Positions 1 to 64,000 of a stretch of DNA of 64,000 nucleotides are shown here, piece after piece. The stretch lies in contig JAAEZQ010000003.1 in NCBI GenBank assembly GCA_018222805.1, forward strand, positions 203,487 through 267,486, written 5' to 3'. The position numbers were made by a program, and so were the translations under genes. This DNA comes from Vibrionaceae bacterium (lineage in GTDB: Bacteria > Pseudomonadota > Gammaproteobacteria > Enterobacterales > Vibrionaceae). The notes below the pieces were generated by a model, which was given only the letters and a program-made list of their open reading frames with translations, made no database searches and was not told where the DNA came from. Each line of letters opens with the position of its first letter. Within the stretch, counting starts at the first letter, position 1.

Positions 1-1
1 A

Positions 2-2755
2 CCTGTGGGTGGTATCGTCACCGTACCGGCGGGTATGACAGAATTTGATGTGCGCGCCGCAACCATCGGTGATGAGGTGTACGAAGGTCCAGAAGACTTC
101 AGCGTGACCGTGACCGGCGTAGGCGCAGTTCAGGGCCAAGACACGGGAACCGCGACTATTGTGGACGATGGCACGCTCGTCGATGACGACCGTCCAAACG
201 TATTTATCGTCGAACAAAGCGTAGGCGTAAATGAAGGTAATGACGCTGTATATACTGTCAGGTTATCGGCTGCGGCAGACATAGACGTGACGGTAAGGTT
301 GAACTCGTCAACAGGAGGAAGTAATACGGCGGAACCGGGTGACATCGGTGCTATCAAGGTGACATTATCTGATGGGGTAACAGTGGTGACCGCCAACAGT
401 GATGGTACGTATACTATTCCAGCAGGTGAAACTGATCTCAAATTGTTTGTACCAACCACGGACGACGATGTGTATGAAGGAGATGAAACCTTCACGGTGG
501 CAGTGCAAGGCGCTACAGGAGCACTTGGTACTGACACTGCGCTTGGCATCATCTACGACGGTGGTAACGGCCCTGGTCCTGACTCGGACGATGATCGTCC
601 AACCGTCTCAATCTCGGATGCGGGTATCATAGATGAGGGGAGCACCGCGACCTTTACCGTGTCATTGAGTAATGCTTCGGAAGGCACAGTTCAGGTGCAA
701 TTGGCCTTAAACCCAGACGAAACAGAAGTGGGTGACCTTGGCACGCTAGAATACAATACTGGCTCAGGTTGGGTTGCCGTACCTATCAGTGGCACCGTAA
801 CAGTGCCAGCGATGCTCACCGAATTTGATGTGCGTATTGCCACCAATCCTGACGACGTTTATGAGGGACCTGAGGACTTCAGTGTTACCGTGACTGGTTT
901 GGGCGCAGTGCAGGGCACCGATACTGGTCTGGCGACCATCGTTGATGATGGCACCTTAACGGACGACGATCGTCCAACTGTCTCAATCTCGGATGCAGGT
1001 ACCATTGATGAAGGTAATTTCGCTACATTTACCGTGTCATTAAGTAATGCCTCAGAAGCGTCGGTGCAGGTTCAGTTGACGCTGAATCTGGACGAAACAG
1101 AAGTGGGCGATCTTGGCACATTAGAATACAACACAGGTTCAGGTTGGGTAAGTGTTCCTGTAAGTGGCATCGTGACGGTACCGGCAGGTATGACCGAATT
1201 TGATCTACGTATCGAATCGATTGATGACGGTGTGTACGAAGGTCCGGAAGATTTCAGCGTAACAGTAACAGGCTTAGGCCCAGTGCAAGGTAGTGACACC
1301 GGTCTGGCGACCATCGTGGACAACTCACCACCAACAGCCCGTGATTTCATAATCTCTCTTACTGTCCAAGACGGTATTTTTCCAGTTCAGGATGTCGAAT
1401 TTGATGGCATAACAAGCGTTGGTGAACAGCGTGTGGAAGACCTCGAAGATGATACGGTTACTGCCAACGATGGTGATATTCTAATTCAAATCGTAGATCT
1501 TCCAGAACACGGCGAGCTCTACTATGTAGATAGTAATAACCAGGAAGTTATCATAGACGAAACCACACTGTTTCCTGAAAACACAGAGGTTAAGTACCGT
1601 CTGACTGAAGACTTCTTTGATGAGCAGAGCTTTGATTCAGCTGATCTTCTTGAAGATCAAGGGAAAGATATCTTGGTTGGTTCTTATACACCACCTAACT
1701 CGAACTTAACTTTCACTGGTGGTCAGATAACGGTCATTGGCAATAGCATCATCTTTGATTCCGACGCTCAGATCTCAGTAGATTTTGCGAACCAACAGGT
1801 TGGGTTAGTTGTTATTTCTCCTAGTGAAACGGGTAATGGTGATGAAATCAGTACTAGTGAATACATTACGCTAGAACTGGATGATGATTTATCTGCAAAC
1901 GAAGCGAAACTGAATTTAGCCAGTCTGAATGACCGCTTTAACAGTGGTGCAGCATGGTTAACGGCGTACATCTTCCTAAATGGTGCTCTTGTTGATGTCC
2001 AGCAGTTTTACTCAACTGATATTACTTATACAAGTAACCACGAAGGCTCTATCACAGTTGCATTAGCGAATGGTAGCTTTGATGAAATTAGACTGACTCC
2101 AGACACCAACAGTTCGAGTGATAAAGCAAGCTTTACCTTAGTTGGGACTGAAATTACCAGTTTTACTGACGTGAACGATGACTTTACCTATCAAGCTATC
2201 GACACTGATGGTGCGGTAAGTAACCAAGCAACGGTATCTGTTGACTTTAATAACGTCACATCTGACTCAGTATCAACGGCTGACTATAATACTCAATCGC
2301 TTACATTGACCGCGGCGGCAGATGCCGAGACCAATATCATTATGGGTGACGAGCAAGATAATGAGCTAGTCGGTACCAGCGGTGATGATATTATAATTGG
2401 TGGTTTAGGTGATGATATCTTGACTGGCGGCGAAGGTGATGACGTCTTCAAGTGGACAGAAATGAAGACTGCCACAGACACCGTTACAGACTTCGACACT
2501 GGAGATGAGCTTGATTTTTCTGACTTGTTTGAAGATGTCAGTCAGAGTGATATCTCTGTATTACTTGATGATTTAGGGTCGGGTGATTACAGCGGGCAAG
2601 TCGATGATATTAGCATCACAGTGACTGAAAGAGGCCCTAATTCAATCTTGACGATTCATAAAGGTGGTATGGACCTCGAAGTCAATTTTGACGGTGCTTC
2701 TGCGGCAGATATCGCAAATAGCTTGATTAGTAATTTGGAGCAGCTACGAGAGTAG
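2..2755 (+). CDS. Large Calx-beta / RTX repeat protein, type I secreted (C-terminal part)
   Basis: The reading frame is open at the left edge, so the start lies outside the window; about 917 residues are visible. The first ~440 residues are tandem Calx-beta-like units, recognisable by recurring DDDRPTVSISDAG, VYEGPEDFSVTVTG and GLATIVDDGT segments. A divergent ~135-residue unit is followed by near-identical units of 125 residues. Then comes a non-repetitive adhesin-like stretch, one or two RTX glycine-aspartate nonapeptides (GTSGDDIIIGGLGDDILTGG, about residues 795-815), and a C-terminal block resembling type I secretion target domains (DTVTDFDTGDELDFSDLF). Such proteins are exported by TolC-dependent ABC machines and act as calcium-binding surface adhesins or biofilm proteins. 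The surface role is inferred. A strong terminator follows within 20 bases. Confidence 0.85.
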   Translation, partial: PVGGIVTVPAGMTEFDVRAATIGDEVYEGPEDFSVTVTGVGAVQGQDTGTATIVDDGTLVDDDRPNVFIVEQSVGVNEGNDAVYTVRLSAAADIDVTVRLNSSTGGSNTAEPGDIGAIKVTLSDGVTVVTANSDGTYTIPAGETDLKLFVPTTDDDVYEGDETFTVAVQGATGALGTDTALGIIYDGGNGPGPDSDDDRPTVSISDAGIIDEGSTATFTVSLSNASEGTVQVQLALNPDETEVGDLGTLEYNTGSGWVAVPISGTVTVPAMLTEFDVRIATNPDDVYEGPEDFSVTVTGLGAVQGTDTGLATIVDDGTLTDDDRPTVSISDAGTIDEGNFATFTVSLSNASEASVQVQLTLNLDETEVGDLGTLEYNTGSGWVSVPVSGIVTVPAGMTEFDLRIESIDDGVYEGPEDFSVTVTGLGPVQGSDTGLATIVDNSPPTARDFIISLTVQDGIFPVQDVEFDGITSVGEQRVEDLEDDTVTANDGDILIQIVDLPEHGELYYVDSNNQEVIIDETTLFPENTEVKYRLTEDFFDEQSFDSADLLEDQGKDILVGSYTPPNSNLTFTGGQITVIGNSIIFDSDAQISVDFANQQVGLVVISPSETGNGDEISTSEYITLELDDDLSANEAKLNLASLNDRFNSGAAWLTAYIFLNGALVDVQQFYSTDITYTSNHEGSITVALANGSFDEIRLTPDTNSSSDKASFTLVGTEITSFTDVNDDFTYQAIDTDGAVSNQATVSVDFNNVTSDSVSTADYNTQSLTLTAAADAETNIIMGDEQDNELVGTSGDDIIIGGLGDDILTGGEGDDVFKWTEMKTATDTVTDFDTGDELDFSDLFEDVSQSDISVLLDDLGSGDYSGQVDDISITVTERGPNSILTIHKGGMDLEVNFDGASAADIANSLISNLEQLRE
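196..1330 (+). repeat. Tandem 375-bp Calx-beta coding repeats
   Basis: The same coding segment begins near 196, 601 and 976. The last two units are 375 bp (125 codons) apart and nearly identical at DNA level. The first unit is longer (about 405 bp) and divergent. The repeats encode extracellular Calx-beta modules, and copy number probably varies between strains by recombination (inference). Confidence 0.8.
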
Positions 2756-2770
2756 ATGACGTTAAGTATT

Positions 2771-2798
2771 AAAAACGGAGCGAAAGCTCCGTTTTTTT
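2771..2798 (+). terminator. Rho-independent terminator after the RTX gene
   Basis: An ACGGAGC/GCTCCGT stem with a short GAAA-type loop is followed by seven T. The A-run on the left lets it also work for rlmI on the opposite strand. Confidence 0.85.
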
Positions 2799-2821
2799 AT
2801 CCAATACTTGTATACAGAGGT

Positions 2822-4015
2822 CTAAAGGACTTTACAGGCAAAGCCTTTCAGATAGAAGCCTTCAGGGTATGCTGTGTCCGTTGGGTGGTCTGCCGCTTGT
2901 TCAAAACGCTCAACAAACTTAACTTGGCGATTTGCATCAACTGCCGCGTCTGCGATGATTTTTTGGAACAGGACTTGGTCCATTAAGCCAGAGCACGAGT
3001 AAGTAAGCAGAGTGCCACCAGGCTTTAGGATTTGCATCGCTAGCATGTTGATGTCTTTATAACCACGACACGCACCATTAAGTTGCGCTTTGCTCTCGGC
3101 GAACTTTGGTGGATCCATAATGACAACGTCAAATTTAGTACCTTGGTCACGGTACTCACGCAGCAACTTAAAGACGTCTGCATTTAAGAACACAGCACGC
3201 TTCTTAGAGATGTCGAACTCGTTCAATTCGGCGTTAAATTTAGCCGTGTCCAGAGCTGGCTGAGAAACGTCTGCGTTAATAACACGCTTCGCTCCACCTT
3301 TAAGCGCATAGAGCCCAAATCCGCCAGTATAAGAGAAGCAGTTTAGGACTTCTTTATCTTTCATGTATTTCATCGCTTGCTGACGGCTGTCGCGTTGGTC
3401 CAGATAGAAACCCGTTTTGTGGCCACCAACAATATCTACACTGATCTTGACGCCGTTTTCTTCAATAACCACAGATTTTGGTGGCTCTTCACCATGTAGA
3501 ACGCCTGTGGTTTCTTTCAAACCTTCTTTTTTACGTACCGCCACATCAGAACGCTCGTACACATTACAATCTGGGAAGCATTCTACAAGGGCATCAACAA
3601 TTGCTTGTTTGTTGTACTCTGCACCAGCGCTCAGTAGCTGACAAACGAAGAAGTTTTGGTAGCGGTCGATAGTTACGCCCGGTAAGCCGTCAGACTCTGC
3701 TGCAATTAAGCGATAGCCCGTTAATCCATCTCGCTCGATTATATCTTCGCGCAGAAGCTGTGCATCTTTAAAACGTTTAACGAAAAACGCTTTATTAATC
3801 TCTTCTTTTTCAAAACTCCAAATACGAGCTCGGATTTGAGATTCCGGTGAATATGCCGCTTTTGCTAACCATTTACCGTCGTGAGTGAATACATCAACGG
3901 TTTCGCCAAGCGCGGGTTCGCCCTCAACTTTATTGATGCCTCGGGAGAAGATCCATGGGTGCTTACGCTTAACCGATTTCTCACGACCTTTAACCAAATA
4001 GATAGCAGCTGTCAT
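2822..4015 (-). CDS. rlmI: 23S rRNA m5C1962 methyltransferase RlmI
   Basis: This is a 397-residue protein, against 396 in E. coli, with close similarity along its whole length. RlmI methylates C1962 of 23S rRNA using S-adenosylmethionine. The N-terminal ~75 residues form the PUA-like RNA-binding part ([18 protein letters not shown]). The Rossmann methyltransferase carries a SAM motif ([14 protein letters not shown]), a conserved [14 protein letters not shown] block, the catalytic-domain motif MDPPKF, and a cysteine in TYSCSG. The frame extends 21 codons further upstream. I chose the ATG at 4015 because the family alignment begins there ([14 protein letters not shown]). It is a stand-alone gene, convergent with the RTX gene. 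Confidence 0.93.
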
Positions 4016-4282
4016 TTCTTTAGCTCTTGTTGAATTTTGAAAGGGGCGTATTGTCCGGGATGTTGCTGGTAAAAGCAATAACCATTGGGATTCAGTTGGT
4101 TTTGTTTTGTGTTACGGCGTCACGCAATGGTGCGTGGATAAAATTGAGCCAACTCTATTTGAAATTTAAGTGAATGAGAGACTTATCAATCCCGCCTGTC
4201 AGATTTTCTTCCATAATTGTTCTAGAACCCACTACGCTTATGAAGGCTCGATGGGTCTATAACAGCCATTAGAAGAAGCGAA

Positions 4283-4561
4283 ATGACGATGAATCTAAAG
4301 TGTGAAAAGTATGTAGTAAAAGGTGTTGTTCAAGGCGTGGGATTTCGGTATCAAACCTCACATCAGGGATTGAAGCTAGGTTTGACTGGCTACGCTAAAA
4401 ACCTAAACAATGGTGATGTAGAAGTAGTCGCCTGTGGGACTGAAACGCAAATTGATGAGTTTACTGAGTGGTTGAAAGAGGGGCCACGGACGGCAACCGT
4501 CGAGAGCGTATCACATGAAAACGCTTCGTATAAACCATACCGCGGCTTCAAAATTTTATGA
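4283..4561 (+). CDS. yccX: Acylphosphatase
   Basis: This 92-residue enzyme hydrolyses the carboxyl-phosphate bond of acyl phosphates. The family signature [12 protein letters not shown] contains the catalytic arginine (R22). The second signature [17 protein letters not shown] holds the catalytic asparagine (N40). The length is typical for the family. The gene ends exactly where the stop codon of tusE begins on the other strand, so the two are convergent with no spacer and no separate terminator. The true start could be the ATG two codons further in. Confidence 0.92.
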
Positions 4562-4891
4562 TTATAGGCATTTCGCTGGTTTAGGGAGGCCAGCCAACTT
4601 GGTCGCTTGTTTTGCAGGCCCTTTTTTGAAGAGCTTAAACAGGTATTTGCTGTTGCCTTTTTCTGGTCCGTGCGCTTTTTCCATCGCCTTAACCAACATT
4701 CTTACTGCTGGGGAGGTGTTGAACTCTTCGTAAAAGTCGCGAACAAAGTGGACGACTTCTAAATGCGCGTCGGTTAGCTCAATGCCTTCTTCTTCTGCCA
4801 ATAACTCAATCATGCCTTCTTCCCATTGAGTATGGTCCAACAAGTAACCCTGAGCATCGGTTTCAATTTCTTTGCCGTTGTAAACGAACAT
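4562..4891 (-). CDS. tusE: Sulfur relay protein TusE (DsrC family)
   Basis: This 109-residue DsrC/TusE protein has the invariant penultimate cysteine (C108, in the C-terminal KCL). In E. coli, TusE takes persulfide sulfur from the TusBCD complex and hands it to MnmA for 2-thiolation of uridine 34 in tRNA. The conserved [10 protein letters not shown] helix and the [16 protein letters not shown] segment before the C-terminal arm are present. It sits beside acylphosphatase, rlmI and yccA as in enterobacteria. Confidence 0.92.
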
Positions 4892-5260
4892 AACGTTCTA
4901 TCCGTTAAGTAATCTTTGATGTTTATAGATTAGCGTACAGGCGTGGAACTTCTCAACTAAATAATCTCACCATTCTTCCAAGCGAAGTAAAAGCATACAA
5001 ATTCGGACTTAGACTGCTTTTTATTTGTTTATTCAAAATATTAGGTATTCATTCAGTGTGTTAGAAAATTCTCGGGATAAATACAGGTGGATTTGCATGG
5101 ATATTCATTTTTGGTTCGTTTTTTCTGCTGTTCTGACTCGTGTAAATCGGAGAGTACTGGCAGTTTCTGTTGAAATTGAGTGAGTTACAATGTTGTGCAT
5201 GCTCTGATTGAGTATTATCTTTGATGAAATTAAGTGAATAATGATGACAGGTAGTCAGTT
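4892..5260. other. AT-rich intergenic region, promoters of tusE and the 5261 gene
   Basis: 369 bases separate tusE (leftward) from the small gene at 5261 (rightward), so promoters for both must lie here. I see no clear -35/-10 pair, palindrome or repeat. A 28-codon frame from the ATG at 5098 is not supported by composition or a ribosome-binding site. Confidence 0.4.
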
Positions 5261-5635
5261 ATGTCGAAACAAAGGTATATTGAAATCAATGACAGCGTGA
5301 AATCAACTTGGTTTATAGAAAGAATTTGGCAGCTAGCAGAATCGTTGCCAGTAGAAGAGATTCCAATTGACCAAATTAATGGGCCAGATGAAGTGACATG
5401 GTTTAACGTTAATGGGCCACTACCAACGTGTCGTGAAATTGCCTTGCATTGCCAGCGAATAAACGAAGCTGATTTGTCGTATCCCGTTATTTTGACCAGC
5501 GATTATAGAGTGTTTGATGGTATGCACCGAATCGCTAAAAAGATCATGATGGGCGAACAGACTATTCAAGTAAGGCGCTTTAGGCAAAACCCTGAAGCGG
5601 ATGAAGTCGTCGAGCTAGAACTAGAGCAAGTGTAA
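5261..5635 (+). CDS. Small ParB/Srx-fold-like protein of unknown function
   Basis: This 124-residue soluble protein has no recognised family name. The middle of the sequence (VILTSDYRVFDGMHRIAKKIMMG, residues about 77-98) resembles the ParB/sulfiredoxin-type fold, where a DGxHR motif (residues 86-90) follows a beta strand and precedes a helix. In that superfamily the motif binds nucleotide phosphates. No helix-turn-helix or partner parA is present, so a partition role is unlikely. It may be a stand-alone nucleotide-binding or modifying enzyme. It is monocistronic and followed by a strong bidirectional terminator. Confidence 0.6.
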   Translation: MSKQRYIEINDSVKSTWFIERIWQLAESLPVEEIPIDQINGPDEVTWFNVNGPLPTCREIALHCQRINEADLSYPVILTSDYRVFDGMHRIAKKIMMGEQTIQVRRFRQNPEADEVVELELEQV

Positions 5636-5654
5636 TAGTAAGACGTGAACAAAC

Positions 5655-5688
5655 AAAAAGCCCGAAGGTGTGTACCTTCGGGCTTTTT
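5655..5688. terminator. Bidirectional terminator between the 5261 gene and yccA
   Basis: A 10-bp perfect stem (GCCCGAAGGT with ACCTTCGGGC) has A and T runs on its two sides, so it serves both converging genes. Confidence 0.9.
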
Positions 5689-5710
5689 AAATTCTATTCA
5701 ATCTGACTGA

Positions 5711-6373
5711 TTAGTCGTCATTCATGATGCCTAGAATGCTTAGTAGGCTGATGAAGATGTTGTAGATTGATACGTATAGCGTCACTGTCGCAGAGATGTA
5801 GTTCGTTTCACCGCCACGGATGATGCCTTGAGTCGTCATCAGAATCGCCATGGTTGAGAACACGATGAACAAGCTGCTCATTGCCAAGTGTAGAATCGTT
5901 GATTGAATGAAGATGCTTGCAATCATACCGACGACAAGGACCACAAACAGAGACAACATCAGGCCACCCATCATAGATAGGTCACGCTTAGTCGTTAATG
6001 CGTATGCTGACGCTGCCATAAATGATAGCGCCGTACCACCTAGAGCGGTCAGTACAACGTCACCCATACCTGCACCGATGTACATGTTTAGGATTGGACC
6101 AATCGTGTAACCCAAGAAACCTGTGAACAGGAAGGTGAAAACCAATCCAAGGCTGTTGTTACGGTTCTTTTCTGTTAGGAAAAGCAGACCATAGAAACCA
6201 ACCAACATAAGGATGATGCCCGGACGTGGTAGGTTAAAGGCCATCGATACGCCAGCCACAACGGCTGACCAAAGAAGCGTCATAGAAAGTAGGGCGTAAG
6301 TATTACGCAATACTTTATTGGTTTGTAGAGCACTTTCTTGTGTTGAAGTGCGGGTAAACATTGGACTGTTCAT
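5711..6373 (-). CDS. yccA: Inner-membrane Bax inhibitor-1 family protein YccA
   Basis: This 220-residue protein has seven hydrophobic segments and close similarity to E. coli YccA. Shared blocks include KVLRNTYALLS, GFLGYTIGPILN, GAGMGDVVLTALGGTAL and GGETNYISATVTLYVSIYNIFISLLSILG. In E. coli, YccA is an FtsH substrate and modulates FtsH proteolysis of SecY under translocon jamming. The conserved acidic C-terminus (MNDD) fits the BI-1 family, whose acidic residues gate calcium leak. The gene is transcribed alone. Confidence 0.92.
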   Translation of the reverse strand: MNSPMFTRTSTQESALQTNKVLRNTYALLSMTLLWSAVVAGVSMAFNLPRPGIILMLVGFYGLLFLTEKNRNNSLGLVFTFLFTGFLGYTIGPILNMYIGAGMGDVVLTALGGTALSFMAASAYALTTKRDLSMMGGLMLSLFVVLVVGMIASIFIQSTILHLAMSSLFIVFSTMAILMTTQGIIRGGETNYISATVTLYVSIYNIFISLLSILGIMNDD

Positions 6374-6566
6374 ATTCTTCCTCGATAAGAGACTTTCTTA
6401 TAAGTACATTTATGGGGTTGAAAGTTCAAAAAATCAAGCCCTAACCATGTATCGCTATGACAAAATAATAATAGAAATAAGATGTTATGTATGCGAGAAC
6501 TTGTAACACAATATTACTGCCAGAACTAGCGAATGTGATTACATTACCATAACTGACCAAGTATTG

Positions 6567-6602
6567 AAAAAGGCACTGTTCCTATTGAAGCCAGTGCCTT
6601 TT
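6567..6602. terminator. Terminator of the aap operon (also faces yccA upstream region)
   Basis: The hairpin arms AAAAGGCACTG and CAGTGCCTTTT flank a ~13-base loop just beyond the aapP stop on the minus strand. On that strand it ends in a T-run after the GC stem. Confidence 0.8.
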
Positions 6603-6622
6603 GAATGGGTTTAACGCAACAA

Positions 6623-7372
6623 TTAATGATGTAGAATTTGCGATAAGAAGTTTTGTGTACGATCAGATTGCGGGTTCTCGAAGAAGTCCTTCGGATTATT
6701 TTCTTCGATGATTTCACCAGCATCCATAAAGATCACTCGATCAGCTACCTCTTTTGCAAATCCCATCTCGTGCGTTACGCACAGCATGGTCATGCCTTCT
6801 TCTGCTAATTCAACCATAACATCCAGCACCTCACGCACCATTTCTGGGTCGAGAGCGGATGTTGGCTCGTCAAACAACATCACTCTTGGGTTCATGCACA
6901 GAGAACGAGCGATTGCGACACGTTGTTGCTGGCCACCAGAGAGTTGACCTGGGTATTTATCCGCTTGGTCAGGGATCTTAACGCGCTCCAGATACTTCAT
7001 TGCAATAGCTTCTGCTTCGTCTTTAGGCATCTTTTTAACCCAAATAGGAGCAAGCGTACAGTTCTCTAAAACCGTTAGGTGAGGGAACAGGTTGAAGTGC
7101 TGGAAACACATACCAACTTCACGACGAACAGCCTCAATGTTTTTCAAGTCTTCAGTAAGCTCGGTACCGGAAACGAAAATGTTACCTGCTTGGTGTTCTT
7201 CCAGACGGTTAATACAGCGAATCATGGTCGATTTACCTGAACCTGAAGGCCCACAAATAACGATTTTTTCACCTTTTTTAACGTTTAAGTTGATGTTTTT
7301 TAGTACGTGAAACTCACCATACCATTTGTTCATGTCCTTCAACTGGATCATGTAGTCTTGTTGTTGCGTCAT
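6623..7372 (-). CDS. aapP: Amino-acid ABC transporter ATP-binding protein (AapP/YhdZ)
   Basis: This 249-residue ATPase belongs to the polar amino-acid uptake family. Walker A is GPSGSGKST (residues 41-49), the ABC signature LSGGQ is at 144-148, and Walker B VMLFDE is at 164-169 with the D-loop SALD after it. It energises uptake by the AapQ-AapM permease pair encoded just upstream, with AapJ as the periplasmic receptor. In rhizobia this system takes up a broad range of L-amino acids, and E. coli YhdWXYZ is the closest relative. It is the last gene of the operon, 23 bases after aapM. Confidence 0.92.
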
Positions 7373-7395
7373 AATACGTCCTTGATCTTAATGAA

Positions 7396-8493
7396 TTATC
7401 GTTTGTGACCGGTATGCAGTTTGTTTTCGAGCCATATCGAATAACGTGACATGCCGAAACAAAATACCCAAAACACTAACGCGACAAATACATAACTTTC
7501 CGTCGCAAAGCCGAGCCACTCAGGGTCGGTGTTTGCTGCTTGCCCAATGCCCAGTACGTCAAACATACCGATGATTAGTACCAGACTGGTATCTTTAAAC
7601 AGGCCGATGAAGGTATTCACGATAGAAGGAATCGTGATCTTCAGTGCCTGAGGTAAAATAATTAACCCTGTTTTCTTCCAGTAGCTTAAACCAAGCGCAT
7701 CTGCCGCTTCGTATTGCCCTTTTGGAATCGCCTGTAAGCCACCGCGAATAACCTCTGCCATGTAGGCTGCGGCAAACATCACTACACCGATAAGCGCACG
7801 GATGAGTTTGTCTGTCTCCGAACCCTCAGACATAAACAGTGGCAACATCACCGACGCCATGAACAAGACAGTGATTAGCGGTACACCACGCCATACTTCG
7901 ATGTAGACAGTACACATGCTGCGAATAATTGGCATCTCAGAGCGACGGCCTAGTGCTAAGACAACACCAATCGGTAACGAAACAACAATACCGACAAGCG
8001 CGATGATTAAGGTAACCAGTAAGCCACCCCATTTATGTGTGTCAACAACTTCGAGTCCAAACACACCACCGTATAGAAGGCCAGCAATCAGGAATGGATA
8101 AACATTGACTAAAAACAGCCAAATCCACATCCGCTTTGGTGTTTTCTCATAGGCAACAAGAGCAGTTAGGATGGCCAGCGAGATGTAAAACAGGCGAGGG
8201 CGCCATAGCTCAGCTTCCGGATAGAAACCATACATGAACTGTTCCCAACGAACACTGATAAATACCCAACACGCCCCTTCTCGGCTACATGCATCTCGTG
8301 TTGTTCCAACCCAATCAGCATTGATAAATGCCCAATCGATGATGTTCCACAAAGCAGTAAATGCTATGTAAGCGAGAATAATGGTAACAATGGAATTTAT
8401 TGGTCCATTGAACAGGTTTTTACGCATCCAACCTACCACACCGACCGTATTAGATGGCGGTGGGAGATCAGGCTGAAATTGATGTGTGCTCAT
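7396..8493 (-). CDS. aapM: Amino-acid ABC transporter permease (AapM/YhdY)
   Basis: This 365-residue inner-membrane permease is long for a His/Glu-type permease because it has an extra N-terminal membrane region of ~150 residues, as in AapM. The C-terminal transmembrane domain carries the EAA loop that docks the ATPase (EAADALGLSYWKKTGLIILPQALKITIPSI). It starts one base after the aapQ stop codon, which suggests translational coupling. Confidence 0.92.
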   Translation of the reverse strand: MSTHQFQPDLPPPSNTVGVVGWMRKNLFNGPINSIVTIILAYIAFTALWNIIDWAFINADWVGTTRDACSREGACWVFISVRWEQFMYGFYPEAELWRPRLFYISLAILTALVAYEKTPKRMWIWLFLVNVYPFLIAGLLYGGVFGLEVVDTHKWGGLLVTLIIALVGIVVSLPIGVVLALGRRSEMPIIRSMCTVYIEVWRGVPLITVLFMASVMLPLFMSEGSETDKLIRALIGVVMFAAAYMAEVIRGGLQAIPKGQYEAADALGLSYWKKTGLIILPQALKITIPSIVNTFIGLFKDTSLVLIIGMFDVLGIGQAANTDPEWLGFATESYVFVALVFWVFCFGMSRYSIWLENKLHTGHKR

Positions 8494-8494
8494 A

Positions 8495-9700
8495 TTATCT
8501 CTCCACCAGTGCTACTTTACGGTTGTATAGGTTCATTAACGCGGAAGTAATCAAACTTAACGCTAAGTAAACGCCCATTGTCATCGCGATAATCTCAATG
8601 GCTTGTCCGGTCTGGTTTAGCGTTGTGCCAGCAAACACAGACACGAGATCTGGATAGCCTATTGCCATTGCCAATGAAGAGTTTTTGGTTAAGTTCAAAT
8701 ATTGACTGGTTAATGGAGGAATGATGATTCGTAAAGCTTGGGGAATGACCACAAGTTTTAGCGTTTTGGCTCGCGGCAGGCCCAGTGACATTGCCGCTTC
8801 GGTTTGACCATGGCTTACGGCATTGATACCAGAACGAACTATCTCTGCGATAAATGCAGCGGTATAAACACTCAAAGCGATCAGAAGAGCTGCAAGTTCA
8901 GGAATAATACTGATCCCACCTTGGAAGTTAAAACCTTTCAAAGCCGGGTATTCAAGAGAGATAGGCATACCAACAAGGAAATAGACAACCAAAGGTAAAC
9001 AAACAACTAAACCCAGAGCAATCCTCCCCATTGGTGTCTGTTGACCAGTCAGGCGCTGTTTGTTCTTAGCCCATATTGAGATGAAAAGAGTGGCAATTAG
9101 CCCGATAATAAACGCTGCAATGACAAAACTACTGCCGTTTTCCAATATTGGAGCAGGGAGATAAAGTCCTCTAACGTTCAAGAAGATAGCTTCGCCAAGG
9201 CTGATACTTTGTCTTGCTGAAGGTAGTGCCTGCAAAACGGCGAAATACCAAAAGAAGATTTGAAGAAGAAGGGGGATATTTCGAAACGTCTCAATGTATA
9301 CCGCAGCTAAGCGGCTTACTAGCCAGTTAGACGAGAGACGAGCAATACCCATTGTAAAGCCAATTACAGTGGCCAGGATAATACCCAAAACTGAGACCAG
9401 TGCGGTGTTCAGTAAACCAATGACAAAGGTTCTGCCATAAGAATAGGTTTCATTATAATCGATCAGCGTAAGCCCTATACCAAACCCCGCTTCTTGATTA
9501 AGAAAATCAAAACCAGTTGCAATGCCACGGGCATCTAAGTTGTTAAGAGCGTTATTTACAATGGTATAAAAGAAAAATACTAATGCAGCTACGGCAATAA
9601 TCTGAAAAATAGCAGAACGAAAAGCAGGGTTATAAATCAGGCTTTTACTTCCACTTGGTTTGGACATCGTACTTAGCGATGCATCTTTAGTCGGTTCCAT
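8495..9700 (-). CDS. aapQ: Amino-acid ABC transporter permease (AapQ/YhdX)
   Basis: This 401-residue permease is the partner of AapM. Characteristic segments are the N-terminal helix (FFFYTIVNNALNNLDARGIATGFDFL), a long periplasmic part, and the EAA loop (EAAMSLGLPRAKTLKLVVIPQALRIIIPPLTSQYLNL). The ATG at 9700 is followed by ~30 polar residues before the first helix. An in-frame Met at residue 13 is an alternative start. A 229-base gap with a terminator-like hairpin separates it from aapJ. Confidence 0.9.
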   Translation of the reverse strand: MEPTKDASLSTMSKPSGSKSLIYNPAFRSAIFQIIAVAALVFFFYTIVNNALNNLDARGIATGFDFLNQEAGFGIGLTLIDYNETYSYGRTFVIGLLNTALVSVLGIILATVIGFTMGIARLSSNWLVSRLAAVYIETFRNIPLLLQIFFWYFAVLQALPSARQSISLGEAIFLNVRGLYLPAPILENGSSFVIAAFIIGLIATLFISIWAKNKQRLTGQQTPMGRIALGLVVCLPLVVYFLVGMPISLEYPALKGFNFQGGISIIPELAALLIALSVYTAAFIAEIVRSGINAVSHGQTEAAMSLGLPRAKTLKLVVIPQALRIIIPPLTSQYLNLTKNSSLAMAIGYPDLVSVFAGTTLNQTGQAIEIIAMTMGVYLALSLITSALMNLYNRKVALVER

Positions 9701-9892
9701 ACAGCGTTAACCTCAAACCTTAGTTATAGATATCAGTCTGTATGAGTAAGTACTTGTTGCTATGAGCTAAGTCTTGAGCTCCGGCACTTTATAGATCATT
9801 AGCGTTAAATTTTTTGCCAAAATCCATTTCGTACTGAGCGTCGCTTTCACCAGCTAATGAGCATTCCTTACTCATCCAGATCAATAGTCACG

Positions 9893-9917
9893 AAAAAGGG
9901 CGACGTAGAGCCGCCCT
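9893..9917 (-). terminator. Intercistronic hairpin between aapJ and aapQ
   Basis: Read on the minus strand, an AGGGCG/CGCCCT stem with a 9-base loop is followed by TTTTT, immediately after the aapJ stop. Such leaky terminators commonly let binding-protein mRNA exceed permease mRNA. The attenuation role is inferred. Confidence 0.7.
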
Positions 9918-9929
9918 AAGTACTCGTTT

Positions 9930-10958
9930 CTATCGGATTGGTGACGCGTACATGAATCCACCCTCGTTCCATAGTGCGTTCACACCACGAGAGATCTCAA
10001 GAGGCGATCCTTTACCTACAGTGCGCTCGAAGCTCTCACCATAGTTACCTACTTGTTTAACGATTTGGTAGCCCCAATCATCACGGATACCAAGGCCTTT
10101 ACCTTGAGGGCCATCTACACCAAGGATGCGTTTGATGTTTGGATCTTCAGATTTCAACATCTCATCAGCATTTTTAGAGGTGATGCCGTACTCTTCCGCA
10201 TTAATCATTGCAGATAGTGTCCACTTGGCAATGTTAAACCATTGGTCATCACCCTGACGTACAACAGGGCCTAGTGGCTCTTTTGAAATAATTTCAGGAA
10301 GAACGGCTGCCGATGAAGGATCTTGCAGGTTCAAACGCAGCGCGTACAGACCAGACTGGTCTGTTGTTAACACGTCACAGCGACCTGAATCGAAACCTTT
10401 TGAAGTTTGAGCGGCTGTATCAAATACTACTGGCTTGTAGCTCATGCCACTATTACGGAAGTAGTCTGCGAGGTTTAGCTCGGTAGTGGTACCTGATTGT
10501 ACACAAACAGATGCGCCATCAAGTTCCTTAGCACTTGATAGGCCAAGCTCTTTTTTCACCATGAAACCTTGGCCATCATAGTAGTTAACGCCAACGAAGT
10601 TTAGGCCAAGAGCGGTATCGCGGTGGAGCGTCCAGGTGGTGTTACGCGAAAGGACATCGATTTCACCAGATTGGAGTGCAGTGAAACGTTCTTTTGCAGT
10701 TAGCGGAACGTACTTCACTTTCGTTTTGTCCCCAAGAACGGCGGCAGCCAGTGCTTGGCAATATTCTACGTCGATGCCTTCCCATTCACCTTTTGAGTTA
10801 GGGTTTGAGAAGCCTGGAAGACCAGTACTTACGCCACAAGTAAGAAAACCTTGTTTTGTTACTTTGTCCAAAGTAGAGTCTGCAGCTTGAGCTGATGTTG
10901 CCATCATTGCAGTAGAAGCAGCTACGACGGAAGCAAGAATTGTTAGTTTATTTGCCAT
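9930..10958 (-). CDS. aapJ: Amino-acid ABC transporter periplasmic binding protein (AapJ/YhdW)
   Basis: This 342-residue family-3 solute-binding protein has a clear Sec signal peptide (MANKLTILASVVAASTAMMATSAQA, cleavage after about residue 25). The ligand-binding signature GEWEGIDVEYCQALAAAVLG is followed by KYVPLTAKERFTALQSGEIDVLSRNTTWT, typical of AapJ. The frame opens 8 codons earlier, but the ATG at 10958 starts the signal peptide and has AGGAAAG eight bases upstream. It is the first gene of the aapJQMP operon. Confidence 0.93.
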   Translation of the reverse strand: MANKLTILASVVAASTAMMATSAQAADSTLDKVTKQGFLTCGVSTGLPGFSNPNSKGEWEGIDVEYCQALAAAVLGDKTKVKYVPLTAKERFTALQSGEIDVLSRNTTWTLHRDTALGLNFVGVNYYDGQGFMVKKELGLSSAKELDGASVCVQSGTTTELNLADYFRNSGMSYKPVVFDTAAQTSKGFDSGRCDVLTTDQSGLYALRLNLQDPSSAAVLPEIISKEPLGPVVRQGDDQWFNIAKWTLSAMINAEEYGITSKNADEMLKSEDPNIKRILGVDGPQGKGLGIRDDWGYQIVKQVGNYGESFERTVGKGSPLEISRGVNALWNEGGFMYASPIR

Positions 10959-11419
10959 TTGTATCTTTCCTGTATGATCCATGTTAAATCAATGTAACAC
11001 TGAAATTAACGTGTCCAATTTATTATGTGTTGTGTCCTACGTGATTGATTTTCGAAGAAACGGCAATCGAACAATCAATCAGTTATAAGCGTAGAAAAGG
11101 ATCTGTGAATTCTCAAATATATAATTTAAATGGAATTTTAAGAGAACCTACAAAATTCCTCAGGTTTTAGAATGACGAAATGTTAATTGTTTGTAAATAG
11201 TGCAACTGGTGTACAAGATGGTGCATCAGAATAATCAACGAAGTATTGTATGCAAATAGAGAATAAAAAGTCGTTATTAAAACTATCATTAGCTGACCCC
11301 AACTATGTTCAGTGAAAATTCGAACAAAAATTATTTGTGTCAGCGAAACAGGGTGATGACTATGCCCCATTTTTGGTAGCATGGTTTTTAATAGTTAATT
11401 AGTGTAATCAAAGGTTGAG
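10959..11419. promoter_or_regulatory. Divergent control region of aapJ and the siroheme gene
   Basis: 461 AT-rich bases lie between two divergent genes. The only organised element I see is a 9-bp inverted repeat, TGATTGATT at 11042-11050 and AATCAATCA at 11073-11081, 22 bases apart and 84-123 bases upstream of aapJ. It could be an operator for the aap operon. A 71-codon minus-strand frame here (11167-11382) has no gene-like composition. Confidence 0.45.
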
Positions 11420-12340
11420 ATGCGATATTTTCCTCTGTTCTTAGACTTAATCAATAAACCAGTTCTTGTTGTTGGCGGCGGGGAAGTCGCGAGCCGTAAG
11501 ATAGAAGCCCTAATAAAAGCGGGCGCTGATATCACGGTCGTTTCTCCAACCTTGGTTGACTACCTGTCCAAGCTCGCTAAGGATCACCAACTACGATGGA
11601 TCCAGCGTTTTTATTCAAGTGACATTGTCACAAAAGGGTTTGTTCAGGTCTGGGCTACAACTGACAACCCAGACTTGAATCATCAGGTTTATAAAGATGC
11701 GAAAGGGCTAGGAATCTTAGTGAATGTGGTTGATGATAAGCCATACTGTGATTTCATCACCCCTTCAATGATCAATCGCGGTCGTATTCAGATAGCCATT
11801 TCGAGCGGTGGTGCGTCCCCAGTCTTGATTCGTAATATTCGTGAGAAGCTAGAGATGATTCTTCCACAGAACATGGGACTGATGGCAGAGTTTGCAAATT
11901 CCAAACGTAATTCAATTAAAGAGGCGTTACCAAGTGTCGATTTACGTCGTAAATTTTGGGAGCAATTCTTTTCGAATCCTGACGTTGAAAATGCGCGTGA
12001 TAATCGAGATTTAGAAACCATCTACCAAGCAACCATGGCTGATCCGCTCGAAGAAAAGGGCAGTTGCACTTGGATTCACGTCGGTAAAGACGTTGAAATG
12101 TTGCCCATCAAAGCGGTTCGTTACATGCAGCAAGCTGAATTGGCGTTGTACTCGACCAAATGTCAATCAGACGCAATGGAGCTAGTGAGAAGGGACGCAG
12201 AAAGGGAATCGTTCACAAACGCTGCTCAGTTATCAGACATGCTTTCTAAGGCAAAACAAGACAACTTGCGCGTATGTGTGTTTATTCCTGAAGGCACCAG
12301 TGAATTCATGTTGTTACAGGGAAAAGATCTCGTGATCTAG
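11420..12340 (+). CDS. CysG/Met8-like precorrin-2 dehydrogenase/ferrochelatase with decayed SUMT tail
   Basis: The first ~210 residues match the N-terminal half of CysG. They include an NAD-binding Rossmann motif (VLVVGGGEVASRKIEALIKAGADITVVSP, residues 15-43), the catalytic aspartate region NVVDD (about D105), and SSGGASPVLIRNIREKLE. This half oxidises precorrin-2 and inserts iron to make siroheme, the cofactor of sulfite and nitrite reductases. The last ~90 residues resemble the start of CysG's uroporphyrinogen methyltransferase domain (AVRYMQQAELALYS, DAMELVRRDAERESF). They lack its GAGPGD SAM loop and the rest of the domain. The frame ends cleanly at a terminator. Methylation must be done by another enzyme. 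Length is 306 residues against ~457 for full CysG. Confidence 0.85.
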   Translation: MRYFPLFLDLINKPVLVVGGGEVASRKIEALIKAGADITVVSPTLVDYLSKLAKDHQLRWIQRFYSSDIVTKGFVQVWATTDNPDLNHQVYKDAKGLGILVNVVDDKPYCDFITPSMINRGRIQIAISSGGASPVLIRNIREKLEMILPQNMGLMAEFANSKRNSIKEALPSVDLRRKFWEQFFSNPDVENARDNRDLETIYQATMADPLEEKGSCTWIHVGKDVEMLPIKAVRYMQQAELALYSTKCQSDAMELVRRDAERESFTNAAQLSDMLSKAKQDNLRVCVFIPEGTSEFMLLQGKDLVI

Positions 12341-12360
12341 AACCCCAACTAGAATATACA

Positions 12361-12390
12361 AAAACGCCGACGATCACTCGTCGGCGTTTG
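12361..12390. terminator. Terminator between the siroheme gene and yajQ
   Basis: A perfect stem (AACGCCGACGA with TCGTCGGCGTT) has an A-run at left and a short T-run at right. It serves both converging genes. Confidence 0.85.
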
Positions 12391-12441
12391 GTATTTGCTA
12401 TGTTAATGATTACTACGCGAGGTTCTAATCACTAATGAGCA

Positions 12442-12924
12442 TTAATCACGGAAGTTGTTGAACTGAAACGGTAGACCTAACTCTGCTTCACGAATGGCTG
12501 CCATGGTTGCCTGTAAGTCATCACGCTTTTTACCCGTAACACGCACTTTATCGCCTTGGATTGAAGCTTGTACTTTAAGCTTCGCATCTTTGATTAACTT
12601 AACCAGCTTTTTCGCGGTTGGCGTATCGATACCTTGGCGGAACACGATGTTCTGATGCCAGTTTCTGCCTGTTGCTTCAGGGTTTTGAGAGTCCATTGCA
12701 TTGGCATCGATACTACGTTTTGCTAGGTGACCGCGTAAAATGTCACGCATTTGTTTAAGCTGAAATTCACCCTCAGCGGACACTTTCACATTTTCTTCTA
12801 CTAGCTCAAAGCTCGCATTTACATTGCGGAAATCGAAACGAGTAGACAATTCACGGTTAGCGTTATCAACGGCGTTACGTAGTTCAACCGTATCGATTTC
12901 TGAAACAATATCAAACGATGGCAT
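12442..12924 (-). CDS. yajQ: YajQ family nucleotide/cyclic-di-GMP-binding protein
   Basis: This 160-residue protein has the full YajQ pattern: MPSFDIVSE at the start, [41 protein letters not shown] near the end, and a C-terminal PFQFNNFRD. It folds as two RRM-like domains. Xanthomonas homologues bind cyclic di-GMP and act with a transcription factor, and other members bind tRNA or nucleotides. It lies 28 bases after the DAHP synthase and is probably cotranscribed with it. Confidence 0.92.
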
Positions 12925-12952
12925 GAAGATTCCTTGATTATCTTGTTATTAA

Positions 12953-14005
12953 TTACTTAGTGGATTTTACAGCGTCTGCCAGCATGTCTAGCATAGTCAC
13001 TGTATCTTCCCAACTCAGACACGGGTCTGTGATTGATTGCCCGTATGTCAGGTTATTGATGTCTGTCATTGGCTGATTGCCTTCAATGATGAAGCTCTCG
13101 GCCATAATGCCTGCAACACGTGTACTGCCAGCCTGTATTTGTTGGCAAATATCTTTAGCAACATCAAGCTGCTTTCGGTGTTGCTTTTGGCAGTTAGCAT
13201 GACTGAAATCGACAATTAAGCGTTGTGGCAGATCAAATTCGGCTAGCGCGTCACAAGCTTGCTTGATTGAAGCTTCGTCAAAGTTTGGACCTTTTTCGCC
13301 CCCACGTAAAATAATATGACCGAATGGATTACCACTTGTGCGATAAACCGTCATACGACCGTGTTTATCTGGAGAGTAGAAGTAGTGAGATGCTTTAGAT
13401 GCACGAATCGCATCAATCGCTATTTTCACATTACCGTTGGTACCATTTTTAAAGCCGACCGGGCACGAGAGTGCAGATGCCATTTCTCGGTGAATTTGAG
13501 ACTCAGTGGTACGTGCGCCGATAGCGCCCCAAGTGATCAGATCCGCAATGTATTGACCAGTAATCATATCAAGAAACTCAGTAGCGGTGGCAAGACCAAG
13601 CTTGTTGATATCCAGTAGCAGCTTACGCGCTTTATGAAGGCCAGCTTCTAACGCATAAGAACCGTCAAGGTTTGGATCGGTAATTAAGCCTTTCCAACCC
13701 ACAACTGTACGCGGTTTTTCAAAGTAAGTACGCATGACAATAAATAGCTCGTCTTTGTACTTATCCTGGATTGCGCTCAGACGCGTAGCGTAGTCGATTG
13801 CGGCTTCTGTGTCATGGACAGAGCAAGGGCCAACGATCGCAAGAAGACGCTTATCTTCACCCGTTAAGATTTTTTCAATCTGACGTCGAGATTGAGCAAT
13901 ACGGTCTGCAACGTCATCCGTAATAGGATATTCACTACCTAGCTCCGCTGGGGTAGGCATTGGACCCAAAGGTTGGGTTCTCAATTCATCTGTTTTTATA
14001 GGCAT
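12953..14005 (-). CDS. aroH: 3-deoxy-7-phosphoheptulonate synthase, Trp-type (AroH-like)
   Basis: This 350-residue class I DAHP synthase condenses phosphoenolpyruvate with erythrose-4-phosphate in the first step of aromatic amino-acid synthesis. Conserved blocks are VGPCSVHD, MRTYFEKPRTVVGWKGLI, GAIGARTTESQIHREMAS, GFKNGTNG and DFSHANCQKQH. It resembles E. coli AroH more than AroG or AroF in its start (TDELRT), GSYALEAGL, GRMTVYRTSGNPFGHI and IAGIMAESF, which suggests tryptophan sensitivity (inference). It is preceded by an unusually structured leader, and yajQ follows 28 bases downstream. Confidence 0.88.
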   Translation of the reverse strand: MPIKTDELRTQPLGPMPTPAELGSEYPITDDVADRIAQSRRQIEKILTGEDKRLLAIVGPCSVHDTEAAIDYATRLSAIQDKYKDELFIVMRTYFEKPRTVVGWKGLITDPNLDGSYALEAGLHKARKLLLDINKLGLATATEFLDMITGQYIADLITWGAIGARTTESQIHREMASALSCPVGFKNGTNGNVKIAIDAIRASKASHYFYSPDKHGRMTVYRTSGNPFGHIILRGGEKGPNFDEASIKQACDALAEFDLPQRLIVDFSHANCQKQHRKQLDVAKDICQQIQAGSTRVAGIMAESFIIEGNQPMTDINNLTYGQSITDPCLSWEDTVTMLDMLADAVKSTK

Positions 14006-14022
14006 CTTATAGCTTTATTCTC

Positions 14023-14114
14023 TGTTGCGAAGGGGTAAAGATAACGGAATTACTGGCAGGAATAAACTGTTTCACGGGATTCTTCGCCTCTAAATCCCAA
14101 ATAGCGTGAAACGG
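14023..14114 (-). promoter_or_regulatory. Structured 5' leader of the DAHP synthase gene
   Basis: Read towards aroH, GTTTCAC (plus 14069-14075 complement) pairs with GTGAAAC, and stacked inside it GGGATT pairs with AATCCC, leaving an 11-base loop. The loop contains GCGAAG, which is complementary to CTTCGC (plus 14027-14032), 22-27 bases before the start codon, so a pseudoknot is possible. There is no T-run, so this would act on translation or as part of an antiterminator rather than as a simple terminator. The function is inferred. Confidence 0.5.
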
Positions 14115-14153
14115 TTATAAGGTTCTTACTTTTTTATAACAACCTGAAAGCAT

Positions 14154-14169
14154 ACTATCAGGAGATAGT
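14154..14169. promoter_or_regulatory. Inverted repeat upstream of aroH (operator candidate)
   Basis: ACTATC and GATAGT are separated by AGGA, about 150 bases before the aroH start. The half-sites recall TrpR operators but the spacing is wrong (6 rather than 4 between ACTAT arms), so the regulator is unknown. Confidence 0.35.
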
Positions 14170-14297
14170 TACGTAACGAATCACCACCAGCCACGGCGGT
14201 GTTGAACAAAGTGGCAAAAACAGCAAGCGCTCTCAATACCTTAATTATCGATAAAGTCAGGTGAAATTAGCCTGTGTAGAAACGATAGCCTGTCTGA

Positions 14298-14310
14298 GTG
14301 ACGTTGTCAC
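14298..14310. other. matS site (MatP binding)
   Basis: GTGACGTTGTCAC matches the published E. coli MatP recognition consensus GTGACRNYGTCAC at every position. It lies in the intergenic region upstream of the DUF4442 gene. matP is in the same window, so this marks the Ter macrodomain. Confidence 0.85.
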
Positions 14311-14427
14311 ATTTTAATGTGTTTATGACGAATAATTTAGTAGGTAGATCAAGTTTTGTTAACAACTTTTTGACATTAAAACGAGCGTTTGATTAACTGA
14401 CTGAGTTAGGTTGGTAAGGAGACCAAA

Positions 14428-14925
14428 ATGTTATCTGCAGTACGTCGCGCAAACCTCTACTTGAAAGTATTCGGTTTCACTAAAGTTCCATTGATCTGGC
14501 TTTGTCGTCCAAAAATCATAGATATCGACGATAGGCATGTTGAAGTGAAAATTCCTCTGCGTAAAAGAACCAAAAACCACCTTAACAGCATGTATTTCGG
14601 TGCGTTAGCGGTTGGCGCTGATGTTGCGGGGGCTTTTTTGGCGATGAGTAAAGCTCAGGAGAAAGGTGAGCCGATTTCTTTGGCTTTTAAAGGCGTGAAG
14701 GCGGAGTTTTTAAAACGACCAGAAGCTGATGTTCATTTTGTGTGTGATGATGGTCCTTTAATCGACGAAATGCTGGACTACACGCTGGAGACTGGTGAGC
14801 GTATCAATCGTGATGTAAAAATTACGGCACTTTGTCCGTCTCTTCATGGCGATGAGCCAATGGCAGAGTTTTACCTGACGCTTTCTATTAAAAAAGCAGC
14901 ACAACAAAAAAAGAAGGCTGCTTAA
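14428..14925 (+). CDS. DUF4442 hotdog-fold protein (thioesterase-like)
   Basis: This 165-residue protein matches the DUF4442 family, which has a hotdog fold related to acyl-CoA thioesterases. The hotdog core shows as HLNSMYFGALAVGADVAGAFLAM (the helix and its preceding loop) followed by beta strands (ISLAFKGVKAEFLKRPEADVHFVCDDG). A lysine-rich C-terminus ends the protein. AAGGAG sits 8 bases before the ATG. Substrate unknown; lipid or aromatic acyl-CoA hydrolysis is the usual guess for this fold. Confidence 0.8.
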   Translation: MLSAVRRANLYLKVFGFTKVPLIWLCRPKIIDIDDRHVEVKIPLRKRTKNHLNSMYFGALAVGADVAGAFLAMSKAQEKGEPISLAFKGVKAEFLKRPEADVHFVCDDGPLIDEMLDYTLETGERINRDVKITALCPSLHGDEPMAEFYLTLSIKKAAQQKKKAA

Positions 14926-14941
14926 TCGTTAACTATTTTCG

Positions 14942-16294
14942 TTAGCTCAATTCGATTTTCTCAATCGACACTATCTTTGACCGGTTCAATACCACTTTCC
15001 AACGGTAGTACACGGGTTCATCAGTGTGGTTGTCTTCTTTGACGATCACATTGATGAGGTGACGTTTCTCAACCGATTCTTTGGTGACTTGCCCTTCATT
15101 TAGGTGGTACACGCGGTTTGACCCTTTGTCCATTAATCGAATAATGGGTCTTAAGCTAATGTTTAGGGTTTGTCGCGTTTGTTCATAGCCACTTAAAAAC
15201 ATCGATGTCGCCATTTCCGTCTTTTCCTGATAGTGAAGAATCTGCTCTTCTCGCTGAACGACGCGTTTTTTACGTATCTGTTGAATCTTGTCCGGCAGGC
15301 TAGAAAGCGTTCTATAGTCAAGCCACTCTAACTTTTTTCCAACGACTTTCTTGGTGGTTGGATCAATGTACTTTTTACGCCATTTGGGCTTTCCTTTACG
15401 TATCCAGCGCCACATGGCATCGCGAAGATCATCTTTAAAAATTTCGCGTAGGGCATAGATGAAGGACATCGCAATAATGAAGGATGCTGAAATCTCTCCT
15501 AGGTAGTCTCGTGCGAGGATCACAGTCGATGTCACGACGACCATCACTAAACCTGTCGCAATGCCTTTTATCGCCCGCTTAATATTTTTCCCCATTGAGA
15601 CCGTCTGCTCACGTAGGACGATAGGGTGTTCAATAAGACGTCTCAACAGGCGCATTTTGTTGGAAAGTCGAGTCACTTCTTCGACGACTTTGGGCGAGTT
15701 ATATTTATTTAACTTACGGTGTGCTTGCTCTTTTTCACATAGAGTGATCAGTCGTTTCTTGATCGTGCTGTACTCGCCCTCTCGGGGCAAGTGAGCGACA
15801 AGTGACAAGAACTTCTGCTCTGTGTACCACGACAAATAGTTATCGATGTTAACGTAATAACGTTTTAGGTTCTCTTCAAAAGGAATACCACGACGAAGGC
15901 GTTTTAAAATCGCAATAGCTAGTTCGATGACTTCATCAACTTCATCTTCCGTTACGGAGTTACTTTCTAGCTTATTCAGACTGGCGACAGCTTTGTCTAG
16001 GGCGATGACGTACTGATAGGCGAACAAACTCAAACTGACACGATACTGTTGATTCGAGAGACGTCCTCGCTTGGCTAGTCGGCTGTGCACCAAAGGGAGT
16101 AGGATCTCCTTACTATAATAGGAGCGTTGTTGTGTTATAGATGTGTAATAGAATTCGGATTCACTGATGATGTCGGCGTTTAGGCCGAGCTCACCAGGGA
16201 CAAAGAAGTAAATATCAAGGTCGACACTTTTACTTTTTGCTAGCTCATGGCTGATTTTTAATGTGATTGAGTCTTGTTTATCAACGGTGACCAA
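14942..16294 (-). CDS. Conserved membrane protein of unknown function, 450 residues
   Basis: I do not recognise a named family. The first ~240 residues are soluble and mostly helical, with basic patches (KRLRRGIPFEENLKRYY). Two adjacent transmembrane helices follow, at about 244-262 and 268-284 (GIATGLVMVVVTSTVIL, SFIIAMSFIYAL). Then comes a strongly basic segment (RWIRKGKPKWRKKYIDPTTKKVVGKKLEW) and a soluble C-terminal domain ending in beta-rich sequence. A hairpin-like membrane anchor with large cytoplasmic domains on both sides is the likely topology. It is convergent with the DUF4442 gene and divergent from the S1-domain gene, so it is probably monocistronic. Confidence 0.75.
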   Translation of the reverse strand: MVTVDKQDSITLKISHELAKSKSVDLDIYFFVPGELGLNADIISESEFYYTSITQQRSYYSKEILLPLVHSRLAKRGRLSNQQYRVSLSLFAYQYVIALDKAVASLNKLESNSVTEDEVDEVIELAIAILKRLRRGIPFEENLKRYYVNIDNYLSWYTEQKFLSLVAHLPREGEYSTIKKRLITLCEKEQAHRKLNKYNSPKVVEEVTRLSNKMRLLRRLIEHPIVLREQTVSMGKNIKRAIKGIATGLVMVVVTSTVILARDYLGEISASFIIAMSFIYALREIFKDDLRDAMWRWIRKGKPKWRKKYIDPTTKKVVGKKLEWLDYRTLSSLPDKIQQIRKKRVVQREEQILHYQEKTEMATSMFLSGYEQTRQTLNISLRPIIRLMDKGSNRVYHLNEGQVTKESVEKRHLINVIVKEDNHTDEPVYYRWKVVLNRSKIVSIEKIELS

Positions 16295-16478
16295 AAAAAG
16301 CTCCTGACTTTCCTAACGCATCTTTACCCCGAAAATTGTACTTTTCATATAAGTACCAGATTGCTAAGAGAATGATAGGGGTAGACAATAACAGCATAAC
16401 AGAGCGATATGCTTTTCTCTCTGATTTTCTTGTTAGTTTAGGTATAATTCCACGTAAATTTAAAAAGAGACAAAATCA

Positions 16479-17312
16479 ATGATTAAAATTGGTCAAATTA
16501 ACAGCTTGGAAGTCATTAAAAAGGCTGATTTTGGCGTATTTCTGGATGGTGATGATTACGGTTCTGTTTTGCTGCCAAATAAACATGTCCCAGAGGGCAC
16601 AGAAATTGGCGATCAAATCGACGTATTTTTGTACTTTGATTCAGAAAGCCAACTGGCTGCGACCATTGAAACCCCAATTGCTCAGGTGGGTGAATGGGGC
16701 CTGATGAAGATTGAAGGTGTCAATAATACCGGTGCTTTTGTTAATTGGGGTATCAAAGAAAAAGATTTGCTCATTCCATTTAGTGAACAGCGTACGCGCT
16801 TTTCTGCCGGTCAAACGATCTTAGTTTACGTATACACTGATAAAGCATCAGGTCGAATTGTCGGAACAACGAAATTCAATAAATGGCTGGATAAAACGCC
16901 AGCAAATTACGAAGTTAACCAGCAAGTGGACCTTATCATTGCTGAACGCAGTCAACTTGGTTATAAGGCGATCGTGAACGGCAAACATTGGGGTATGATT
17001 TTCCCTTCAGATGTTTTTGGTAAATTGTATATTGGTAAAAAGCTGAAAGGTTTCATTAAGCAAATTCGTGAAGATGGCAAGATTGATTTGGCGTTGCAAA
17101 AAGTGGGTGTTGCTAAGATGGATGATCTTTCAAGCAAGATCATAGAGCAGCTAGAGAAGAAGGGTGGTTTTCTTCCACTTAACGATAAATCTTCCCCAGA
17201 AGCGATTTTTGAAGCATTTCGTACCAGTAAAGGAACGTACAAAAAAACCATTGGCGGTCTATACAAGGACGGTAAGATCGTTATCGAGAAAGATGGTATT
17301 CGCCTGGCATAG
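16479..17312 (+). CDS. cvfB: S1-like RNA-binding protein of the CvfB/YitL family
   Basis: This 277-residue protein starts with an S1-like barrel (MIKIGQINSLEVIKKADFGVFLDG...GSVLLPNKHVPEG). A second and third S1-type segment follow (GEWGLMKIEGVNNTGAFVNWGIKEKDLLIPFSEQ; VDLIIAERSQLGYKAIVNGKHWGMIFPSDVF), then a C-terminal winged-helix-like domain (FLPLNDKSSPEAIFEAFRTSKGTYKKTIGGLYKDGKI). This is the CvfB arrangement; CvfB contributes to virulence gene expression in Staphylococcus. The gene is often misnamed as a GntR regulator. A TATAAT hexamer lies at 16443-16448, just before the gene. Confidence 0.85.
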   Translation: MIKIGQINSLEVIKKADFGVFLDGDDYGSVLLPNKHVPEGTEIGDQIDVFLYFDSESQLAATIETPIAQVGEWGLMKIEGVNNTGAFVNWGIKEKDLLIPFSEQRTRFSAGQTILVYVYTDKASGRIVGTTKFNKWLDKTPANYEVNQQVDLIIAERSQLGYKAIVNGKHWGMIFPSDVFGKLYIGKKLKGFIKQIREDGKIDLALQKVGVAKMDDLSSKIIEQLEKKGGFLPLNDKSSPEAIFEAFRTSKGTYKKTIGGLYKDGKIVIEKDGIRLA

Positions 17313-17360
17313 TTTTCCGGCTGTGTACTTTAGCTAAAATAGCAAAGTGAAATAACGGAC

Positions 17361-17470
17361 AAAAAAAACGGCCCAAATGCTTCCATTTTTTGGGCCTAGG
17401 GGAAATGGCTCCTAGGAGCCTACGCTAAAACCTTATTAATCGCTTATTTTTGAGCGTTTATTCCTGAAGC
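17361..17470 (-). ncRNA. Candidate intergenic sRNA, minus strand
   Basis: On the minus strand a perfect GGCCCAAA/TTTGGGCC stem (plus 17370-17396) is followed by G and eight T, an excellent intrinsic terminator. Just upstream of it is the palindrome GGCTCCTAGGAGCC (17407-17420). No gene on the minus strand needs this terminator, because rsmF already has one at 17571-17601. An independent transcript of roughly 100 nt is therefore likely. The 5' end is a guess. A TATATA box on the minus strand near 17472 could be its -10. It contains three GGA triplets, and no match to a named sRNA was recognised. Confidence 0.5.
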
Positions 17471-17570
17471 TATATAAAAGATGCAGTCATAATGCTCTGA
17501 GTTCATATATTTAGTTTAGTACAGGCCACTCGGAACGCTAGACCGCTAAGCTGCTTTAATACTCACAATA

Positions 17571-17601
17571 AAAAGCCATCGAATTTACGATGGCTTTTCT
17601 T
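17571..17601. terminator. Bidirectional terminator of rsmF and the region after cvfB
   Basis: The stem AAAGCCATCG/CGATGGCTTT has a short loop, with T-rich tails on both strands. Confidence 0.85.
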
Positions 17602-17636
17602 TTATTTATCGTTGAGTTATCGCTGTGACAAAAACA

Positions 17637-19073
17637 TTAAAATAAGTTTTTGTCTCGTACTAATTCTCTTGGAAGACCATTTTTAATTCGGTTACTGACC
17701 CATTTCCCTAAACCGATGATTGCGCCCTGATACTTAACAAACACTTCGCCTTTACCTGTTTTTAGGCCTTCGGGAATATTTTGTGGGCGAACGTCACGCC
17801 CCATATACCACTCGCGGGCCTCATCTATTGTTAGTTCGATAGCATTACTTTCTTTACCTGTCGCCAGAGCCGTTGCGACCTGATGTTGCCAACGGTAACC
17901 GTTTTTGTGTGCCTCAGCTATTTTAATTCCCATACGAGAGAAGCGCAGTTCACCAATCATAGGCTCGAGTGCATTAGGGAACAACCAAACGTCTTTATCG
18001 CGTAGCCAAACCGTACTGTCATCCGGGATCTCAATGCCCAGTGTATTGCAAAGCTGTTGGGTTATCTCTGCAGATTCCTTTTTTGAGGCTTTAGCAAATG
18101 GGAATTTACCCATGCGTTTTTTCACCTTTGGCGCTTCGACTGAAGAGTGCTTGCGAATACGTGCGACGAAGAAGCCCTCACAGTCATAAACCTGAGGGAA
18201 GATATGTAAAAAACCATCTTCTGTAAGAGCCGCTTTCGCATCTTCAAACAAGCTTTCCAGACTTTCAAACTCAACAGCATCACCAAAGGTGCTTTTTAAG
18301 TGATGACAGACCTGTTGGTTTTCTTCCGTGCTTAAGGTGCAGGTTGAGTAAACCATTACACCACCGGGTTTCAAAGCGTGAAAGGCACTTTCAATCAAAT
18401 CTTTTTGTGTATCCGCAATGTCTAAAACCGATGCTTGTGTCCAGTTCTTCATTGCATCTTCGTCTTTACGAAGGGTGCCTTCTCCGGAACAAGGTGCATC
18501 CAGCAAAACGGCATCGAATTGTTCTGGTAACCAGCCCCCGAACACTCGTCCATCAAAGTTACTGAGCGCGGCGTTACGAACGCCGCAACGTTCAATGTTT
18601 GCATGCAGTACTTTCACACGGCTCGCGGCGTATTCATTGGCAACAAGTACGCCTTCATTGTTCATTAGCGCTGCGATTTGTGTCGTTTTTGAGCCCGGAG
18701 CAGCCGCGGTATCAAGAACAGCATGGTAAGCCTCATCGTTCATGAATAGGGCTGACACTGGCATCATCGAGCTCGCTTCCTGAATGTAGAATAATCCAGA
18801 CATGTGCTCTGCAGTGTTTCCTAGCGGTACCGCAGACTCATCTGCATCAATCCAGAAGCCCGTTTCGCACCATGGAACTGGTGAAAGTTTCCAGCCTTTC
18901 TCTTCTGCTCGCTGGATAAATGATTCGACGGTGATCTTCAGTGTGTTGACGCGAATGCTTTTACGTAATGGCTTTTGACAGGAAGAAATAAAGTCTTCCA
19001 TGTTAAGACCAGCAGGTAGGATAGTTTGGATTTTTTCCAGAAACGCGTCTGGGATGTATACATTAGGATGCAA
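17637..19073 (-). CDS. rsmF: 16S rRNA m5C1407 methyltransferase RsmF
   Basis: This 478-residue protein matches E. coli RsmF (YebU), which methylates C1407 of 16S rRNA in the assembled 30S subunit. The methyltransferase core has the SAM-binding segment DTAAAPGSKTTQIAALM, the DAPCSGEGTLRKDE motif, and the catalytic-cysteine motif YSTCTLSTEENQ. The long C-terminal region ends in a PUA-like domain (IPEGLKTGKGEVFVKYQGAIIGLGKWVSNRIKNGLPRELVRD). The letA-letB-rsmF order is the same as yebS-yebT-yebU in E. coli. Confidence 0.93.
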   Translation of the reverse strand: MHPNVYIPDAFLEKIQTILPAGLNMEDFISSCQKPLRKSIRVNTLKITVESFIQRAEEKGWKLSPVPWCETGFWIDADESAVPLGNTAEHMSGLFYIQEASSMMPVSALFMNDEAYHAVLDTAAAPGSKTTQIAALMNNEGVLVANEYAASRVKVLHANIERCGVRNAALSNFDGRVFGGWLPEQFDAVLLDAPCSGEGTLRKDEDAMKNWTQASVLDIADTQKDLIESAFHALKPGGVMVYSTCTLSTEENQQVCHHLKSTFGDAVEFESLESLFEDAKAALTEDGFLHIFPQVYDCEGFFVARIRKHSSVEAPKVKKRMGKFPFAKASKKESAEITQQLCNTLGIEIPDDSTVWLRDKDVWLFPNALEPMIGELRFSRMGIKIAEAHKNGYRWQHQVATALATGKESNAIELTIDEAREWYMGRDVRPQNIPEGLKTGKGEVFVKYQGAIIGLGKWVSNRIKNGLPRELVRDKNLF

Positions 19074-19154
19074 TGTGGAATCTCGTTAGCAGAATTTGTC
19101 GCAAATAATATACGAAAGCGACGCAGAAACGAATAGCGACCGGACGTGGGGATT

Positions 19155-19182
19155 AAAAAAGAGCAGCCAGTGCCGCTCTTTT
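19155..19182 (-). terminator. Terminator between letB and rsmF
   Basis: On the minus strand the AAAAGAGC/GCTCTTTT stem has a 10-base loop and a T-run. It lies 14 bases beyond the letB stop and before rsmF, so rsmF probably has its own promoter. Confidence 0.75.
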
Positions 19183-19195
19183 GATCACCTTATAA

Positions 19196-21844
19196 CTATG
19201 GCTTAGGAATTGCCGTTCGCCACTGTAGCCAACTCTCATCTGCTTGAGGATAGAGGAAAAAAGTCTGACCATTTTTTGCGGCAGGAAGAATTTGCGATCG
19301 TTCAGGCGTTGAAAAGGCGATCCCGCCACGCACAATACTATCAATGGTTCCGGCTTTGATATTCGCACCAGTCAGGCCTATCGAGACATCGACACCAGAC
19401 ACATTCCAAAACACACTGTTCTGGCGCACAAGGTATGCATACTCCGGTTTTAGTTTGATTGTTGTGACAATGCGATCGGCGAACTCTCCCAAGCGGACAT
19501 CGGTCACCTGACCAACCTCCATTTGACGATACAAAATAGGAGTTCCTGCCTGTACTGAGCCGCGTTGTTCACTTTGAAGCGTGAACATCACACCATGGAC
19601 TTGATCAAACTGTTTCTCTAACTCGAAACTAAAGGCACCATTACCTTTACCCGGCTGCACACGGATGGATTTTGAAACCAATGCGCCGAGATTTTTTACC
19701 CCGCCAAGACCAATTTCTGGCTCAGTAAGCCAAAAACGAGAACCTTCTACGGCAATGTCAGATACGTACTCTGGTAATATGCGCGCCGTTACTTCCACCA
19801 AATTGCGTCGGAAGTTCGGTACGACAAGGGTTACTTCACCCACTGTCACACCTTGGTAGGTGACTGGCATTCCTTTCACGACTTCTTGGGTGCCGTCAGT
19901 TGTCAGTGATATAACACGGCCGAATTTACGTGCTGTTTTTTGGTCTTCGTATAGCTTCCAGCGTTCACCGATTTTGTTTTCAACGCCGGGAACGGAGTCA
20001 AAGGCAATGCCACCTTGAATAATTGATTTGAGCGGATGAGCTTTAACACTTACACCTGCTAGAGATGCATCAATTTCAATACCTGAACGGTTCCAGAACA
20101 CGGTTTGAGAGGTTAAAAGGTGAGCAAATCGGTTTTCAATACTCACCTGAATAACCACGCCGCCATCAACCAAATGGAAATCCGAGACGCTACCCACCGG
20201 AAGGTTACGGTAGAGTAGAGGGCTGCCTTTTGAAACCGAAGGTAATTCAGGCGCGAATAGGGTAAGAATTTGAGAGCCACGGCGGTTGTATTGCGCCAGT
20301 TCCGCTAATGATTCACTTTGGAACAGTTGATATTCTTTCTGAATACTCGCTGCGCCTGCACTGACAAAGCTGATCGAGCCGGTAAGCAACTGTTTCGCTG
20401 GCGGTACGGTTACGCTGAGTCCAGATTCGGTCAGCTCAGCCGAAGCACTGCCTGTGACGTAGAAGCGGTTGTTCGATTTAATTAAGTGTTTGTATTCGTG
20501 GTCAATGAGTACATCCATGTATACTTCATGTTGTGCTTGCTGACCTTCTTCGATTAACCCAACATTAATAATTGAGCCAACCACAATACCTTTGTAGAGC
20601 ACATTCGCGCCACTGTCCAAACCAAATGAATTATCTGAAATAAGCCTAATCGCTATCGATTTTTCTTGTTGTTGATTGAATACATTTTTACGGATAGCGG
20701 TGAACTGGCGAGAGCGTTCGCCATCACCGGGAACAATCGTCAGATAATTACCGCGCACTAGGTTAGCGATATTTTCGAAACCGGAAAGAGAAACCTTTGC
20801 CTCTTCCAGAACAAATCGAGTTCCGGTTGTTAGCATGTCACTGAATGCTGGCTGTATAGCTGCAGAGGCTATGATTACTTCACGGCCTTCAGAAAGGTTT
20901 AAGTCGGTCACCTGACCAATTTCGAGCCCGCGATACATGATAGGGGCACCTGCCGCACTAATTTTGTTATCATCTGGTAGTACAATTTTAACTGCAATCC
21001 CTCGTCCAGCAGTTTTCAAGTCTTTGTATAAACGGAACTGAGTATTTTCACCTACAGGTTCACCATCATCAGGAGAATCCACCGCGATAGCGCCTCCAAT
21101 GAGGGCGCTCATACTCTCTAAACGAACGTCGACACCACTAAAACCAATGTTTGCTCCAATGCCACTTACGTTCCAGAAACGGCTGCGATCATTAATGATA
21201 TGGCGATACTGTTCCTGAATGTTTGCCTGAATTGTGATGGATTTTGCATCATCATCCAACTGATAGCTGTATACCGCACCAATAGGGATTTTCTTATAAA
21301 CGATTTGAGAGCCAATAGAGACGCCACCCAAATCTCGGCTTGTCAGTTTGATATTTAAACCCTGAGTTACGCGCAGGTCTGTAGGGGCGGCGTCGAGTGC
21401 ATGAAAAACGGTTTCTAACTCATCGCTATCACCCGGTTGAATAGAAATGTAGTTACCAGAAACGAGGGCATCCAAACCGGAGATGCCGCTGAGGCTAGCG
21501 GTTGGTTTTACGAGCCAAAAGCGTGTGTTTTCATTGAGCAGTTTTGTGGCTTCGGGATAGATATCTGCATCAACGTAAATACTGCCCAAATCTTCAGTCA
21601 GGTTAATATCGCGAACCATACCCACTTCCATTCCCTGATATCGAATGGTGGTTCTGCCTGCGACCAAACCTGCCGCATCGGAAAAGTAGATTTGAACGCG
21701 CTGACCAGCATCATGGATCGATTTCACCACCAGCCAGCCGGCTAAAACCATCGTCAAAATCGGAAGCAGCCAAAGGGGAGATATACCTTTACTCCTTTTA
21801 ATCTCTGGCACGTATGACGTTTGAGAATTGTTCTGATCACTCAT
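19196..21844 (-). CDS. letB: MCE-repeat lipid transport protein LetB (YebT)
   Basis: This 882-residue protein (877 in E. coli) has one N-terminal transmembrane helix (ISPLWLLPILTMVLAGWLVV). It has seven MCE/MlaD domains, each opening with a pattern like GLVAGRTTIRYQGMEVG, GVSIGSQIVYKKIPIG, GSVQAGTPILYRQMEVG. In E. coli, seven stacked MCE rings form a hydrophobic tunnel across the periplasm for lipid movement between inner and outer membranes. The start codon overlaps the end of letA by 8 bases, so the two are translationally coupled. Confidence 0.93.
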   Translation of the reverse strand: MSDQNNSQTSYVPEIKRSKGISPLWLLPILTMVLAGWLVVKSIHDAGQRVQIYFSDAAGLVAGRTTIRYQGMEVGMVRDINLTEDLGSIYVDADIYPEATKLLNENTRFWLVKPTASLSGISGLDALVSGNYISIQPGDSDELETVFHALDAAPTDLRVTQGLNIKLTSRDLGGVSIGSQIVYKKIPIGAVYSYQLDDDAKSITIQANIQEQYRHIINDRSRFWNVSGIGANIGFSGVDVRLESMSALIGGAIAVDSPDDGEPVGENTQFRLYKDLKTAGRGIAVKIVLPDDNKISAAGAPIMYRGLEIGQVTDLNLSEGREVIIASAAIQPAFSDMLTTGTRFVLEEAKVSLSGFENIANLVRGNYLTIVPGDGERSRQFTAIRKNVFNQQQEKSIAIRLISDNSFGLDSGANVLYKGIVVGSIINVGLIEEGQQAQHEVYMDVLIDHEYKHLIKSNNRFYVTGSASAELTESGLSVTVPPAKQLLTGSISFVSAGAASIQKEYQLFQSESLAELAQYNRRGSQILTLFAPELPSVSKGSPLLYRNLPVGSVSDFHLVDGGVVIQVSIENRFAHLLTSQTVFWNRSGIEIDASLAGVSVKAHPLKSIIQGGIAFDSVPGVENKIGERWKLYEDQKTARKFGRVISLTTDGTQEVVKGMPVTYQGVTVGEVTLVVPNFRRNLVEVTARILPEYVSDIAVEGSRFWLTEPEIGLGGVKNLGALVSKSIRVQPGKGNGAFSFELEKQFDQVHGVMFTLQSEQRGSVQAGTPILYRQMEVGQVTDVRLGEFADRIVTTIKLKPEYAYLVRQNSVFWNVSGVDVSIGLTGANIKAGTIDSIVRGGIAFSTPERSQILPAAKNGQTFFLYPQADESWLQWRTAIPKP

Positions 21845-23087
21845 TCATTGACTCTTTTTCTGATTGTTTTTGGGGCTGGTCCCAGATTAGCCTTGGGTCG
21901 ATACTGTCTGCTGCTAGCATAGTGAACACTACTACTAAACCAAAGGCGACAGCACCAAGCCCTGGTGTAAAATCGAGTATCTGACCACGGTCGATCAAGG
22001 TCATCATGATAGAGATAACAAACAAGTCCATGACTGACCACTTACCGATCCATTTTACTGCGAAGTAAACCATCATCCGTTGGCGCTTAAACACCGAACG
22101 TTTGAATTTGATGCATAGCATGATGTATGCGAGGCTGAGAATTTTGACCACGGGTACGACAATGCTGGCGATAAAAATAATTGCAGCAATGCCGTACATA
22201 CCGCTGTTAATCAAAGAAGCAACGCCGGAAAGAATGGTGTCTTCTAGGCGTTGGCCGTTGGTTATTAAAATTGAAATCGGAATTAAGTTAGCAGGGAAGA
22301 TCGCCACGGTTGCTGCAATCAGATATGCCCATGTTTTCTGAATAGAGTGTGGTTTACGATGGTAAAGCTCGTGTTGGCAGCGGCGGCAAGAGTCATTCTC
22401 AGGTTGCGACAAGTGACATTCATGGCAGTGCACATCTTTGTGTTCAAACGGGTAAGTGACCTCTGGTTGCCAAACTTCCCAGTAGCGACGCACGCTGATT
22501 CGTGAAACAAGCAGGACGGTAAATACTTGCAGTAAAGCAAGGCCAATTAAACCGGGGCCAACAAAAATATCCGAATAGTCCTGCAGTTTGAAGCAAGCGA
22601 CAGCAATACTGACCAGAAACACATCCAGCATTACCCAATGCTTGAGATGCTGAATGAGCCAAAGAGAAGTGCGCAGCCCATTAAACCATCGTGTATGGAT
22701 TGAAATATGCGCCGTAACGACAGAAACACAAACGGTCAGCGGTGCCAAAGAACTACAAAAAAGTATCAGCAGCGAGAGAAGTACGAAACCTTCTTCCATC
22801 AATGCAATCATTCCGGATGGCAAGGTCGCCGGGATCATGACACCAAACAGCCTGATACTGATGAAATTAAAAAAGTGGGAAGGAATAAATAAAAGAATAC
22901 AGGTTACGGCGATGGCTAAGTTACCCGACAGGCTATGCTGCCCACCACGATACAATTGTGTACCACAACGAGGGCAGTAGGCATGTCTACCTTGAGGTAA
23001 CTCGACGACATCAACCGGAAGTTCACAACCCTGGCACAATCGCACTCGGTTGGGTTTCATGGCGTGCTTAGATAGAGAGGTCATCAC
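21837..23087 (-). CDS. letA: LetA (YebS), PqiA-family inner-membrane partner of LetB
   Basis: This 416-residue PqiA-type membrane protein has two modules. Each begins with a zinc-ribbon-like CxxC pair (LCQGCELP...YCPRCGTQL, residues about 18-45, and CHECHLSQPENDSCRRCQHEL near 218-240) followed by four transmembrane helices. LetA is thought to deliver or extract lipids at the inner-membrane end of the LetB tunnel. Upstream, AGAGG precedes the ATG at 23087. The gene is 24 bases downstream of the ABC exporter gene, so they probably share a transcript. Confidence 0.92.
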   Translation of the reverse strand: MMTSLSKHAMKPNRVRLCQGCELPVDVVELPQGRHAYCPRCGTQLYRGGQHSLSGNLAIAVTCILLFIPSHFFNFISIRLFGVMIPATLPSGMIALMEEGFVLLSLLILFCSSLAPLTVCVSVVTAHISIHTRWFNGLRTSLWLIQHLKHWVMLDVFLVSIAVACFKLQDYSDIFVGPGLIGLALLQVFTVLLVSRISVRRYWEVWQPEVTYPFEHKDVHCHECHLSQPENDSCRRCQHELYHRKPHSIQKTWAYLIAATVAIFPANLIPISILITNGQRLEDTILSGVASLINSGMYGIAAIIFIASIVVPVVKILSLAYIMLCIKFKRSVFKRQRMMVYFAVKWIGKWSVMDLFVISIMMTLIDRGQILDFTPGLGAVAFGLVVVFTMLAADSIDPRLIWDQPQKQSEKESMNE

Positions 23088-23111
23088 AACGACCTCTCTA
23101 AACAGAATGTT

Positions 23112-24908
23112 TTAAGCGTGGGACTGAATGCCACCATATAAGGTTTGATATAAGCCTTCCTGCTCAACTAACTCTCCATGGGTCCCGGTTTGTGTCACTT
23201 TTCCATCTTCAAGCACATAGATCAAGTCGGCTTGTTTCACCGCAGACAGACGATGGGCAACAATTAACGTTGTTCGACCACGCAAGAATTCAGTTAACGC
23301 CTTGTGCAGAGCAGCTTCTGTCGCTGTATCTAACGCGGACGTTGCTTCATCCAAAATAACAAATTGAGGATTACTCAATACCATTCTGGCTATCGCGAGA
23401 CGCTGGCGTTGCCCGCCTGACAATCGAATACCATTGCGGCCAATTTGTGTATCTAACCCGTGGTTTAACTGAGAAATGACATCTTGTAGCTGAGCGACAT
23501 CTAGCGCACGCCACAATGACATCTCATCGAAGTTACCCCCGAGAGTCAGATTATGCCTTAAGGTATCGTTAAATAATATAGGTTGCTGTAATACCACGGC
23601 AATTTTATCGCGGATTACTTCAAAGCCTATCTCGTCTGTGAGCTCATCGTTGTAACGAATCTGTCCTGAATTTTGATGATAAACCCCTATCAGTAGCTGA
23701 ATCAATGTCGATTTACCACCACCACTGGCGCCCACCAAAGCCACCTTTTTACCCGCAGGAATATGCAAAGAGAGGTGTTCCAGTACATTGTGTTCATTGT
23801 TGTAAGAGAAGTTCACATTCTCTACTTTTACATCTACCTCTCTATCATCAGTAAAAGGATTTACTCTTGAAGGCGGCCTATTTTCTTCTTCTAGAGTAAG
23901 TAGATCGTTAATGCGCTTTAATGCCGCTTTGGCACTGTACCAGGAGAACTGGATACCAAGTAGCTCCTGAACAGGGGACAACATGAACCACAAGTAGCCA
24001 AACACGGCAAACATTTGGCCGATGGTCAGGTCACTAAATAGAACCATCAACATTGCCACTGCGCGGAATAATTCAAAGCCAATTAAAAAAAGTAAGAAAG
24101 ACACACGGCCAGCCGCTTCAGATTGCCACGCATACTTATCAGCATTGACGCGGACTTGATCGGCACTATTTTTCAGTTGTTGGAGGAATTCTCGTTCTTT
24201 ATTGGCGGCTCGCAGCTGATAAATACCATCTAACGTTTCGACCAGACGTGTTTGAAACAGCTCGAAAGAGTGGTTTTCTTTACGCTTCAGGTGCTTGACC
24301 ATGCTGCCGAGTTTGCGCGAAAAATAGATAACGACCGGATTAACCAACAAGATAAATAAGCCCAATCGCCAGTCTAACCAAAGAAGAACGATTGCAGTTC
24401 CTATTACGGTCAGTAAACTAATAACAAACTTCGCCAGAGTTGAGCCGATAAATTGATCAATGGTTTCAATATCAGTAATCAGGTGAGCGTTGATACCGCC
24501 ACTGCCTTTGGTCTCGTACTGACGGATACTGATTCTGCCTAATTTGTCGATCATCTTGCTGCGCATTTCGAAGGTGATGGTCTTCGATATCAGCGTGAAT
24601 TGACGACTTTGAACGATGTTGAGTGCTTGACTCGCAGCTCGCATGAGCACGACTAAAAAAAGCGTAAAGAAAATATAGCCAATAGGTGTGTGCCACGCTT
24701 CTGGAAGAGTAGCATTCATTGCGGCTATGCCATTGGCTGGTTGATCCAATAAGACTTCATCCACCATTAACGGCATAAGAAGAGGGATTGGAACACTAAT
24801 CAAGGTCGCCAAAACAGCAATCAAGTTCGCTAGGATCAGCTTGGACTTGTGCTTTTTTACTTGTGTTATCAACCAAGAACGGCTAATAGTGTCATCTTTC
24901 TTAATCAT
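23112..24908 (-). CDS. ABC exporter, fused permease-ATPase (MsbA/MdlB type)
   Basis: This 598-residue half-transporter has six predicted membrane helices in the first ~310 residues. The nucleotide-binding domain has Walker A GASGGGKST, a Q-loop (VVLQQPILFNDTLRHNLTLGG), the signature LSGGQRQR and Walker B FVILDEATSALD, with an H-loop in IVAHRLS. It should act as a homodimer exporting a lipid, peptide or drug. The substrate cannot be read from sequence. It leads the ABC-letA-letB run, which hints at an envelope-lipid role (inference). Confidence 0.88.
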   Translation of the reverse strand: MIKKDDTISRSWLITQVKKHKSKLILANLIAVLATLISVPIPLLMPLMVDEVLLDQPANGIAAMNATLPEAWHTPIGYIFFTLFLVVLMRAASQALNIVQSRQFTLISKTITFEMRSKMIDKLGRISIRQYETKGSGGINAHLITDIETIDQFIGSTLAKFVISLLTVIGTAIVLLWLDWRLGLFILLVNPVVIYFSRKLGSMVKHLKRKENHSFELFQTRLVETLDGIYQLRAANKEREFLQQLKNSADQVRVNADKYAWQSEAAGRVSFLLFLIGFELFRAVAMLMVLFSDLTIGQMFAVFGYLWFMLSPVQELLGIQFSWYSAKAALKRINDLLTLEEENRPPSRVNPFTDDREVDVKVENVNFSYNNEHNVLEHLSLHIPAGKKVALVGASGGGKSTLIQLLIGVYHQNSGQIRYNDELTDEIGFEVIRDKIAVVLQQPILFNDTLRHNLTLGGNFDEMSLWRALDVAQLQDVISQLNHGLDTQIGRNGIRLSGGQRQRLAIARMVLSNPQFVILDEATSALDTATEAALHKALTEFLRGRTTLIVAHRLSAVKQADLIYVLEDGKVTQTGTHGELVEQEGLYQTLYGGIQSHA

Positions 24909-25001
24909 TGTAATTGAGAATAAGTCCTATTATAAAGTAGGTCAGCATTTTAGCGTTATCCCATAAGAATGGAAGCGTTATAAAGTAAGTAGGAAGTTAA
25001 T

Positions 25002-25475
25002 ATGAACATAGAACAGTATCAAAGACTAACCAAGCAAGCCACTGCACTCATTGAGTCAGAGCCAGACTTTATTGCCAACTTGGCAAACCTGAGCTCGCTT
25101 CTATTCATGGAGCTAGAAGATCTCAACTGGGCAGGCTTTTACCTGACTAAAGGGGACGAACTGGTTTTAGGGCCGTTCCAAGGTAAGCCAGCTTGTGTTC
25201 GCATCCCAATGGGGCGAGGTGTCTGTGGTACCGCAGCAAAAACTAACACTATACAAAGAGTATACGACGTTCACGCGTTTGAAGGCCATATTGCTTGTGA
25301 TGCGGCAAGTAATTCGGAAATCGTGATTCCGTTTACTATTGATGGAAAAGTGGCAGGAGTGTTAGATATCGATAGCCCAAGTATTGGCCGATTCAATGAA
25401 ACGGACGAAGCTGGGCTCACTCATTTTATGTCTGAAGTAGAAAAGCTGCTTAATTCACACGCGAACAACGCATAA
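25002..25475 (+). CDS. msrC: Free methionine-(R)-sulfoxide reductase (fRMsr, GAF type)
   Basis: This 157-residue single GAF-domain enzyme reduces free L-methionine-(R)-sulfoxide. The three catalytic cysteines are at C65, C75 and C99 ([15 protein letters not shown] and [13 protein letters not shown]), with the same 10 and 24 residue spacing as E. coli MsrC. AGGAAG lies 8 bases before the ATG. It begins the conserved msrC-proQ-prc block. Confidence 0.92.
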
Positions 25476-25573
25476 ATTCGTCCACGAGTGTGGTTTTTCC
25501 TTGGCATCTCACTATAATACGAGAATATTTTTTCTTAATGCTCTGCGGAAATCCGCTCAAACCAGGAACCCTC

Positions 25574-26200
25574 ATGACTGAAAAGTTAAAAAACAGCAAA
25601 GAAGTTATCGCATATATTGCTGAATGTTTCCCTAAGTGCTTTACTTTAGAAGGTGAAGCAAAACCTCTGAAAATTGGTATTTTTCAAGATCTTGCGGAAC
25701 GTCTAAATGAAGACGAAAAAGTAAGCAAAACTCAGCTTCGTGCAGCGTTAAGACAGTACACTTCATCATGGCGTTACCTACATGGTGTAAAACCAGGTGC
25801 GGTACGTGTTGATCTGGATGGCAACCCATGTGGTGAGCTAGAAGAAGAACACGTAGAACACGCTAAAGCAACACTTGCAGAAAGCAAAGCGAAAGTTCAA
25901 GCTCGTCGTAAAGAACAAGCACAGAAAGCTCGTGAAGAGAGTAAGGCGAAAGCAAAACCAGCGGCTAAGAAGCCTCAACAGCCTCGTCGTACCAACAAAC
26001 CAAAAGCACAAAAACCAACTCAGCCTGTAGAAACACGCGCGCTAAATGCTGACGAAATCACAGTAGGCAACGCAGTTAACGTGAACATGGGTAAAGGAAA
26101 CATGGCAGCGACCATTGTTGAAATCAATAAGGATGATGTACGTGTTCAACTTGCTAACGGCCTACAAATGGTTGTGAAAGCGGAGCACTTGCGCGCATAA
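25574..26200 (+). CDS. proQ: RNA chaperone ProQ
   Basis: This 208-residue FinO/ProQ protein is a global RNA-binding protein that stabilises sRNAs and mRNA 3' ends. The N-terminal FinO domain (about residues 5-125) shows [29 protein letters not shown] and [27 protein letters not shown] charged, lysine/proline-rich linker follows, then a C-terminal Tudor-like domain ([33 protein letters not shown]). The open frame begins 28 codons earlier. The ATG at 25574, after AGGAA, fits the family start (MTEKLKNS). prc follows 17 bases later. Confidence 0.95.
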
Positions 26201-26217
26201 GGGAGATACTCCTACGC

Positions 26218-28224
26218 ATGAATTGCCGTTCAAAAGTGACCTTGATTGCTGCTAGCTTATTGCTAGCAGCATCAGCTCAGGCTCTAGAAGCCAAACTAAA
26301 TAAAGATGACTTGCCGGTGCTTACTCCTGAAGTTCAGCACGAAACGGCCAGCAAACGAGTCACCTCTCGATTTACCCGCTCTCATTACAAGCATTTCAGT
26401 CTCGATGACGATTTCTCCAAAGCGATATTTGAACGCTATGTAGAAATGCTTGATTATAATCGAAATATTTTCACTCAAGCAGATATTGACTCCTTCAAAG
26501 ATTGGTCTATTGAGCTGGATGATCAGCTTAAAGCTGGCAATAACCAGATCGCATTCGATGTCTATAATCTGTCCATGCAAAAGCGTTTTGAACGTTTTGC
26601 CTATGCTTTGACTTTGCTCGACAAAGAAATCAAATTTGATAATGAAGACGAGATCGAACTCGATCGTTCAGAAGCAGTATGGCCAAAAAATGAGTCGGAA
26701 ATTAATGAGCTATGGCGAAAACGTGTTAAATATGACGCGCTAAATCTGAAACTGACAGGCAAAGAGTGGCCAGAAATCAAAGAAGTTTTAGAGAAGCGTT
26801 ATAACAATGCGATGAAGCGAATCACTCAAACTAATAACGAAGACGCATTTCAGCTTTATATGAATGCCTTCGCTAGACAAGTTGATCCGCATACCAGCTA
26901 CCTTTCTCCTCGCAACGCGGAACAGTTCCAGTCAGAAATGAACCTTTCTTTGGAAGGTATCGGTGCTGTTTTACAAATGACGGATGATTACACCGTTATT
27001 CGCTCTCTCGTTGTCGGTGGGCCAGCTTCAAACAGTAAGCAGCTTGATGAAGGTGACCGAATCATTGGTGTTGGTCAAGATGGCGAAGAAATTGTCGACA
27101 TTATTGGTTGGCGTTTAGACGATGTTGTGCAGTTAATCAAAGGTCCGAAAGGAACAAAGGTTAACCTTCAGATCTTGCCAGAAGGTGCTGGAGCAAAAAG
27201 TCACATTGTCACTATTGTTCGTGATAAAGTCCGTTTGGAAGACCGAGCTGTTAAGTCAGAAGTTATTGAGAAGGACGGCAAGAAAATCGGCGTTTTGGAA
27301 GTGCCGAGCTTTTATGTCGGACTGTCAAAAGATACTGACAAACTGTTGGCGGAGTTTAAGACTAAAAATGTTGACGGTGTCATTGTCGACTTACGTAACA
27401 ATGGTGGCGGAGCTTTAACAGAAGCAACGGCACTGACGGGACTGTTTATTAAAGAAGGTCCGGTAGTACAAGTTCGTGATAGTTACGGTCGAATTAAGGT
27501 TAATGCCGATACTGATGGACAAATCAGTTACGATGGTCCGCTAACGGTTTTAATCAACCGTTATAGTGCATCCGCCTCAGAAATCTTTGCAGCAGCAATG
27601 CAAGATTATAATCGTGCAATCATTCTTGGTGAGAACTCTTTTGGTAAGGGCACTGTTCAGCAACACCGTTCGTTGAACCATATCTATGATCTTTTTGATA
27701 AAGAGTTAGGGTATGTTCAATACACTATTCAGAAGTTCTACCGCATTGATGGTGGCAGTACTCAGAATCGTGGGGTAGCGCCAGATATCGCTTATCCAAC
27801 GCCAATTGAAGCTTCCGAAACAGGTGAAAGTGTCGAAGAGAATGCACTACCATGGGATAGCATCGATAAGGCAAGTTACACAATGTATCCGAGTGAGGAT
27901 ACATTGGTCGAGAATTTGACCAAGTTGCATAACAAACGCATCGCGGATGAACTGGAGTTCCGATTCATTAAAGAAGACATAGAGAAGTATCGTCAAGAAA
28001 AAGACAACAACTTCTTGTCGCTTAATGAAAAAGTGCGTAAAGATGAGCAAGAGTCAGAAGACAAGCTTCGCTTGGAGCGTATTAATGAACGCCAAGCATC
28101 AGTAGGCAAAAAGGCATTTAAGTCGTTAGATGATGTGCCTAAAGACTACGAAGCCCCAGATGTTTATCTCGATGAATCTGTCTCAATTATGATTGATATG
28201 TTGAAAGCAACCAATCAGTCATAA
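26218..28224 (+). CDS. prc: Periplasmic carboxy-terminal protease Prc (Tsp)
   Basis: This 668-residue protein has a signal peptide (about residues 1-22, ending AQA). Prc degrades proteins with non-polar C-termini, including misfolded and SsrA-tagged ones, and in E. coli processes FtsI and controls the peptidoglycan hydrolase MepS. A PDZ domain is visible (GIGAVLQMTDDYTVIRSLVVGGPA...LDEGDRIIGVGQDG). The catalytic dyad is S452 (YSASASE) and K477 (NSFGKGTVQ), the same positions as in E. coli. It is probably cotranscribed with proQ and ends at a strong terminator. Confidence 0.95.
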   Translation: MNCRSKVTLIAASLLLAASAQALEAKLNKDDLPVLTPEVQHETASKRVTSRFTRSHYKHFSLDDDFSKAIFERYVEMLDYNRNIFTQADIDSFKDWSIELDDQLKAGNNQIAFDVYNLSMQKRFERFAYALTLLDKEIKFDNEDEIELDRSEAVWPKNESEINELWRKRVKYDALNLKLTGKEWPEIKEVLEKRYNNAMKRITQTNNEDAFQLYMNAFARQVDPHTSYLSPRNAEQFQSEMNLSLEGIGAVLQMTDDYTVIRSLVVGGPASNSKQLDEGDRIIGVGQDGEEIVDIIGWRLDDVVQLIKGPKGTKVNLQILPEGAGAKSHIVTIVRDKVRLEDRAVKSEVIEKDGKKIGVLEVPSFYVGLSKDTDKLLAEFKTKNVDGVIVDLRNNGGGALTEATALTGLFIKEGPVVQVRDSYGRIKVNADTDGQISYDGPLTVLINRYSASASEIFAAAMQDYNRAIILGENSFGKGTVQQHRSLNHIYDLFDKELGYVQYTIQKFYRIDGGSTQNRGVAPDIAYPTPIEASETGESVEENALPWDSIDKASYTMYPSEDTLVENLTKLHNKRIADELEFRFIKEDIEKYRQEKDNNFLSLNEKVRKDEQESEDKLRLERINERQASVGKKAFKSLDDVPKDYEAPDVYLDESVSIMIDMLKATNQS

Positions 28225-28245
28225 TGACTAAAAACTCAATACTAC

Positions 28246-28277
28246 AAGAGCGAGTCCTTATGACTCGCTCTTTTTTT
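28246..28277 (+). terminator. Terminator of the msrC-proQ-prc block
   Basis: A perfect AGAGCGAGTC/GACTCGCTCT stem is followed by seven T. Confidence 0.9.
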
Positions 28278-28419
28278 ATACCTTTTTATCTGTGCTTCTC
28301 AGCAATATTGAGATAGATATGCGCTTTTTTTGTACTAACAATTTACGTGATGAAGCTCAAATATTTCGCGTAACAGATGACTAAAGCCTAAGCTAAAAGA
28401 AAACGATAAGGATTCCGGT

Positions 28420-29085
28420 ATGAAATGGTTCTTTATTTTACTTAGTTTTTTTTGCTTTAGTGTGTACAGCGCAGACAACACTCGTGAAGAAGAATTAAGT
28501 CACTTTGACACCCCGTTCTTAATCGGGGATTGGTACTTGCTGAATCAGAACCCAGGAGAGTCGGCAGAAAATTTTCGTGCCATCAAATTATCCTTGGGGT
28601 CTAACTATATGTTTTCCATCGATATACAGAAAAAGGACTACTCCATTGATCACTGGGAAGGGATGTACAATGTCAACGAAGACACGATTGTTCTTGGACT
28701 GAATACTGATGAACCTCAAATTTATGCTTACCGGAATAACCACAATACGCTTGATCTAAATGGTGTTACCTTCACTAAAGGTCTGTCAAATGCGCTTGCT
28801 GGAATTTGGTCTAGTTCTTACGTCTCTGGGGATGGTCTGGCCGCGAGTAAGATCAACCACATGGACCTGATACTTCAGCCTGACTTCGTTTTTCTGTTCC
28901 GCGTTTCCAATGAGGCAGGGAAAGAGTCTATAAAACAAGGTGTATTTTATACCGAGGATGAGTATTTAGTTCTTTTGTATGAAAATGGCGAGCACGGTAC
29001 TACGTATAAACTCAATAAAAATGAATTGACGATAGAAGACTCAAATGGTGATATGTACGCGGTTTTAAATCGGGTTACACAATAA
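28420..29085 (+). CDS. Secreted two-repeat protein of unknown function
   Basis: This 221-residue protein has a signal peptide (residues 1-18, FCFSVYSA). The mature part looks like an internal duplication of a ~90-residue beta-rich unit. Each copy opens with a G-W element (IGDWYLLN; AGIWSSSY), then KLSLGSNYMFSIDI or DLILQPDFVFLFRV, then a glycine-initiated strand run ending in LDLNGVTF or LTIEDSNG. The pattern recalls lipocalin-like or copper-resistance-type small beta barrels, but no cysteine or metal ligand is conserved. Function not recognised. It is alone between the prc terminator and pepN. Confidence 0.65.
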   Translation: MKWFFILLSFFCFSVYSADNTREEELSHFDTPFLIGDWYLLNQNPGESAENFRAIKLSLGSNYMFSIDIQKKDYSIDHWEGMYNVNEDTIVLGLNTDEPQIYAYRNNHNTLDLNGVTFTKGLSNALAGIWSSSYVSGDGLAASKINHMDLILQPDFVFLFRVSNEAGKESIKQGVFYTEDEYLVLLYENGEHGTTYKLNKNELTIEDSNGDMYAVLNRVTQ

Positions 29086-29319
29086 TAAACATCTATAAAT
29101 GTTCACTGTGACGTACCCCTACCCCTAGTGAATGCAAGTTATGTTGTATAAATGTTAACCATAAAGTAGAGCTAGTACACTATTAGCTCTATTTTTTGGT
29201 GTAAAGGCTTGTATTTTGATACCACAAGCACTACTAATAGCTTATATAGTGATACCACTTCGACGTTTTATTCTTTAAAGAAGTGGTTTTTATTCTTCGA
29301 CAGACAAGGATTTATGGAC

Positions 29320-31926
29320 ATGTCCCAAGCTCCCCAAGCTAAATATCGCAAAGATTATAAAGCGCCATCTCATACTATTACCGACATTGATCTCACGTTT
29401 GATCTATTTGATAACGACACTATCGTTACCGCGGTATCAAAAGTCATTCAAAAAGGTGAACTAACAACATTGGAATTAGATGGTGAAGGGTTGGAGCTTC
29501 GTTCTGTCAAAGTGAATGGCGAAGACTGGGCTCACTATGAAGTGAAAGACACCTCTCTGGTTCTTTCTGATCTTCCTGCTGAATTTAAACTTGAGATCAT
29601 TACCAAAATTGATCCAGAAGCGAATACAGCACTTGAAGGGTTATACAAATCAGGTGGGGCATTCTGTACTCAGTGTGAAGCGGAAGGTTTCCGTCGAATA
29701 ACTTATTATTTGGATCGCCCAGACGTGTTGGCAAAATACACAACAAAAGTCATTGCGGACAAAGGGTCTTACCCGTACTTGCTTAGCAATGGTAACCGCA
29801 TTGCAGAAGGCGAGGCAGAAAACGGCCGTCATTGGGTTCAATGGCAAGACCCACATCCAAAGCCTGCTTACTTGTTTGCACTGGTTGCCGGTGATTTTGA
29901 TGTACTACGAGATAAGTACACCACAATGTCTGGTCGCAGTGTAGACTTAGAGATCTTCGTTGATAAAGGTAACCTTGACCGTGCTCCCCACGCAATGACG
30001 TCACTGATCAATTCAATGAAGTGGGACGAAGAGCGTTTTGGCCTTGAGTATGATCTTGATATTTATATGATAGTGGCTGTCGACTTCTTTAATATGGGAG
30101 CGATGGAAAACAAAGGCCTGAACATCTTTAACTCGAAGTTCGTTCTAGCCAATGACCAAACTGCGACAGACCGTGATTATCTGGGTATCGAAGCCGTAAT
30201 TGGTCACGAGTACTTCCATAACTGGACAGGTAACCGCGTGACTTGCCGCGATTGGTTCCAACTTAGTCTAAAAGAAGGTCTAACGGTTTTCCGTGATCAA
30301 GAGTTCTCGTCTGATCTTGGCTCTCGTGCGGTTAACCGCATCGATAACGTTCGTATTATTCGTGGTCCTCAGTTTGCTGAAGATTCAAGCCCAATGTCGC
30401 ACCCAATTCGTCCGGATAAAGTTATCGAGATGAATAACTTCTACACACTCACTGTTTATGAGAAAGGCAGTGAAGTGATCCGTATGTACCACACCTTACT
30501 AGGGGAAGAAGGATTCCAAAAAGGCATGAAGCTTTACTTTGAGCGTCATGATGGTACGGCAGCAACATGTGAAGACTTTGTGTCGGCGATGGAAGATGCA
30601 ACGGGCGTCGACCTGAAACAATTCCGCCAATGGTACAGCCAGTCTGGTACCCCAACATTGCGTGTAAACAGCAAGTACAATGCTGATGCGAAAACTTACA
30701 CGTTAATTGTTGAGCAGTTTACTGAGGCAACACATGATCAAACGGAAAAACAAGCATTGCATATTCCGTTTGATATCGAACTGTACGACGATAAAGGTCA
30801 GGTGATTCCATTGATTATCGATGGTGAGTCTGTACACAACGTACTGGATATTAAAGAAGATAAGCAGACATTCGTATTTGAAAATGTAGAAGTGAAACCA
30901 GTACCGTCATTGTTGCGTGAGTTCTCGGCTCCAGTAAAACTAGAATACGATTACAGTGATGAAGAGCTTATCTTCCTGATGAAACATGCGACGAATGATT
31001 TTGCACGTTGGGACGCAAGCCAAATGTTACTGGCGAAGTACATCCGTCAAAATGTAGTCAACGTTCAAGCGGGTGGGGAAGTTAAACTTTCTGAAGAGCT
31101 GCTCGACGCGTTCCGTGGCGTATTGCTCGATGCGAACCTTGAGCCTGCCTTCATTGCGCAAGTGCTATCACTACCTTCGATCAATGAAATCACAGGTTGG
31201 TACCAGCAGATTGATATCGATGCTGTTGATACAGTATTGAATAGTATTACACTGTCACTTTCTAAAGAATTAGAAGACGAGTTGAGTGCGACTTACCATA
31301 CGTTAAAACAAACAGAGTACTCAATCGATCACGACGCTATTGGTAAGCGTGCGTTGCGTAATCAGTGCCTTCAGTTCCTGGCACATACTGAGAAGGGTAA
31401 CCAACTTGTTCACGCACAATATGAATCTGCAAACAACATGACAGATACCATTGCTGCGATGACTGCTGCGAATAATGCACAGCTTGAGTGTCGTGAATCA
31501 CTAATGGCGGATTACAGCGATAAGTGGAAACACGATGGTTTGGTCATGGACAAGTGGTTTGTACTGCAAGGTAGCAATCCTGCTGCAGATGCACTTGAGA
31601 AAGTGAAAGCAACCATGTCACACGAAGCATTCAGTTTGAAAAACCCGAACCGTATTCGTAGCTTGATTGGTTCGTTCTTGAGTGCAAACCCTGTACACTT
31701 CCATAATAAATCAGGTTCTGGTTATCTGTTTGCGGGTGAGATTCTTCGTCAACTGAATGATACCAACCCGCAAGTTGCATCTCGTCTGATTGATCCTTTA
31801 CTCAAGTTCCGTAAATATGATGAAAGTCGCCAAGCGCTAATTCGTGCAGAGCTTGAAAAGCTCAAAGCGATGGATAATCTGGCCAACGACTTGTTTGAAA
31901 AAGTCACTAAGGCACTAGACGAATAG
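29320..31926 (+). CDS. pepN: Aminopeptidase N (PepN)
   Basis: This 868-residue M1 metallo-aminopeptidase is the main cytosolic N-terminal peptidase. Exopeptidase motif GAMEN is in FNMGAMENKGLN. The zinc site HEYFH is at H296-H300, with the third ligand glutamate in SLKEGLTVFRDQE about 19 residues on. The sequence closely follows E. coli PepN to the end (LFEKVTKALDE). The frame is open 37 codons upstream. I chose the ATG at 29320 (MSQAPQAKYRKDYK) because it matches the family start and has AGGA nine bases upstream. An ATG two codons earlier is possible. Confidence 0.95.
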   Translation: MSQAPQAKYRKDYKAPSHTITDIDLTFDLFDNDTIVTAVSKVIQKGELTTLELDGEGLELRSVKVNGEDWAHYEVKDTSLVLSDLPAEFKLEIITKIDPEANTALEGLYKSGGAFCTQCEAEGFRRITYYLDRPDVLAKYTTKVIADKGSYPYLLSNGNRIAEGEAENGRHWVQWQDPHPKPAYLFALVAGDFDVLRDKYTTMSGRSVDLEIFVDKGNLDRAPHAMTSLINSMKWDEERFGLEYDLDIYMIVAVDFFNMGAMENKGLNIFNSKFVLANDQTATDRDYLGIEAVIGHEYFHNWTGNRVTCRDWFQLSLKEGLTVFRDQEFSSDLGSRAVNRIDNVRIIRGPQFAEDSSPMSHPIRPDKVIEMNNFYTLTVYEKGSEVIRMYHTLLGEEGFQKGMKLYFERHDGTAATCEDFVSAMEDATGVDLKQFRQWYSQSGTPTLRVNSKYNADAKTYTLIVEQFTEATHDQTEKQALHIPFDIELYDDKGQVIPLIIDGESVHNVLDIKEDKQTFVFENVEVKPVPSLLREFSAPVKLEYDYSDEELIFLMKHATNDFARWDASQMLLAKYIRQNVVNVQAGGEVKLSEELLDAFRGVLLDANLEPAFIAQVLSLPSINEITGWYQQIDIDAVDTVLNSITLSLSKELEDELSATYHTLKQTEYSIDHDAIGKRALRNQCLQFLAHTEKGNQLVHAQYESANNMTDTIAAMTAANNAQLECRESLMADYSDKWKHDGLVMDKWFVLQGSNPAADALEKVKATMSHEAFSLKNPNRIRSLIGSFLSANPVHFHNKSGSGYLFAGEILRQLNDTNPQVASRLIDPLLKFRKYDESRQALIRAELEKLKAMDNLANDLFEKVTKALDE

Positions 31927-31938
31927 TTATCAAACGAA

Positions 31939-31966
31939 TAGGGTGGTCTGATAGGTCACCCTTTTT
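31939..31966 (+). terminator. Terminator of pepN
   Basis: A GGGTG/CACCC stem with a 12-base loop is followed by five T. Confidence 0.6.
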
Positions 31967-31984
31967 ATACTTACCTTTTATCTA

Positions 31985-32203
31985 ATGAAGTACTACTATT
32001 TTTCACTCAGCATTCCCTATCAAACATTTCTTTCACATTATTCTGGTGTTTCAAACGCCATCCAGGTTGTGACTCACAATGGTTTAAGACTTCAGTTGTC
32101 AGCAGCTAAATTTAGACCATTTCTTACCCAATTAGGCATTAGAGGGCAGTTTAGGCTAACAACTGACCAAAATAACAAGTTTATTAAGTTGGAAACTCTG
32201 TGA
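31985..32203 (+). CDS. DUF2835 family small protein
   Basis: This 72-residue basic protein matches DUF2835, a short family common in Vibrio and relatives, usually beside pepN. It has a start YYYFSLSIPYQTFLSHYSG and a conserved LRLQLSAAKFRPFLTQLGIRGQFRLTTD. It has no signal peptide or membrane helix. Function is unknown; the beta-rich basic sequence could bind nucleic acid. Confidence 0.8.
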   Translation: MKYYYFSLSIPYQTFLSHYSGVSNAIQVVTHNGLRLQLSAAKFRPFLTQLGIRGQFRLTTDQNNKFIKLETL

Positions 32204-32404
32204 GGTAAGGTATTTCTAGGTGTTTAAATAGGTATCTTAGTCACAGAATCAGACATTTCACCTCATACCACTGCTAATAGTTGTTAAACATTTGTAATTA
32301 TCCTTTTACAATGGTTCGTATGCATTACCAATGCTTAGTTTTCGGGAAGTTTTCCTGTTGCTAAGTCCCCCTACAAAACAACAATTATTCTGTGGAGTGT
32401 GAAT

Positions 32405-35400
32405 ATGACCGCGCGTGAAAATGTAGTGCCGGTTCTGCTTGAAAAAGTTTACCAACTGATTCAAGACAAACTCGAGCTTTCTCACCAGACGCTTGTAACT
32501 AAACTTGCTCAACACTTATTTAGTAATATTTCCGATGACGACTTGATTCAGCGCAATGAATCCGATCTCTATGGTGCCGTTATCAGCCTCTGGCATCATA
32601 TCAACGAAAAAAAACCAGAAGACGTTTCGGTACAAGTCTTCAATCCGACAGTCAGCCGTCAAGGTTGGCAATCAACTCACACAATAGTAGAAATTGTTGT
32701 TCCTGATAGTCCGTTCTTAGTGGATTCAATCAAGATGGCATTAGCACGCCTAGACTTGGTTTCTCATTTGATGTTGAACAACCCGACTCAATTACAACGA
32801 GACAAAAAAGGTCATGTCACCGACGTAAATGGTGAAGGTGGCGTTCTGCAGTCTTTGTTCCACATCGAAGTCGATCGTCTGACCAGCAAAGAAGCGATGC
32901 AGGCACTTAAAGCTGAGCTCTTAGACATCCTTTCTGATACGCGCCTTGTGGTAAGCGACTGGAAAAAGATGGTCGACAAACTAAACGTTGTTACTGATGA
33001 ACTCGAGCAGAATAAAGAACGCGTAACGATTCAAAAGGATCGTATGGATGAAACCATTGCATTTCTGCGTTGGTTGGGTGAGCACAACTTCACCTTCATG
33101 GGGTACAAAGAATATGATCTTGTGGAAAATAATGGTGATACAGAGCTAAGCCCTGTCACAGAGAAAGGTCTGGGTCTGTTTGCGGATGACAAGCGAGTTC
33201 GTAGCGTGAAACTGTCGGAGCTGTCTGACTCAGCAAGATTAGAAGCGAAAAAACCTTACGCGCTGATCATCACTAAAGGCAATCGACCATGTCGCATTCA
33301 CCGTCCTGCTTATACCGACTATATCGGTATTAAGAAGTTTGATGGAAATGGCAAAGTGATTGGTGAGCACCGCTTCACAGGTTTGTACACGTCAGCTGTG
33401 TATAACCAAGCGGTTCAAAGCATTCCTCTGATCCGTGAAAAAGTGGATCGCATTCTTGAGGCAAGTGGCTACCGTCGCGGTTCGTACTTTTACAAGGCAC
33501 TGCACAATATTTTAGAAAACTACCCACGTGACGAGTTACTACAAGCAAACGAAGAAGAATTGTTGGAAGTCGGTATGGGCGTAGTACAAATGCAAGACCG
33601 TGACTTGATACGTCTGTTTGTTCGTAAAGACCCATTTGGCCGCTTCTTCAGTTGCATGGTGTATGTAACGAAAGACCGCTACAACACAGAATTGCGCCGC
33701 CAGACTCAACGTATTTTCAAACAGTACTTTGGTTGTGAGCAAGAGGTTGAATTCACCACTTACTTCTCAGAAAGTCCGTTGGCTAGAACGCATTACATTG
33801 TTCGTGTAGACAATAACAACATTGACGTAGACGTGAAAAAGATCGAGCAAAACCTAATGGAAGTTTCCACCTCTTGGGACGACAGACTGAAAGAATCCAT
33901 CATTGCTAACTTCGGCGAGAGCAAAGGTCTTCCACTTTCAAAAGAATACATGAGTGCGTTTCCGCGTTCATACAAAGAAGACATGATGCCAGGTTCAGCT
34001 GTTGCTGATATTGAACGTCTGGAAGCGTTAAGCGACGACAATAAATTGGGGATGCTGTTCTACCGCCCACAAGAAGAGTCGGCAGATTCAAAAGCGGTAC
34101 GTTTGAAGCTTTACCATCGCGACGAACCGATCCATCTTTCTGACGTGATGCCAATGTTGGAAAACTTGGGACTACGCGTGATCGGTGAATCACCATATGA
34201 GATCGAGAAAACGAATGGCCAGACATTCTGGATCCTTGACTTCTCAATGCTACATAAGAGTGAAAAAACGGTCGATCTTCGCGAAGCTCGTGACCGATTC
34301 CAGCAAGCATTTGCCGCAATTTGGTCTGGCAACCTTGAGAGTGACGGCTTCAACCGTCTCGTGTTGGGTGCATCTCTGACTGGTCGAGAAATTTCCATTC
34401 TTCGTGCTTACGCGCGCTACATGCGTCAAGTTGGCTTCCCATTCAGCCAACAGTACATTGAAGATACGCTAAGCCACTACCCAGATTTAGCCACCGGGCT
34501 GGTTAACCTGTTTGTTAAAAGATTCGATCCTAAGCACAAAGGCAGCGAAAAAGGTCAAAATGATCTTATCAAAAAGCTGACTGAGCAATTGGATCGTGTA
34601 GAAAGCTTGGATGATGATCGTATTATTCGTCGTTACATGGATATGATCATGGCGACGTTGCGTACCAACTATTACCAGACTGACGAAAACAAACTGCCTA
34701 AGCCTTGGTTGTCATTGAAGATGAAACCGAGTGAAATCCCAGAGATTCCACAACCAGTACCGGCATTTGAAATCTTCGTTTACGCACCAGACATAGAAGG
34801 TGTTCACTTGCGCGGCGGTAAAGTTGCTCGTGGTGGCTTGCGCTGGTCCGATCGCCAAGAAGATTTCCGTACAGAAATTCTTGGCTTGGTTAAAGCACAG
34901 CAAGTTAAGAACACCGTTATTGTTCCTGTGGGCGCAAAAGGTGGTTTTGTTTGTAAACGTCAGCCGTCTTTGACTACACGTGATGAAATCTTCGCTGAAG
35001 GTCAACGTTGTTATAAGCGCTTTATCCGCGCATTACTTGATGTATCAGACAACATCATTGAAGGCGAAGTTGTTCCTCCAAAAAGTGTGGTTCGTCATGA
35101 TGAAGATGACCCATATTTGGTGGTTGCGGCAGATAAAGGTACAGCAACATTCTCGGATTTAGCGAACTCAGTTTCTGACGAGTACAACTTCTGGTTGGGT
35201 GATGCATTCGCTTCTGGTGGCTCTAACGGTTACGACCACAAAGCGATGGGTATCACAGCGAAAGGCGGTTGGGAATCAGTAAAACGTCATTTCCGTGAAA
35301 TGGGAATCGATTGTCAATCCACTGACTTTACAGCAATTGGTGTTGGTGACATGGCAGGGGACGTGTTTGGTAATGGCATGCTGCTTTCTAAGCATATTCG

Positions 35401-37246
35401 TCTGCAAGCTGCATTTAACCACATGCACATCTTTATTGATCCAAATCCAGATTCAGCATCAAGCTGGGAAGAGCGTAACCGCCTGTTTAACCTGCCAAGA
35501 TCAAGCTGGGAAGATTACAATAAAGAGTTGATCTCCGAAGGTGGCGGTATTTTCTCACGTCGTGCGAAATCGATCCATCTAACGCCTGAAATTCAGAAAA
35601 TGTTGGGCACTAAGAAAACCTCTCTGGCGCCAAACGATCTCATTAAGATGATCCTGAAAATGAAAGTGGATCTTCTATGGAATGGTGGTATCGGTACTTA
35701 CGTTAAAGCTTCTAACGAGACGCATACAGACGTTGGTGACCGTGCAAACGACATGCTGCGTATCGACGGCCGTGACTTGAGAGCGAAGGTTGTGGGTGAA
35801 GGCGGTAACTTGGGTATGACTCAACAGGGTCGTATCGAATATGCACTCAACGGTGGCCGCGTAAACACAGACTTTGTTGATAACGTAGGCGGTGTTGACT
35901 GTTCGGATAACGAAGTAAACATCAAGATCTTCCTGAATGGTTTGGTTTCAAACGGTGATCTTACTGTTAAACAACGTAACCAGATCCTAGAATCTATGGA
36001 AGATGAAGTCGGTGAAATTGTTCTTGATGACGCTTACTGTCAATCCGAGTCGATCTCTGTTACTGAACAGCAAGGTGTCGGTATAGTTAAAGAACAGATT
36101 CGATTCATCCATACTATGGAAAAAGCAGGGTACCTGGATCGTGCTCTTGAATACATCCCTGACGATGAAACACTGCTTGAGCGTGAAAAGCAGGGATTGG
36201 GTCTGACACGTCCAGAGCTTTCAGTTCTGGTTGCTTACGGCAAAATGGTACTGAAGCAACAGCTTGTTATCGATGAAATCGCGAACGACGAGTTCCATGC
36301 GAAGCAGTTAGTCGCTTACTTCCCAAGTGAGTTACGCCGTAACTATAAAGATCAAATGGTGAACCACCCGCTACGAGCTGAAATTATCGCGACAGCGTTG
36401 GCAAACCAGATGGTCAACGAGATGGGTTGTAACTTTGTCACTCGCTTGCAAGAAGAAACGGGTGCAAGTGTTGTTGATATTGCAAATGCGTACAGTGCAG
36501 CACGCGAAATATTCGAACTAGAAGAGATTCTAAAACAGACTCGTGAACTCGATAACGTAGCAACTGCGCAAGCACAATACGAAATCATGTTCTATGTTCG
36601 CCGCGCACTACGTCGTATTGCTCGTTGGCTACTGCGTAATCGCAGCGGCAAGTACACTGTGGGCGAACTGATCAATCTTTACAAACAAGATGTAAATGTT
36701 ATTAGTGAAACACTGGATAGCATGCTCGTTGAATCAGAAGTTGAAGAACACAACGAACTTGCACAAGTTTGGATGGAAAGAGGGGTTGAAGAGAAACTTG
36801 CTCATCAAGTCGCGCGCTTATCAAGTCTGCAGTCTGCACTGGATATCTCTACAGTGGCGACGGAAACAGGTAAGACGGTTGAGCAAGCGTCTAAATTGTA
36901 CTTCAACTTAGGGGATCGTCTATCGCTACATTGGTTCTTGAAGCAAATCAATAGCCAAGCCGTAGACAACAACTGGCAAGCTTTGGCTCGAGCAGCATTC
37001 CGTGAAGACTTGGATTGGCAGCAACGTCAGTTAACCGCTCAGGTTCTGAGTTGCGGGTGTAATACAGAAGAGTTTGATGTAATGGAAGCGCTTGATAACT
37101 GGATTGAATCCAACGAGCCTTCGCTACAGCGTTGGGAAAGTATCCTTAACGAGTTTAAAGTTGGCTCAGTTCATGAGTTTGCTAAATTCTCAGTTGCGTT
37201 ACGCGAATTGGTATTGCTTAACTTAAACTGCTCACCAAGCGAGTAG
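32405..37246 (+). CDS. gdhB: Large NAD-specific glutamate dehydrogenase (GDH-180 class)
   Basis: This 1613-residue enzyme converts glutamate to 2-oxoglutarate and ammonia with NAD, mainly for glutamate catabolism. The long N-terminal region holds ACT-like regulatory segments. The central catalytic domain begins about residue 780 (APDIEGVHLRGGKVARGGLRWSDRQEDFRTEILGLVKAQQVKNTVIVPVGAKGGFV). The NAD-binding part contains TAIGVGDMAGDVFGNG. A helical C-terminal region follows. The open frame has a GTG two codons earlier; the ATG at 32405 has GGAG seven bases before it. It is monocistronic with a strong terminator. Confidence 0.95.
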   Translation: MTARENVVPVLLEKVYQLIQDKLELSHQTLVTKLAQHLFSNISDDDLIQRNESDLYGAVISLWHHINEKKPEDVSVQVFNPTVSRQGWQSTHTIVEIVVPDSPFLVDSIKMALARLDLVSHLMLNNPTQLQRDKKGHVTDVNGEGGVLQSLFHIEVDRLTSKEAMQALKAELLDILSDTRLVVSDWKKMVDKLNVVTDELEQNKERVTIQKDRMDETIAFLRWLGEHNFTFMGYKEYDLVENNGDTELSPVTEKGLGLFADDKRVRSVKLSELSDSARLEAKKPYALIITKGNRPCRIHRPAYTDYIGIKKFDGNGKVIGEHRFTGLYTSAVYNQAVQSIPLIREKVDRILEASGYRRGSYFYKALHNILENYPRDELLQANEEELLEVGMGVVQMQDRDLIRLFVRKDPFGRFFSCMVYVTKDRYNTELRRQTQRIFKQYFGCEQEVEFTTYFSESPLARTHYIVRVDNNNIDVDVKKIEQNLMEVSTSWDDRLKESIIANFGESKGLPLSKEYMSAFPRSYKEDMMPGSAVADIERLEALSDDNKLGMLFYRPQEESADSKAVRLKLYHRDEPIHLSDVMPMLENLGLRVIGESPYEIEKTNGQTFWILDFSMLHKSEKTVDLREARDRFQQAFAAIWSGNLESDGFNRLVLGASLTGREISILRAYARYMRQVGFPFSQQYIEDTLSHYPDLATGLVNLFVKRFDPKHKGSEKGQNDLIKKLTEQLDRVESLDDDRIIRRYMDMIMATLRTNYYQTDENKLPKPWLSLKMKPSEIPEIPQPVPAFEIFVYAPDIEGVHLRGGKVARGGLRWSDRQEDFRTEILGLVKAQQVKNTVIVPVGAKGGFVCKRQPSLTTRDEIFAEGQRCYKRFIRALLDVSDNIIEGEVVPPKSVVRHDEDDPYLVVAADKGTATFSDLANSVSDEYNFWLGDAFASGGSNGYDHKAMGITAKGGWESVKRHFREMGIDCQSTDFTAIGVGDMAGDVFGNGMLLSKHIRLQAAFNHMHIFIDPNPDSASSWEERNRLFNLPRSSWEDYNKELISEGGGIFSRRAKSIHLTPEIQKMLGTKKTSLAPNDLIKMILKMKVDLLWNGGIGTYVKASNETHTDVGDRANDMLRIDGRDLRAKVVGEGGNLGMTQQGRIEYALNGGRVNTDFVDNVGGVDCSDNEVNIKIFLNGLVSNGDLTVKQRNQILESMEDEVGEIVLDDAYCQSESISVTEQQGVGIVKEQIRFIHTMEKAGYLDRALEYIPDDETLLEREKQGLGLTRPELSVLVAYGKMVLKQQLVIDEIANDEFHAKQLVAYFPSELRRNYKDQMVNHPLRAEIIATALANQMVNEMGCNFVTRLQEETGASVVDIANAYSAAREIFELEEILKQTRELDNVATAQAQYEIMFYVRRALRRIARWLLRNRSGKYTVGELINLYKQDVNVISETLDSMLVESEVEEHNELAQVWMERGVEEKLAHQVARLSSLQSALDISTVATETGKTVEQASKLYFNLGDRLSLHWFLKQINSQAVDNNWQALARAAFREDLDWQQRQLTAQVLSCGCNTEEFDVMEALDNWIESNEPSLQRWESILNEFKVGSVHEFAKFSVALRELVLLNLNCSPSE

Positions 37247-37267
37247 GATAGCGTTAGCATTTTAGAC

Positions 37268-37296
37268 AAAGCCCCATAGAGATACGGGGCTTTTTT
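37268..37296 (+). terminator. Terminator of the glutamate dehydrogenase gene
   Basis: A GCCCC/GGGGC stem is preceded by AAA and followed by six T, 22 bases after the stop codon. Confidence 0.85.
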
Positions 37297-37557
37297 GTAC
37301 TAAATAACTGGATTACATTACGATTCGTGTTACGTTGTAATTATTGATTTAACTTTATAAGCACTGAAATCGATTGCTTTTTCATAAATAATTATTATTT
37401 TTGAGCTAAAATGCTTGTTTTAACTAGCTGTTTTTAATAAATATTTTATCATTAGAGATATGTTTTTACTTAATTCGTTCATTTTCATTGAATTACGATA
37501 AAAAACAGTAAATAATATTGTCCCGTTTACACGGGGCTTTTTTCTTTCGGAGGCACA
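37297..37557 (+). promoter_or_regulatory. AT-rich promoter and leader of pyrD
   Basis: A very AT-rich stretch ends in a possible -10 (TAATAT at 37513-37518). Directly after it is a CCCGT/ACGGG hairpin (37522-37535), GC, then six T, and the ribosome-binding site CGGAGG (37548-37553). In E. coli, pyrD and pyrC are controlled by start-site choice that makes or avoids a leader hairpin. Here the hairpin sits at the predicted transcript start and looks like a terminator. Regulation by pyrimidine pools is likely but the mechanism is inferred. Confidence 0.55.
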
Positions 37558-38568
37558 ATGCTTTACCGTCTAGCCAGAACTGGCTTTTTCCAACTTGATG
37601 CCGAAAAGGCACATGATCTTGCAATTAAGAATTTCCAACGCTTTAACGGCACACCTCTCGATCTTTTCTATCGTCAACAATTACCAAACCGTCCAGTAGA
37701 GTGCATGGGGCTCACTTTTCGTAACCCTGTAGGTCTAGCTGCTGGTTTAGACAAAAACGGCGAATGTATCGAAGCGTTTGATGCGATGGGTTTTGGTTTC
37801 GTTGAAGTCGGTACCGTAACGCCACGTCCGCAACCGGGTAATGATAAACCACGTCTGTTCCGACTTGTGGAAGCAGAGGGCATCATCAACCGTATGGGCT
37901 TTAACAACCTTGGTGTTGATCACTTGGTTGAGAATGTGAAGAAAGCTAAGTTCGACTGTGTACTTGGGATCAATATCGGTAAAAATAAAGACACGCCGAT
38001 TGAGAACGGGGCAGAAGACTACCTGATTTGTATGGAAAAAGTATACGAATATGCAGGTTACATTGCGGTGAATATCTCTTCTCCAAACACACCGGGATTA
38101 CGCTCTCTTCAATATGGTGAAGCACTAGATGAGCTACTTGCAGAGTTGAAGGCAAAACAAGCTGAACTCGCAGAAAAGCACGATAAATACGTACCACTAG
38201 CGCTAAAGATCGCTCCTGACTTGAGTGATGACGAAATCGTTCAGATTTGCGAGTCTCTGATTAAGAACAACATTGATGGCGTGATCGCAACCAACACCAC
38301 GTTAGATCGAACGGTTGTTGAAGGAATGAAATACGCGAATGAAGCAGGTGGGTTAAGTGGTCGTCCGGTACAATCTCGGTCTACTGAAGTGGTTCGTAAA
38401 CTTCACGAAGCACTTGGTGACAAACTTCCAATAATTGGTGTTGGTGGTATCGACTCTTATGTTGCGGCAAAAGAGAAAATGATGGCCGGAGCACAATTAG
38501 TTCAAGTTTACACTGGTTTTATTTATCACGGTCCAGGTTTGGTACGAGATATTGTTAAAAATCTTTAA
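37558..38568 (+). CDS. pyrD: Dihydroorotate dehydrogenase, quinone-dependent (PyrD)
   Basis: This 336-residue class 2 enzyme oxidises dihydroorotate to orotate at the inner membrane, passing electrons to ubiquinone (de novo pyrimidine synthesis). The N-terminal amphipathic membrane-association helices are present ([23 protein letters not shown]). FMN-binding segments include [11 protein letters not shown] and GVGGIDS. The catalytic serine is S175 in [11 protein letters not shown], as in E. coli. pepN, pyrD, zapC and rlmKL lie in the same order as in enterobacteria. Confidence 0.95.
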
Positions 38569-38607
38569 AATATTTTAACAAGTCGCTGAGTTTACATTGG
38601 TTATTAC

Positions 38608-38639
38608 AAAAAAGAGGATCTTGTTTCCTCTTTTTTTTT
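38608..38639 (+). terminator. Terminator of pyrD
   Basis: AAAAAAGAGGA pairs with TCCTCTTTTTTTT around a short loop, with a long T-run. Confidence 0.85.
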
Positions 38640-38733
38640 ATCCGTTCGTTTGTAAAATTTAAACATCATGAGTAGGTAATTAAGCGTCTTACCTCTTTAC
38701 CACTGATTTAACTAGTCAAGAGAGAACGGAACA

Positions 38734-39276
38734 ATGCTTAAACCCAGCGACAAATGGAATTGGTATTATGACGAGCACAAAGCTTGCTTAATGCTGGATT
38801 TAGGGGAGGAAATGATTTTCCAAACCAATCTGTCCCGAAAGCTGTTAGTCAACTGCGCCTTCTCAAACAACGAATTTACTGTCGATGATGCCAGCGCGTT
38901 TCAGACTTTTAATGAACGTATCCGCTGTCTAGATATCAGTGAATACCGTCAGGCAGAGCTAACACTGTATTGCGTAGCTGCTAAACGCTTCCATAAGCCA
39001 GTACAACCTAAAAGTTGGTTTTTCGATGCTCAGTCTACCGGATATGAGCCAGAAGAAGGGGATATGGTCTTCCTGACTAACCAATATTCTGAAGGCGTAT
39101 TCATTGTTTTAGAGCCTGGTGAAACCTCTAGCTTGTGCCTTTATGTAGGGCAAGATGAGTTTATTCTTGATGGAAACAAATCCCTACCATTCGGTCAACC
39201 GATTAAAGTAATGCACGACCGTATGGCGTGTGCTAGCCACTTGTTTGTTATGGCACCAATGGCCATGGTGGGCTAA
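38734..39276 (+). CDS. zapC: Cell division protein ZapC
   Basis: This 180-residue protein matches the ZapC family, a Z-ring-associated protein that promotes lateral bundling of FtsZ protofilaments. Conserved features are the start MLKPSDKWNWYYDE, LMLDLGEEMIFQTNLSRKLLVNCAF, and ELTLYCVAAKRFHKPVQPKSWFF. It lies between pyrD and rlmKL as in E. coli. AGAGAACGGA precedes the ATG. Confidence 0.92.
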   Translation: MLKPSDKWNWYYDEHKACLMLDLGEEMIFQTNLSRKLLVNCAFSNNEFTVDDASAFQTFNERIRCLDISEYRQAELTLYCVAAKRFHKPVQPKSWFFDAQSTGYEPEEGDMVFLTNQYSEGVFIVLEPGETSSLCLYVGQDEFILDGNKSLPFGQPIKVMHDRMACASHLFVMAPMAMVG

Positions 39277-39772
39277 CCCGATTTAATTTCTTTATTTCGT
39301 TCCTTTGTTTGCCTTAATCGACCGTTTCAGGTCGATTTTTTTTATCCGCTCTCCTCACTTTTTCTAGGTTAACACCTCTGTAACTGTTTATTTATTGTGC
39401 ACTCAATCATGAGGCAGGTCACTTTTCTTCCAATTTTTTTAACTTAGTCTCTGCTAATGTTAGGCAACTCGGCGCTTAATGTTCGCCCATTTATTCCCCT
39501 ATATTAATCAAATGTAATTAAATGACGACACCAATGCTTATCTGGTGTATACCAAAATGCGCGTAAATAAGTATTCACTATCATCTCGTGGTCAAATTGG
39601 TTGGTTAAAAGTCATGCGGACAAAAGTTGAATGAAATGCAAAATGTAGGAAGTTTCAGATCACCAAACTGGTGAGTGTTTGTGCTAACGAAAGGGAAATT
39701 ACCTTTAAAAACGAGGCATTGATCGTAAAGTCAGGTATAATTGAAGCCATTTTTTATCAGCGAAAGAACACT
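39277..39772. other. Long intergenic region between zapC and rlmKL
   Basis: 496 bases hold the zapC terminator (TCGACC/GGTCGA plus eight T, 39317-39343), a small TCACC/GGTGA hairpin near 39660-39675, and a good -10 hexamer TATAAT (39736-39741) 31 bases before rlmKL. Its best-spaced -35 (39713-39718) is poor. No ORF in the stretch is convincing. The frame that runs into rlmKL from 39671 is an unlikely extension. Confidence 0.5.
39317..39343 (+). terminator. Terminator of zapC
   Basis: A TCGACC/GGTCGA stem with a 6-base loop is followed by eight T, 40 bases after the stop. Confidence 0.85.
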
Positions 39773-41896
39773 ATGAATCAATATCTCGCGGTAACTTCAA
39801 ATGGCATGGAAAATTTGCTTGTTGAAGAACTGACTAAACTAGGCATCGAAAATGCGAAACCAGTACAGGCAGGCGTAAAATTTAAAGCGACAAACGAACA
39901 AGTTTATCGCTGTTGTTTGTGGAGCCGCTTAGCGTCTCGATTTGTACGTGTTTTATCTGAATTCACCTGTAACGATGATATGGACTTGTATCTCTCTACA
40001 ATGGCCATTAACTGGGTGAACCAATTCCATAGTTCAAAGCGTTTCGTTGTCGACTTTAACGGCACAAACCGTGAAATTCGCAATAGCCAATATGGTGCGA
40101 TGAAAGTAAAAGATGGCATCGTCGATTGCTTCGAAAAGAAAGGGTTACCTCGTCCAAACATCAGTAAAGAACGTCCGGATATTCGAGTTCACGTTCGCTT
40201 GCACAAAGACAAAGCACTGCTGGGTGTGGATATGGTGGGTAGTGGGCTTCATCAGCGTGGTTACCGTCCGGAATCAGGTCGCGCACCTCTTCGTGAAACA
40301 TTGGCTGCCGCGATTATCATGCGTTGTGGTTGGGACGGCCACCAGCCTTTACTCGATCCTATGTGTGGTTCAGGTACGCTGCTTATCGAAGCTGCGATGA
40401 TGGCTGCGAATATGGCGCCTGGTGTTAAGCGTAAGCAATGGGGTTTTGAGTCATTAGAAGACTTCGAGCCTGAGACGTGGGCTGAGATTAAATCTGAGGC
40501 TAATGTTCAGGCTCGTCGCGGTGTCAAAAATGTTGACGCAAAGTTTTTCGGCTTTGATAACGACCCTAAAGTATTGAAAGTCGCTCAAGATAACGCTCGC
40601 AGAGCAGGTGTTGAAGAGCTTATTGAGTTTGCACAAGGTGATGCTGCAACGATTACTCGTCCAGCAGGATTTGAGCATGGCGTTATTGTTTCCAACCCTC
40701 CATATGGTGAGCGTTTGGGTACTGAGCCTGGTTTGATTGCTCTGTATACTGCATTTGGTGGCCAGCTTAAGTCTGAGTTCGGTGGTTGCAAAGCGTCGAT
40801 TTTCTCTAGTTCTGACGAACTACTAAGCTGTCTGCGTATGCGTGCGGACAAACAGTTTAAACTGAATAATGGTGCGTTACAGTGTCACCAGAAAAATTAC
40901 AGCATTGCAGAACGCAGTGTTGATGAAGTAAAAGGCGCGGATACCAATGTACAAATCGCACCAGACTTCTCTAACCGCCTGAAAAAGAACATCGGAAAAA
41001 TTGGTAAGTGGGCTCGTAAAGAGGAGCTAGATTGCTACCGTATCTACGATGCTGATCTTCCTGAATACAATGTTGCAATTGACGTATATGGCGCTCAAAT
41101 TGTTATTCAGGAGTACGCTGCACCTAAGAACATTCCAGAAGAAAAAGCCAAACGTCGTCTAACAGACATTATCCGTGCGACCATTCAGGTAACGGGTGTG
41201 GAAGCGAACAAAGTCGTACTCAAAGTTCGTGAGAAGCAAAAAGGCCGCAATCAATATCAGAAACTGGGACAGGTATCTGAAACGCTAGAAGTTAATGAGT
41301 ATGGTGTGAAGCTGATCGTAAATCTTCACGATTATCTTGATACGGGTCTTTTCCTTGATCATAAAATCACACGTCGTCGTATTGGTGAAATGGCAAAAGG
41401 GAAAGATTTCTTAAACCTGTTTGCATACACAGGTAGTGCAACCGTCCACGCTGCTGTGGGTGGAGCTCGTTCAACCACAACGGTTGATATGTCCAACACA
41501 TACCTGAACTGGGCGAAAGACAATATGCAGCTTAACGGCTGTGTAGGGCGCCAGCATCGCTACGAGCAAGCGGACTGTCTTCAGTGGTTAGAAAACGCAA
41601 AAGGTGAATACGATCTTATCTTTATTGATCCGCCGACGTTCTCGAACTCTAAGCGTATGGAAACGTCGTTCGATGTTCAGCGTGATCACATTAAATTGAT
41701 GAAGAATCTGAAGCGTCTGTTAAGAAGTGAAGGCACTATCGTGTTCTCAAACAACAAGCGCCATTTCAAGATGGATGAAGAAGCTTTAGCTGAATTGGGT
41801 CTGAAGGCGCAAAACATCTCTTCTCAAACGCTCCCGTTGGATTTTGCACGCAACAAACAAATTCATAACTGCTGGTTAGTCACACACGTAGATTAA
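39773..41896 (+). CDS. rlmL: Bifunctional 23S rRNA methyltransferase RlmKL
   Basis: This 707-residue fusion carries the m2G2445 (RlmL) and m7G2069 (RlmK) activities on 23S rRNA. The N-terminal THUMP domain (about residues 1-155) precedes the RlmL domain with its motif [10 protein letters not shown]. The C-terminal RlmK domain has [18 protein letters not shown] and [13 protein letters not shown]. The ATG at 39773 ([16 protein letters not shown]) fits the family start, although the frame is open 34 codons further upstream. Confidence 0.95.
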
Positions 41897-41912
41897 ACAA
41901 AAGGATTTAGCT

Positions 41913-42155
41913 GTGCTGACATTGTATAGCACAGAGGGTTGCCATCTTTGCGAGATGGCATTCTCTCTAATAAGTCAGGTAGGTCTGGCTGAACAGACTG
42001 ATATCGTCGACATTGCGTTTGATGATGAACTATTTTCTCGTTACGGTGTCACGATACCCGTACTAAAATATCAAGATTCTGAGCTGAACTGGCCGTTTGA
42101 CTCAGAGCAACTTACAAATTGGTTGGAAAATAATGGCATTACTTACCATTCATAA
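41913..42155 (+). CDS. Glutaredoxin-like small protein
   Basis: This 80-residue thioredoxin-fold protein has a CxxC-type redox site near the start (STEGCHLCEMA, C10 and C13) and the cis-proline segment YGVTIPVLKY. It belongs to the glutaredoxin-like family often found next to uup or rlmKL in Vibrio. The start is GTG at 41913, supported by AAGGA seven bases upstream. Its last 23 bases overlap the beginning of uup, so the two are probably translationally coupled. The disulfide partner is unknown. Confidence 0.85.
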   Translation: MLTLYSTEGCHLCEMAFSLISQVGLAEQTDIVDIAFDDELFSRYGVTIPVLKYQDSELNWPFDSEQLTNWLENNGITYHS

Positions 42156-44052
42156 TGCACAGTTGGCATTTGGAGATCATCCGTTACTCGACCATGCAGA
42201 GTTTGCTTTGCAAGAAAACGAACGAGTATGTTTAGTAGGGCGAAATGGTGCCGGTAAGTCCACGCTGATGAAAGTGCTTGCTGGTGACATTTTACTGGAT
42301 GACGGAAAAATCCAAGTTACACAAGACGTCGTTGTCTCTCGTTTGGAGCAAGATCCACCACGCAACCAGGAAGGTACCGTTTACGAGTACGTATCGGGTG
42401 GCTTGGCAGAAGTAGGCGAACAATTGAAGATCTATCACGATCTTCTTGATCTTGTCGCTCAAGACCCAAGTGAAAAGAACATTAATCGTTTATCAAAGGT
42501 TCAGGAGCAACTCGATCATTCCAACGCATGGCGCTTTGATGATCGCGTTAACAATGTATTAGGCGCACTTAAGCTGAACGCAGAAACAAAGCTAACGGAT
42601 TTATCTGGCGGTTGGCAACGTAAAGCAGCGCTTGCACGTGCTCTTGTATGCGATCCTGATGTATTACTTTTGGATGAGCCAACTAACCACCTTGATGTAA
42701 CGACAATCGAGTGGCTAGAGAACTTCCTGAAAGACTTTAAAGGTTCGATCATCTTTATTTCTCACGACCGTGCTTTCATTAAGTCGATGGCAACACGTAT
42801 CGTGGATCTGGATCGTGGTCAGCTTGCTTCATTTCCTGGGGATTACGAAGGCTACCTGACAGAAAAAGAAGAGATGCTTCGTGTTGAAGACATGCAAAAT
42901 GCGGAATTCGACAAGAAACTAGCTCAGGAAGAAGTGTGGATTCGTCAGGGCATCAAAGCGCGTCGTACTCGTAACGAAGGACGTGTACGCGCACTGAAAA
43001 AACTCCGTGAAGAGCGTCGTGATCGTCGTGATGTGCAGGGTAAAGTTAACCTGAACATCGATGATGCTTCTCGCTCCGGTAAAATCGTCTTTGAAGCTGA
43101 AAATGTGTCATTTGCCTATGAAGGTAAAAAAATCGTTGATAACTTTAGCTTCAATATTATGCGTGGCGACCGAATTGCCCTCATTGGGCCGAATGGCTGT
43201 GGTAAGAGTACGGTACTTAAGTTACTTTTAGGCCAGTTAGAAGCACAGTCTGGTCGTCTACATTGCGGTACTAAACTCGAAGTCGCGTACTTCGACCAAT
43301 ATCGTGAAATTCTCGATCCCGAGAAAACGGTCATTGATAACCTAGCAGACGGTAAGCAAGAAGTGATGGTTGGCGGTCGTCAACGTCACGCTCTAAGTTA
43401 CCTGCAAGATTTCTTATTTGCGCCTAAGCGAGCAAGAACACCAGTCAAAGCGCTTTCTGGCGGTGAAAAAAACCGTCTATTATTAGCTCGTATCTTGCTG
43501 AAACCAAACAACTTACTTATTCTTGACGAACCAACCAACGATTTGGATATCGAAACGTTGGAACTTTTAGAAGAAATGCTTGCCAACTATCAGGGTACGC
43601 TACTGTTAGTTAGCCACGACCGTGAGTTTGTTGATAATACGGTGACAACAAGCTGGATCTTCGAAGGAAATGGAGTCATCGAAGAATTTGTTGGTGGTTA
43701 TCACGATGCGAGACAGCAACGTGAGCAGGTACTGGTCGCTCGTCAGTCGGCTGAAAAAGCAGCGAGTAAAGAAAAAGTGGTTGAGGAAACTCCCAAAACA
43801 CCTCAGCCTAAGAACAACTCAAAGAAATTATCATATAAGCTGCAAAGAGAACTAGAAGCTCTTCCAGCTAAACTAGAACAATTAGAGTCGGATATTGAGA
43901 CGTTGCAAGAACAAGTGAATGATCCAGAATTTTTCACTAAATCTGTAGAGCAAACTCAACCGGTATTGGAACAGCTTACTGCTCTCGAGCAGGAGTTGGA
44001 AATCGCATTCGAGAGATGGGAAGAACTCGAAGCAATGCAACAGGATAGTTAA
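42133..44052 (+). CDS. uup: ABC-F ATPase Uup
   Basis: This 639-residue soluble ABC-F protein has two ATPase domains. Walker A motifs are GRNGAGKST and GPNGCGKST, signatures LSGGWQRK and LSGGEKNR, and Walker B segments LLLDEPTNHLD and LILDEPTNDLD. A C-terminal coiled-coil DNA-binding domain (LSYKLQRELEALPAKLEQLESDIETLQEQV) defines Uup. E. coli Uup binds branched DNA and ribosomes and limits transposon precise excision. The ATG at 42133 gives the family start MALLTIHNAQLAFGD. The gene overlaps the glutaredoxin gene by 23 bases. Confidence 0.95.
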   Translation: MALLTIHNAQLAFGDHPLLDHAEFALQENERVCLVGRNGAGKSTLMKVLAGDILLDDGKIQVTQDVVVSRLEQDPPRNQEGTVYEYVSGGLAEVGEQLKIYHDLLDLVAQDPSEKNINRLSKVQEQLDHSNAWRFDDRVNNVLGALKLNAETKLTDLSGGWQRKAALARALVCDPDVLLLDEPTNHLDVTTIEWLENFLKDFKGSIIFISHDRAFIKSMATRIVDLDRGQLASFPGDYEGYLTEKEEMLRVEDMQNAEFDKKLAQEEVWIRQGIKARRTRNEGRVRALKKLREERRDRRDVQGKVNLNIDDASRSGKIVFEAENVSFAYEGKKIVDNFSFNIMRGDRIALIGPNGCGKSTVLKLLLGQLEAQSGRLHCGTKLEVAYFDQYREILDPEKTVIDNLADGKQEVMVGGRQRHALSYLQDFLFAPKRARTPVKALSGGEKNRLLLARILLKPNNLLILDEPTNDLDIETLELLEEMLANYQGTLLLVSHDREFVDNTVTTSWIFEGNGVIEEFVGGYHDARQQREQVLVARQSAEKAASKEKVVEETPKTPQPKNNSKKLSYKLQRELEALPAKLEQLESDIETLQEQVNDPEFFTKSVEQTQPVLEQLTALEQELEIAFERWEELEAMQQDS

Positions 44053-44059
44053 GAATTCA

Positions 44060-45781
44060 ATGAATTGTAGTCACAAATTCAAACTAACTGCCATCGCGAT
44101 GATGGTAGGTTCATCAATGAGTGCAAACGCTGCATTGTATCAAGTTGTCGAAGTTTCACCTGAGGTAAATGGTGACATCGTCGATTACGAAACGGCTTAT
44201 GGTGTTGCGATTCAGCAGGGGGATGTTGAGGATGTCTCTACAGGCTCTCCATTCGCTCTAGGGTGTTTTGATTCAACAGCAAACTGTACGGAAGACCAAT
44301 TTAAGCTGGCCGTTGAGACTCGCACAACGCCTTTGTCGGCAGGCCAGGCTGTAGACGGTATTAGCTATCGTGAAGAAGTGCCATTTGGAATGGACTCTCG
44401 ATTTTCGTACGTAGACGATCGCGATGATTTTGAAATTTACTGTTATTCCAACCTTGGTTACAACACCTGTGAGACATGGTCTTCGGTACACATCGTGCCT
44501 TGGGAGAACGAACGCTACAAAGACTTTACCTCTAATGCACTGGCATTTGTGGAAGGTGACAGCTCTGCTTATGAAAACGAGTACAACAACGTTATCAATA
44601 GCTTAACGTCAGGTGGTCAAGCGGTTGGTAACCAAAGCGTAGTCAGTACAGATGATTCATCTACGTTAGAAACGCGTAACACGGTTGTTGCTCCCATTCT
44701 TCCTAACATCATTACGGAAGAAGATCAGGCCGCTGTTGTAGAAAGCCATGCGTGGAAAACAGATGGTGTATTCACTTCGGGTAGTGTATCGCGTACAGCA
44801 AGCAACAATAATGGTACGCACCATACCTCTAAAGCTGCTATCTGGGATCAGTCTGGTAAAGTCTCTGAGCTATCTTGGCCAAGTAATACTTCAAGCGACG
44901 GTAATCGACTGGCTCAAGGTAGCATGCGTGACTTTATCGTTGATGATACGACAGTATATGGTGTGGGTTACAACACGTATTCTGACAACAACTACATGAA
45001 TGCGACGGTATTTGTTGGTACGTTAGAGTCTGCAACGTCGATAGAAAACGTCACATGGTCGAATAAAGTGGTCAGTGGCGCACGTCAGCGAGAAGATGGT
45101 GATACCATTCATTCGAACTCGCGTCTGACAGCGGTTAACTCAAACTTTGTTGGTATTGGTGAGGCAAAACGCAGCATCCCAACAGCCGGAGCATATCCAA
45201 ATCGTTTGTTTATCGTTCCAGATGTTCGTTCTGACTCCCTGAGTGCTGTATATCTAACTTCTGGCATCTTCTTTAATGGTGCTGGCGGTAAAATGGGTGG
45301 CATCAACGCTTACAATGAAATTGTTGGTCAAATAGATGCTGACACTACACGTGAGGATGATGGTAAGCCACGCCGTAAGCGCGGATTTATTTACCCGTAT
45401 CATGCAGACGGTACAGCAAGCGAGCGTGCTGAATCATTATTTGGTGGTCAGGCTTGGCTCTTGGATACGCTGACTAACGGTGGTGAATACTCTGACGCGA
45501 ACAACGAGTTCCGTATCATTGACGCAACAGACATCAACGATGCTGGTGTGGTTTCAGGTACTGCATTGAAGTGTTCTGGTGGCTATAACTCTACAGCGCA
45601 CAATGCATCTTGTGATGTTACAGAAGAGGTTGTCGCGGTTAAACTAATGCCTATTCCTGATCAAACGCAGGATGATATTGTTTCTCGAAACGTGGAAGAA
45701 GAAAGTGCGACACGTGAAGGTGCCGGCCTTGGTTGGTTAGCTTTGACCATGCTTGGCTTATTTGGGTTCCGTAGAAAATAG
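44060..45781 (+). CDS. DUF3466 family secreted protein with GlyGly-CTERM anchor
   Basis: This 573-residue protein has a Sec signal peptide (residues 1-24, MVGSSMSANA). The body contains DUF3466-like beta-repeat sequence with asparagine-rich and aspartate-rich loops. The C-terminus (GAGLGWLALTMLGLFGFRRK) is a GlyGly-CTERM sorting signal: glycine pair, hydrophobic helix, basic tail. It is the type cleaved by rhombosortase and exported to the cell surface by the type II secretion system in Vibrio and Shewanella. Function unknown. It lies 7 bases after uup and is possibly cotranscribed. Confidence 0.82.
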   Translation: MNCSHKFKLTAIAMMVGSSMSANAALYQVVEVSPEVNGDIVDYETAYGVAIQQGDVEDVSTGSPFALGCFDSTANCTEDQFKLAVETRTTPLSAGQAVDGISYREEVPFGMDSRFSYVDDRDDFEIYCYSNLGYNTCETWSSVHIVPWENERYKDFTSNALAFVEGDSSAYENEYNNVINSLTSGGQAVGNQSVVSTDDSSTLETRNTVVAPILPNIITEEDQAAVVESHAWKTDGVFTSGSVSRTASNNNGTHHTSKAAIWDQSGKVSELSWPSNTSSDGNRLAQGSMRDFIVDDTTVYGVGYNTYSDNNYMNATVFVGTLESATSIENVTWSNKVVSGARQREDGDTIHSNSRLTAVNSNFVGIGEAKRSIPTAGAYPNRLFIVPDVRSDSLSAVYLTSGIFFNGAGGKMGGINAYNEIVGQIDADTTREDDGKPRRKRGFIYPYHADGTASERAESLFGGQAWLLDTLTNGGEYSDANNEFRIIDATDINDAGVVSGTALKCSGGYNSTAHNASCDVTEEVVAVKLMPIPDQTQDDIVSRNVEEESATREGAGLGWLALTMLGLFGFRRK

Positions 45782-45797
45782 TTAAAAAATTTTAATA

Positions 45798-45836
45798 CAA
45801 GCACAGACTCACAAATTTGAGTCTGTGCTTTTTTTA
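45798..45836 (+). terminator. Terminator after the DUF3466 gene
   Basis: AAGCACAGACTCA pairs with TGAGTCTGTGCTT around a 5-base loop, followed by six T. A very strong hairpin. Confidence 0.9.
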
Positions 45837-45952
45837 TGTCTTGAGAAATTTTCAAAGTTGATCGATTCTTGTAGTTGGAGTCATAAAAACTCCATTAAAG
45901 TTTCACAAAAACAGAAGCAATTTTTCAAATGGATCTGTATGAGGAATTAACT

Positions 45953-46126
45953 ATGAAGAGACAAAAGCGTGATCGCCTAGAACGAGCTCAATCTCAAGGC
46001 TATAAAGCTGGGTTGAATGGAAGGTCCCAAGAGGCTTGCCCATATCAACAAGTTGATGCTCGGTCGTATTGGTTAGGTGGTTGGCGTGATGCCAGAGACG
46101 AAAAAAACTCTGGTCTCTATAAATAA
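45953..46126 (+). CDS. rmf: Ribosome modulation factor RMF
   Basis: This 57-residue basic protein drives dimerisation of 70S ribosomes into inactive 100S particles in stationary phase. The sequence MKRQKRDRLERAQSQGYKAGLNGRS, then CPYQ, then YWLGGWRDARDE is the RMF signature. GAGGAA lies 7 bases before the ATG; the frame runs 8 codons further upstream. A TGGAGT/ACTCCA hairpin (45876-45894) lies in the probable leader. rmf beside fabA is conserved with E. coli. Confidence 0.95.
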   Translation: MKRQKRDRLERAQSQGYKAGLNGRSQEACPYQQVDARSYWLGGWRDARDEKNSGLYK

Positions 46127-46151
46127 CTCCCACATACAACTAGAAGGATTT

Positions 46152-46177
46152 GAAAGGGCTCTTTAAAGAGCCTTTTC
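46152..46177 (+). terminator. Terminator of rmf
   Basis: AAAGGGCTCTTT is followed by AAAGAGCCTTTT: a GGCTCTTT/AAAGAGCC stem with a short T-run. Confidence 0.75.
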
Positions 46178-46240
46178 TGCATTCTGAGCATGAGAGAATG
46201 ACAGGAATTGGTATCGCGAAGTACAACAAATTTGAGATAC

Positions 46241-46266
46241 AAAAAAGGCTCCAATCGGAGCCTTTA
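46241..46266 (-). terminator. Terminator of fabA
   Basis: On the minus strand the AAAGGCTCC/GGAGCCTTTTTT hairpin lies 22 bases beyond the fabA stop codon. Confidence 0.85.
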
Positions 46267-46288
46267 AGAAATTGCAGAAATTCTCTAC

Positions 46289-46807
46289 TTAGAAGCTAGA
46301 AGTGTCCTGGAACAAACCAACTTTAAGATCTTTCGCTACGTAGATTTCTTTACCATCTACTAATACACGGCCATCCGCTAGACCCATAACAAGCTTACGG
46401 TTTACGACGCGTTTCATGTGGATTTCGTAGGTTACTTTTTTCGCTGTTGGCAGGATCTGACCTGTGAACTTCACTTCACCTACACCCAGAGCACGGCCTT
46501 TACCTTCACCGCCAATCCAGCCTAGGTAGAAGCCAACAAGCTGCCACATAGCATCTAGGCCAAGACAACCTGGCATTACCGGGTCACCAGGGAAGTGGCA
46601 ATCAAAGAACCAAAGATCTGGAGTAATATCCAATTCCGCTAGAATTAAGCCTTTACCAAAGTCGCCTTCTGTTTCTGACATTTTGGTAATACGATCCATC
46701 ATAAGCATGTTTGGCGCAGGTAGTTGTGGGCGACCTGGGCCGAAAAGCTCACCTTGGCTCGAAGCTAGAAGATCATCACGATTATAAGAATCACGTTTGT
46801 TTTGCAT
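46289..46807 (-). CDS. fabA: 3-hydroxydecanoyl-ACP dehydratase/isomerase FabA
   Basis: This 172-residue hotdog enzyme introduces the cis double bond of unsaturated fatty acids by dehydrating 3-hydroxydecanoyl-ACP and isomerising the product. The catalytic histidine is in [12 protein letters not shown] (H71) and the partner aspartate is in CLGLDAMW (D85), the same places as in E. coli when the first Met is counted. The frame has a TTG two codons upstream, but the ATG at 46807 has GGAG before it and gives the family length. Confidence 0.95.
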
Positions 46808-46877
46808 TATCAATCACTCCAATTTTTGACAGATGCATCTTAGTGAACACGTGTACGCTAAACAACTCCGATCAGTA

Positions 46878-48518
46878 CTAAACAAACCAGTTTTTGATAC
46901 GCTGCACAAATCCTTCTGTGTGTTCATGTCTTTCAAAGTTTTCAATACGTTCAGCAATTTTTCCAATAATGCTGTCATCTTCGCCACGAAATGGCTTACC
47001 CATCAAGATAGGAATGGCTTCATCAACAGTAGATACGGACCAAATGTTGAACTCTCCATTCTGAATGCTTTCTATGACGCTTTTATGTAAGGCCAAGTGC
47101 TTAAGGTTAGTCTTAGGTAGAATCACTCCCTGATGCCCGGTAAAGCCCTGATGCTTACAAACCTGATAGAAGCCTTCGATTTTCTCATTCAAACCACCAA
47201 CGGCCTGAACTCGACCAAATTGGTCCACCGCACCCGTGACAGCAATCTGTTGATCCACTGGACATTCAGACAGGGCACTCACCAAACAGCATAATTCAGC
47301 GAGAGAGGCACTGTCACCATCGACTTCACTATAGGACTGTTCAAACACAATAGAAGCTGCATAGGGCAACGGCTCATCAAGGTTTAATGCAGAGCTCAAA
47401 AACGCTTGCATGATCATCATACCTTTAGCGTGTAAATTACCGCCAAGTTCTGCTTTACGCTCTACATCGGAAACATCACCATCACCAAAGTGAATCACAC
47501 AGGAGATACGTGCAGGTTCACCGTAAGAGACTGGGTGACCCGCCATATCAATGACCGTTAAGCCATTAATTTGTCCGACTTGTTCACCAGTTGTTTCAAT
47601 AATCACCTGACCATCAAGAATGTCGTATACTGCGCGTTGCGGTAGGTAAGATTCACGATAGTATTTGTCATCAATCGCTTGGTCTATCGCCTTGAAGTCG
47701 ATAACCTCACCGTCACGGTGTTGGCTAGCAAGCGTTAAAAGCTGACAGTGCCACATTACACCAAGGGGAAGATAATGCTGGTCTTCCATTTCACGCATAC
47801 CAGCCAGCATAAGTCTTCTATAGGCGTCTTTATCTAAACTTGGCAGGTTGTATTCCGTACACACCCAATTCACAAAACCTAAGTACGAAGACAAATTGTC
47901 ATGAGATAAATGGATGTCTTCCTCAACCTCGGTATATATACAAAGGCCAGACGAGAAGTCCTCATCAACATATTCAAGTTCTGCTAACTGACTTCTGTCA
48001 CCTGTAACAATAAGCTTAACGTCATAACTATTTGATGCAACGGCAGATGCAGCAATACGAGTAGGGCTCATGTTCATTGGTGTAAAAGGTTGTTTTTGAA
48101 TCGCGGATTTAATGCTTGGCCAGTAACCAGGGTTTGCCAGAATCAAATTCGCGGGAACCATCAGGTAACCACCATGGGCTTGAGCTATGAGGCCCGACTC
48201 TAACGTCACATCGCCATTTTCAGAGATGCTGTATCGATCAAATAAGCGTTTTGCGTCGAGCGACTCGGTCGTAACCACTGGCGAAGAAGCGTTATGTTCG
48301 ACCGCCTTACTGATAAACCCACGGTATATAGAATTATCAACGCAATTAATCAGCAGGATGCGGGTAAGGCCACCAATGTTTGTGAAGCGAGAGATTGTGG
48401 CTGACATTCGAGGTTGTAGATCAACAAATGTCTTCTTTGGTAATGTCGAAGCGGACTTCAATAATGCTTCGTATTGATCGAACGAAGGTGTAACGTCTTG
48501 CCAGTTAAGTTGGTTCAT
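46878..48518 (-). CDS. lonH: Lon-like protease LonH (YcbZ)
   Basis: This 546-residue protein matches YcbZ, a Lon-family protease encoded between fabA and matP in many gamma-proteobacteria. The C-terminal S16 protease domain has the catalytic serine S403 (VDGDSASLAEL) and lysine K446 (GGLNEKIEGF). The N-terminal two thirds resemble a degenerate AAA+ region: I see no intact Walker A (LLINCVDNSIYRGF is the nearest segment), so ATP hydrolysis is doubtful. In E. coli, a role in ribosome biogenesis has been suggested. Confidence 0.88.
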   Translation of the reverse strand: MNQLNWQDVTPSFDQYEALLKSASTLPKKTFVDLQPRMSATISRFTNIGGLTRILLINCVDNSIYRGFISKAVEHNASSPVVTTESLDAKRLFDRYSISENGDVTLESGLIAQAHGGYLMVPANLILANPGYWPSIKSAIQKQPFTPMNMSPTRIAASAVASNSYDVKLIVTGDRSQLAELEYVDEDFSSGLCIYTEVEEDIHLSHDNLSSYLGFVNWVCTEYNLPSLDKDAYRRLMLAGMREMEDQHYLPLGVMWHCQLLTLASQHRDGEVIDFKAIDQAIDDKYYRESYLPQRAVYDILDGQVIIETTGEQVGQINGLTVIDMAGHPVSYGEPARISCVIHFGDGDVSDVERKAELGGNLHAKGMMIMQAFLSSALNLDEPLPYAASIVFEQSYSEVDGDSASLAELCCLVSALSECPVDQQIAVTGAVDQFGRVQAVGGLNEKIEGFYQVCKHQGFTGHQGVILPKTNLKHLALHKSVIESIQNGEFNIWSVSTVDEAIPILMGKPFRGEDDSIIGKIAERIENFERHEHTEGFVQRIKNWFV

Positions 48519-48690
48519 TAAAATTCATCATCATTTAATTTGGCGCCATTATAGCGAAACCGCTAATAACTCCATAGTCCGAATTTCTACAATCACGCCA
48601 AAGAGATGTTTAGCTTGTGTAAGACTTAGACAAATGAGTGATCAGCATCGATACTTCTTAGAGATTTGTTTGCTGATCTTAAATAACTGG

Positions 48691-48703
48691 GTTACGCTGT
48701 CAC
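48691..48703. promoter_or_regulatory. Near-consensus matS just upstream of matP
   Basis: GTTACGCTGTCAC differs from GTGACRNYGTCAC at one position (third base). It ends 27 bases before the matP start codon, overlapping the likely promoter or leader. MatP autoregulation is an inference. Confidence 0.45.
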
Positions 48704-48729
48704 TAGGTGAGAATTATGGGTCGGAAAGG

Positions 48730-49179
48730 ATGAAATATCAGCAACTTGAAAATTTGGAATGTGGGTGGAAGTGGAACTATCTGATCAAAAAGTGGAAGGA
48801 TGGAGAAGCGATAACGCGTCACATTGACACCAGTGAAGCGGATGCCGCAGTCGCTGAGCTACGACGCTTTGAGCACGAACCAACGCAAGTACTGGCATGG
48901 ATAGATAACCACATGTCAGAAGAGCTTGAGAATAAGCTTAAGCAAGCAATACGTGCAAAACGCAAACGCCATTTCAATGCTGAACAAGTTCATACTAAGA
49001 AGAAGTCCATCGATTTGGATTACCGGGTTTGGGAAAAACTGTCCAGCCGAGCGAATGAACTAGGTTGTACGTTATCTGATGCAATCGAATACCTACTTTC
49101 CGAAGCATCAAGAAGTGAAAAAGCAAGTCAGAAGGTAACTTCAATTAAAGAAGACTTGAGTAAGCTGCTATCCAGCTAA
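48730..49179 (+). CDS. matP: Ter macrodomain organiser MatP
   Basis: This 149-residue protein (150 in E. coli) binds matS sites, organises the Ter macrodomain and links it to the division septum through ZapB. The N-terminal coiled-coil/four-helix part starts MKYQQLENLECGWKWNYLIKKW. The ribbon-helix-helix DNA-binding domain is KKKSIDLDYRVWEKLSSRANELGCTLSDAIEYLLSEA, and a C-terminal tail follows. The frame is open 32 codons further upstream; I chose the ATG at 48730 by family alignment. dif lies 4.6 kb downstream. Confidence 0.94.
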   Translation: MKYQQLENLECGWKWNYLIKKWKDGEAITRHIDTSEADAAVAELRRFEHEPTQVLAWIDNHMSEELENKLKQAIRAKRKRHFNAEQVHTKKKSIDLDYRVWEKLSSRANELGCTLSDAIEYLLSEASRSEKASQKVTSIKEDLSKLLSS

Positions 49180-49189
49180 GGAGTATTAA

Positions 49190-49501
49190 ATGTTATACGT
49201 AATATTGATTGCTGCTGTTGTTATCTTTTGGCTGATTGCGGTTGATCGACCGGTACTCAAAGTTTCGTTTGACGAAGGGCGTATCAGTAAAGTGAAAGGC
49301 CATATTCCACCGTCTTTCAAACACAACTTAGAAGACATCAGTGAACATAATCCATTCACTGGTGAGATGAAAGTTTATAACCAGCGTACAGGTATGCGAT
49401 TGGTTTTTTCTAAAGACGTACCGAAGAAAACCCAGCAAAGAATTCGCAACGTCTTTCCTCACCAAGGCTTTAAAACCTCCAAAGGCAAAAAGCGCGCTTA
49501 G
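49190..49501 (+). CDS. DUF3634 family membrane-anchored protein
   Basis: This 103-residue protein begins with one transmembrane helix (MLYVILIAAVVIFWLIAVD) followed by a small basic domain (VLKVSFDEGRISKVKGHIPPSFKHNLEDI). It matches DUF3634, a Vibrio/Shewanella family of unknown function. It starts 10 bases after matP (AAGGAG before the ATG) and is probably cotranscribed with it. Confidence 0.78.
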   Translation: MLYVILIAAVVIFWLIAVDRPVLKVSFDEGRISKVKGHIPPSFKHNLEDISEHNPFTGEMKVYNQRTGMRLVFSKDVPKKTQQRIRNVFPHQGFKTSKGKKRA

Positions 49502-49621
49502 TCTACATATCAATTACTTATCCATGTTAAATGGGACGCAAAATCGCGTCCCATTATTGTATTTCAAACCTAGAAAACTAACATAACTCCATATTTGTCA
49601 GATGGTTATATGGGGTTACGC

Positions 49622-49942
49622 ATGCGATACGTTGTCACTTTTTTAGCCTTGGTACTCTTTAGCGCTCCGACGTTTGCGGATGATTCGCAGGTCAACCCGG
49701 TTGCGAAAAAGATTAAAAATAAGCTTCAGCGAAAAGTTACTAAGAAGTTCGATGATTATCAGGGCTATTGCGATGTCATGATAGAAATGGAGCACAAGGG
49801 AAGTAAAGCTTCTATTAAGCGAGTGTCAGGGACTGGCGATCAAACCGTGTGTCGGTACGTGAAATCCAATTTAAAAGTCGGGAAGTGGTTCAGCTATAAG
49901 TTTCCCGAGAAGTATATCCGGCTCCATATCACGACGAATTAG
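49622..49942 (+). CDS. Secreted TolA C-terminal-domain-like protein
   Basis: This 106-residue protein has a signal peptide (MRYVVTFLALVLFSAPTFADD, cleavage about residue 20). The mature part (KKIKNKLQRKVTKKFDDYQGYCDVMIEMEHKGSKASIKRVSGTGDQTVCRYVKSNLKVGKWF) has the layout of TolA domain III: helix, YxGxC, two strands, GxxxxC, helix. The two cysteines should form a disulfide. TolA-III is the periplasmic receptor of filamentous phages and group A colicins. This free-standing version could mimic or block it (inference). The frame begins 9 codons earlier at TTG; the ATG at 49622 gives the signal peptide. Confidence 0.65.
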   Translation: MRYVVTFLALVLFSAPTFADDSQVNPVAKKIKNKLQRKVTKKFDDYQGYCDVMIEMEHKGSKASIKRVSGTGDQTVCRYVKSNLKVGKWFSYKFPEKYIRLHITTN

Positions 49943-50076
49943 CCTCAAATGAAATTACCTTAGATTGATATGTAAGTTTAGTAGCGCGGCAGTGTTTTCT
50001 AATCGTCCCAGTACAGTAGTCGGTTTCTATGCGGCAATGACTTTTTTAACTTCGTTTTAGTAAAAGGATTTAGAGA

Positions 50077-50646
50077 GTGTTTGAAATCATTATAGTTATT
50101 TTTTTATTCCTAGTGTTGATTGTTTACTCATCCAAGAAAGCAAGTAAGAACCAACGCAGAGAGCAGGTTAAGCCCTTTATTGGTTCAAATAGTCATCGAG
50201 CTATGAATCCTCCTCAAACCAAATGCTTGAGTGTTCCACACAAAAAGCATGTCTACTTAAGCTCTAAGACCGAGCGAAACTTCTACAACGTTCTACAAGA
50301 AATATTGCCTTCGGATTATGTCATACATTGTCAGGTTTCATTGATGGCTCTAGTACAGCCGGTAAACTTTAAGGACAACTCTCGAACTTGGGCTAAGCGC
50401 ATGGATTACGTCATTACTGACAGAAACACCAAGATACTCGCTGTTATAGAGTTGGATGACTCATCTCACAGACAGAAAAGGCGTCAAGAACGAGACTTGT
50501 ACGTTAATGCAGCACTAGAAGGACATCACAAGTTGCTCAGATTTGATGCTACAGGAAACTATGACCCAATATATGTCGCTACAGTGATAGAAAGAGAAAC
50601 TGGAATCGCGTGTAACCCGTTCATGACCGTCCTTCAACCTAGTTAG
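50077..50646 (+). CDS. DUF2726 domain protein, membrane-anchored
   Basis: This 189-residue protein has an N-terminal helix (FEIIIVIFLFLVLIVYSSKK) followed by a DUF2726 domain. Within it, MDYVITDRNTKILAVIELDDSSHRQKRRQERD has the acid/ExD arrangement of PD-(D/E)XK-like nucleases. The start codon is GTG at 50077 with AGGA 11 bases upstream. DUF2726 is often fused to topoisomerase-type zinc fingers. Whether this one cleaves DNA is unknown. Confidence 0.75.
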   Translation: MFEIIIVIFLFLVLIVYSSKKASKNQRREQVKPFIGSNSHRAMNPPQTKCLSVPHKKHVYLSSKTERNFYNVLQEILPSDYVIHCQVSLMALVQPVNFKDNSRTWAKRMDYVITDRNTKILAVIELDDSSHRQKRRQERDLYVNAALEGHHKLLRFDATGNYDPIYVATVIERETGIACNPFMTVLQPS

Positions 50647-51045
50647 GCTGCTATGTTCTGTTGATAAATAACACCGAATCATTTGGCCTTGGCTCTAAAG
50701 GTTCGCAGCAACAGTGAAAAAGAATGCGAAACCTTGCGACATACTTCGTAACCCTAAAAATGACGGTTTACACAATGTGCCAGTTGCTCATAACATAGTT
50801 TAGTCGATTGGCCTCGACTGGCTTACACATTTGAGTCGTATTTACTATCCAAATCTGAAGCCATCATAAAAGCCGAACCTTAGCGATGGGGTTCGGCTTT
50901 TAGTTATGGATCTAATCTCTGATTTTAGAGCAGGTCGCGTGGTTGTGTTAAACGGTCTATAAACTAGAAATTTGTGACGATTACTTGCAGACGGTATTAT
51001 TCTACTAGTCGATTAACGATAACGCTTTGGACCTTCTGGGGAAGT
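50647..51045. other. Non-coding stretch with a terminator-like hairpin
   Basis: 399 bases have no credible gene. The one clear element is the hairpin at 50868-50901, which recurs at 52652-52686. The rest shows no recombination site or repeat I can recognise. Confidence 0.5.
50868..50901. terminator. Repeated terminator hairpin, copy 1
   Basis: AAAAGCCGAACC pairs with GGTTCGGCTTTT around a 10-base loop, suiting both strands. A near-identical hairpin, loop included apart from one base, lies at 52652-52686. Confidence 0.8.
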
Positions 51046-51522
51046 ATGAAGTTAACCGAGTTTAAACAATCTCATTTTAAACAGCTGGCGGAATGGATTA
51101 AGACTGACGAGTTGAATTACTTATGGGGCGGACCAGCATACACTTTTCCATTAACTCAAACACAGATCAAACGACACTGCGCTCAAGCTGAAGTTCATCC
51201 TTACCTCGCCACCCTGAATAGCGACAATGTTGGGTTTATCGAACTGTACAAAGTAACAGAAGATCATTACCGGATCTGTCGAGTTTTTATACGCGAAGAA
51301 TTTCGCGGCCAAGGACTCGCGAAGGAAATGATGACACTAGCGATTGATAAAGCGCGAAGTGACTTGGCTGCCGAGACACTGAGTTTAGCGGTATTTGAAC
51401 ATAATAACGCGGCAAGGAAATGTTATGAATCTCTGGGTTTTAAGACGTTAACGGTTGAATCGGGCACCAGATACTTTAACGGTAAGTCGTGGAAATTGTT
51501 ACGCATGGAAAAGCAATTTTAG
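51046..51522 (+). CDS. GNAT family N-acetyltransferase
   Basis: This 158-residue GCN5-related acetyltransferase has an acetyl-CoA binding motif (RVFIREEFRGQGLAKEMMTLAI, the RxxGxG/A core) and the C-terminal motif B (NNAARKCYESLGFKTL). It resembles RimJ/RimL-type enzymes, though the acceptor is unknown. GGGGAAG precedes the ATG at 51046. The frame is open 24 codons upstream but that part has no family similarity. It lies next to a second, unrelated GNAT gene. Confidence 0.82.
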   Translation: MKLTEFKQSHFKQLAEWIKTDELNYLWGGPAYTFPLTQTQIKRHCAQAEVHPYLATLNSDNVGFIELYKVTEDHYRICRVFIREEFRGQGLAKEMMTLAIDKARSDLAAETLSLAVFEHNNAARKCYESLGFKTLTVESGTRYFNGKSWKLLRMEKQF

Positions 51523-51634
51523 TGTCTTCCGTGTGTAATGCACTTATCTCAAGCTTGTCTTGTCCATTGAGTATCACCATTAGCCATCAATTATCTAGTT
51601 TTACGTCAGATTCTGACCAATCACGGAGCGAGAA

Positions 51635-52105
51635 ATGGAATTTGTTCCCGTAAACATCGAACAGCAATTAGATTTGTGTATAGCGTTTCGTAAAGATGCT
51701 CATGAAGTCAGTTATGGCAGTGTTGATGGTTTTAATACTGAAGAGGCAGCAGCGTGGTTTGATAGATTAGCGTCTTTGCCGGACGCTGGCTTTTATCATG
51801 CAATCAAGAACAATGAAACCATTGGTCAAATCGAGTTTAGAAAAGACTTGATTGATGATGCAGGCGTAAAATATGGCTACATAAACCTCTTTTACCTAAA
51901 ACCGAAGTTTCGAGGCCAAGGTTTGGGTATCGAGTTGCAAGACTTCATATTTTCGCAATTAAAATCTGCCAAATGCCAGTATGTCCAGTTAAGGTATTTA
52001 CCTGCCAATAGCCAAGGTGTTGCGTTCTATCGTAAACATGGCTGGAAAGACGTTGGTGAGATGGATACACGAGGGCAACTGGCTCAAAAACGCATACCTG
52101 AATAG
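51635..52105 (+). CDS. GNAT family N-acetyltransferase
   Basis: This 156-residue acetyltransferase has motif A YINLFYLKPKFRGQGLGIELQDF (RGQGLG pyrophosphate loop) and motif B NSQGVAFYRKHGWKDVGE. The substrate is unknown. CGGAGCGAG precedes the ATG. It is 9 bases upstream of the PH-domain gene and probably in the same transcript. It shows little similarity to the neighbouring GNAT protein outside the family motifs, so it is not a recent duplication. Confidence 0.85.
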   Translation: MEFVPVNIEQQLDLCIAFRKDAHEVSYGSVDGFNTEEAAAWFDRLASLPDAGFYHAIKNNETIGQIEFRKDLIDDAGVKYGYINLFYLKPKFRGQGLGIELQDFIFSQLKSAKCQYVQLRYLPANSQGVAFYRKHGWKDVGEMDTRGQLAQKRIPE

Positions 52106-52114
52106 GAGATAGTC

Positions 52115-52492
52115 ATGATCGATTTTGAAAACTCATCGGTGTTTAAGCTAAAGCCGATTGAAGAATCGAAGGTGAGAGAAGATTTCTACAAGTTTCTGAT
52201 TGATGGCGAAGAAATCATTGCCGCTTTCAAAAGTATCCGCGATCAAGTGGTTTTCACCAACAAACGAGTTATTGCTGCGAACGTTCAGGGGATTACTGGC
52301 TCAAAAGTGGACTATACATCTTTACCGTATAGCAAGGTAAACGCGTTCTCTGTTGAAACGTCAGGCACATTGGATCTGGATTGTGAGATCGAGCTTTACC
52401 TCAGCGAGGTTGGTAAAGTGTTGTTTGAGATTAAAGGCTCTTTTGATCTGGTGACTTTTAATAAACACATCAGTGAATGTGTGATGGGCTAA
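52115..52492 (+). CDS. Bacterial PH-domain protein
   Basis: This 125-residue protein matches the bacterial pleckstrin-homology (bPH, former DUF1696) family: LIDGEEIIAAFKSIRDQVVFTNKRVIAANVQGITGSKVDYTSLPYSKVNAFSVETSGTLDLDCEIELYL. Family members assemble into rings, and their roles are unknown. AGGAGA sits 7 bases before the ATG. Its stop codon overlaps the stop of a small ORF on the other strand. Confidence 0.82.
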   Translation: MIDFENSSVFKLKPIEESKVREDFYKFLIDGEEIIAAFKSIRDQVVFTNKRVIAANVQGITGSKVDYTSLPYSKVNAFSVETSGTLDLDCEIELYLSEVGKVLFEIKGSFDLVTFNKHISECVMG

Positions 52493-52635
52493 TAAGCGAG
52501 ATCGATAGATTCACTACGCATGGTATTTTTCAGCACATCAACAAGTTTGTTTGGTAGCTGGTGGCGTACAAGATGCTTTGCGATAAAGCTAGAAAAACCA
52601 AACAAAGTAGGGTACTTGGAACTTTTCTCTTCCAT
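52489..52635 (-). CDS. Possible 48-residue ORF or gene remnant
   Basis: A minus-strand frame of 48 codons, starting MEEKSSKYPTLFGFSSFIAK, has protein-like composition. It ends over the PH-gene stop. No ribosome-binding site is visible, and its start lies just beside the second terminator hairpin, so it may be the 3' remnant of a truncated gene. Not recognised. Confidence 0.35.
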   Translation of the reverse strand: MEEKSSKYPTLFGFSSFIAKHLVRHQLPNKLVDVLKNTMRSESIDLAY

Positions 52636-52651
52636 ACATTTAGACAAAAAC

Positions 52652-52686
52652 AAAGCCGAACCTTAGAGATGGGGTTCGGTTTTTTT
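52652..52686 (+). terminator. Repeated terminator hairpin, copy 2
   Basis: AAAGCCGAACC pairs with GGTTCGGTTTTTTT around a loop that differs from copy 1 (50868-50901) by one base. It has a seven-T tail on the plus strand. Confidence 0.8.
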
Positions 52687-52864
52687 GTTAATTGTTAGTA
52701 TGCAACATATACAGAGCCTACAGCGAAAAGTGTTGAGGCATGTCCAAAGACAACACAATCAACTCCACAAAACATCCTGACAATCATAAGAATTAGTGAC
52801 CACGTAACTTAATGTGAATGAGACTCCTATAAGCCTTAGGTAGGACTAAAATCTGCAAGCCCAG

Positions 52865-52954
52865 ATGTTCAAAAGTGTCGTTATAGCGAGTATTCTCAGT
52901 ATTGTTTTTTCAGCTATATTTATCTTGAATATCACATTTAACAAGATGGGGTAG
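52865..52954 (+). CDS. Possible 29-residue single-helix membrane peptide
   Basis: The frame reads MFKSVVIASILSIVFSAIFI and continues to a stop 3 bases before the next ATG. It is almost entirely one hydrophobic helix. No clear ribosome-binding site precedes it. The tight spacing to the Cys-rich gene suggests coupling. Small hydrophobic peptides of this kind occur in filamentous phages and toxin modules, but nothing specific identifies this one. Confidence 0.35.
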   Translation: MFKSVVIASILSIVFSAIFILNITFNKMG

Positions 52955-52957
52955 ACA

Positions 52958-53194
52958 ATGAAACTAGCATATTACGTAAACGATATAGCTCAAGATAATG
53001 GCGACCACGAGGTCCATAATATTGGTGACCATGAAGTCCATAATTCGGGGTGTCCTCATTTTGATAAAATTCAATCTAAGTCTTATTTAGGCTTATTTGA
53101 TAATTGTGCTGAAGCAGTAATTGAAGCAAAGAAAAAATATTACCAGTCAAATGGTTGTTATTGGTGCTGCAACGACTGTCACATGTCACACTAG
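52958..53194 (+). CDS. Small Cys/His-rich protein with tandem GDHEVHN repeats
   Basis: This 78-residue protein has a GGGG ribosome-binding site before its ATG. Residues ~15-29 contain a directly repeated GDHEVHN heptapeptide. The C-terminal part (CPHFDKIQSKSYLGLFDNCAEAVIEAKKKYYQSNGCYWCCNDCH) matches a widespread short pattern: H..GC.., LGxFxxCxxAV..AK..Y, then GCxxCCxxCH. That spacing would bind one metal ion. Function unknown. It lies in the accessory stretch before dif. Confidence 0.65.
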   Translation: MKLAYYVNDIAQDNGDHEVHNIGDHEVHNSGCPHFDKIQSKSYLGLFDNCAEAVIEAKKKYYQSNGCYWCCNDCHMSH

Positions 53195-53198
53195 TTAG

Positions 53199-53410
53199 GA
53201 ACGGGGAACTTTCTACGAACAAATCGCGAACGCACATCCTGGTGGTAAGTTCCCAATAGAAATGAAGTTGACACTTCGCAGCAGGAACTTGGTGCAAGTT
53301 ATGTCGTCAATAACTTCGGCTTAGAGTTAAAGCGCTTTGCGTTTATCAAAACCAGCAGAAACATTTCGCTGAGCGCCCAGCAAGTCAGTAATGTCGAGCT
53401 TACACAGTGA
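53199..53410 (+). pseudogene. Frameshifted gene remnant beside dif
   Basis: Two adjacent frames join into one good protein: TFYEQIANAHPGGKFPIEMK then LTLRSR in the first frame, and from about 53285 ELGASYVVNNFGLELKRFAF and IKTSRNISLSAQQVSNVELTQ in the second. A single lost base near 53285 explains the break, and the start is also missing. It looks like a small phage-type or regulatory protein, not identified further. It lies 320 bp before dif. Confidence 0.6.
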
Positions 53411-53574
53411 TAACACTAGAAAACTAGAACGTAAGAAAGTACAGCTCGAAGCTGGCTCAATTGGAATGTCCAGAAGAGTTAGTATCAGAACTTCAAGAAC
53501 GCCAGGTTGAACTGATAAGCCAACTGAACTGTATTTCAAGGATCTTGTTCGCTAAGAATGTTGGAGGCAAGTAA
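53407..53574 (+). pseudogene. Small gene with a premature stop, overlapping the previous remnant
   Basis: A GTG at 53407 overlaps the preceding TGA (GTGA), a typical coupled start. The frame reads VITLEN, hits TAG at 53425, and continues as NVRKYSSKLAQLECPEELVS and ELQERQVELISQLNCISRIL to a TAA at 53572. The helical, charged sequence is clearly coding-like. One nonsense change has inactivated it. Together with the upstream remnant it was probably a two-gene operon. Confidence 0.55.
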
Positions 53575-53731
53575 TAGAATATCAATCCAGCTGTTCGGTT
53601 ATTTGAATTATATACAATGTAAGAGCTTAATCAGCTGCATGGTTATAAAGTTGATGACTGACGCTGTTGTGGCACAGAAGCAAAATACGGTGTCATTAAG
53701 CTGACAATTCTAAATAGCTCGCACACCCTTT
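53575..53731. other. Non-coding approach to dif
   Basis: I see no gene or repeat, apart from a short GCACACC/GGTGCGC-like inverted match that runs into the left end of dif. Confidence 0.4.
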
Positions 53732-53759
53732 GGTGCGCATTATGTATATTATGTTAAAT
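53732..53759. other. dif site, XerCD chromosome-dimer resolution site
   Basis: This is a 28-bp site of 11-bp XerC arm (GGTGCGCATTA), 6-bp centre (TGTATA) and 11-bp XerD arm (TTATGTTAAAT). As I recall the E. coli dif sequence, it differs from it at one position and from V. cholerae dif1 at three, with the XerD arm identical to both. XerC/XerD resolve chromosome dimers here under FtsK control, and filamentous phages use the same site for integration. It marks the terminus of this chromosome. Confidence 0.92.
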
Positions 53760-53875
53760 AGCGTGTGGCGCTACGCCAAATATTTGCTGGTTTAACCTCC
53801 TATCCCTCCTTTATTTCAATTTCATCCAAGGTTTTGAGACTTCTATTAAACATAATGGCTATTTACCATAAAATA

Positions 53876-53923
53876 CTTAATATAGATCTTAATAATCTAT
53901 CGATTGTTAAGATCTATATTAAG
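53876..53923. repeat. 17-bp perfect inverted repeat between dif and the kinase gene
   Basis: CTTAATATAGATCTTAA (53876-53892) and its exact complement (53907-53923) flank a 14-base spacer. The repeat ends 2 bases before the kinase stop codon. It may act as a terminator for the minus-strand operon although no T-run follows, or as a cruciform. It is very AT-rich. Confidence 0.75.
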
Positions 53924-53924
53924 G

Positions 53925-55655
53925 CTAACTATTTCCTAAAAACATTTGAATGGCTTCGTAGATGTCTTGTCTACGGACTGGTTTAGAGATGAAACTGTCC
54001 ATGCCAGCATCTAAGCATTTGTCACGGTCACTTTCTAAAGCGTGTGCTGTTAATGCAATGATTGGAATGGTGATGCCTTTTTCTCTAATCAAGCGCGTTG
54101 CGGTAATTCCATCCATTACTGGCATCGACACGTCCATGAGTATCATGTCTATTGAGTCACAATGCTCTTCTAGAAACGTCAGAGCTTCTTCACCATGGCT
54201 TGAGATGTGAACGTTATGACCTAACTTGTTTAAAATTAGTTTAATCACGAGTTGGTTTGAATGCGTATCTTCGACAACAAGCAAATTCAACGCTTTGACT
54301 GGACTGTTTGCTTCGATTTTTACGGGACGATTCTGATGAAGTCTGGTTAACACTGGAATCTTTATTGTAAATGACGAGCCCACATGTTCTTCGCTTTCTA
54401 CTGAGATGGTTCCGCGCATCATCTCTACTAAATGTTTGGTGATCGCCAGACCTAATCCTGTTCCACCGAAACGTCTGGTTATCGATCTGTCACCTTGATG
54501 AAATGCAGTGAATAGACGTGATTGTTTGGCTTTTGATATACCAATGCCCGTATCAGAGACGGATATAATTAGCTCGTCTTTTTGTTCTAACACTGAGACG
54601 TTCACAGTACCGTTATCGGTGAATTTAATTGCGTTACCAATGAGGTTAAATAAAACTTGAGATAATCTCGTCGAGTCAATCCAATACTGTTTATCAGGCG
54701 GTATACTACAATTAAGGCTAAAATCTAGATTTTTGCTACTAGCTATTTGTTTTTGTTGGGAAATGACAAAAGTGACAGCGTCACCTAGATTAGTCCACTG
54801 CTCATGTAACTGAAAGCTGCCCGACTCTATTTTAGAGATATCTAGGATGTCACTTATGATTGCGAGAAGCAGTTCCGCAGAGCTCTCCATCTGACACAGT
54901 GCTTCGAACTGCTCGTTGGATAATGTTGATTGTCTCAGAATATCGAGCATACCAAGAACGGAGTTTAGCGGGGTTCGGATCTCATGGCTCATCATCGCTA
55001 AAAACTCGGACTTAGATTGGTTCGCGAGCTCCGCTTCTTCTCGTGCTTTAGCTAACTCTGTCGTCCTTACATCAACGATACGTTGTAACTTCTCTTTGGT
55101 CTCGATATCAATAACTGCTCGTTCTATTAGCGGGCGAAAGCGTCGAAGTGTCTCTTTGTTTTCAATACTGAAGTGCCCTTTTTGTGCACCAATCAATAGG
55201 ATGATATTTTGAGTCACTTCTGAGCGAATACCCGTCATAATAACGGAGTTTACATGGTTCTTAACGAATATGTTTAAGTTGGAGAACTCGCCTAACCTTA
55301 ATGGTTCGAACAGCAATATACATTCACCATTTAACGCTCGCTCCAGTGTGTTACCGTGTAACCAATTAACCTTATCGAATACTCTGTTTGTTGATATTAA
55401 AGTTTTGAAAGGCTGTCTGTTATCGTCACGGGTAATAACGATAAAATCTTCAAAGTTAATGTATTTTTTTAAGACCGTATTTAAACCAGAGAAGATTTCA
55501 TTACGGTTTTTGGCTTCGCTCATAGCTGATATTGCTGAAAGAATGGCTTTGTTTTCATCAGCCAGCAATTTTTCTCTATGCTTCGCTTGTTGTAACTCAA
55601 CCAATGCTTCCTGCAGCGCTTCTTGCTGGTAGGTCTCTAAATATTTATCTTTCAT
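53925..55655 (-). CDS. vpsS: Hybrid sensor histidine kinase (VpsS/NahK type)
   Basis: This 576-residue cytoplasmic kinase has an N-terminal coiled coil and a GAF-like sensing region (about residues 30-195), then a HisKA dimerisation domain with H224 (MMSHEIRTPLNS), and an ATPase domain with N-box GNAIKFTD, G1 DTGIGI and G2 GGTGLGL. A C-terminal receiver domain has the phospho-acceptor D508 (LMDVSMPVMDG). There is no membrane segment. The neighbouring NosP gene overlaps its start by 11 bases. In V. cholerae the equivalent pair senses nitric oxide and VpsS feeds the LuxU/LuxO phosphorelay and biofilm control. The symbol is by homology and context. Confidence 0.75.
   Translation of the reverse strand: MKDKYLETYQQEALQEALVELQQAKHREKLLADENKAILSAISAMSEAKNRNEIFSGLNTVLKKYINFEDFIVITRDDNRQPFKTLISTNRVFDKVNWLHGNTLERALNGECILLFEPLRLGEFSNLNIFVKNHVNSVIMTGIRSEVTQNIILLIGAQKGHFSIENKETLRRFRPLIERAVIDIETKEKLQRIVDVRTTELAKAREEAELANQSKSEFLAMMSHEIRTPLNSVLGMLDILRQSTLSNEQFEALCQMESSAELLLAIISDILDISKIESGSFQLHEQWTNLGDAVTFVISQQKQIASSKNLDFSLNCSIPPDKQYWIDSTRLSQVLFNLIGNAIKFTDNGTVNVSVLEQKDELIISVSDTGIGISKAKQSRLFTAFHQGDRSITRRFGGTGLGLAITKHLVEMMRGTISVESEEHVGSSFTIKIPVLTRLHQNRPVKIEANSPVKALNLLVVEDTHSNQLVIKLILNKLGHNVHISSHGEEALTFLEEHCDSIDMILMDVSMPVMDGITATRLIREKGITIPIIALTAHALESDRDKCLDAGMDSFISKPVRRQDIYEAIQMFLGNS
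54772..54784. other. matS site (MatP binding), inside the kinase gene
   Basis: GTGACAGCGTCAC fits GTGACRNYGTCAC at every position. It lies about 1 kb past dif, so the two perfect matS sites (this and 14298-14310) flank matP and dif on both sides. Confidence 0.85.
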
Positions 55656-56826
55656 AAGGCTTATGGAATATCGCTGATGAGATCATTAGGTTCCCATGTC
55701 CATTTTCGCCACCAATAAATCGTCCTTGTTCACCAAAGGTGAATGGGCATATAAATGGCAGGTGTTCCAGTTCTTGGTTGATTTGTTCACAAACGCTGTC
55801 CATGTCTTGCTTCAAGTGCAGCATAGGCCCTGCGCAAAAGATGTTGATAACACCGATTTTACGAGACTCTTCTAATTTTTGGTTGAACGCGATATTCACA
55901 ACTTTTGCCGCTCGAGCTATCAGGTGTTCGCGACTGCCTTTCATTAAAGTGATCTCTTCTCCTTCATTAATATTGGTAAAGAGTTCGATGCCTCCTTCTG
56001 CTGTTTCTCTTATGGGGTGAGAGAGTTTGTAATATGGTCTGTCGTACAAGTAGCCTGCAACTCTTCCTATTGGGTATGCACTGGAGTTCGTGAATAGTAG
56101 GTTGTCTTGGCCTGTTTGATTTTGCTGATGATTAGTCCATTGTCTATAGCGTTCCAGTGCAGGTTCACCATCAATCTCTAGTAGACAACGTCCTTTTGTT
56201 TTAGTGGCTATACCTTTCATGTTTGTAGAGGTATGCCCCGCACTAAAAGCGATATCAACATGTTGGGACGAATAGAATAAAGTGAGGCTCACCCCTGATT
56301 GCTGTTGTCCTTGTGCGGTAATGACGGACCACTTTCCTTTAATATTATTGTCGGCTGCTGAGCCACCAATAATTGGTACCAATGTGCCAAACCTATGATC
56401 GATAGATTCGATTATTGATTCTTCTCTTCCTGGAGTGGCATGGAGCAAGATTAAGTCTGGTATTTCCCCTACTCGGTTGGCATCTTCAAGCGCCATATCC
56501 AATGCGTGCATGACGCCTTCGTTTTGAGTGCAGTGAGAAATGCCAGTCCCGTAAGCATGTGGGCCGTTATCGTAAACCGCTAAGGCAGCAATGACTGGAC
56601 CGGAATGAAAACCTTGGTCCGTCATTACCGCTTGGCATGAGCTCGCGCCGTGAAAAGGCGTACCGGGAAAGTTCTTGAGCAGAGCTGTGCGCATTAGTTC
56701 AAAGTCATAGTCTTCTGTGTAATAACATACGACGTATGCTGGGTTCTTTTTAGTCAATTCAGAACGAAGTTTTTTAACAGCTAAATGTTCATCGGTGATA
56801 TGAGTATAAACTGATTGGCACTGCAT
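55645..56826 (-). CDS. nosP: FIST-domain nitric-oxide sensor NosP
   Basis: This 393-residue protein has a FIST N domain followed by a FIST C domain (typical segments GTLVPIIGGSAADN, FGEQGRFIGG). NosP proteins bind haem and report nitric oxide to a partner histidine kinase, usually inhibiting its autophosphorylation. The overlapping hybrid kinase gene downstream is the expected partner. In V. cholerae a NosP-VpsS pair feeds quorum-sensing and biofilm control. A haem-ligating histidine cannot be assigned from sequence alone. The region fits a role near cytochrome oxidase genes. Confidence 0.78.
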   Translation of the reverse strand: MQCQSVYTHITDEHLAVKKLRSELTKKNPAYVVCYYTEDYDFELMRTALLKNFPGTPFHGASSCQAVMTDQGFHSGPVIAALAVYDNGPHAYGTGISHCTQNEGVMHALDMALEDANRVGEIPDLILLHATPGREESIIESIDHRFGTLVPIIGGSAADNNIKGKWSVITAQGQQQSGVSLTLFYSSQHVDIAFSAGHTSTNMKGIATKTKGRCLLEIDGEPALERYRQWTNHQQNQTGQDNLLFTNSSAYPIGRVAGYLYDRPYYKLSHPIRETAEGGIELFTNINEGEEITLMKGSREHLIARAAKVVNIAFNQKLEESRKIGVINIFCAGPMLHLKQDMDSVCEQINQELEHLPFICPFTFGEQGRFIGGENGHGNLMISSAIFHKPYER

Positions 56827-56939
56827 ACGCTTTTAAAATTGTTTATGACTTTGTTGTTATACCATTCCCACCCATTATCACTAAGTAAGAAGTTTCAATT
56901 TTCTTGAAGAAGTTCCAATTATCGCGGTTGATATCCACT

Positions 56940-57296
56940 TTATAATTGAACAGCGACAATATTTTGATTTATTCGAAGCTTAATAATTTTGCTTCTTGAA
57001 ATAGACTTCCATTCAATATTTTTATTAATGTCTTTTGCATTAATAAACTGCCCTGATTGATCCAGATCAATTTCCATAGTGCTACTTTTCAGCGTTTCGA
57101 TTGAAATTCCCTCCGAGTCTCGATTAATAGTGATTCTTTCCCCTGAAATTGTTACATCACATCGTTCTTTTTGTGAACAATCGACGTTTTTAGGCGTCTC
57201 GTGTGTAAAGGTTCGCCATAAAAATGCGCCAGCTAAAACACTGAGCATGATTAAGATTTGTGCGAGTCTCGCCTTTGTTAACTTTTGTGCAGGCAT
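56940..57296 (-). CDS. Small membrane-anchored protein of unknown function
   Basis: This 118-residue protein (ATG at 57296; the frame opens at TTG 57326) has one N-terminal transmembrane helix (RLAQILIMLSVLAGAFLWR) and a beta-rich outer part with a cysteine pair (NVDCSQKERCDVTISGE). It may be a periplasmic-facing accessory protein of the adjacent cbb3 oxidase genes, but it is divergent from ccoN and no family is recognised. The start is uncertain. Confidence 0.6.
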   Translation of the reverse strand: MPAQKLTKARLAQILIMLSVLAGAFLWRTFTHETPKNVDCSQKERCDVTISGERITINRDSEGISIETLKSSTMEIDLDQSGQFINAKDINKNIEWKSISRSKIIKLRINQNIVAVQL

Positions 57297-57554
57297 AAAT
57301 ACCAATATCCTTGTTACAAACTTCAAACTTTTTAAATAAAAAATGTGTTCCCGAGCCTCATTAAGGTTACTACCCTGTCATTGAATTGTTAATTCAAGTA
57401 TAGTGTCGAGCTGAAAATGCCACTTTTTATTAAAGTCAGCAATGGAAATAAAGTGATGATAACACTTCAATTCTAGAGTTTACTTGGGTGGTGTTACGAC
57501 GCAAGTCGTGTTGGAAGTAAAAGTGTAGTTAATTAGAAATTGGAAGCATGCATA
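57297..57554. promoter_or_regulatory. Divergent control region upstream of ccoN
   Basis: The perfect inverted repeat TTGAATT-GTT-AATTCAA (57381-57397) lies ~160 bases before ccoN, next to a -10-like TATAGT (57399-57404). It resembles but does not match the FNR consensus TTGAT-N4-ATCAA (its spacing is 3 rather than 4). cbb3 operons are normally induced in low oxygen by FNR or ArcA, so a redox regulator here is plausible (inference). Confidence 0.45.
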
Positions 57555-58982
57555 ATGAGCCAAGTAAAGCAGCTTGAACAAAACTACAACTATACAGTCG
57601 TTCGCCAATTTACCCTTGTGACCATTTTATGGGGCATAGTTGGTATGGCTGTTGGTGTTTTGATTGCCGCTCAATTAGTTTGGCCACAGCTAAACTTTGA
57701 TACGCCGTGGTTGACGTACAGTCGCTTACGTCCTCTGCATACTAATGCGGTAATTTTTGCGTTTGGTACCAGTGCTCTGTTCGCAACATCTTATTATGTT
57801 GTTCAGCGTACTTGTCAAACACGTCTTTTTGGTGGCCCACTCGTTGCCTTCACCTTTTGGGGATGGCAAGCAATTATCTTAGCCGCGGCAATTACTCTAC
57901 CTCAGGGGATGACCACCTCTAAAGAGTACGCTGAGCTAGAATGGCCTATTGATATCGCAATCGCGATTGTATGGGTTTCGTACGCAGTGGTGTTCTTTGG
58001 AACATTGGTAAAACGTAAGACCTCTCACATTTATGTGGCAAACTGGTTCTTCGGCGCGTTTATCATCACCGTAGCAGTACTTCACATCGTGAACAGCATG
58101 GCTGTCCCTGTTTCCTTGACTAAATCGTACTCGATTTATTCTGGAGCTGTGGATGCGATGGTTCAATGGTGGTATGGGCACAACGCGGTAGGTTTCCTAC
58201 TGACCGCTGGTTTCCTAGGTATGATGTACTACTTTGTCCCTAAACAAGCTGAACGTCCTGTTTACTCTTACCGTTTATCTATCGTTCACTTCTGGGCTTT
58301 GATCTCCCTATACATCTGGGCTGGTCCGCACCACCTTCACTATACTGCTTTACCTGACTGGACTCAGTCTTTGGGTATGGTGATGTCTTTGGTTCTATTT
58401 GCTCCATCTTGGGGTGGTATGATCAACGGTATTATGACGTTGTCTGGTGCTTGGCATAAGCTTCGTTATGACCCTATCTTACGTTTCCTTATTGTGTCGT
58501 TGTCTTTCTACGGTATGTCTACCTTCGAAGGCCCAATGATGGCAATCAAGACAGTAAACGCGCTTTCTCACTACACCGACTGGACCATTGGTCACGTTCA
58601 CTCTGGTGCTTTGGGTTGGGTTGCTATGGTTTCTATCGGTTCGGTTTACCACTTGGTACCTCGCCTGTTTGGCCAAGAGCGCATGTACTCTGTCGGTTTA
58701 GTTAACGTGCATTTCTGGTTAGCAACAATCGGTACGGTTCTATACATCGTAGCGATGTGGATTTCTGGTGTTATGCAAGGCCTAATGTGGCGTGCAGTTA
58801 ACTCTGACGGCACACTAACTTACAGCTTTGTGGAGTCGGTACAAGCGTCATACCCATTCTATTTTGTACGTTTCCTAGGTGGTTTAATCTTCCTATCAGG
58901 TATGATTTTAATGGCATACAACACGTACAAAACAGTAACTGCACCTAAAGAGAGCCTTAAGGCTGTCCCACATCCGGCATAA
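57555..58982 (+). CDS. ccoN: cbb3-type cytochrome c oxidase subunit I (CcoN)
   Basis: This 475-residue haem-copper oxidase catalytic subunit has 12 or more transmembrane helices. The high-oxygen-affinity enzyme reduces O2 at the cytoplasmic membrane. Conserved histidines are visible in [25 protein letters not shown] (CuB ligand pair), and [17 protein letters not shown] near the haem ligands. ATG at 57555 follows GGAAG; the frame begins 5 codons earlier at TTG. ccoO starts 13 bases after the stop. Confidence 0.95.
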
Positions 58983-58995
58983 GGAGATTTAAAGA

Positions 58996-59616
58996 ATGAG
59001 TAATAATTCTAATAATCGCCATGAATTCCTAGAACGTAATGTCGGTTTGTTGGCTATTTTTATTGTTTTTGCTATCAGTTGGGGTGCGCTTGTTGAAATC
59101 ACGCCTCTGCTTTTCCAAAAACAAACTACTGAGCCTGTAGAAAACCTACGCGCTTACACTCCTCTCGAAATGGAAGGTCGTGATCTATACATCCGTGAAG
59201 GTTGTAGCGTTTGTCACAGCCAGATGGTACGTCCTTTCCGTTCAGAAACTGAGCGTTACGGTCACTACTCTGTTGCGGGTGAAAGCGTTTGGGAACATCC
59301 ATTCCTATGGGGTTCTAAACGTACTGGTCCAGATCTGGCTCGTGTAGGTGGTCGTTATTCTGACGAGTGGCACCGTGTTCACTTAATCGATCCACGTGAA
59401 CTTGTTCCAGAATCAAACATGCCTGGTTTCCCATGGTTAGCTGAAAACGTCTTAGACGGCAGTTTGACACAGAAGAAACTTGAGTTGTTCCGTGATCAGT
59501 TCGGTGTTCCATATACAGATGAACAGATCGCGAATGCGGCTAAAGAAGTAGAAGGTAAAACAGAGATGGATGCAATCATCGCTTACCTTCAGTCTCTTGG
59601 TCATGCAATGAAGTAA
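58996..59616 (+). CDS. ccoO: cbb3 oxidase mono-haem subunit II (CcoO)
   Basis: This 206-residue membrane-anchored cytochrome c has one N-terminal helix ([21 protein letters not shown]). The haem c motif CSVCH is at C70-H74, and the methionine axial ligand (NMPGFPW, M142) is visible. It passes electrons from CcoP to CcoN. AAGGAG precedes the ATG. Confidence 0.95.
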
Positions 59617-59625
59617 GGGGGACTT

Positions 59626-59799
59626 ATGGATTTCGGTACGATTCATAGTGTTTATACCGTTGTGCTCTTCGCCAGTTTTATTGGCATTGTATGGTGGGCA
59701 TTTAGCAAGAAGCGTAAATCACGTTTCGAAGAAGATGCTTACTTGGTCTTTGCTGACGAAGAACAAACGACCCCACATAACCAAGGAGTGAAGAAGTAA
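59626..59799 (+). CDS. ccoQ: cbb3 oxidase subunit CcoQ
   Basis: This 57-residue protein has one transmembrane helix (SVYTVVLFASFIGIVWWAFS) and an acidic tail. CcoQ helps stabilise the oxidase complex. AAGGGGG precedes its ATG, and its last base is the first base of the ccoP start codon (TAATG overlap), so translation is coupled. Confidence 0.9.
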   Translation: MDFGTIHSVYTVVLFASFIGIVWWAFSKKRKSRFEEDAYLVFADEEQTTPHNQGVKK

Positions 59800-60773
59800 T
59801 GACTACATTCTGGAGTCTCTGGATTATCGTGATTACTATCGGTACGCTAGTGGGCTGTGCAATCCTCCTGACTTGGTGCGCCAAAGATAAAATGGGCGTC
59901 GAGGAAGGGGCTGACATGGGCCACGAGTACGATGGTATTCGCGAGCTAAACAACCCGCTACCTAAGTGGTGGACTTACCTTTTTGTGAGTACTTTCGTGT
60001 TTTCTGCGGTGTACCTTGCTCTGTTCCCGGGTTTAGGAAGCTTTAAAGGCTTCTTGAACTGGGAGAGCTCGGCTCAAGAAGTGCGCTCACTTGAAGAGTC
60101 AAAACAAGCCATCGCTGCGGCACAAGAGAACAAACAACTTAACCAATACGCTAAAGAGCTTGATGATGCGGATGCTTACTTTGGTGAAGCTTTCCGTAAA
60201 CTAGCACACAACGAAAACGGCTTACGCCCTATTCCGGAAATTGCTAACGATCCTGAAGCGCTTAAAGTTGGTCAACGTTTGTTCTTGCAAAACTGTTCAC
60301 AATGTCACGGCTCAGATGCTCGTGGTCAGCAAGGTTTCCCTAACCTGACTGATAATGCATGGCTGTATGGCGGTGAACCGCAAGCAATCGTAACAACCAT
60401 CATGCATGGTCGTGTTGGTCAAATGCCAGCATGGAAAGATGCGCTTGGTGAAGAAGGCGTTCAAGAGGTGGTTAGCTACGCGCTTAGCCTTTCTGGACGT
60501 AAAGTGAATGCTCGTGAAGCAGCAGCAGGTAAAGCACGCTTTGTTGTATGTGCGGCGTGTCATGGTACAGATGGTAAAGGTAACCCAGCAGTGGGCGCGC
60601 CTGACCTGACTGACCAAGACTGGCTGTTTGGCGATTCACGTGCAGCGGTTACTGAAACGGTTATGAATGGCCGTTCTGGTGTCATGCCTGCCTGGAAAGA
60701 TATTCTAGGTGAAGACAAGATCCAGTTGGTTGCATCATATGTCTGGAGCTTAAGCAACTCCGAGAATAAGTAA
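59799..60773 (+). CDS. ccoP: cbb3 oxidase di-haem subunit III (CcoP)
   Basis: This 324-residue subunit has two N-terminal helices (residues about 4-28 and 57-77) and a periplasmic di-haem cytochrome c domain with CSQCH (166-170) and CAACH (251-255). Each haem has a downstream axial methionine (GQMPAW, GVMPAW). CcoP is the electron entry point from periplasmic cytochromes. It is fourth in ccoNOQP. Confidence 0.95.
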   Translation: MTTFWSLWIIVITIGTLVGCAILLTWCAKDKMGVEEGADMGHEYDGIRELNNPLPKWWTYLFVSTFVFSAVYLALFPGLGSFKGFLNWESSAQEVRSLEESKQAIAAAQENKQLNQYAKELDDADAYFGEAFRKLAHNENGLRPIPEIANDPEALKVGQRLFLQNCSQCHGSDARGQQGFPNLTDNAWLYGGEPQAIVTTIMHGRVGQMPAWKDALGEEGVQEVVSYALSLSGRKVNAREAAAGKARFVVCAACHGTDGKGNPAVGAPDLTDQDWLFGDSRAAVTETVMNGRSGVMPAWKDILGEDKIQLVASYVWSLSNSENK

Positions 60774-60799
60774 CCGAGATATTAAGTAACATAGCAATA

Positions 60800-60828
60800 A
60801 CAGCCCCTTTCATAGGGGCTGTCTTTCC
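60800..60828 (+). terminator. Terminator of ccoNOQP
   Basis: The ACAGCCCC/GGGGCTGT stem has a 5-base loop and a T-rich tail, 27 bases after the ccoP stop. It may be partial, since ccoH follows. Confidence 0.8.
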
Positions 60829-60878
60829 TTTAAATTTAACGCCTCCTATTTTTTCATTTAGCTGTTGAGAACTTTTTT

Positions 60879-61355
60879 ATGGTAAAGCCTTGGTATAAAC
60901 AATTTTGGCCGTGGTTCCTGATTATCCTTCCTCTTATTGTTATCGGCTGGACAATCGTGACAGTGGTTATCTTCTCGAATAACTCTGTTTCTTTAGTGGC
61001 TGAGGATTACTATAAAAAAGGTAAAGGGATTAACATCGACATCAGTAAAATGAATGTCGCTCGTGACCTGAATCTTAACGCGCATATTTCGTCTGATAGC
61101 AACACGGTTGTTATTCATTTTGATAAAGGTGAGTTGGCGCACTACCCGGCGTTAACCGCTACTTTTACCCACCGCACACTTCCTGATCGTGATTTTTCGA
61201 AGTTAATCACCGCTGATGCTTCTGGAAATTACCGATTAACGCCAGATGAAGATATCCTAGGTCCTTGGTTCATTGAGCTTCAACCACACGACAAACATTG
61301 GATGATTCAAGGTAAAGTTGAGTTTCCTGCCGCTGACACCGTTTTGATGAAGTAA
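60879..61355 (+). CDS. ccoH: cbb3 oxidase assembly protein CcoH (FixH family)
   Basis: This 158-residue FixH protein has one transmembrane helix (WFLIILPLIVIGWTIVTVVIF) and a periplasmic domain with typical FixH elements (EDYYKKGKGINIDI, PWFIELQPHDKHWMIQGKV). CcoH is needed for cbb3 assembly with CcoI and CcoS. It is 4 bases upstream of ccoI. Confidence 0.88.
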   Translation: MVKPWYKQFWPWFLIILPLIVIGWTIVTVVIFSNNSVSLVAEDYYKKGKGINIDISKMNVARDLNLNAHISSDSNTVVIHFDKGELAHYPALTATFTHRTLPDRDFSKLITADASGNYRLTPDEDILGPWFIELQPHDKHWMIQGKVEFPAADTVLMK

Positions 61356-61359
61356 TCCT

Positions 61360-63723
61360 ATGTGTAAATCCTGTTATCACTGTGGTGAAGATGTACCAGC
61401 CAACACGGATTTTAAGGTAGAAATACTTGGTGAAGTCCGTGATATGTGCTGTCCTGGTTGTCAGACGGTGGCAGAAACGATCATTGATAGTGGTCTCGTC
61501 TCTTATTACCAATACCGTACTGCACCAGCTGAAAAAGCCGATTTGGTGCCAGAGCAGCTTCAAGCGCTGATTCACTACGATAATGAAGACGTCCAGTCTG
61601 AGTTTGTGCGTCATAACGACAATGTTTCTGAAGTGACACTATCCTTAGATGGTGTTTCTTGTGCGGCTTGCGCCTGGTTGATCGAAAAGCAGGTCTCCCA
61701 TACCAAAGGATTGGTTTCTATTCGTGTTAATACCACGACGAACCGCGCTTTGCTCGCTTGGGACAAAACACAAGTTCGTTTAAGTGAGTTACTTTCGGTG
61801 ATTCATAAACTGGGCTATAAAGCGGCACCGTTTGAGGCGGACATGCAAGAAGCTTCTTATCACCGTATGATGAAGCAATACCTCTACCGACTGGGGATTG
61901 CAGGCCTAGCAACCATGCAGGTCATGATGCTAGCCGTTGCTTTATACCTGGAAGTTTTTGGCGATCTGGAGCCTGAGTTTAAAAACTACTTTCGCTGGGT
62001 CAGTTTGATATTCGCCACGCCCGTTCTTCTTTACTCTGCACTTCCTTTCTATTTAAACGCCTGGCGAAGCATCAAAGGCCGCACATTGGGTATGGATGTA
62101 CCTGTCTCGATCGCGCTCATTTTTGCTTATGTCGCCAGTCTCGTCGCCACGTTTACCGAGCAAGGAGAAGTCTTTTTTGAATCGATTTCGATGTTTACTT
62201 TCTTCCTGCTTGTCGGGCGTTTCCTGGAGATGCGCGCTCGTCGTAAAGCGGCAGCGGCAAGTGGTAACCTGCTTAAGTTGATTCCGGCCATTGCGACGAC
62301 CTTAGATGGTGAGCAAATTCCAGTGAAGACGCTGAAAATTGGTGATCGCATTCGCGTACTGCCAGGAGAGCATATTCCTGCGGACGGAAAAGTGATTTCT
62401 GGTCGTATTCACATCGACGAATCCATGCTAACCGGAGAGTCGGTTCATGTTGTTAAGAAGGAAGGCGACGCTGTTTTTGCAGGAACACTTAACGGTGATG
62501 AATCGTTTGAACTTGAAGTGACGAGTTCTAAAGCGGATTCAGTCATTTCCAATATTGTACGACTGCAAGACGAAGCCCAGCATTCGAAGCCGAAAATTGC
62601 TGAAATTGCAGACGTTGTGGCGCGTTACTTTGTTGGTGCGATACTTATCATTTCTGCAGGTACTTGGTTTTATTGGCACCAAACTAAACCTGATGATGCA
62701 TTCTGGATCATGCTGTCAGTTTTGGTTGCGACCTGCCCTTGTGCGCTTTCTTTGGCAACACCGACAGCGTTGACTTGTGCGACGTCAAGAATGGGCAACT
62801 TCGGTATTTTACTTCGTAAGGGCCACGTTTTTGAGACATTGTGCAAAGTGAATCACCTTGTTGTCGATAAAACTGGCACATTAACAAAAGGTGATATCGA
62901 AATCAGCCGTACAAGCGTTTTTGGTACGCTCTCCGAGGCTGAAAGTCTCGCACTAGCAGCTGCGCTTGAAGCCCACGCTAACCACCCTATTGCCCGTTCA
63001 TTCCAGCGCTACATTAATGAAGATATTGTTGTTTCAGACGTAAAAAATATTATTGGCTCTGGTATCGAAGGCGTATGGAACGGAAAACGTGTGAAAATAG
63101 GCAGCGCCTCTTTTGTCGTGGGTGAAAGTTGCAATGAAAGTAACGCAGTGTATCTATCGGTAAACGAGGAGCATGTTGCAACGTTCTATTATCGTGACCC
63201 TATTCGCGAAGAAAGTCAGGTATTTATACAGCGTTTTGCAGAGGCTGGTATAAAGACAACATTACTTACTGGTGATTCAATACAAAATGCTCGGCCTGTT
63301 GCGGATGAAATCGGCATCGACCACGTGATCGCATCTGCAAAACCGGAAGATAAACTCGCGTATCTTAAGAGTCTGGATAGCGATAACATTACCATGATGG
63401 TCGGTGATGGTATCAATGATGCTCCTACTCTTGCTGGGGCTCACTTATCGGTAGCGATGGGCGGTGGTACAGACGTAGCAAAGGCATCGGCTGACATGAC
63501 ACTATTGGGCGACAATCTTGAAAAATTGTTAGAAGCGCGCCTGCTGGCACTTCGTACTAGAAAAATCATCAGAGAAAACTTGGCTTGGTCTTTAGGCTAT
63601 AACCTGTTAATTTTGCCGTTGGCCGCTTCTGGTTTAGTGGCACCGTATATTGCGGTTGTTGGTATGTCAGCGAGCTCAATAATCGTGATATCCAATTCGC
63701 TGCGACTGCTTAAAGAGAAATAA
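61360..63723 (+). CDS. ccoI: Copper-translocating P1B-type ATPase CcoI (FixI)
   Basis: This 787-residue P-type ATPase supplies copper for the cbb3 active site. It starts with a ferredoxin-like CxxC segment (CKSCYHCGEDVP...CCPGC), then a heavy-metal-associated domain with CAAC (GVSCAACAWLIEK). Eight transmembrane helices carry the ion site CPC (ATCPCALSLATP). The actuator has TGES, the phosphorylation site is DKTGTLTKG, and the hinge is GDGINDAP. The short N-terminus with extra cysteines is typical of FixI rather than of CopA. Confidence 0.93.
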   Translation: MCKSCYHCGEDVPANTDFKVEILGEVRDMCCPGCQTVAETIIDSGLVSYYQYRTAPAEKADLVPEQLQALIHYDNEDVQSEFVRHNDNVSEVTLSLDGVSCAACAWLIEKQVSHTKGLVSIRVNTTTNRALLAWDKTQVRLSELLSVIHKLGYKAAPFEADMQEASYHRMMKQYLYRLGIAGLATMQVMMLAVALYLEVFGDLEPEFKNYFRWVSLIFATPVLLYSALPFYLNAWRSIKGRTLGMDVPVSIALIFAYVASLVATFTEQGEVFFESISMFTFFLLVGRFLEMRARRKAAAASGNLLKLIPAIATTLDGEQIPVKTLKIGDRIRVLPGEHIPADGKVISGRIHIDESMLTGESVHVVKKEGDAVFAGTLNGDESFELEVTSSKADSVISNIVRLQDEAQHSKPKIAEIADVVARYFVGAILIISAGTWFYWHQTKPDDAFWIMLSVLVATCPCALSLATPTALTCATSRMGNFGILLRKGHVFETLCKVNHLVVDKTGTLTKGDIEISRTSVFGTLSEAESLALAAALEAHANHPIARSFQRYINEDIVVSDVKNIIGSGIEGVWNGKRVKIGSASFVVGESCNESNAVYLSVNEEHVATFYYRDPIREESQVFIQRFAEAGIKTTLLTGDSIQNARPVADEIGIDHVIASAKPEDKLAYLKSLDSDNITMMVGDGINDAPTLAGAHLSVAMGGGTDVAKASADMTLLGDNLEKLLEARLLALRTRKIIRENLAWSLGYNLLILPLAASGLVAPYIAVVGMSASSIIVISNSLRLLKEK

Positions 63724-63739
63724 ATAGAGAAAGCTAACC

Positions 63740-63904
63740 ATGGAAAGTATTTACATATTAATTCCCATCGCCATCGTTCTGGTTTGTGTTGCTGTCGCTA
63801 TTTTTCTCTGGGCTGTTCGAAGTGATCAGTTTGAGGATCTTGAGCGTCAGGGTCACAATATACTGCTCGATGAAGAAGACCAGTCTGACAACAAAAAATC
63901 GTAG
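63740..63904 (+). CDS. ccoS: cbb3 oxidase maturation protein CcoS
   Basis: This 54-residue protein has one transmembrane helix (ILIPIAIVLVCVAVAIFLWA) followed by the conserved short tail WAVRSDQFEDLERQG typical of CcoS/FixS. It is required for cofactor insertion into the oxidase. It lies 16 bases after ccoI. Confidence 0.92.
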   Translation: MESIYILIPIAIVLVCVAVAIFLWAVRSDQFEDLERQGHNILLDEEDQSDNKKS

Positions 63905-63913
63905 CTTTTCTAT

Positions 63914-64000
63914 ATGAATCCAGATTTTATCGGTGCGTTGATGATTGGGCTTGTAGGGTCTGGCCATTGTATGGGTATGTGCGGAGGCATTGCTTCTCTG
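63914..64000 (+). CDS. Sulfite exporter TauE/SafE-family protein (5' end)
   Basis: The first 29 codons of a gene run to the window edge, beginning MNPDFIGALMIGLVGSGHCM. The segment GLVGSGHCMGMCGG with its cysteines is the signature of the UreH/TauE-SafE-type membrane protein found after ccoS in many proteobacteria. It may move copper or sulfur species for oxidase assembly (inference). Confidence 0.8.
   Translation, partial: MNPDFIGALMIGLVGSGHCMGMCGGIASL

Follow-up and report, generated by a model that had tools for sequence, protein, structure and literature searches.

A conserved module with XerD-arm-like boxes lies beside dif on most Vibrionaceae chromosomes and large plasmids examined

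Resolution of chromosome dimers at dif is usually described in terms of a 28-bp site and the proteins XerC, XerD and FtsK. A dif-like site in the DNA of a Vibrionaceae bacterium raises the question whether it is the dimer resolution site of chromosome 1 and whether those 28 bp make up the whole locus. The window analysed here, by which we mean the entire stretch of 64,000 nucleotides, contains the site and its parts as follows.

53732-53759, plus strand: dif of chromosome 1, the 28-mer GGTGCGCATTATGTATATTATGTTAAAT
53732-53742: XerC arm
53743-53748: central region
53749-53759: XerD arm

The 28-mer is the sole match at up to three mismatches in the window, and none of 100 shuffles gave any. It has the features of its class, namely 11-bp XerC and XerD arms around a 6-bp centre and a sequence near the gamma-proteobacterial consensus. 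An earlier note on this DNA had described a dif with both arms that lies one base away from that of E. coli, and comparison with the E. coli K12 sequence printed in PMC2731167 confirmed this, the difference being T for A at position 10. Three differences (positions 1, 7 and 17) separate the site from dif of V. cholerae chromosome I in the same print. The XerD arm TTATGTTAAAT is identical in the window and in both of these printed sites, again as claimed before. The call as such is known biology: 53732-53759 is very likely the site where the Vibrio cell unlinks fused sister chromosomes.

The source genome (G000; 4.37 Mb, 92 contigs, 95% complete) was searched with a 26-base dif pattern at up to three mismatches. 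This search, which the earlier note had proposed, found one other near match, a site on contig C74 with two mismatches and a divergent dif2-like centre. The two near matches of the draft thus lie on contigs C89 and C74, which carry no replicon assignment, and a second site on C74 is expected of the dif1/dif2 pair of a two-chromosome Vibrio. Contig C89 is 302,277 bp long and has dif at 257,218. Its cumulative GC skew, also proposed as a check, climbs, apart from small dips, until it peaks at 279,570, which is 22 kb to the right of dif and near it on the scale of a 302 kb contig. Over the final 23 kb it drops slightly, from 5697 to 5301; the fall is short because just 23 kb of contig lie past the peak. 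The motif GNGNAGGG, which we take to be a relaxed form of the FtsK-orienting motif, occurs 35 times on the plus and 7 times on the minus strand to the left of dif, and 0 and 7 times to its right (Fisher p = 4e-5), and its polarity switches between -5.7 and +2.1 kb of dif. Passages of published work give GGGNAGGG and GGGCAGGG as the strict forms; GGGNAGGG is too rare on the contig to judge polarity (5 plus and 1 minus versus 0 plus and 1 minus, p = 0.29) and GGGCAGGG was absent from the contig in the FtsK-motif scan. The surroundings of dif hold further landmarks of a terminus.

48724-49179, plus strand: matP, encoding the ter macrodomain protein (Pfam MatP 5.5e-43, MatP_C 2.2e-29)
54772-54784, plus strand: perfect matS-type site, 1.04 kb right of dif
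53925-55655, minus strand: hybrid histidine kinase/response regulator gene (Pfam), ending 165 bp right of dif

The distance from matP to dif is 4.6 kb. Using what we presume to be the matS consensus, further perfect matS-type sites were found at 11619 and 14298 of the window, and contig C89 has seven in all, scattered over 190 kb. A matS-type site with one mismatch (48691-48703) lies just 5' of the matP frame and is perhaps autoregulatory. Taken together, sequence, GC skew, FtsK motifs, matP and matS-type sites uphold the dif1 reading and, with it, the proposal that the window represents the terminus of chromosome 1. The site thus shares with V. cholerae dif1 and E. coli dif, the sites used by XerCD-FtsK, the 28-bp layout, the position in the terminus, the flip of FtsK motifs and the matP/matS context, from which it departs by three bases and one base, respectively, and by an additional flanking module described below.

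The earlier note had further held that dif explains the presence of matP, of matS and of a decayed element. The first two fit; for the supposedly decayed DNA on the left such a link is at most possible. The stretch 53200-53820 had no phage match at 1e-5, and among four frames tested in the left-hand stretch three had none. The fourth, a 78-aa frame at 52958-53191, matches phrog_4298 (2e-20), a phrog of unknown function, and is the only sign of phage ancestry among these frames. Between matP and dif, a DUF2726 protein (50077-50646) matches phrog_14167 (6.7e-73). Short GC-rich hairpins flank dif closely at 53720-53737 and 53766-53778, the former overlapping the XerC arm (CGCACACCCTTTGGTGCG).

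To place the site among relatives, an exact dif 27-mer was scanned against genome contigs of 84,980 species, one genome per species. All 77 stretches recovered have the title of a Vibrionaceae genus (Vibrio, Photobacterium, Aliivibrio, Enterovibrio, Grimontia or Salinivibrio). In three records titled as complete chromosome 1 (L021, L079, L085) the 27-mer falls near the midpoint, with relative positions of 49.7%, 49.7% and 50.4% counted from the record start, which is only assumed to be at oriC. A matP match was present left of dif, inside the stretch, in 30 of the 77 relatives, and many have matches to the kinase, FIST and ccoN on the right; by tblastn, the hybrid kinase is the right-hand neighbour of dif1 in many Vibrionaceae. 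In the genus group of G000 there are genomes that share their dif flanks, base for base, with V. mexicanus and V. salilacus, and the host is accordingly a Vibrio.

The flanks were examined after a blastn match had extended past dif into a plasmid. On the XerD side, between dif and the kinase gene, we found a module that is absent from the earlier note. While dif itself is known, the module beside it is a new part.

53845-53923, right of dif: module of two inverted XerD-arm-like boxes and a palindrome
53845-53855, minus strand: box A, ATTAAACATAA, 10/11 to the inverted XerD arm, starting 85 bp past dif and 16 bp ahead of box B
53861-53875, minus strand: box B, ATTTACCATAAAATA, starting 101 bp past dif
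53876-53923, no strand: palindrome with arms 53876-53897 and 53902-53923, 21/22 complementary, and a 4-nt loop

Bases 1-11 of box B match the inverted XerD arm ATTTAACATAA at 10/11, and both boxes are therefore putative XerD sites. Inverted arms of at least 10/11 occur on the contig at 0.002 per 150 bp in one orientation, with boxes A and B themselves counted in. The palindrome begins immediately to the right of box B and folds as DNA at -16.5 kcal/mol (z = -8.2 versus shuffles). A known RNA as its identity was rejected, since a search of known RNAs returned miRNA families only, with scores far below gathering.

In an alignment of right flanks box B emerged as a nearly invariant 15-mer, ATTTACCATAAARTA, whose presence was scored with the pattern ATTTA[AC]CATAAA[AG]T[AG]. 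It starts 68-144 bp past dif on chromosomes and 56-141 bp past dif on plasmids. Of 100 chromosomal dif sites from Vibrionaceae, 85 are accompanied by box B or a one-base variant (83 of 98 once two duplicates are removed); these are the window, the dif2-like site of the same genome, 67 of 77 titled stretches and 16 of 21 further sites of the same genus. When the right flank was at least 145 bp long, 66 of 74 titled stretches had the box, compared to 1 of 3 shorter ones. As a control, it was present in 0/135 left flanks in either orientation and in 0/141 right flanks in the opposite orientation. The place of box A, the 26 bases before box B, contains an inverted XerD arm of at least 8/11 in 124 of 125 sites, starting 13-17 bp ahead of box B; the 26 bases just right of dif do so in 5 of 125, and shuffles average 6.1-6.5. 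Many sites also have, to the right of box B, an inverted repeat whose sequence is variable. Counting a palindrome when its best stem exceeded the best of 10 mononucleotide shuffles, 65 of 84 chromosomal and 11 of 14 plasmid sites qualified, as did 10/10 in a second family (f2) and 1/16 in a third (f12). The first base of its arm lies between -5 and +3 relative to the end of the box in 80 of the 84 chromosomal sites, at +17 in f2 and at +25 to +27 in three plasmids. In two V. cholerae-related loci (L122, L123) a perfect matS-type site, GTGACATTGTCAC, lies directly beyond the module.

Could this be an ordinary dif whose right flank looks conserved merely through relatedness of the species? The idea draws on dif being well known and on many loci having the same neighbours. 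It conflicts with the profile of conservation, because in the 67 rows aligned on box B (66 titled stretches and the window) the box holds 1.96 bits per column next to 0.15 in the spacer 17-45 bp ahead of it, and with the recurrence of the same box among other neighbours, at the dif2-like site of the same genome and on plasmids. We regard this reading as highly improbable and, unless the alignment is wrong, as excluded by the present data.

The module is thus present in most Vibrio-family chromosomes and large plasmids examined. Eight of the 74 usable stretches lack box B (L027, L031, L037, L049, L051, L063, L079, L085); they comprise V. breoganii, V. superstes, V. inusitatus, V. rumoiensis, V. 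hibernica, P. phosphoreum, in which a copy is degenerate, and two other Vibrio. In L051, L079, L085, L063 and L049 (V. superstes, V. breoganii, V. inusitatus, V. rumoiensis and V. hibernica) dif is kept and box B was not found in the available stretch, which for L063 includes 476 bp of right flank. Since some Vibrio lineages do without it, the module is not universally required, and such dif-bearing, box-less lineages are natural knock-outs for comparison. In L027 an intact succession of box A, box B and palindrome lies 6362 bp (6.4 kb) right of dif, as if an element had inserted between.

A strong hairpin directly 3' of the stop codon of the kinase gene might also be a terminator, and palindrome and boxes together might then terminate transcription or insulate dif from kinase read-through. 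The palindrome is AT-rich, though, and in a test for intrinsic terminators (GC-containing hairpin plus T run) it was not among the two sites called, which are the GC-rich hairpins at 53720-53737 and 53766-53778 (2 found, 0.1 expected). Moreover, the module occurs on plasmids, 24 of 53 titled loci with a box and at least 1.5 kb of right flank had no match to the kinase, f12 lacks the hairpin, and a terminator has no need of a near-invariant 15-mer at stepped distances from dif. We consider this explanation quite improbable. A terminator of the kinase gene as the sole reason for the module was rejected, given the missing terminator call and the modules at kinase-less loci.

We analyzed how closely the box is tied to dif. 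In the source genome, box B at up to one mismatch occurs in two places, both exact, beside dif1 and beside the dif2-like site; the box pattern read backwards gave four matches at the same looseness. Thirty-four genomes (23 of family f1, 11 of family f2) contain 49 exact copies, 43 of them beside dif, compared to three exact copies of the backwards pattern. Forty of the 43 lie 70-131 bp after an exact XerD arm and three after the arm TTATGGTAAAT. The six remaining copies include two that resemble chance and four that resemble full modules, the latter without a recognisable dif in the 211-373 bp examined upstream, although one (L238) has a 9/11 arm at 91. L238 and another of these copies (L237), at 1.569 and 1.547 Mb, lie 22 kb apart near the middle of a 3.26 Mb contig (C1 of genome G009), and the roughly 350 bp upstream of each contain nothing recognisable as dif. 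Four of the 23 f1 genomes lack box B at dif and also have no exact copy elsewhere. In an order-wide sample of 295 genomes, the XerD arm plus box at 70-131 bp was found in 19/23 of f1, 7/11 of f2 and 0/261 others, the last number including f12 genomes, whose box variant the pattern misses; the backwards pattern with an arm was found in none of the 295. Box B is therefore nearly confined to dif, unlike the matS-type sites scattered over 190 kb of the contig, even though MatP/matS organisation of ter and the module occupy the same region.

The two other families have versions of their own. A dif match was obtained in 10 of 11 f2 genomes and all 10 sites carry ATTTACCATAAAGTA at 80, 100 or 107 (an eleventh locus, L191, was dropped as a 3-mismatch match that is unlike dif and lacks a box). 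In three of them the dif arm, TTATGGTAAAT, is the exact complement of the site's own box. In f12, which was picked after the variant had been noticed in one member (L099), 16 of 21 genomes gave a dif match and 16/16 sites carry ATTTAACATAAAATG at 66-68, 76-79 or 99-101, a box in which the inverted XerD arm is exact. A further sample of the order gave 36 dif matches, of which nine were left out (three f2/f12, one off-target match, five without a locus). The 27 loci of other families that were read have no inverted arm of at least 9/11 at 50-150 bp right of dif; one (L210) has an arm at 179 and five others have isolated 9-10/11 matches elsewhere in their flanks. Family f6, with a dif of the S. 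oneidensis type printed in PMC2731167, has no box.

Large plasmids were searched with a dif-plus-box query, which matched 42 records, 28 of them from Vibrionaceae; searches with the f2 and f12 queries gave matches at dif only. The set that was read comprises 14 Vibrionaceae records, pMBL287 (L016, from the earlier blastn) and one Pantoea control, and is without Klebsiella, E. coli and Salmonella records. Every one of the 15 Vibrionaceae replicons, whose sizes run from 157 kb to 2.1 Mb, has a dif-like site matching at 23-28 of 28 bases and, on its XerD side, a box, at 14-15/15 in 14 replicons and at 12/15 in one, and the Pantoea plasmid has no box (8/15). Box presence is not independent in 10 of the 14 records because they were found via the box half of the query. 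The four found via the dif half (L173, L174, L176, L179) have three intact boxes and one at 12/15.

The distance between dif and box varies in steps. On chromosomes the offsets fall into groups at 78-80, 87-90, 99-101 and 109-113, and values in between are few. The best period is 10.85 bp on chromosomes (R = 0.71, n = 85), 10.95 bp in f12 (R = 0.87, n = 16) and 9.75 bp in f2 (R = 0.89, n = 10; R = 0.80 at 10.5), and 0 of 2000 uniform sets, scanned on a coarser grid of periods, reached the observed R values. Within 2 bp of a 10.85-bp ladder, itself fitted to the chromosomal data, lie 72 of 83 chromosomal offsets, 14 of 16 in f12 and 9 of 10 in f2, where 38.2, 7.4 and 4.6 are expected. The signal is in part shared ancestry, as relatedness inflates it: when repeats of an offset are collapsed to a single entry, the share of null sets that attain the observed value is 0.099 for chromosomes, 0.0095 for f12 and 0.041 for all. 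Among 32 nearest-neighbour pairs whose offsets differ by more than 3, the difference is 9-13 in 11 and 20-23 in six; in the other 15 it is 4, 4, 5, 6, 7, 18, 27, 29, 33, 34, 34, 55, 65, 66 and 76. Plasmid offsets show no phasing (7 of 14 within 2 bp, a value reached by 0.70 of null sets). The steps of about 10.8 bp seen on chromosomes and absent on plasmids suggest a helical phasing of box and dif.

How does such an arrangement compare to known Xer systems? Like the module, cer of ColE1 and psi of pSC101 have DNA adjoining the Xer core site, in which control of recombination is likely. As passages of PMC11724359 describe them, their accessory sequences of about 200 bp adjoin the XerC arm and are bound by ArgR or ArcA together with PepA. 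The module differs in lying on the XerD side and in consisting of XerD-arm-like boxes and a palindrome; no box at all was seen beside the XerC arm, in 135 left flanks. The attachment sites attP1 and attP2 of CTXphi resemble it in being two inverted Xer-like sites about 90 bp apart, and that pair, as set out in parts of PMC4246890, folds as single-stranded DNA into the integration site, whereas here one partner is an intact dif.

The latter likeness invites the idea of a relic, that is, an attachment region which Xer-using integrative elements left at dif or copied to it. Filamentous phages do integrate at Vibrio dif, in the CTX attP two dif-like sites in inverted orientation are paired at a distance of 90 bp (PMC4246890, in the same parts), and dif plus box was found on 40 viral contigs. 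In 39 of these 40 loci, however, the XerC side of dif has the larger share of the DNA, which puts the box on the short, host-like side. The box adjoins the same chromosomal neighbours in several genera, and its sequence is kept while the spacer is not. In addition, the RS1/CTX attachment region from rstC to rstR has no box B and a best arm of 8/11, and CTX attP2 was for this reason rejected as the source of the box. These data have already weakened the relic explanation, which we consider improbable.

What, then, might the module do? The half-sites face dif at helical-turn steps, which suggests that XerD bound there contacts XerCD at dif. At about even chances, we propose that the dif-associated 15-bp box, paired with the second box and the palindrome, binds extra XerD that is predicted to make this contact. 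In such a scheme, XerD on boxes A and B would occupy two half-sites facing dif and touch XerD or XerC at dif via a short loop, which could form because helical-turn spacing would keep the boxes on one face of the helix. The complex might keep XerD-first recombination under the control of FtsK, or it might help to hold sister dif sites together until FtsK arrives. As FtsK controls the first strand exchange, which XerD carries out according to passages of PMC2533119, contact with the module could restrain or time the reaction.

Alternatively, the boxes might be recognised by another DNA-binding protein acting at dif, for example in sister pairing or anchoring at the septum, in which case the XerD likeness would be incidental to a high AT content. 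One C of box B is invariant, deviates from the XerD arm and is usually missing from the arm of dif, conservation runs past the arm-like part into TAAT and, at the level of structure, into the palindrome, and passages of PMC4177673 imply factors other than MatP at dif1. Yet the likeness to the XerD arm extends to two separate boxes of the same orientation and recurs in three families, the f12 box contains the exact arm and three f2 dif arms match their own boxes. On balance we think that a protein other than XerD is unlikely, albeit a serious candidate.

Published experiments bear on the proposed XerD contact in two ways. In V. cholerae, recombination between dif cassettes depends on FtsK and is independent of RecA, and cassettes tens of kb from dif2 still recombine, at about 45% within 160 kb (passages of PMC4177673), so the module is dispensable for the reaction itself. 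On chromosome 1, by the same passages, cassette exchange drops rapidly away from dif1, sister contacts peak sharply around dif1, and MatP explains little of this, implying other, unnamed factors. A steep fall-off that is hardly due to MatP leaves room for a local cis factor, and the module is a concrete candidate for the factor behind the V. cholerae dif1 sister-contact peak. In its widest form our proposal is more tentative: the module would possibly be the second half of the dimer resolution locus in Vibrionaceae and two further families, a set of inverted tandem XerD sites, accompanied in most cases by a palindrome and kept in register with dif along the helix, whose loop would pair sister dif sites or gate activation by FtsK and which would act as the cis factor behind the MatP-independent contact peak at dif1. 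A module with a nearly invariant 15-mer beside dif, on chromosomes as well as large plasmids, would supply a cis part that the description of this locus has lacked.

A full-text literature search, with subscription papers and figures outside its scope, found no such dif-flanking module in titles or abstract openings. In 2008 it was stated, as data not shown, that no conserved motif lies immediately up- or downstream of Vibrio dif1 and dif2, in a section of PMC2533119 that gives no number of genomes; a variable distance between dif and box could hide box B from a gap-free comparison. On Vibrio megaplasmids (L166-L178), the XerC arm and the centre of dif vary while the XerD arm is nearly unchanged, and box B can serve as a marker for these divergent sites.
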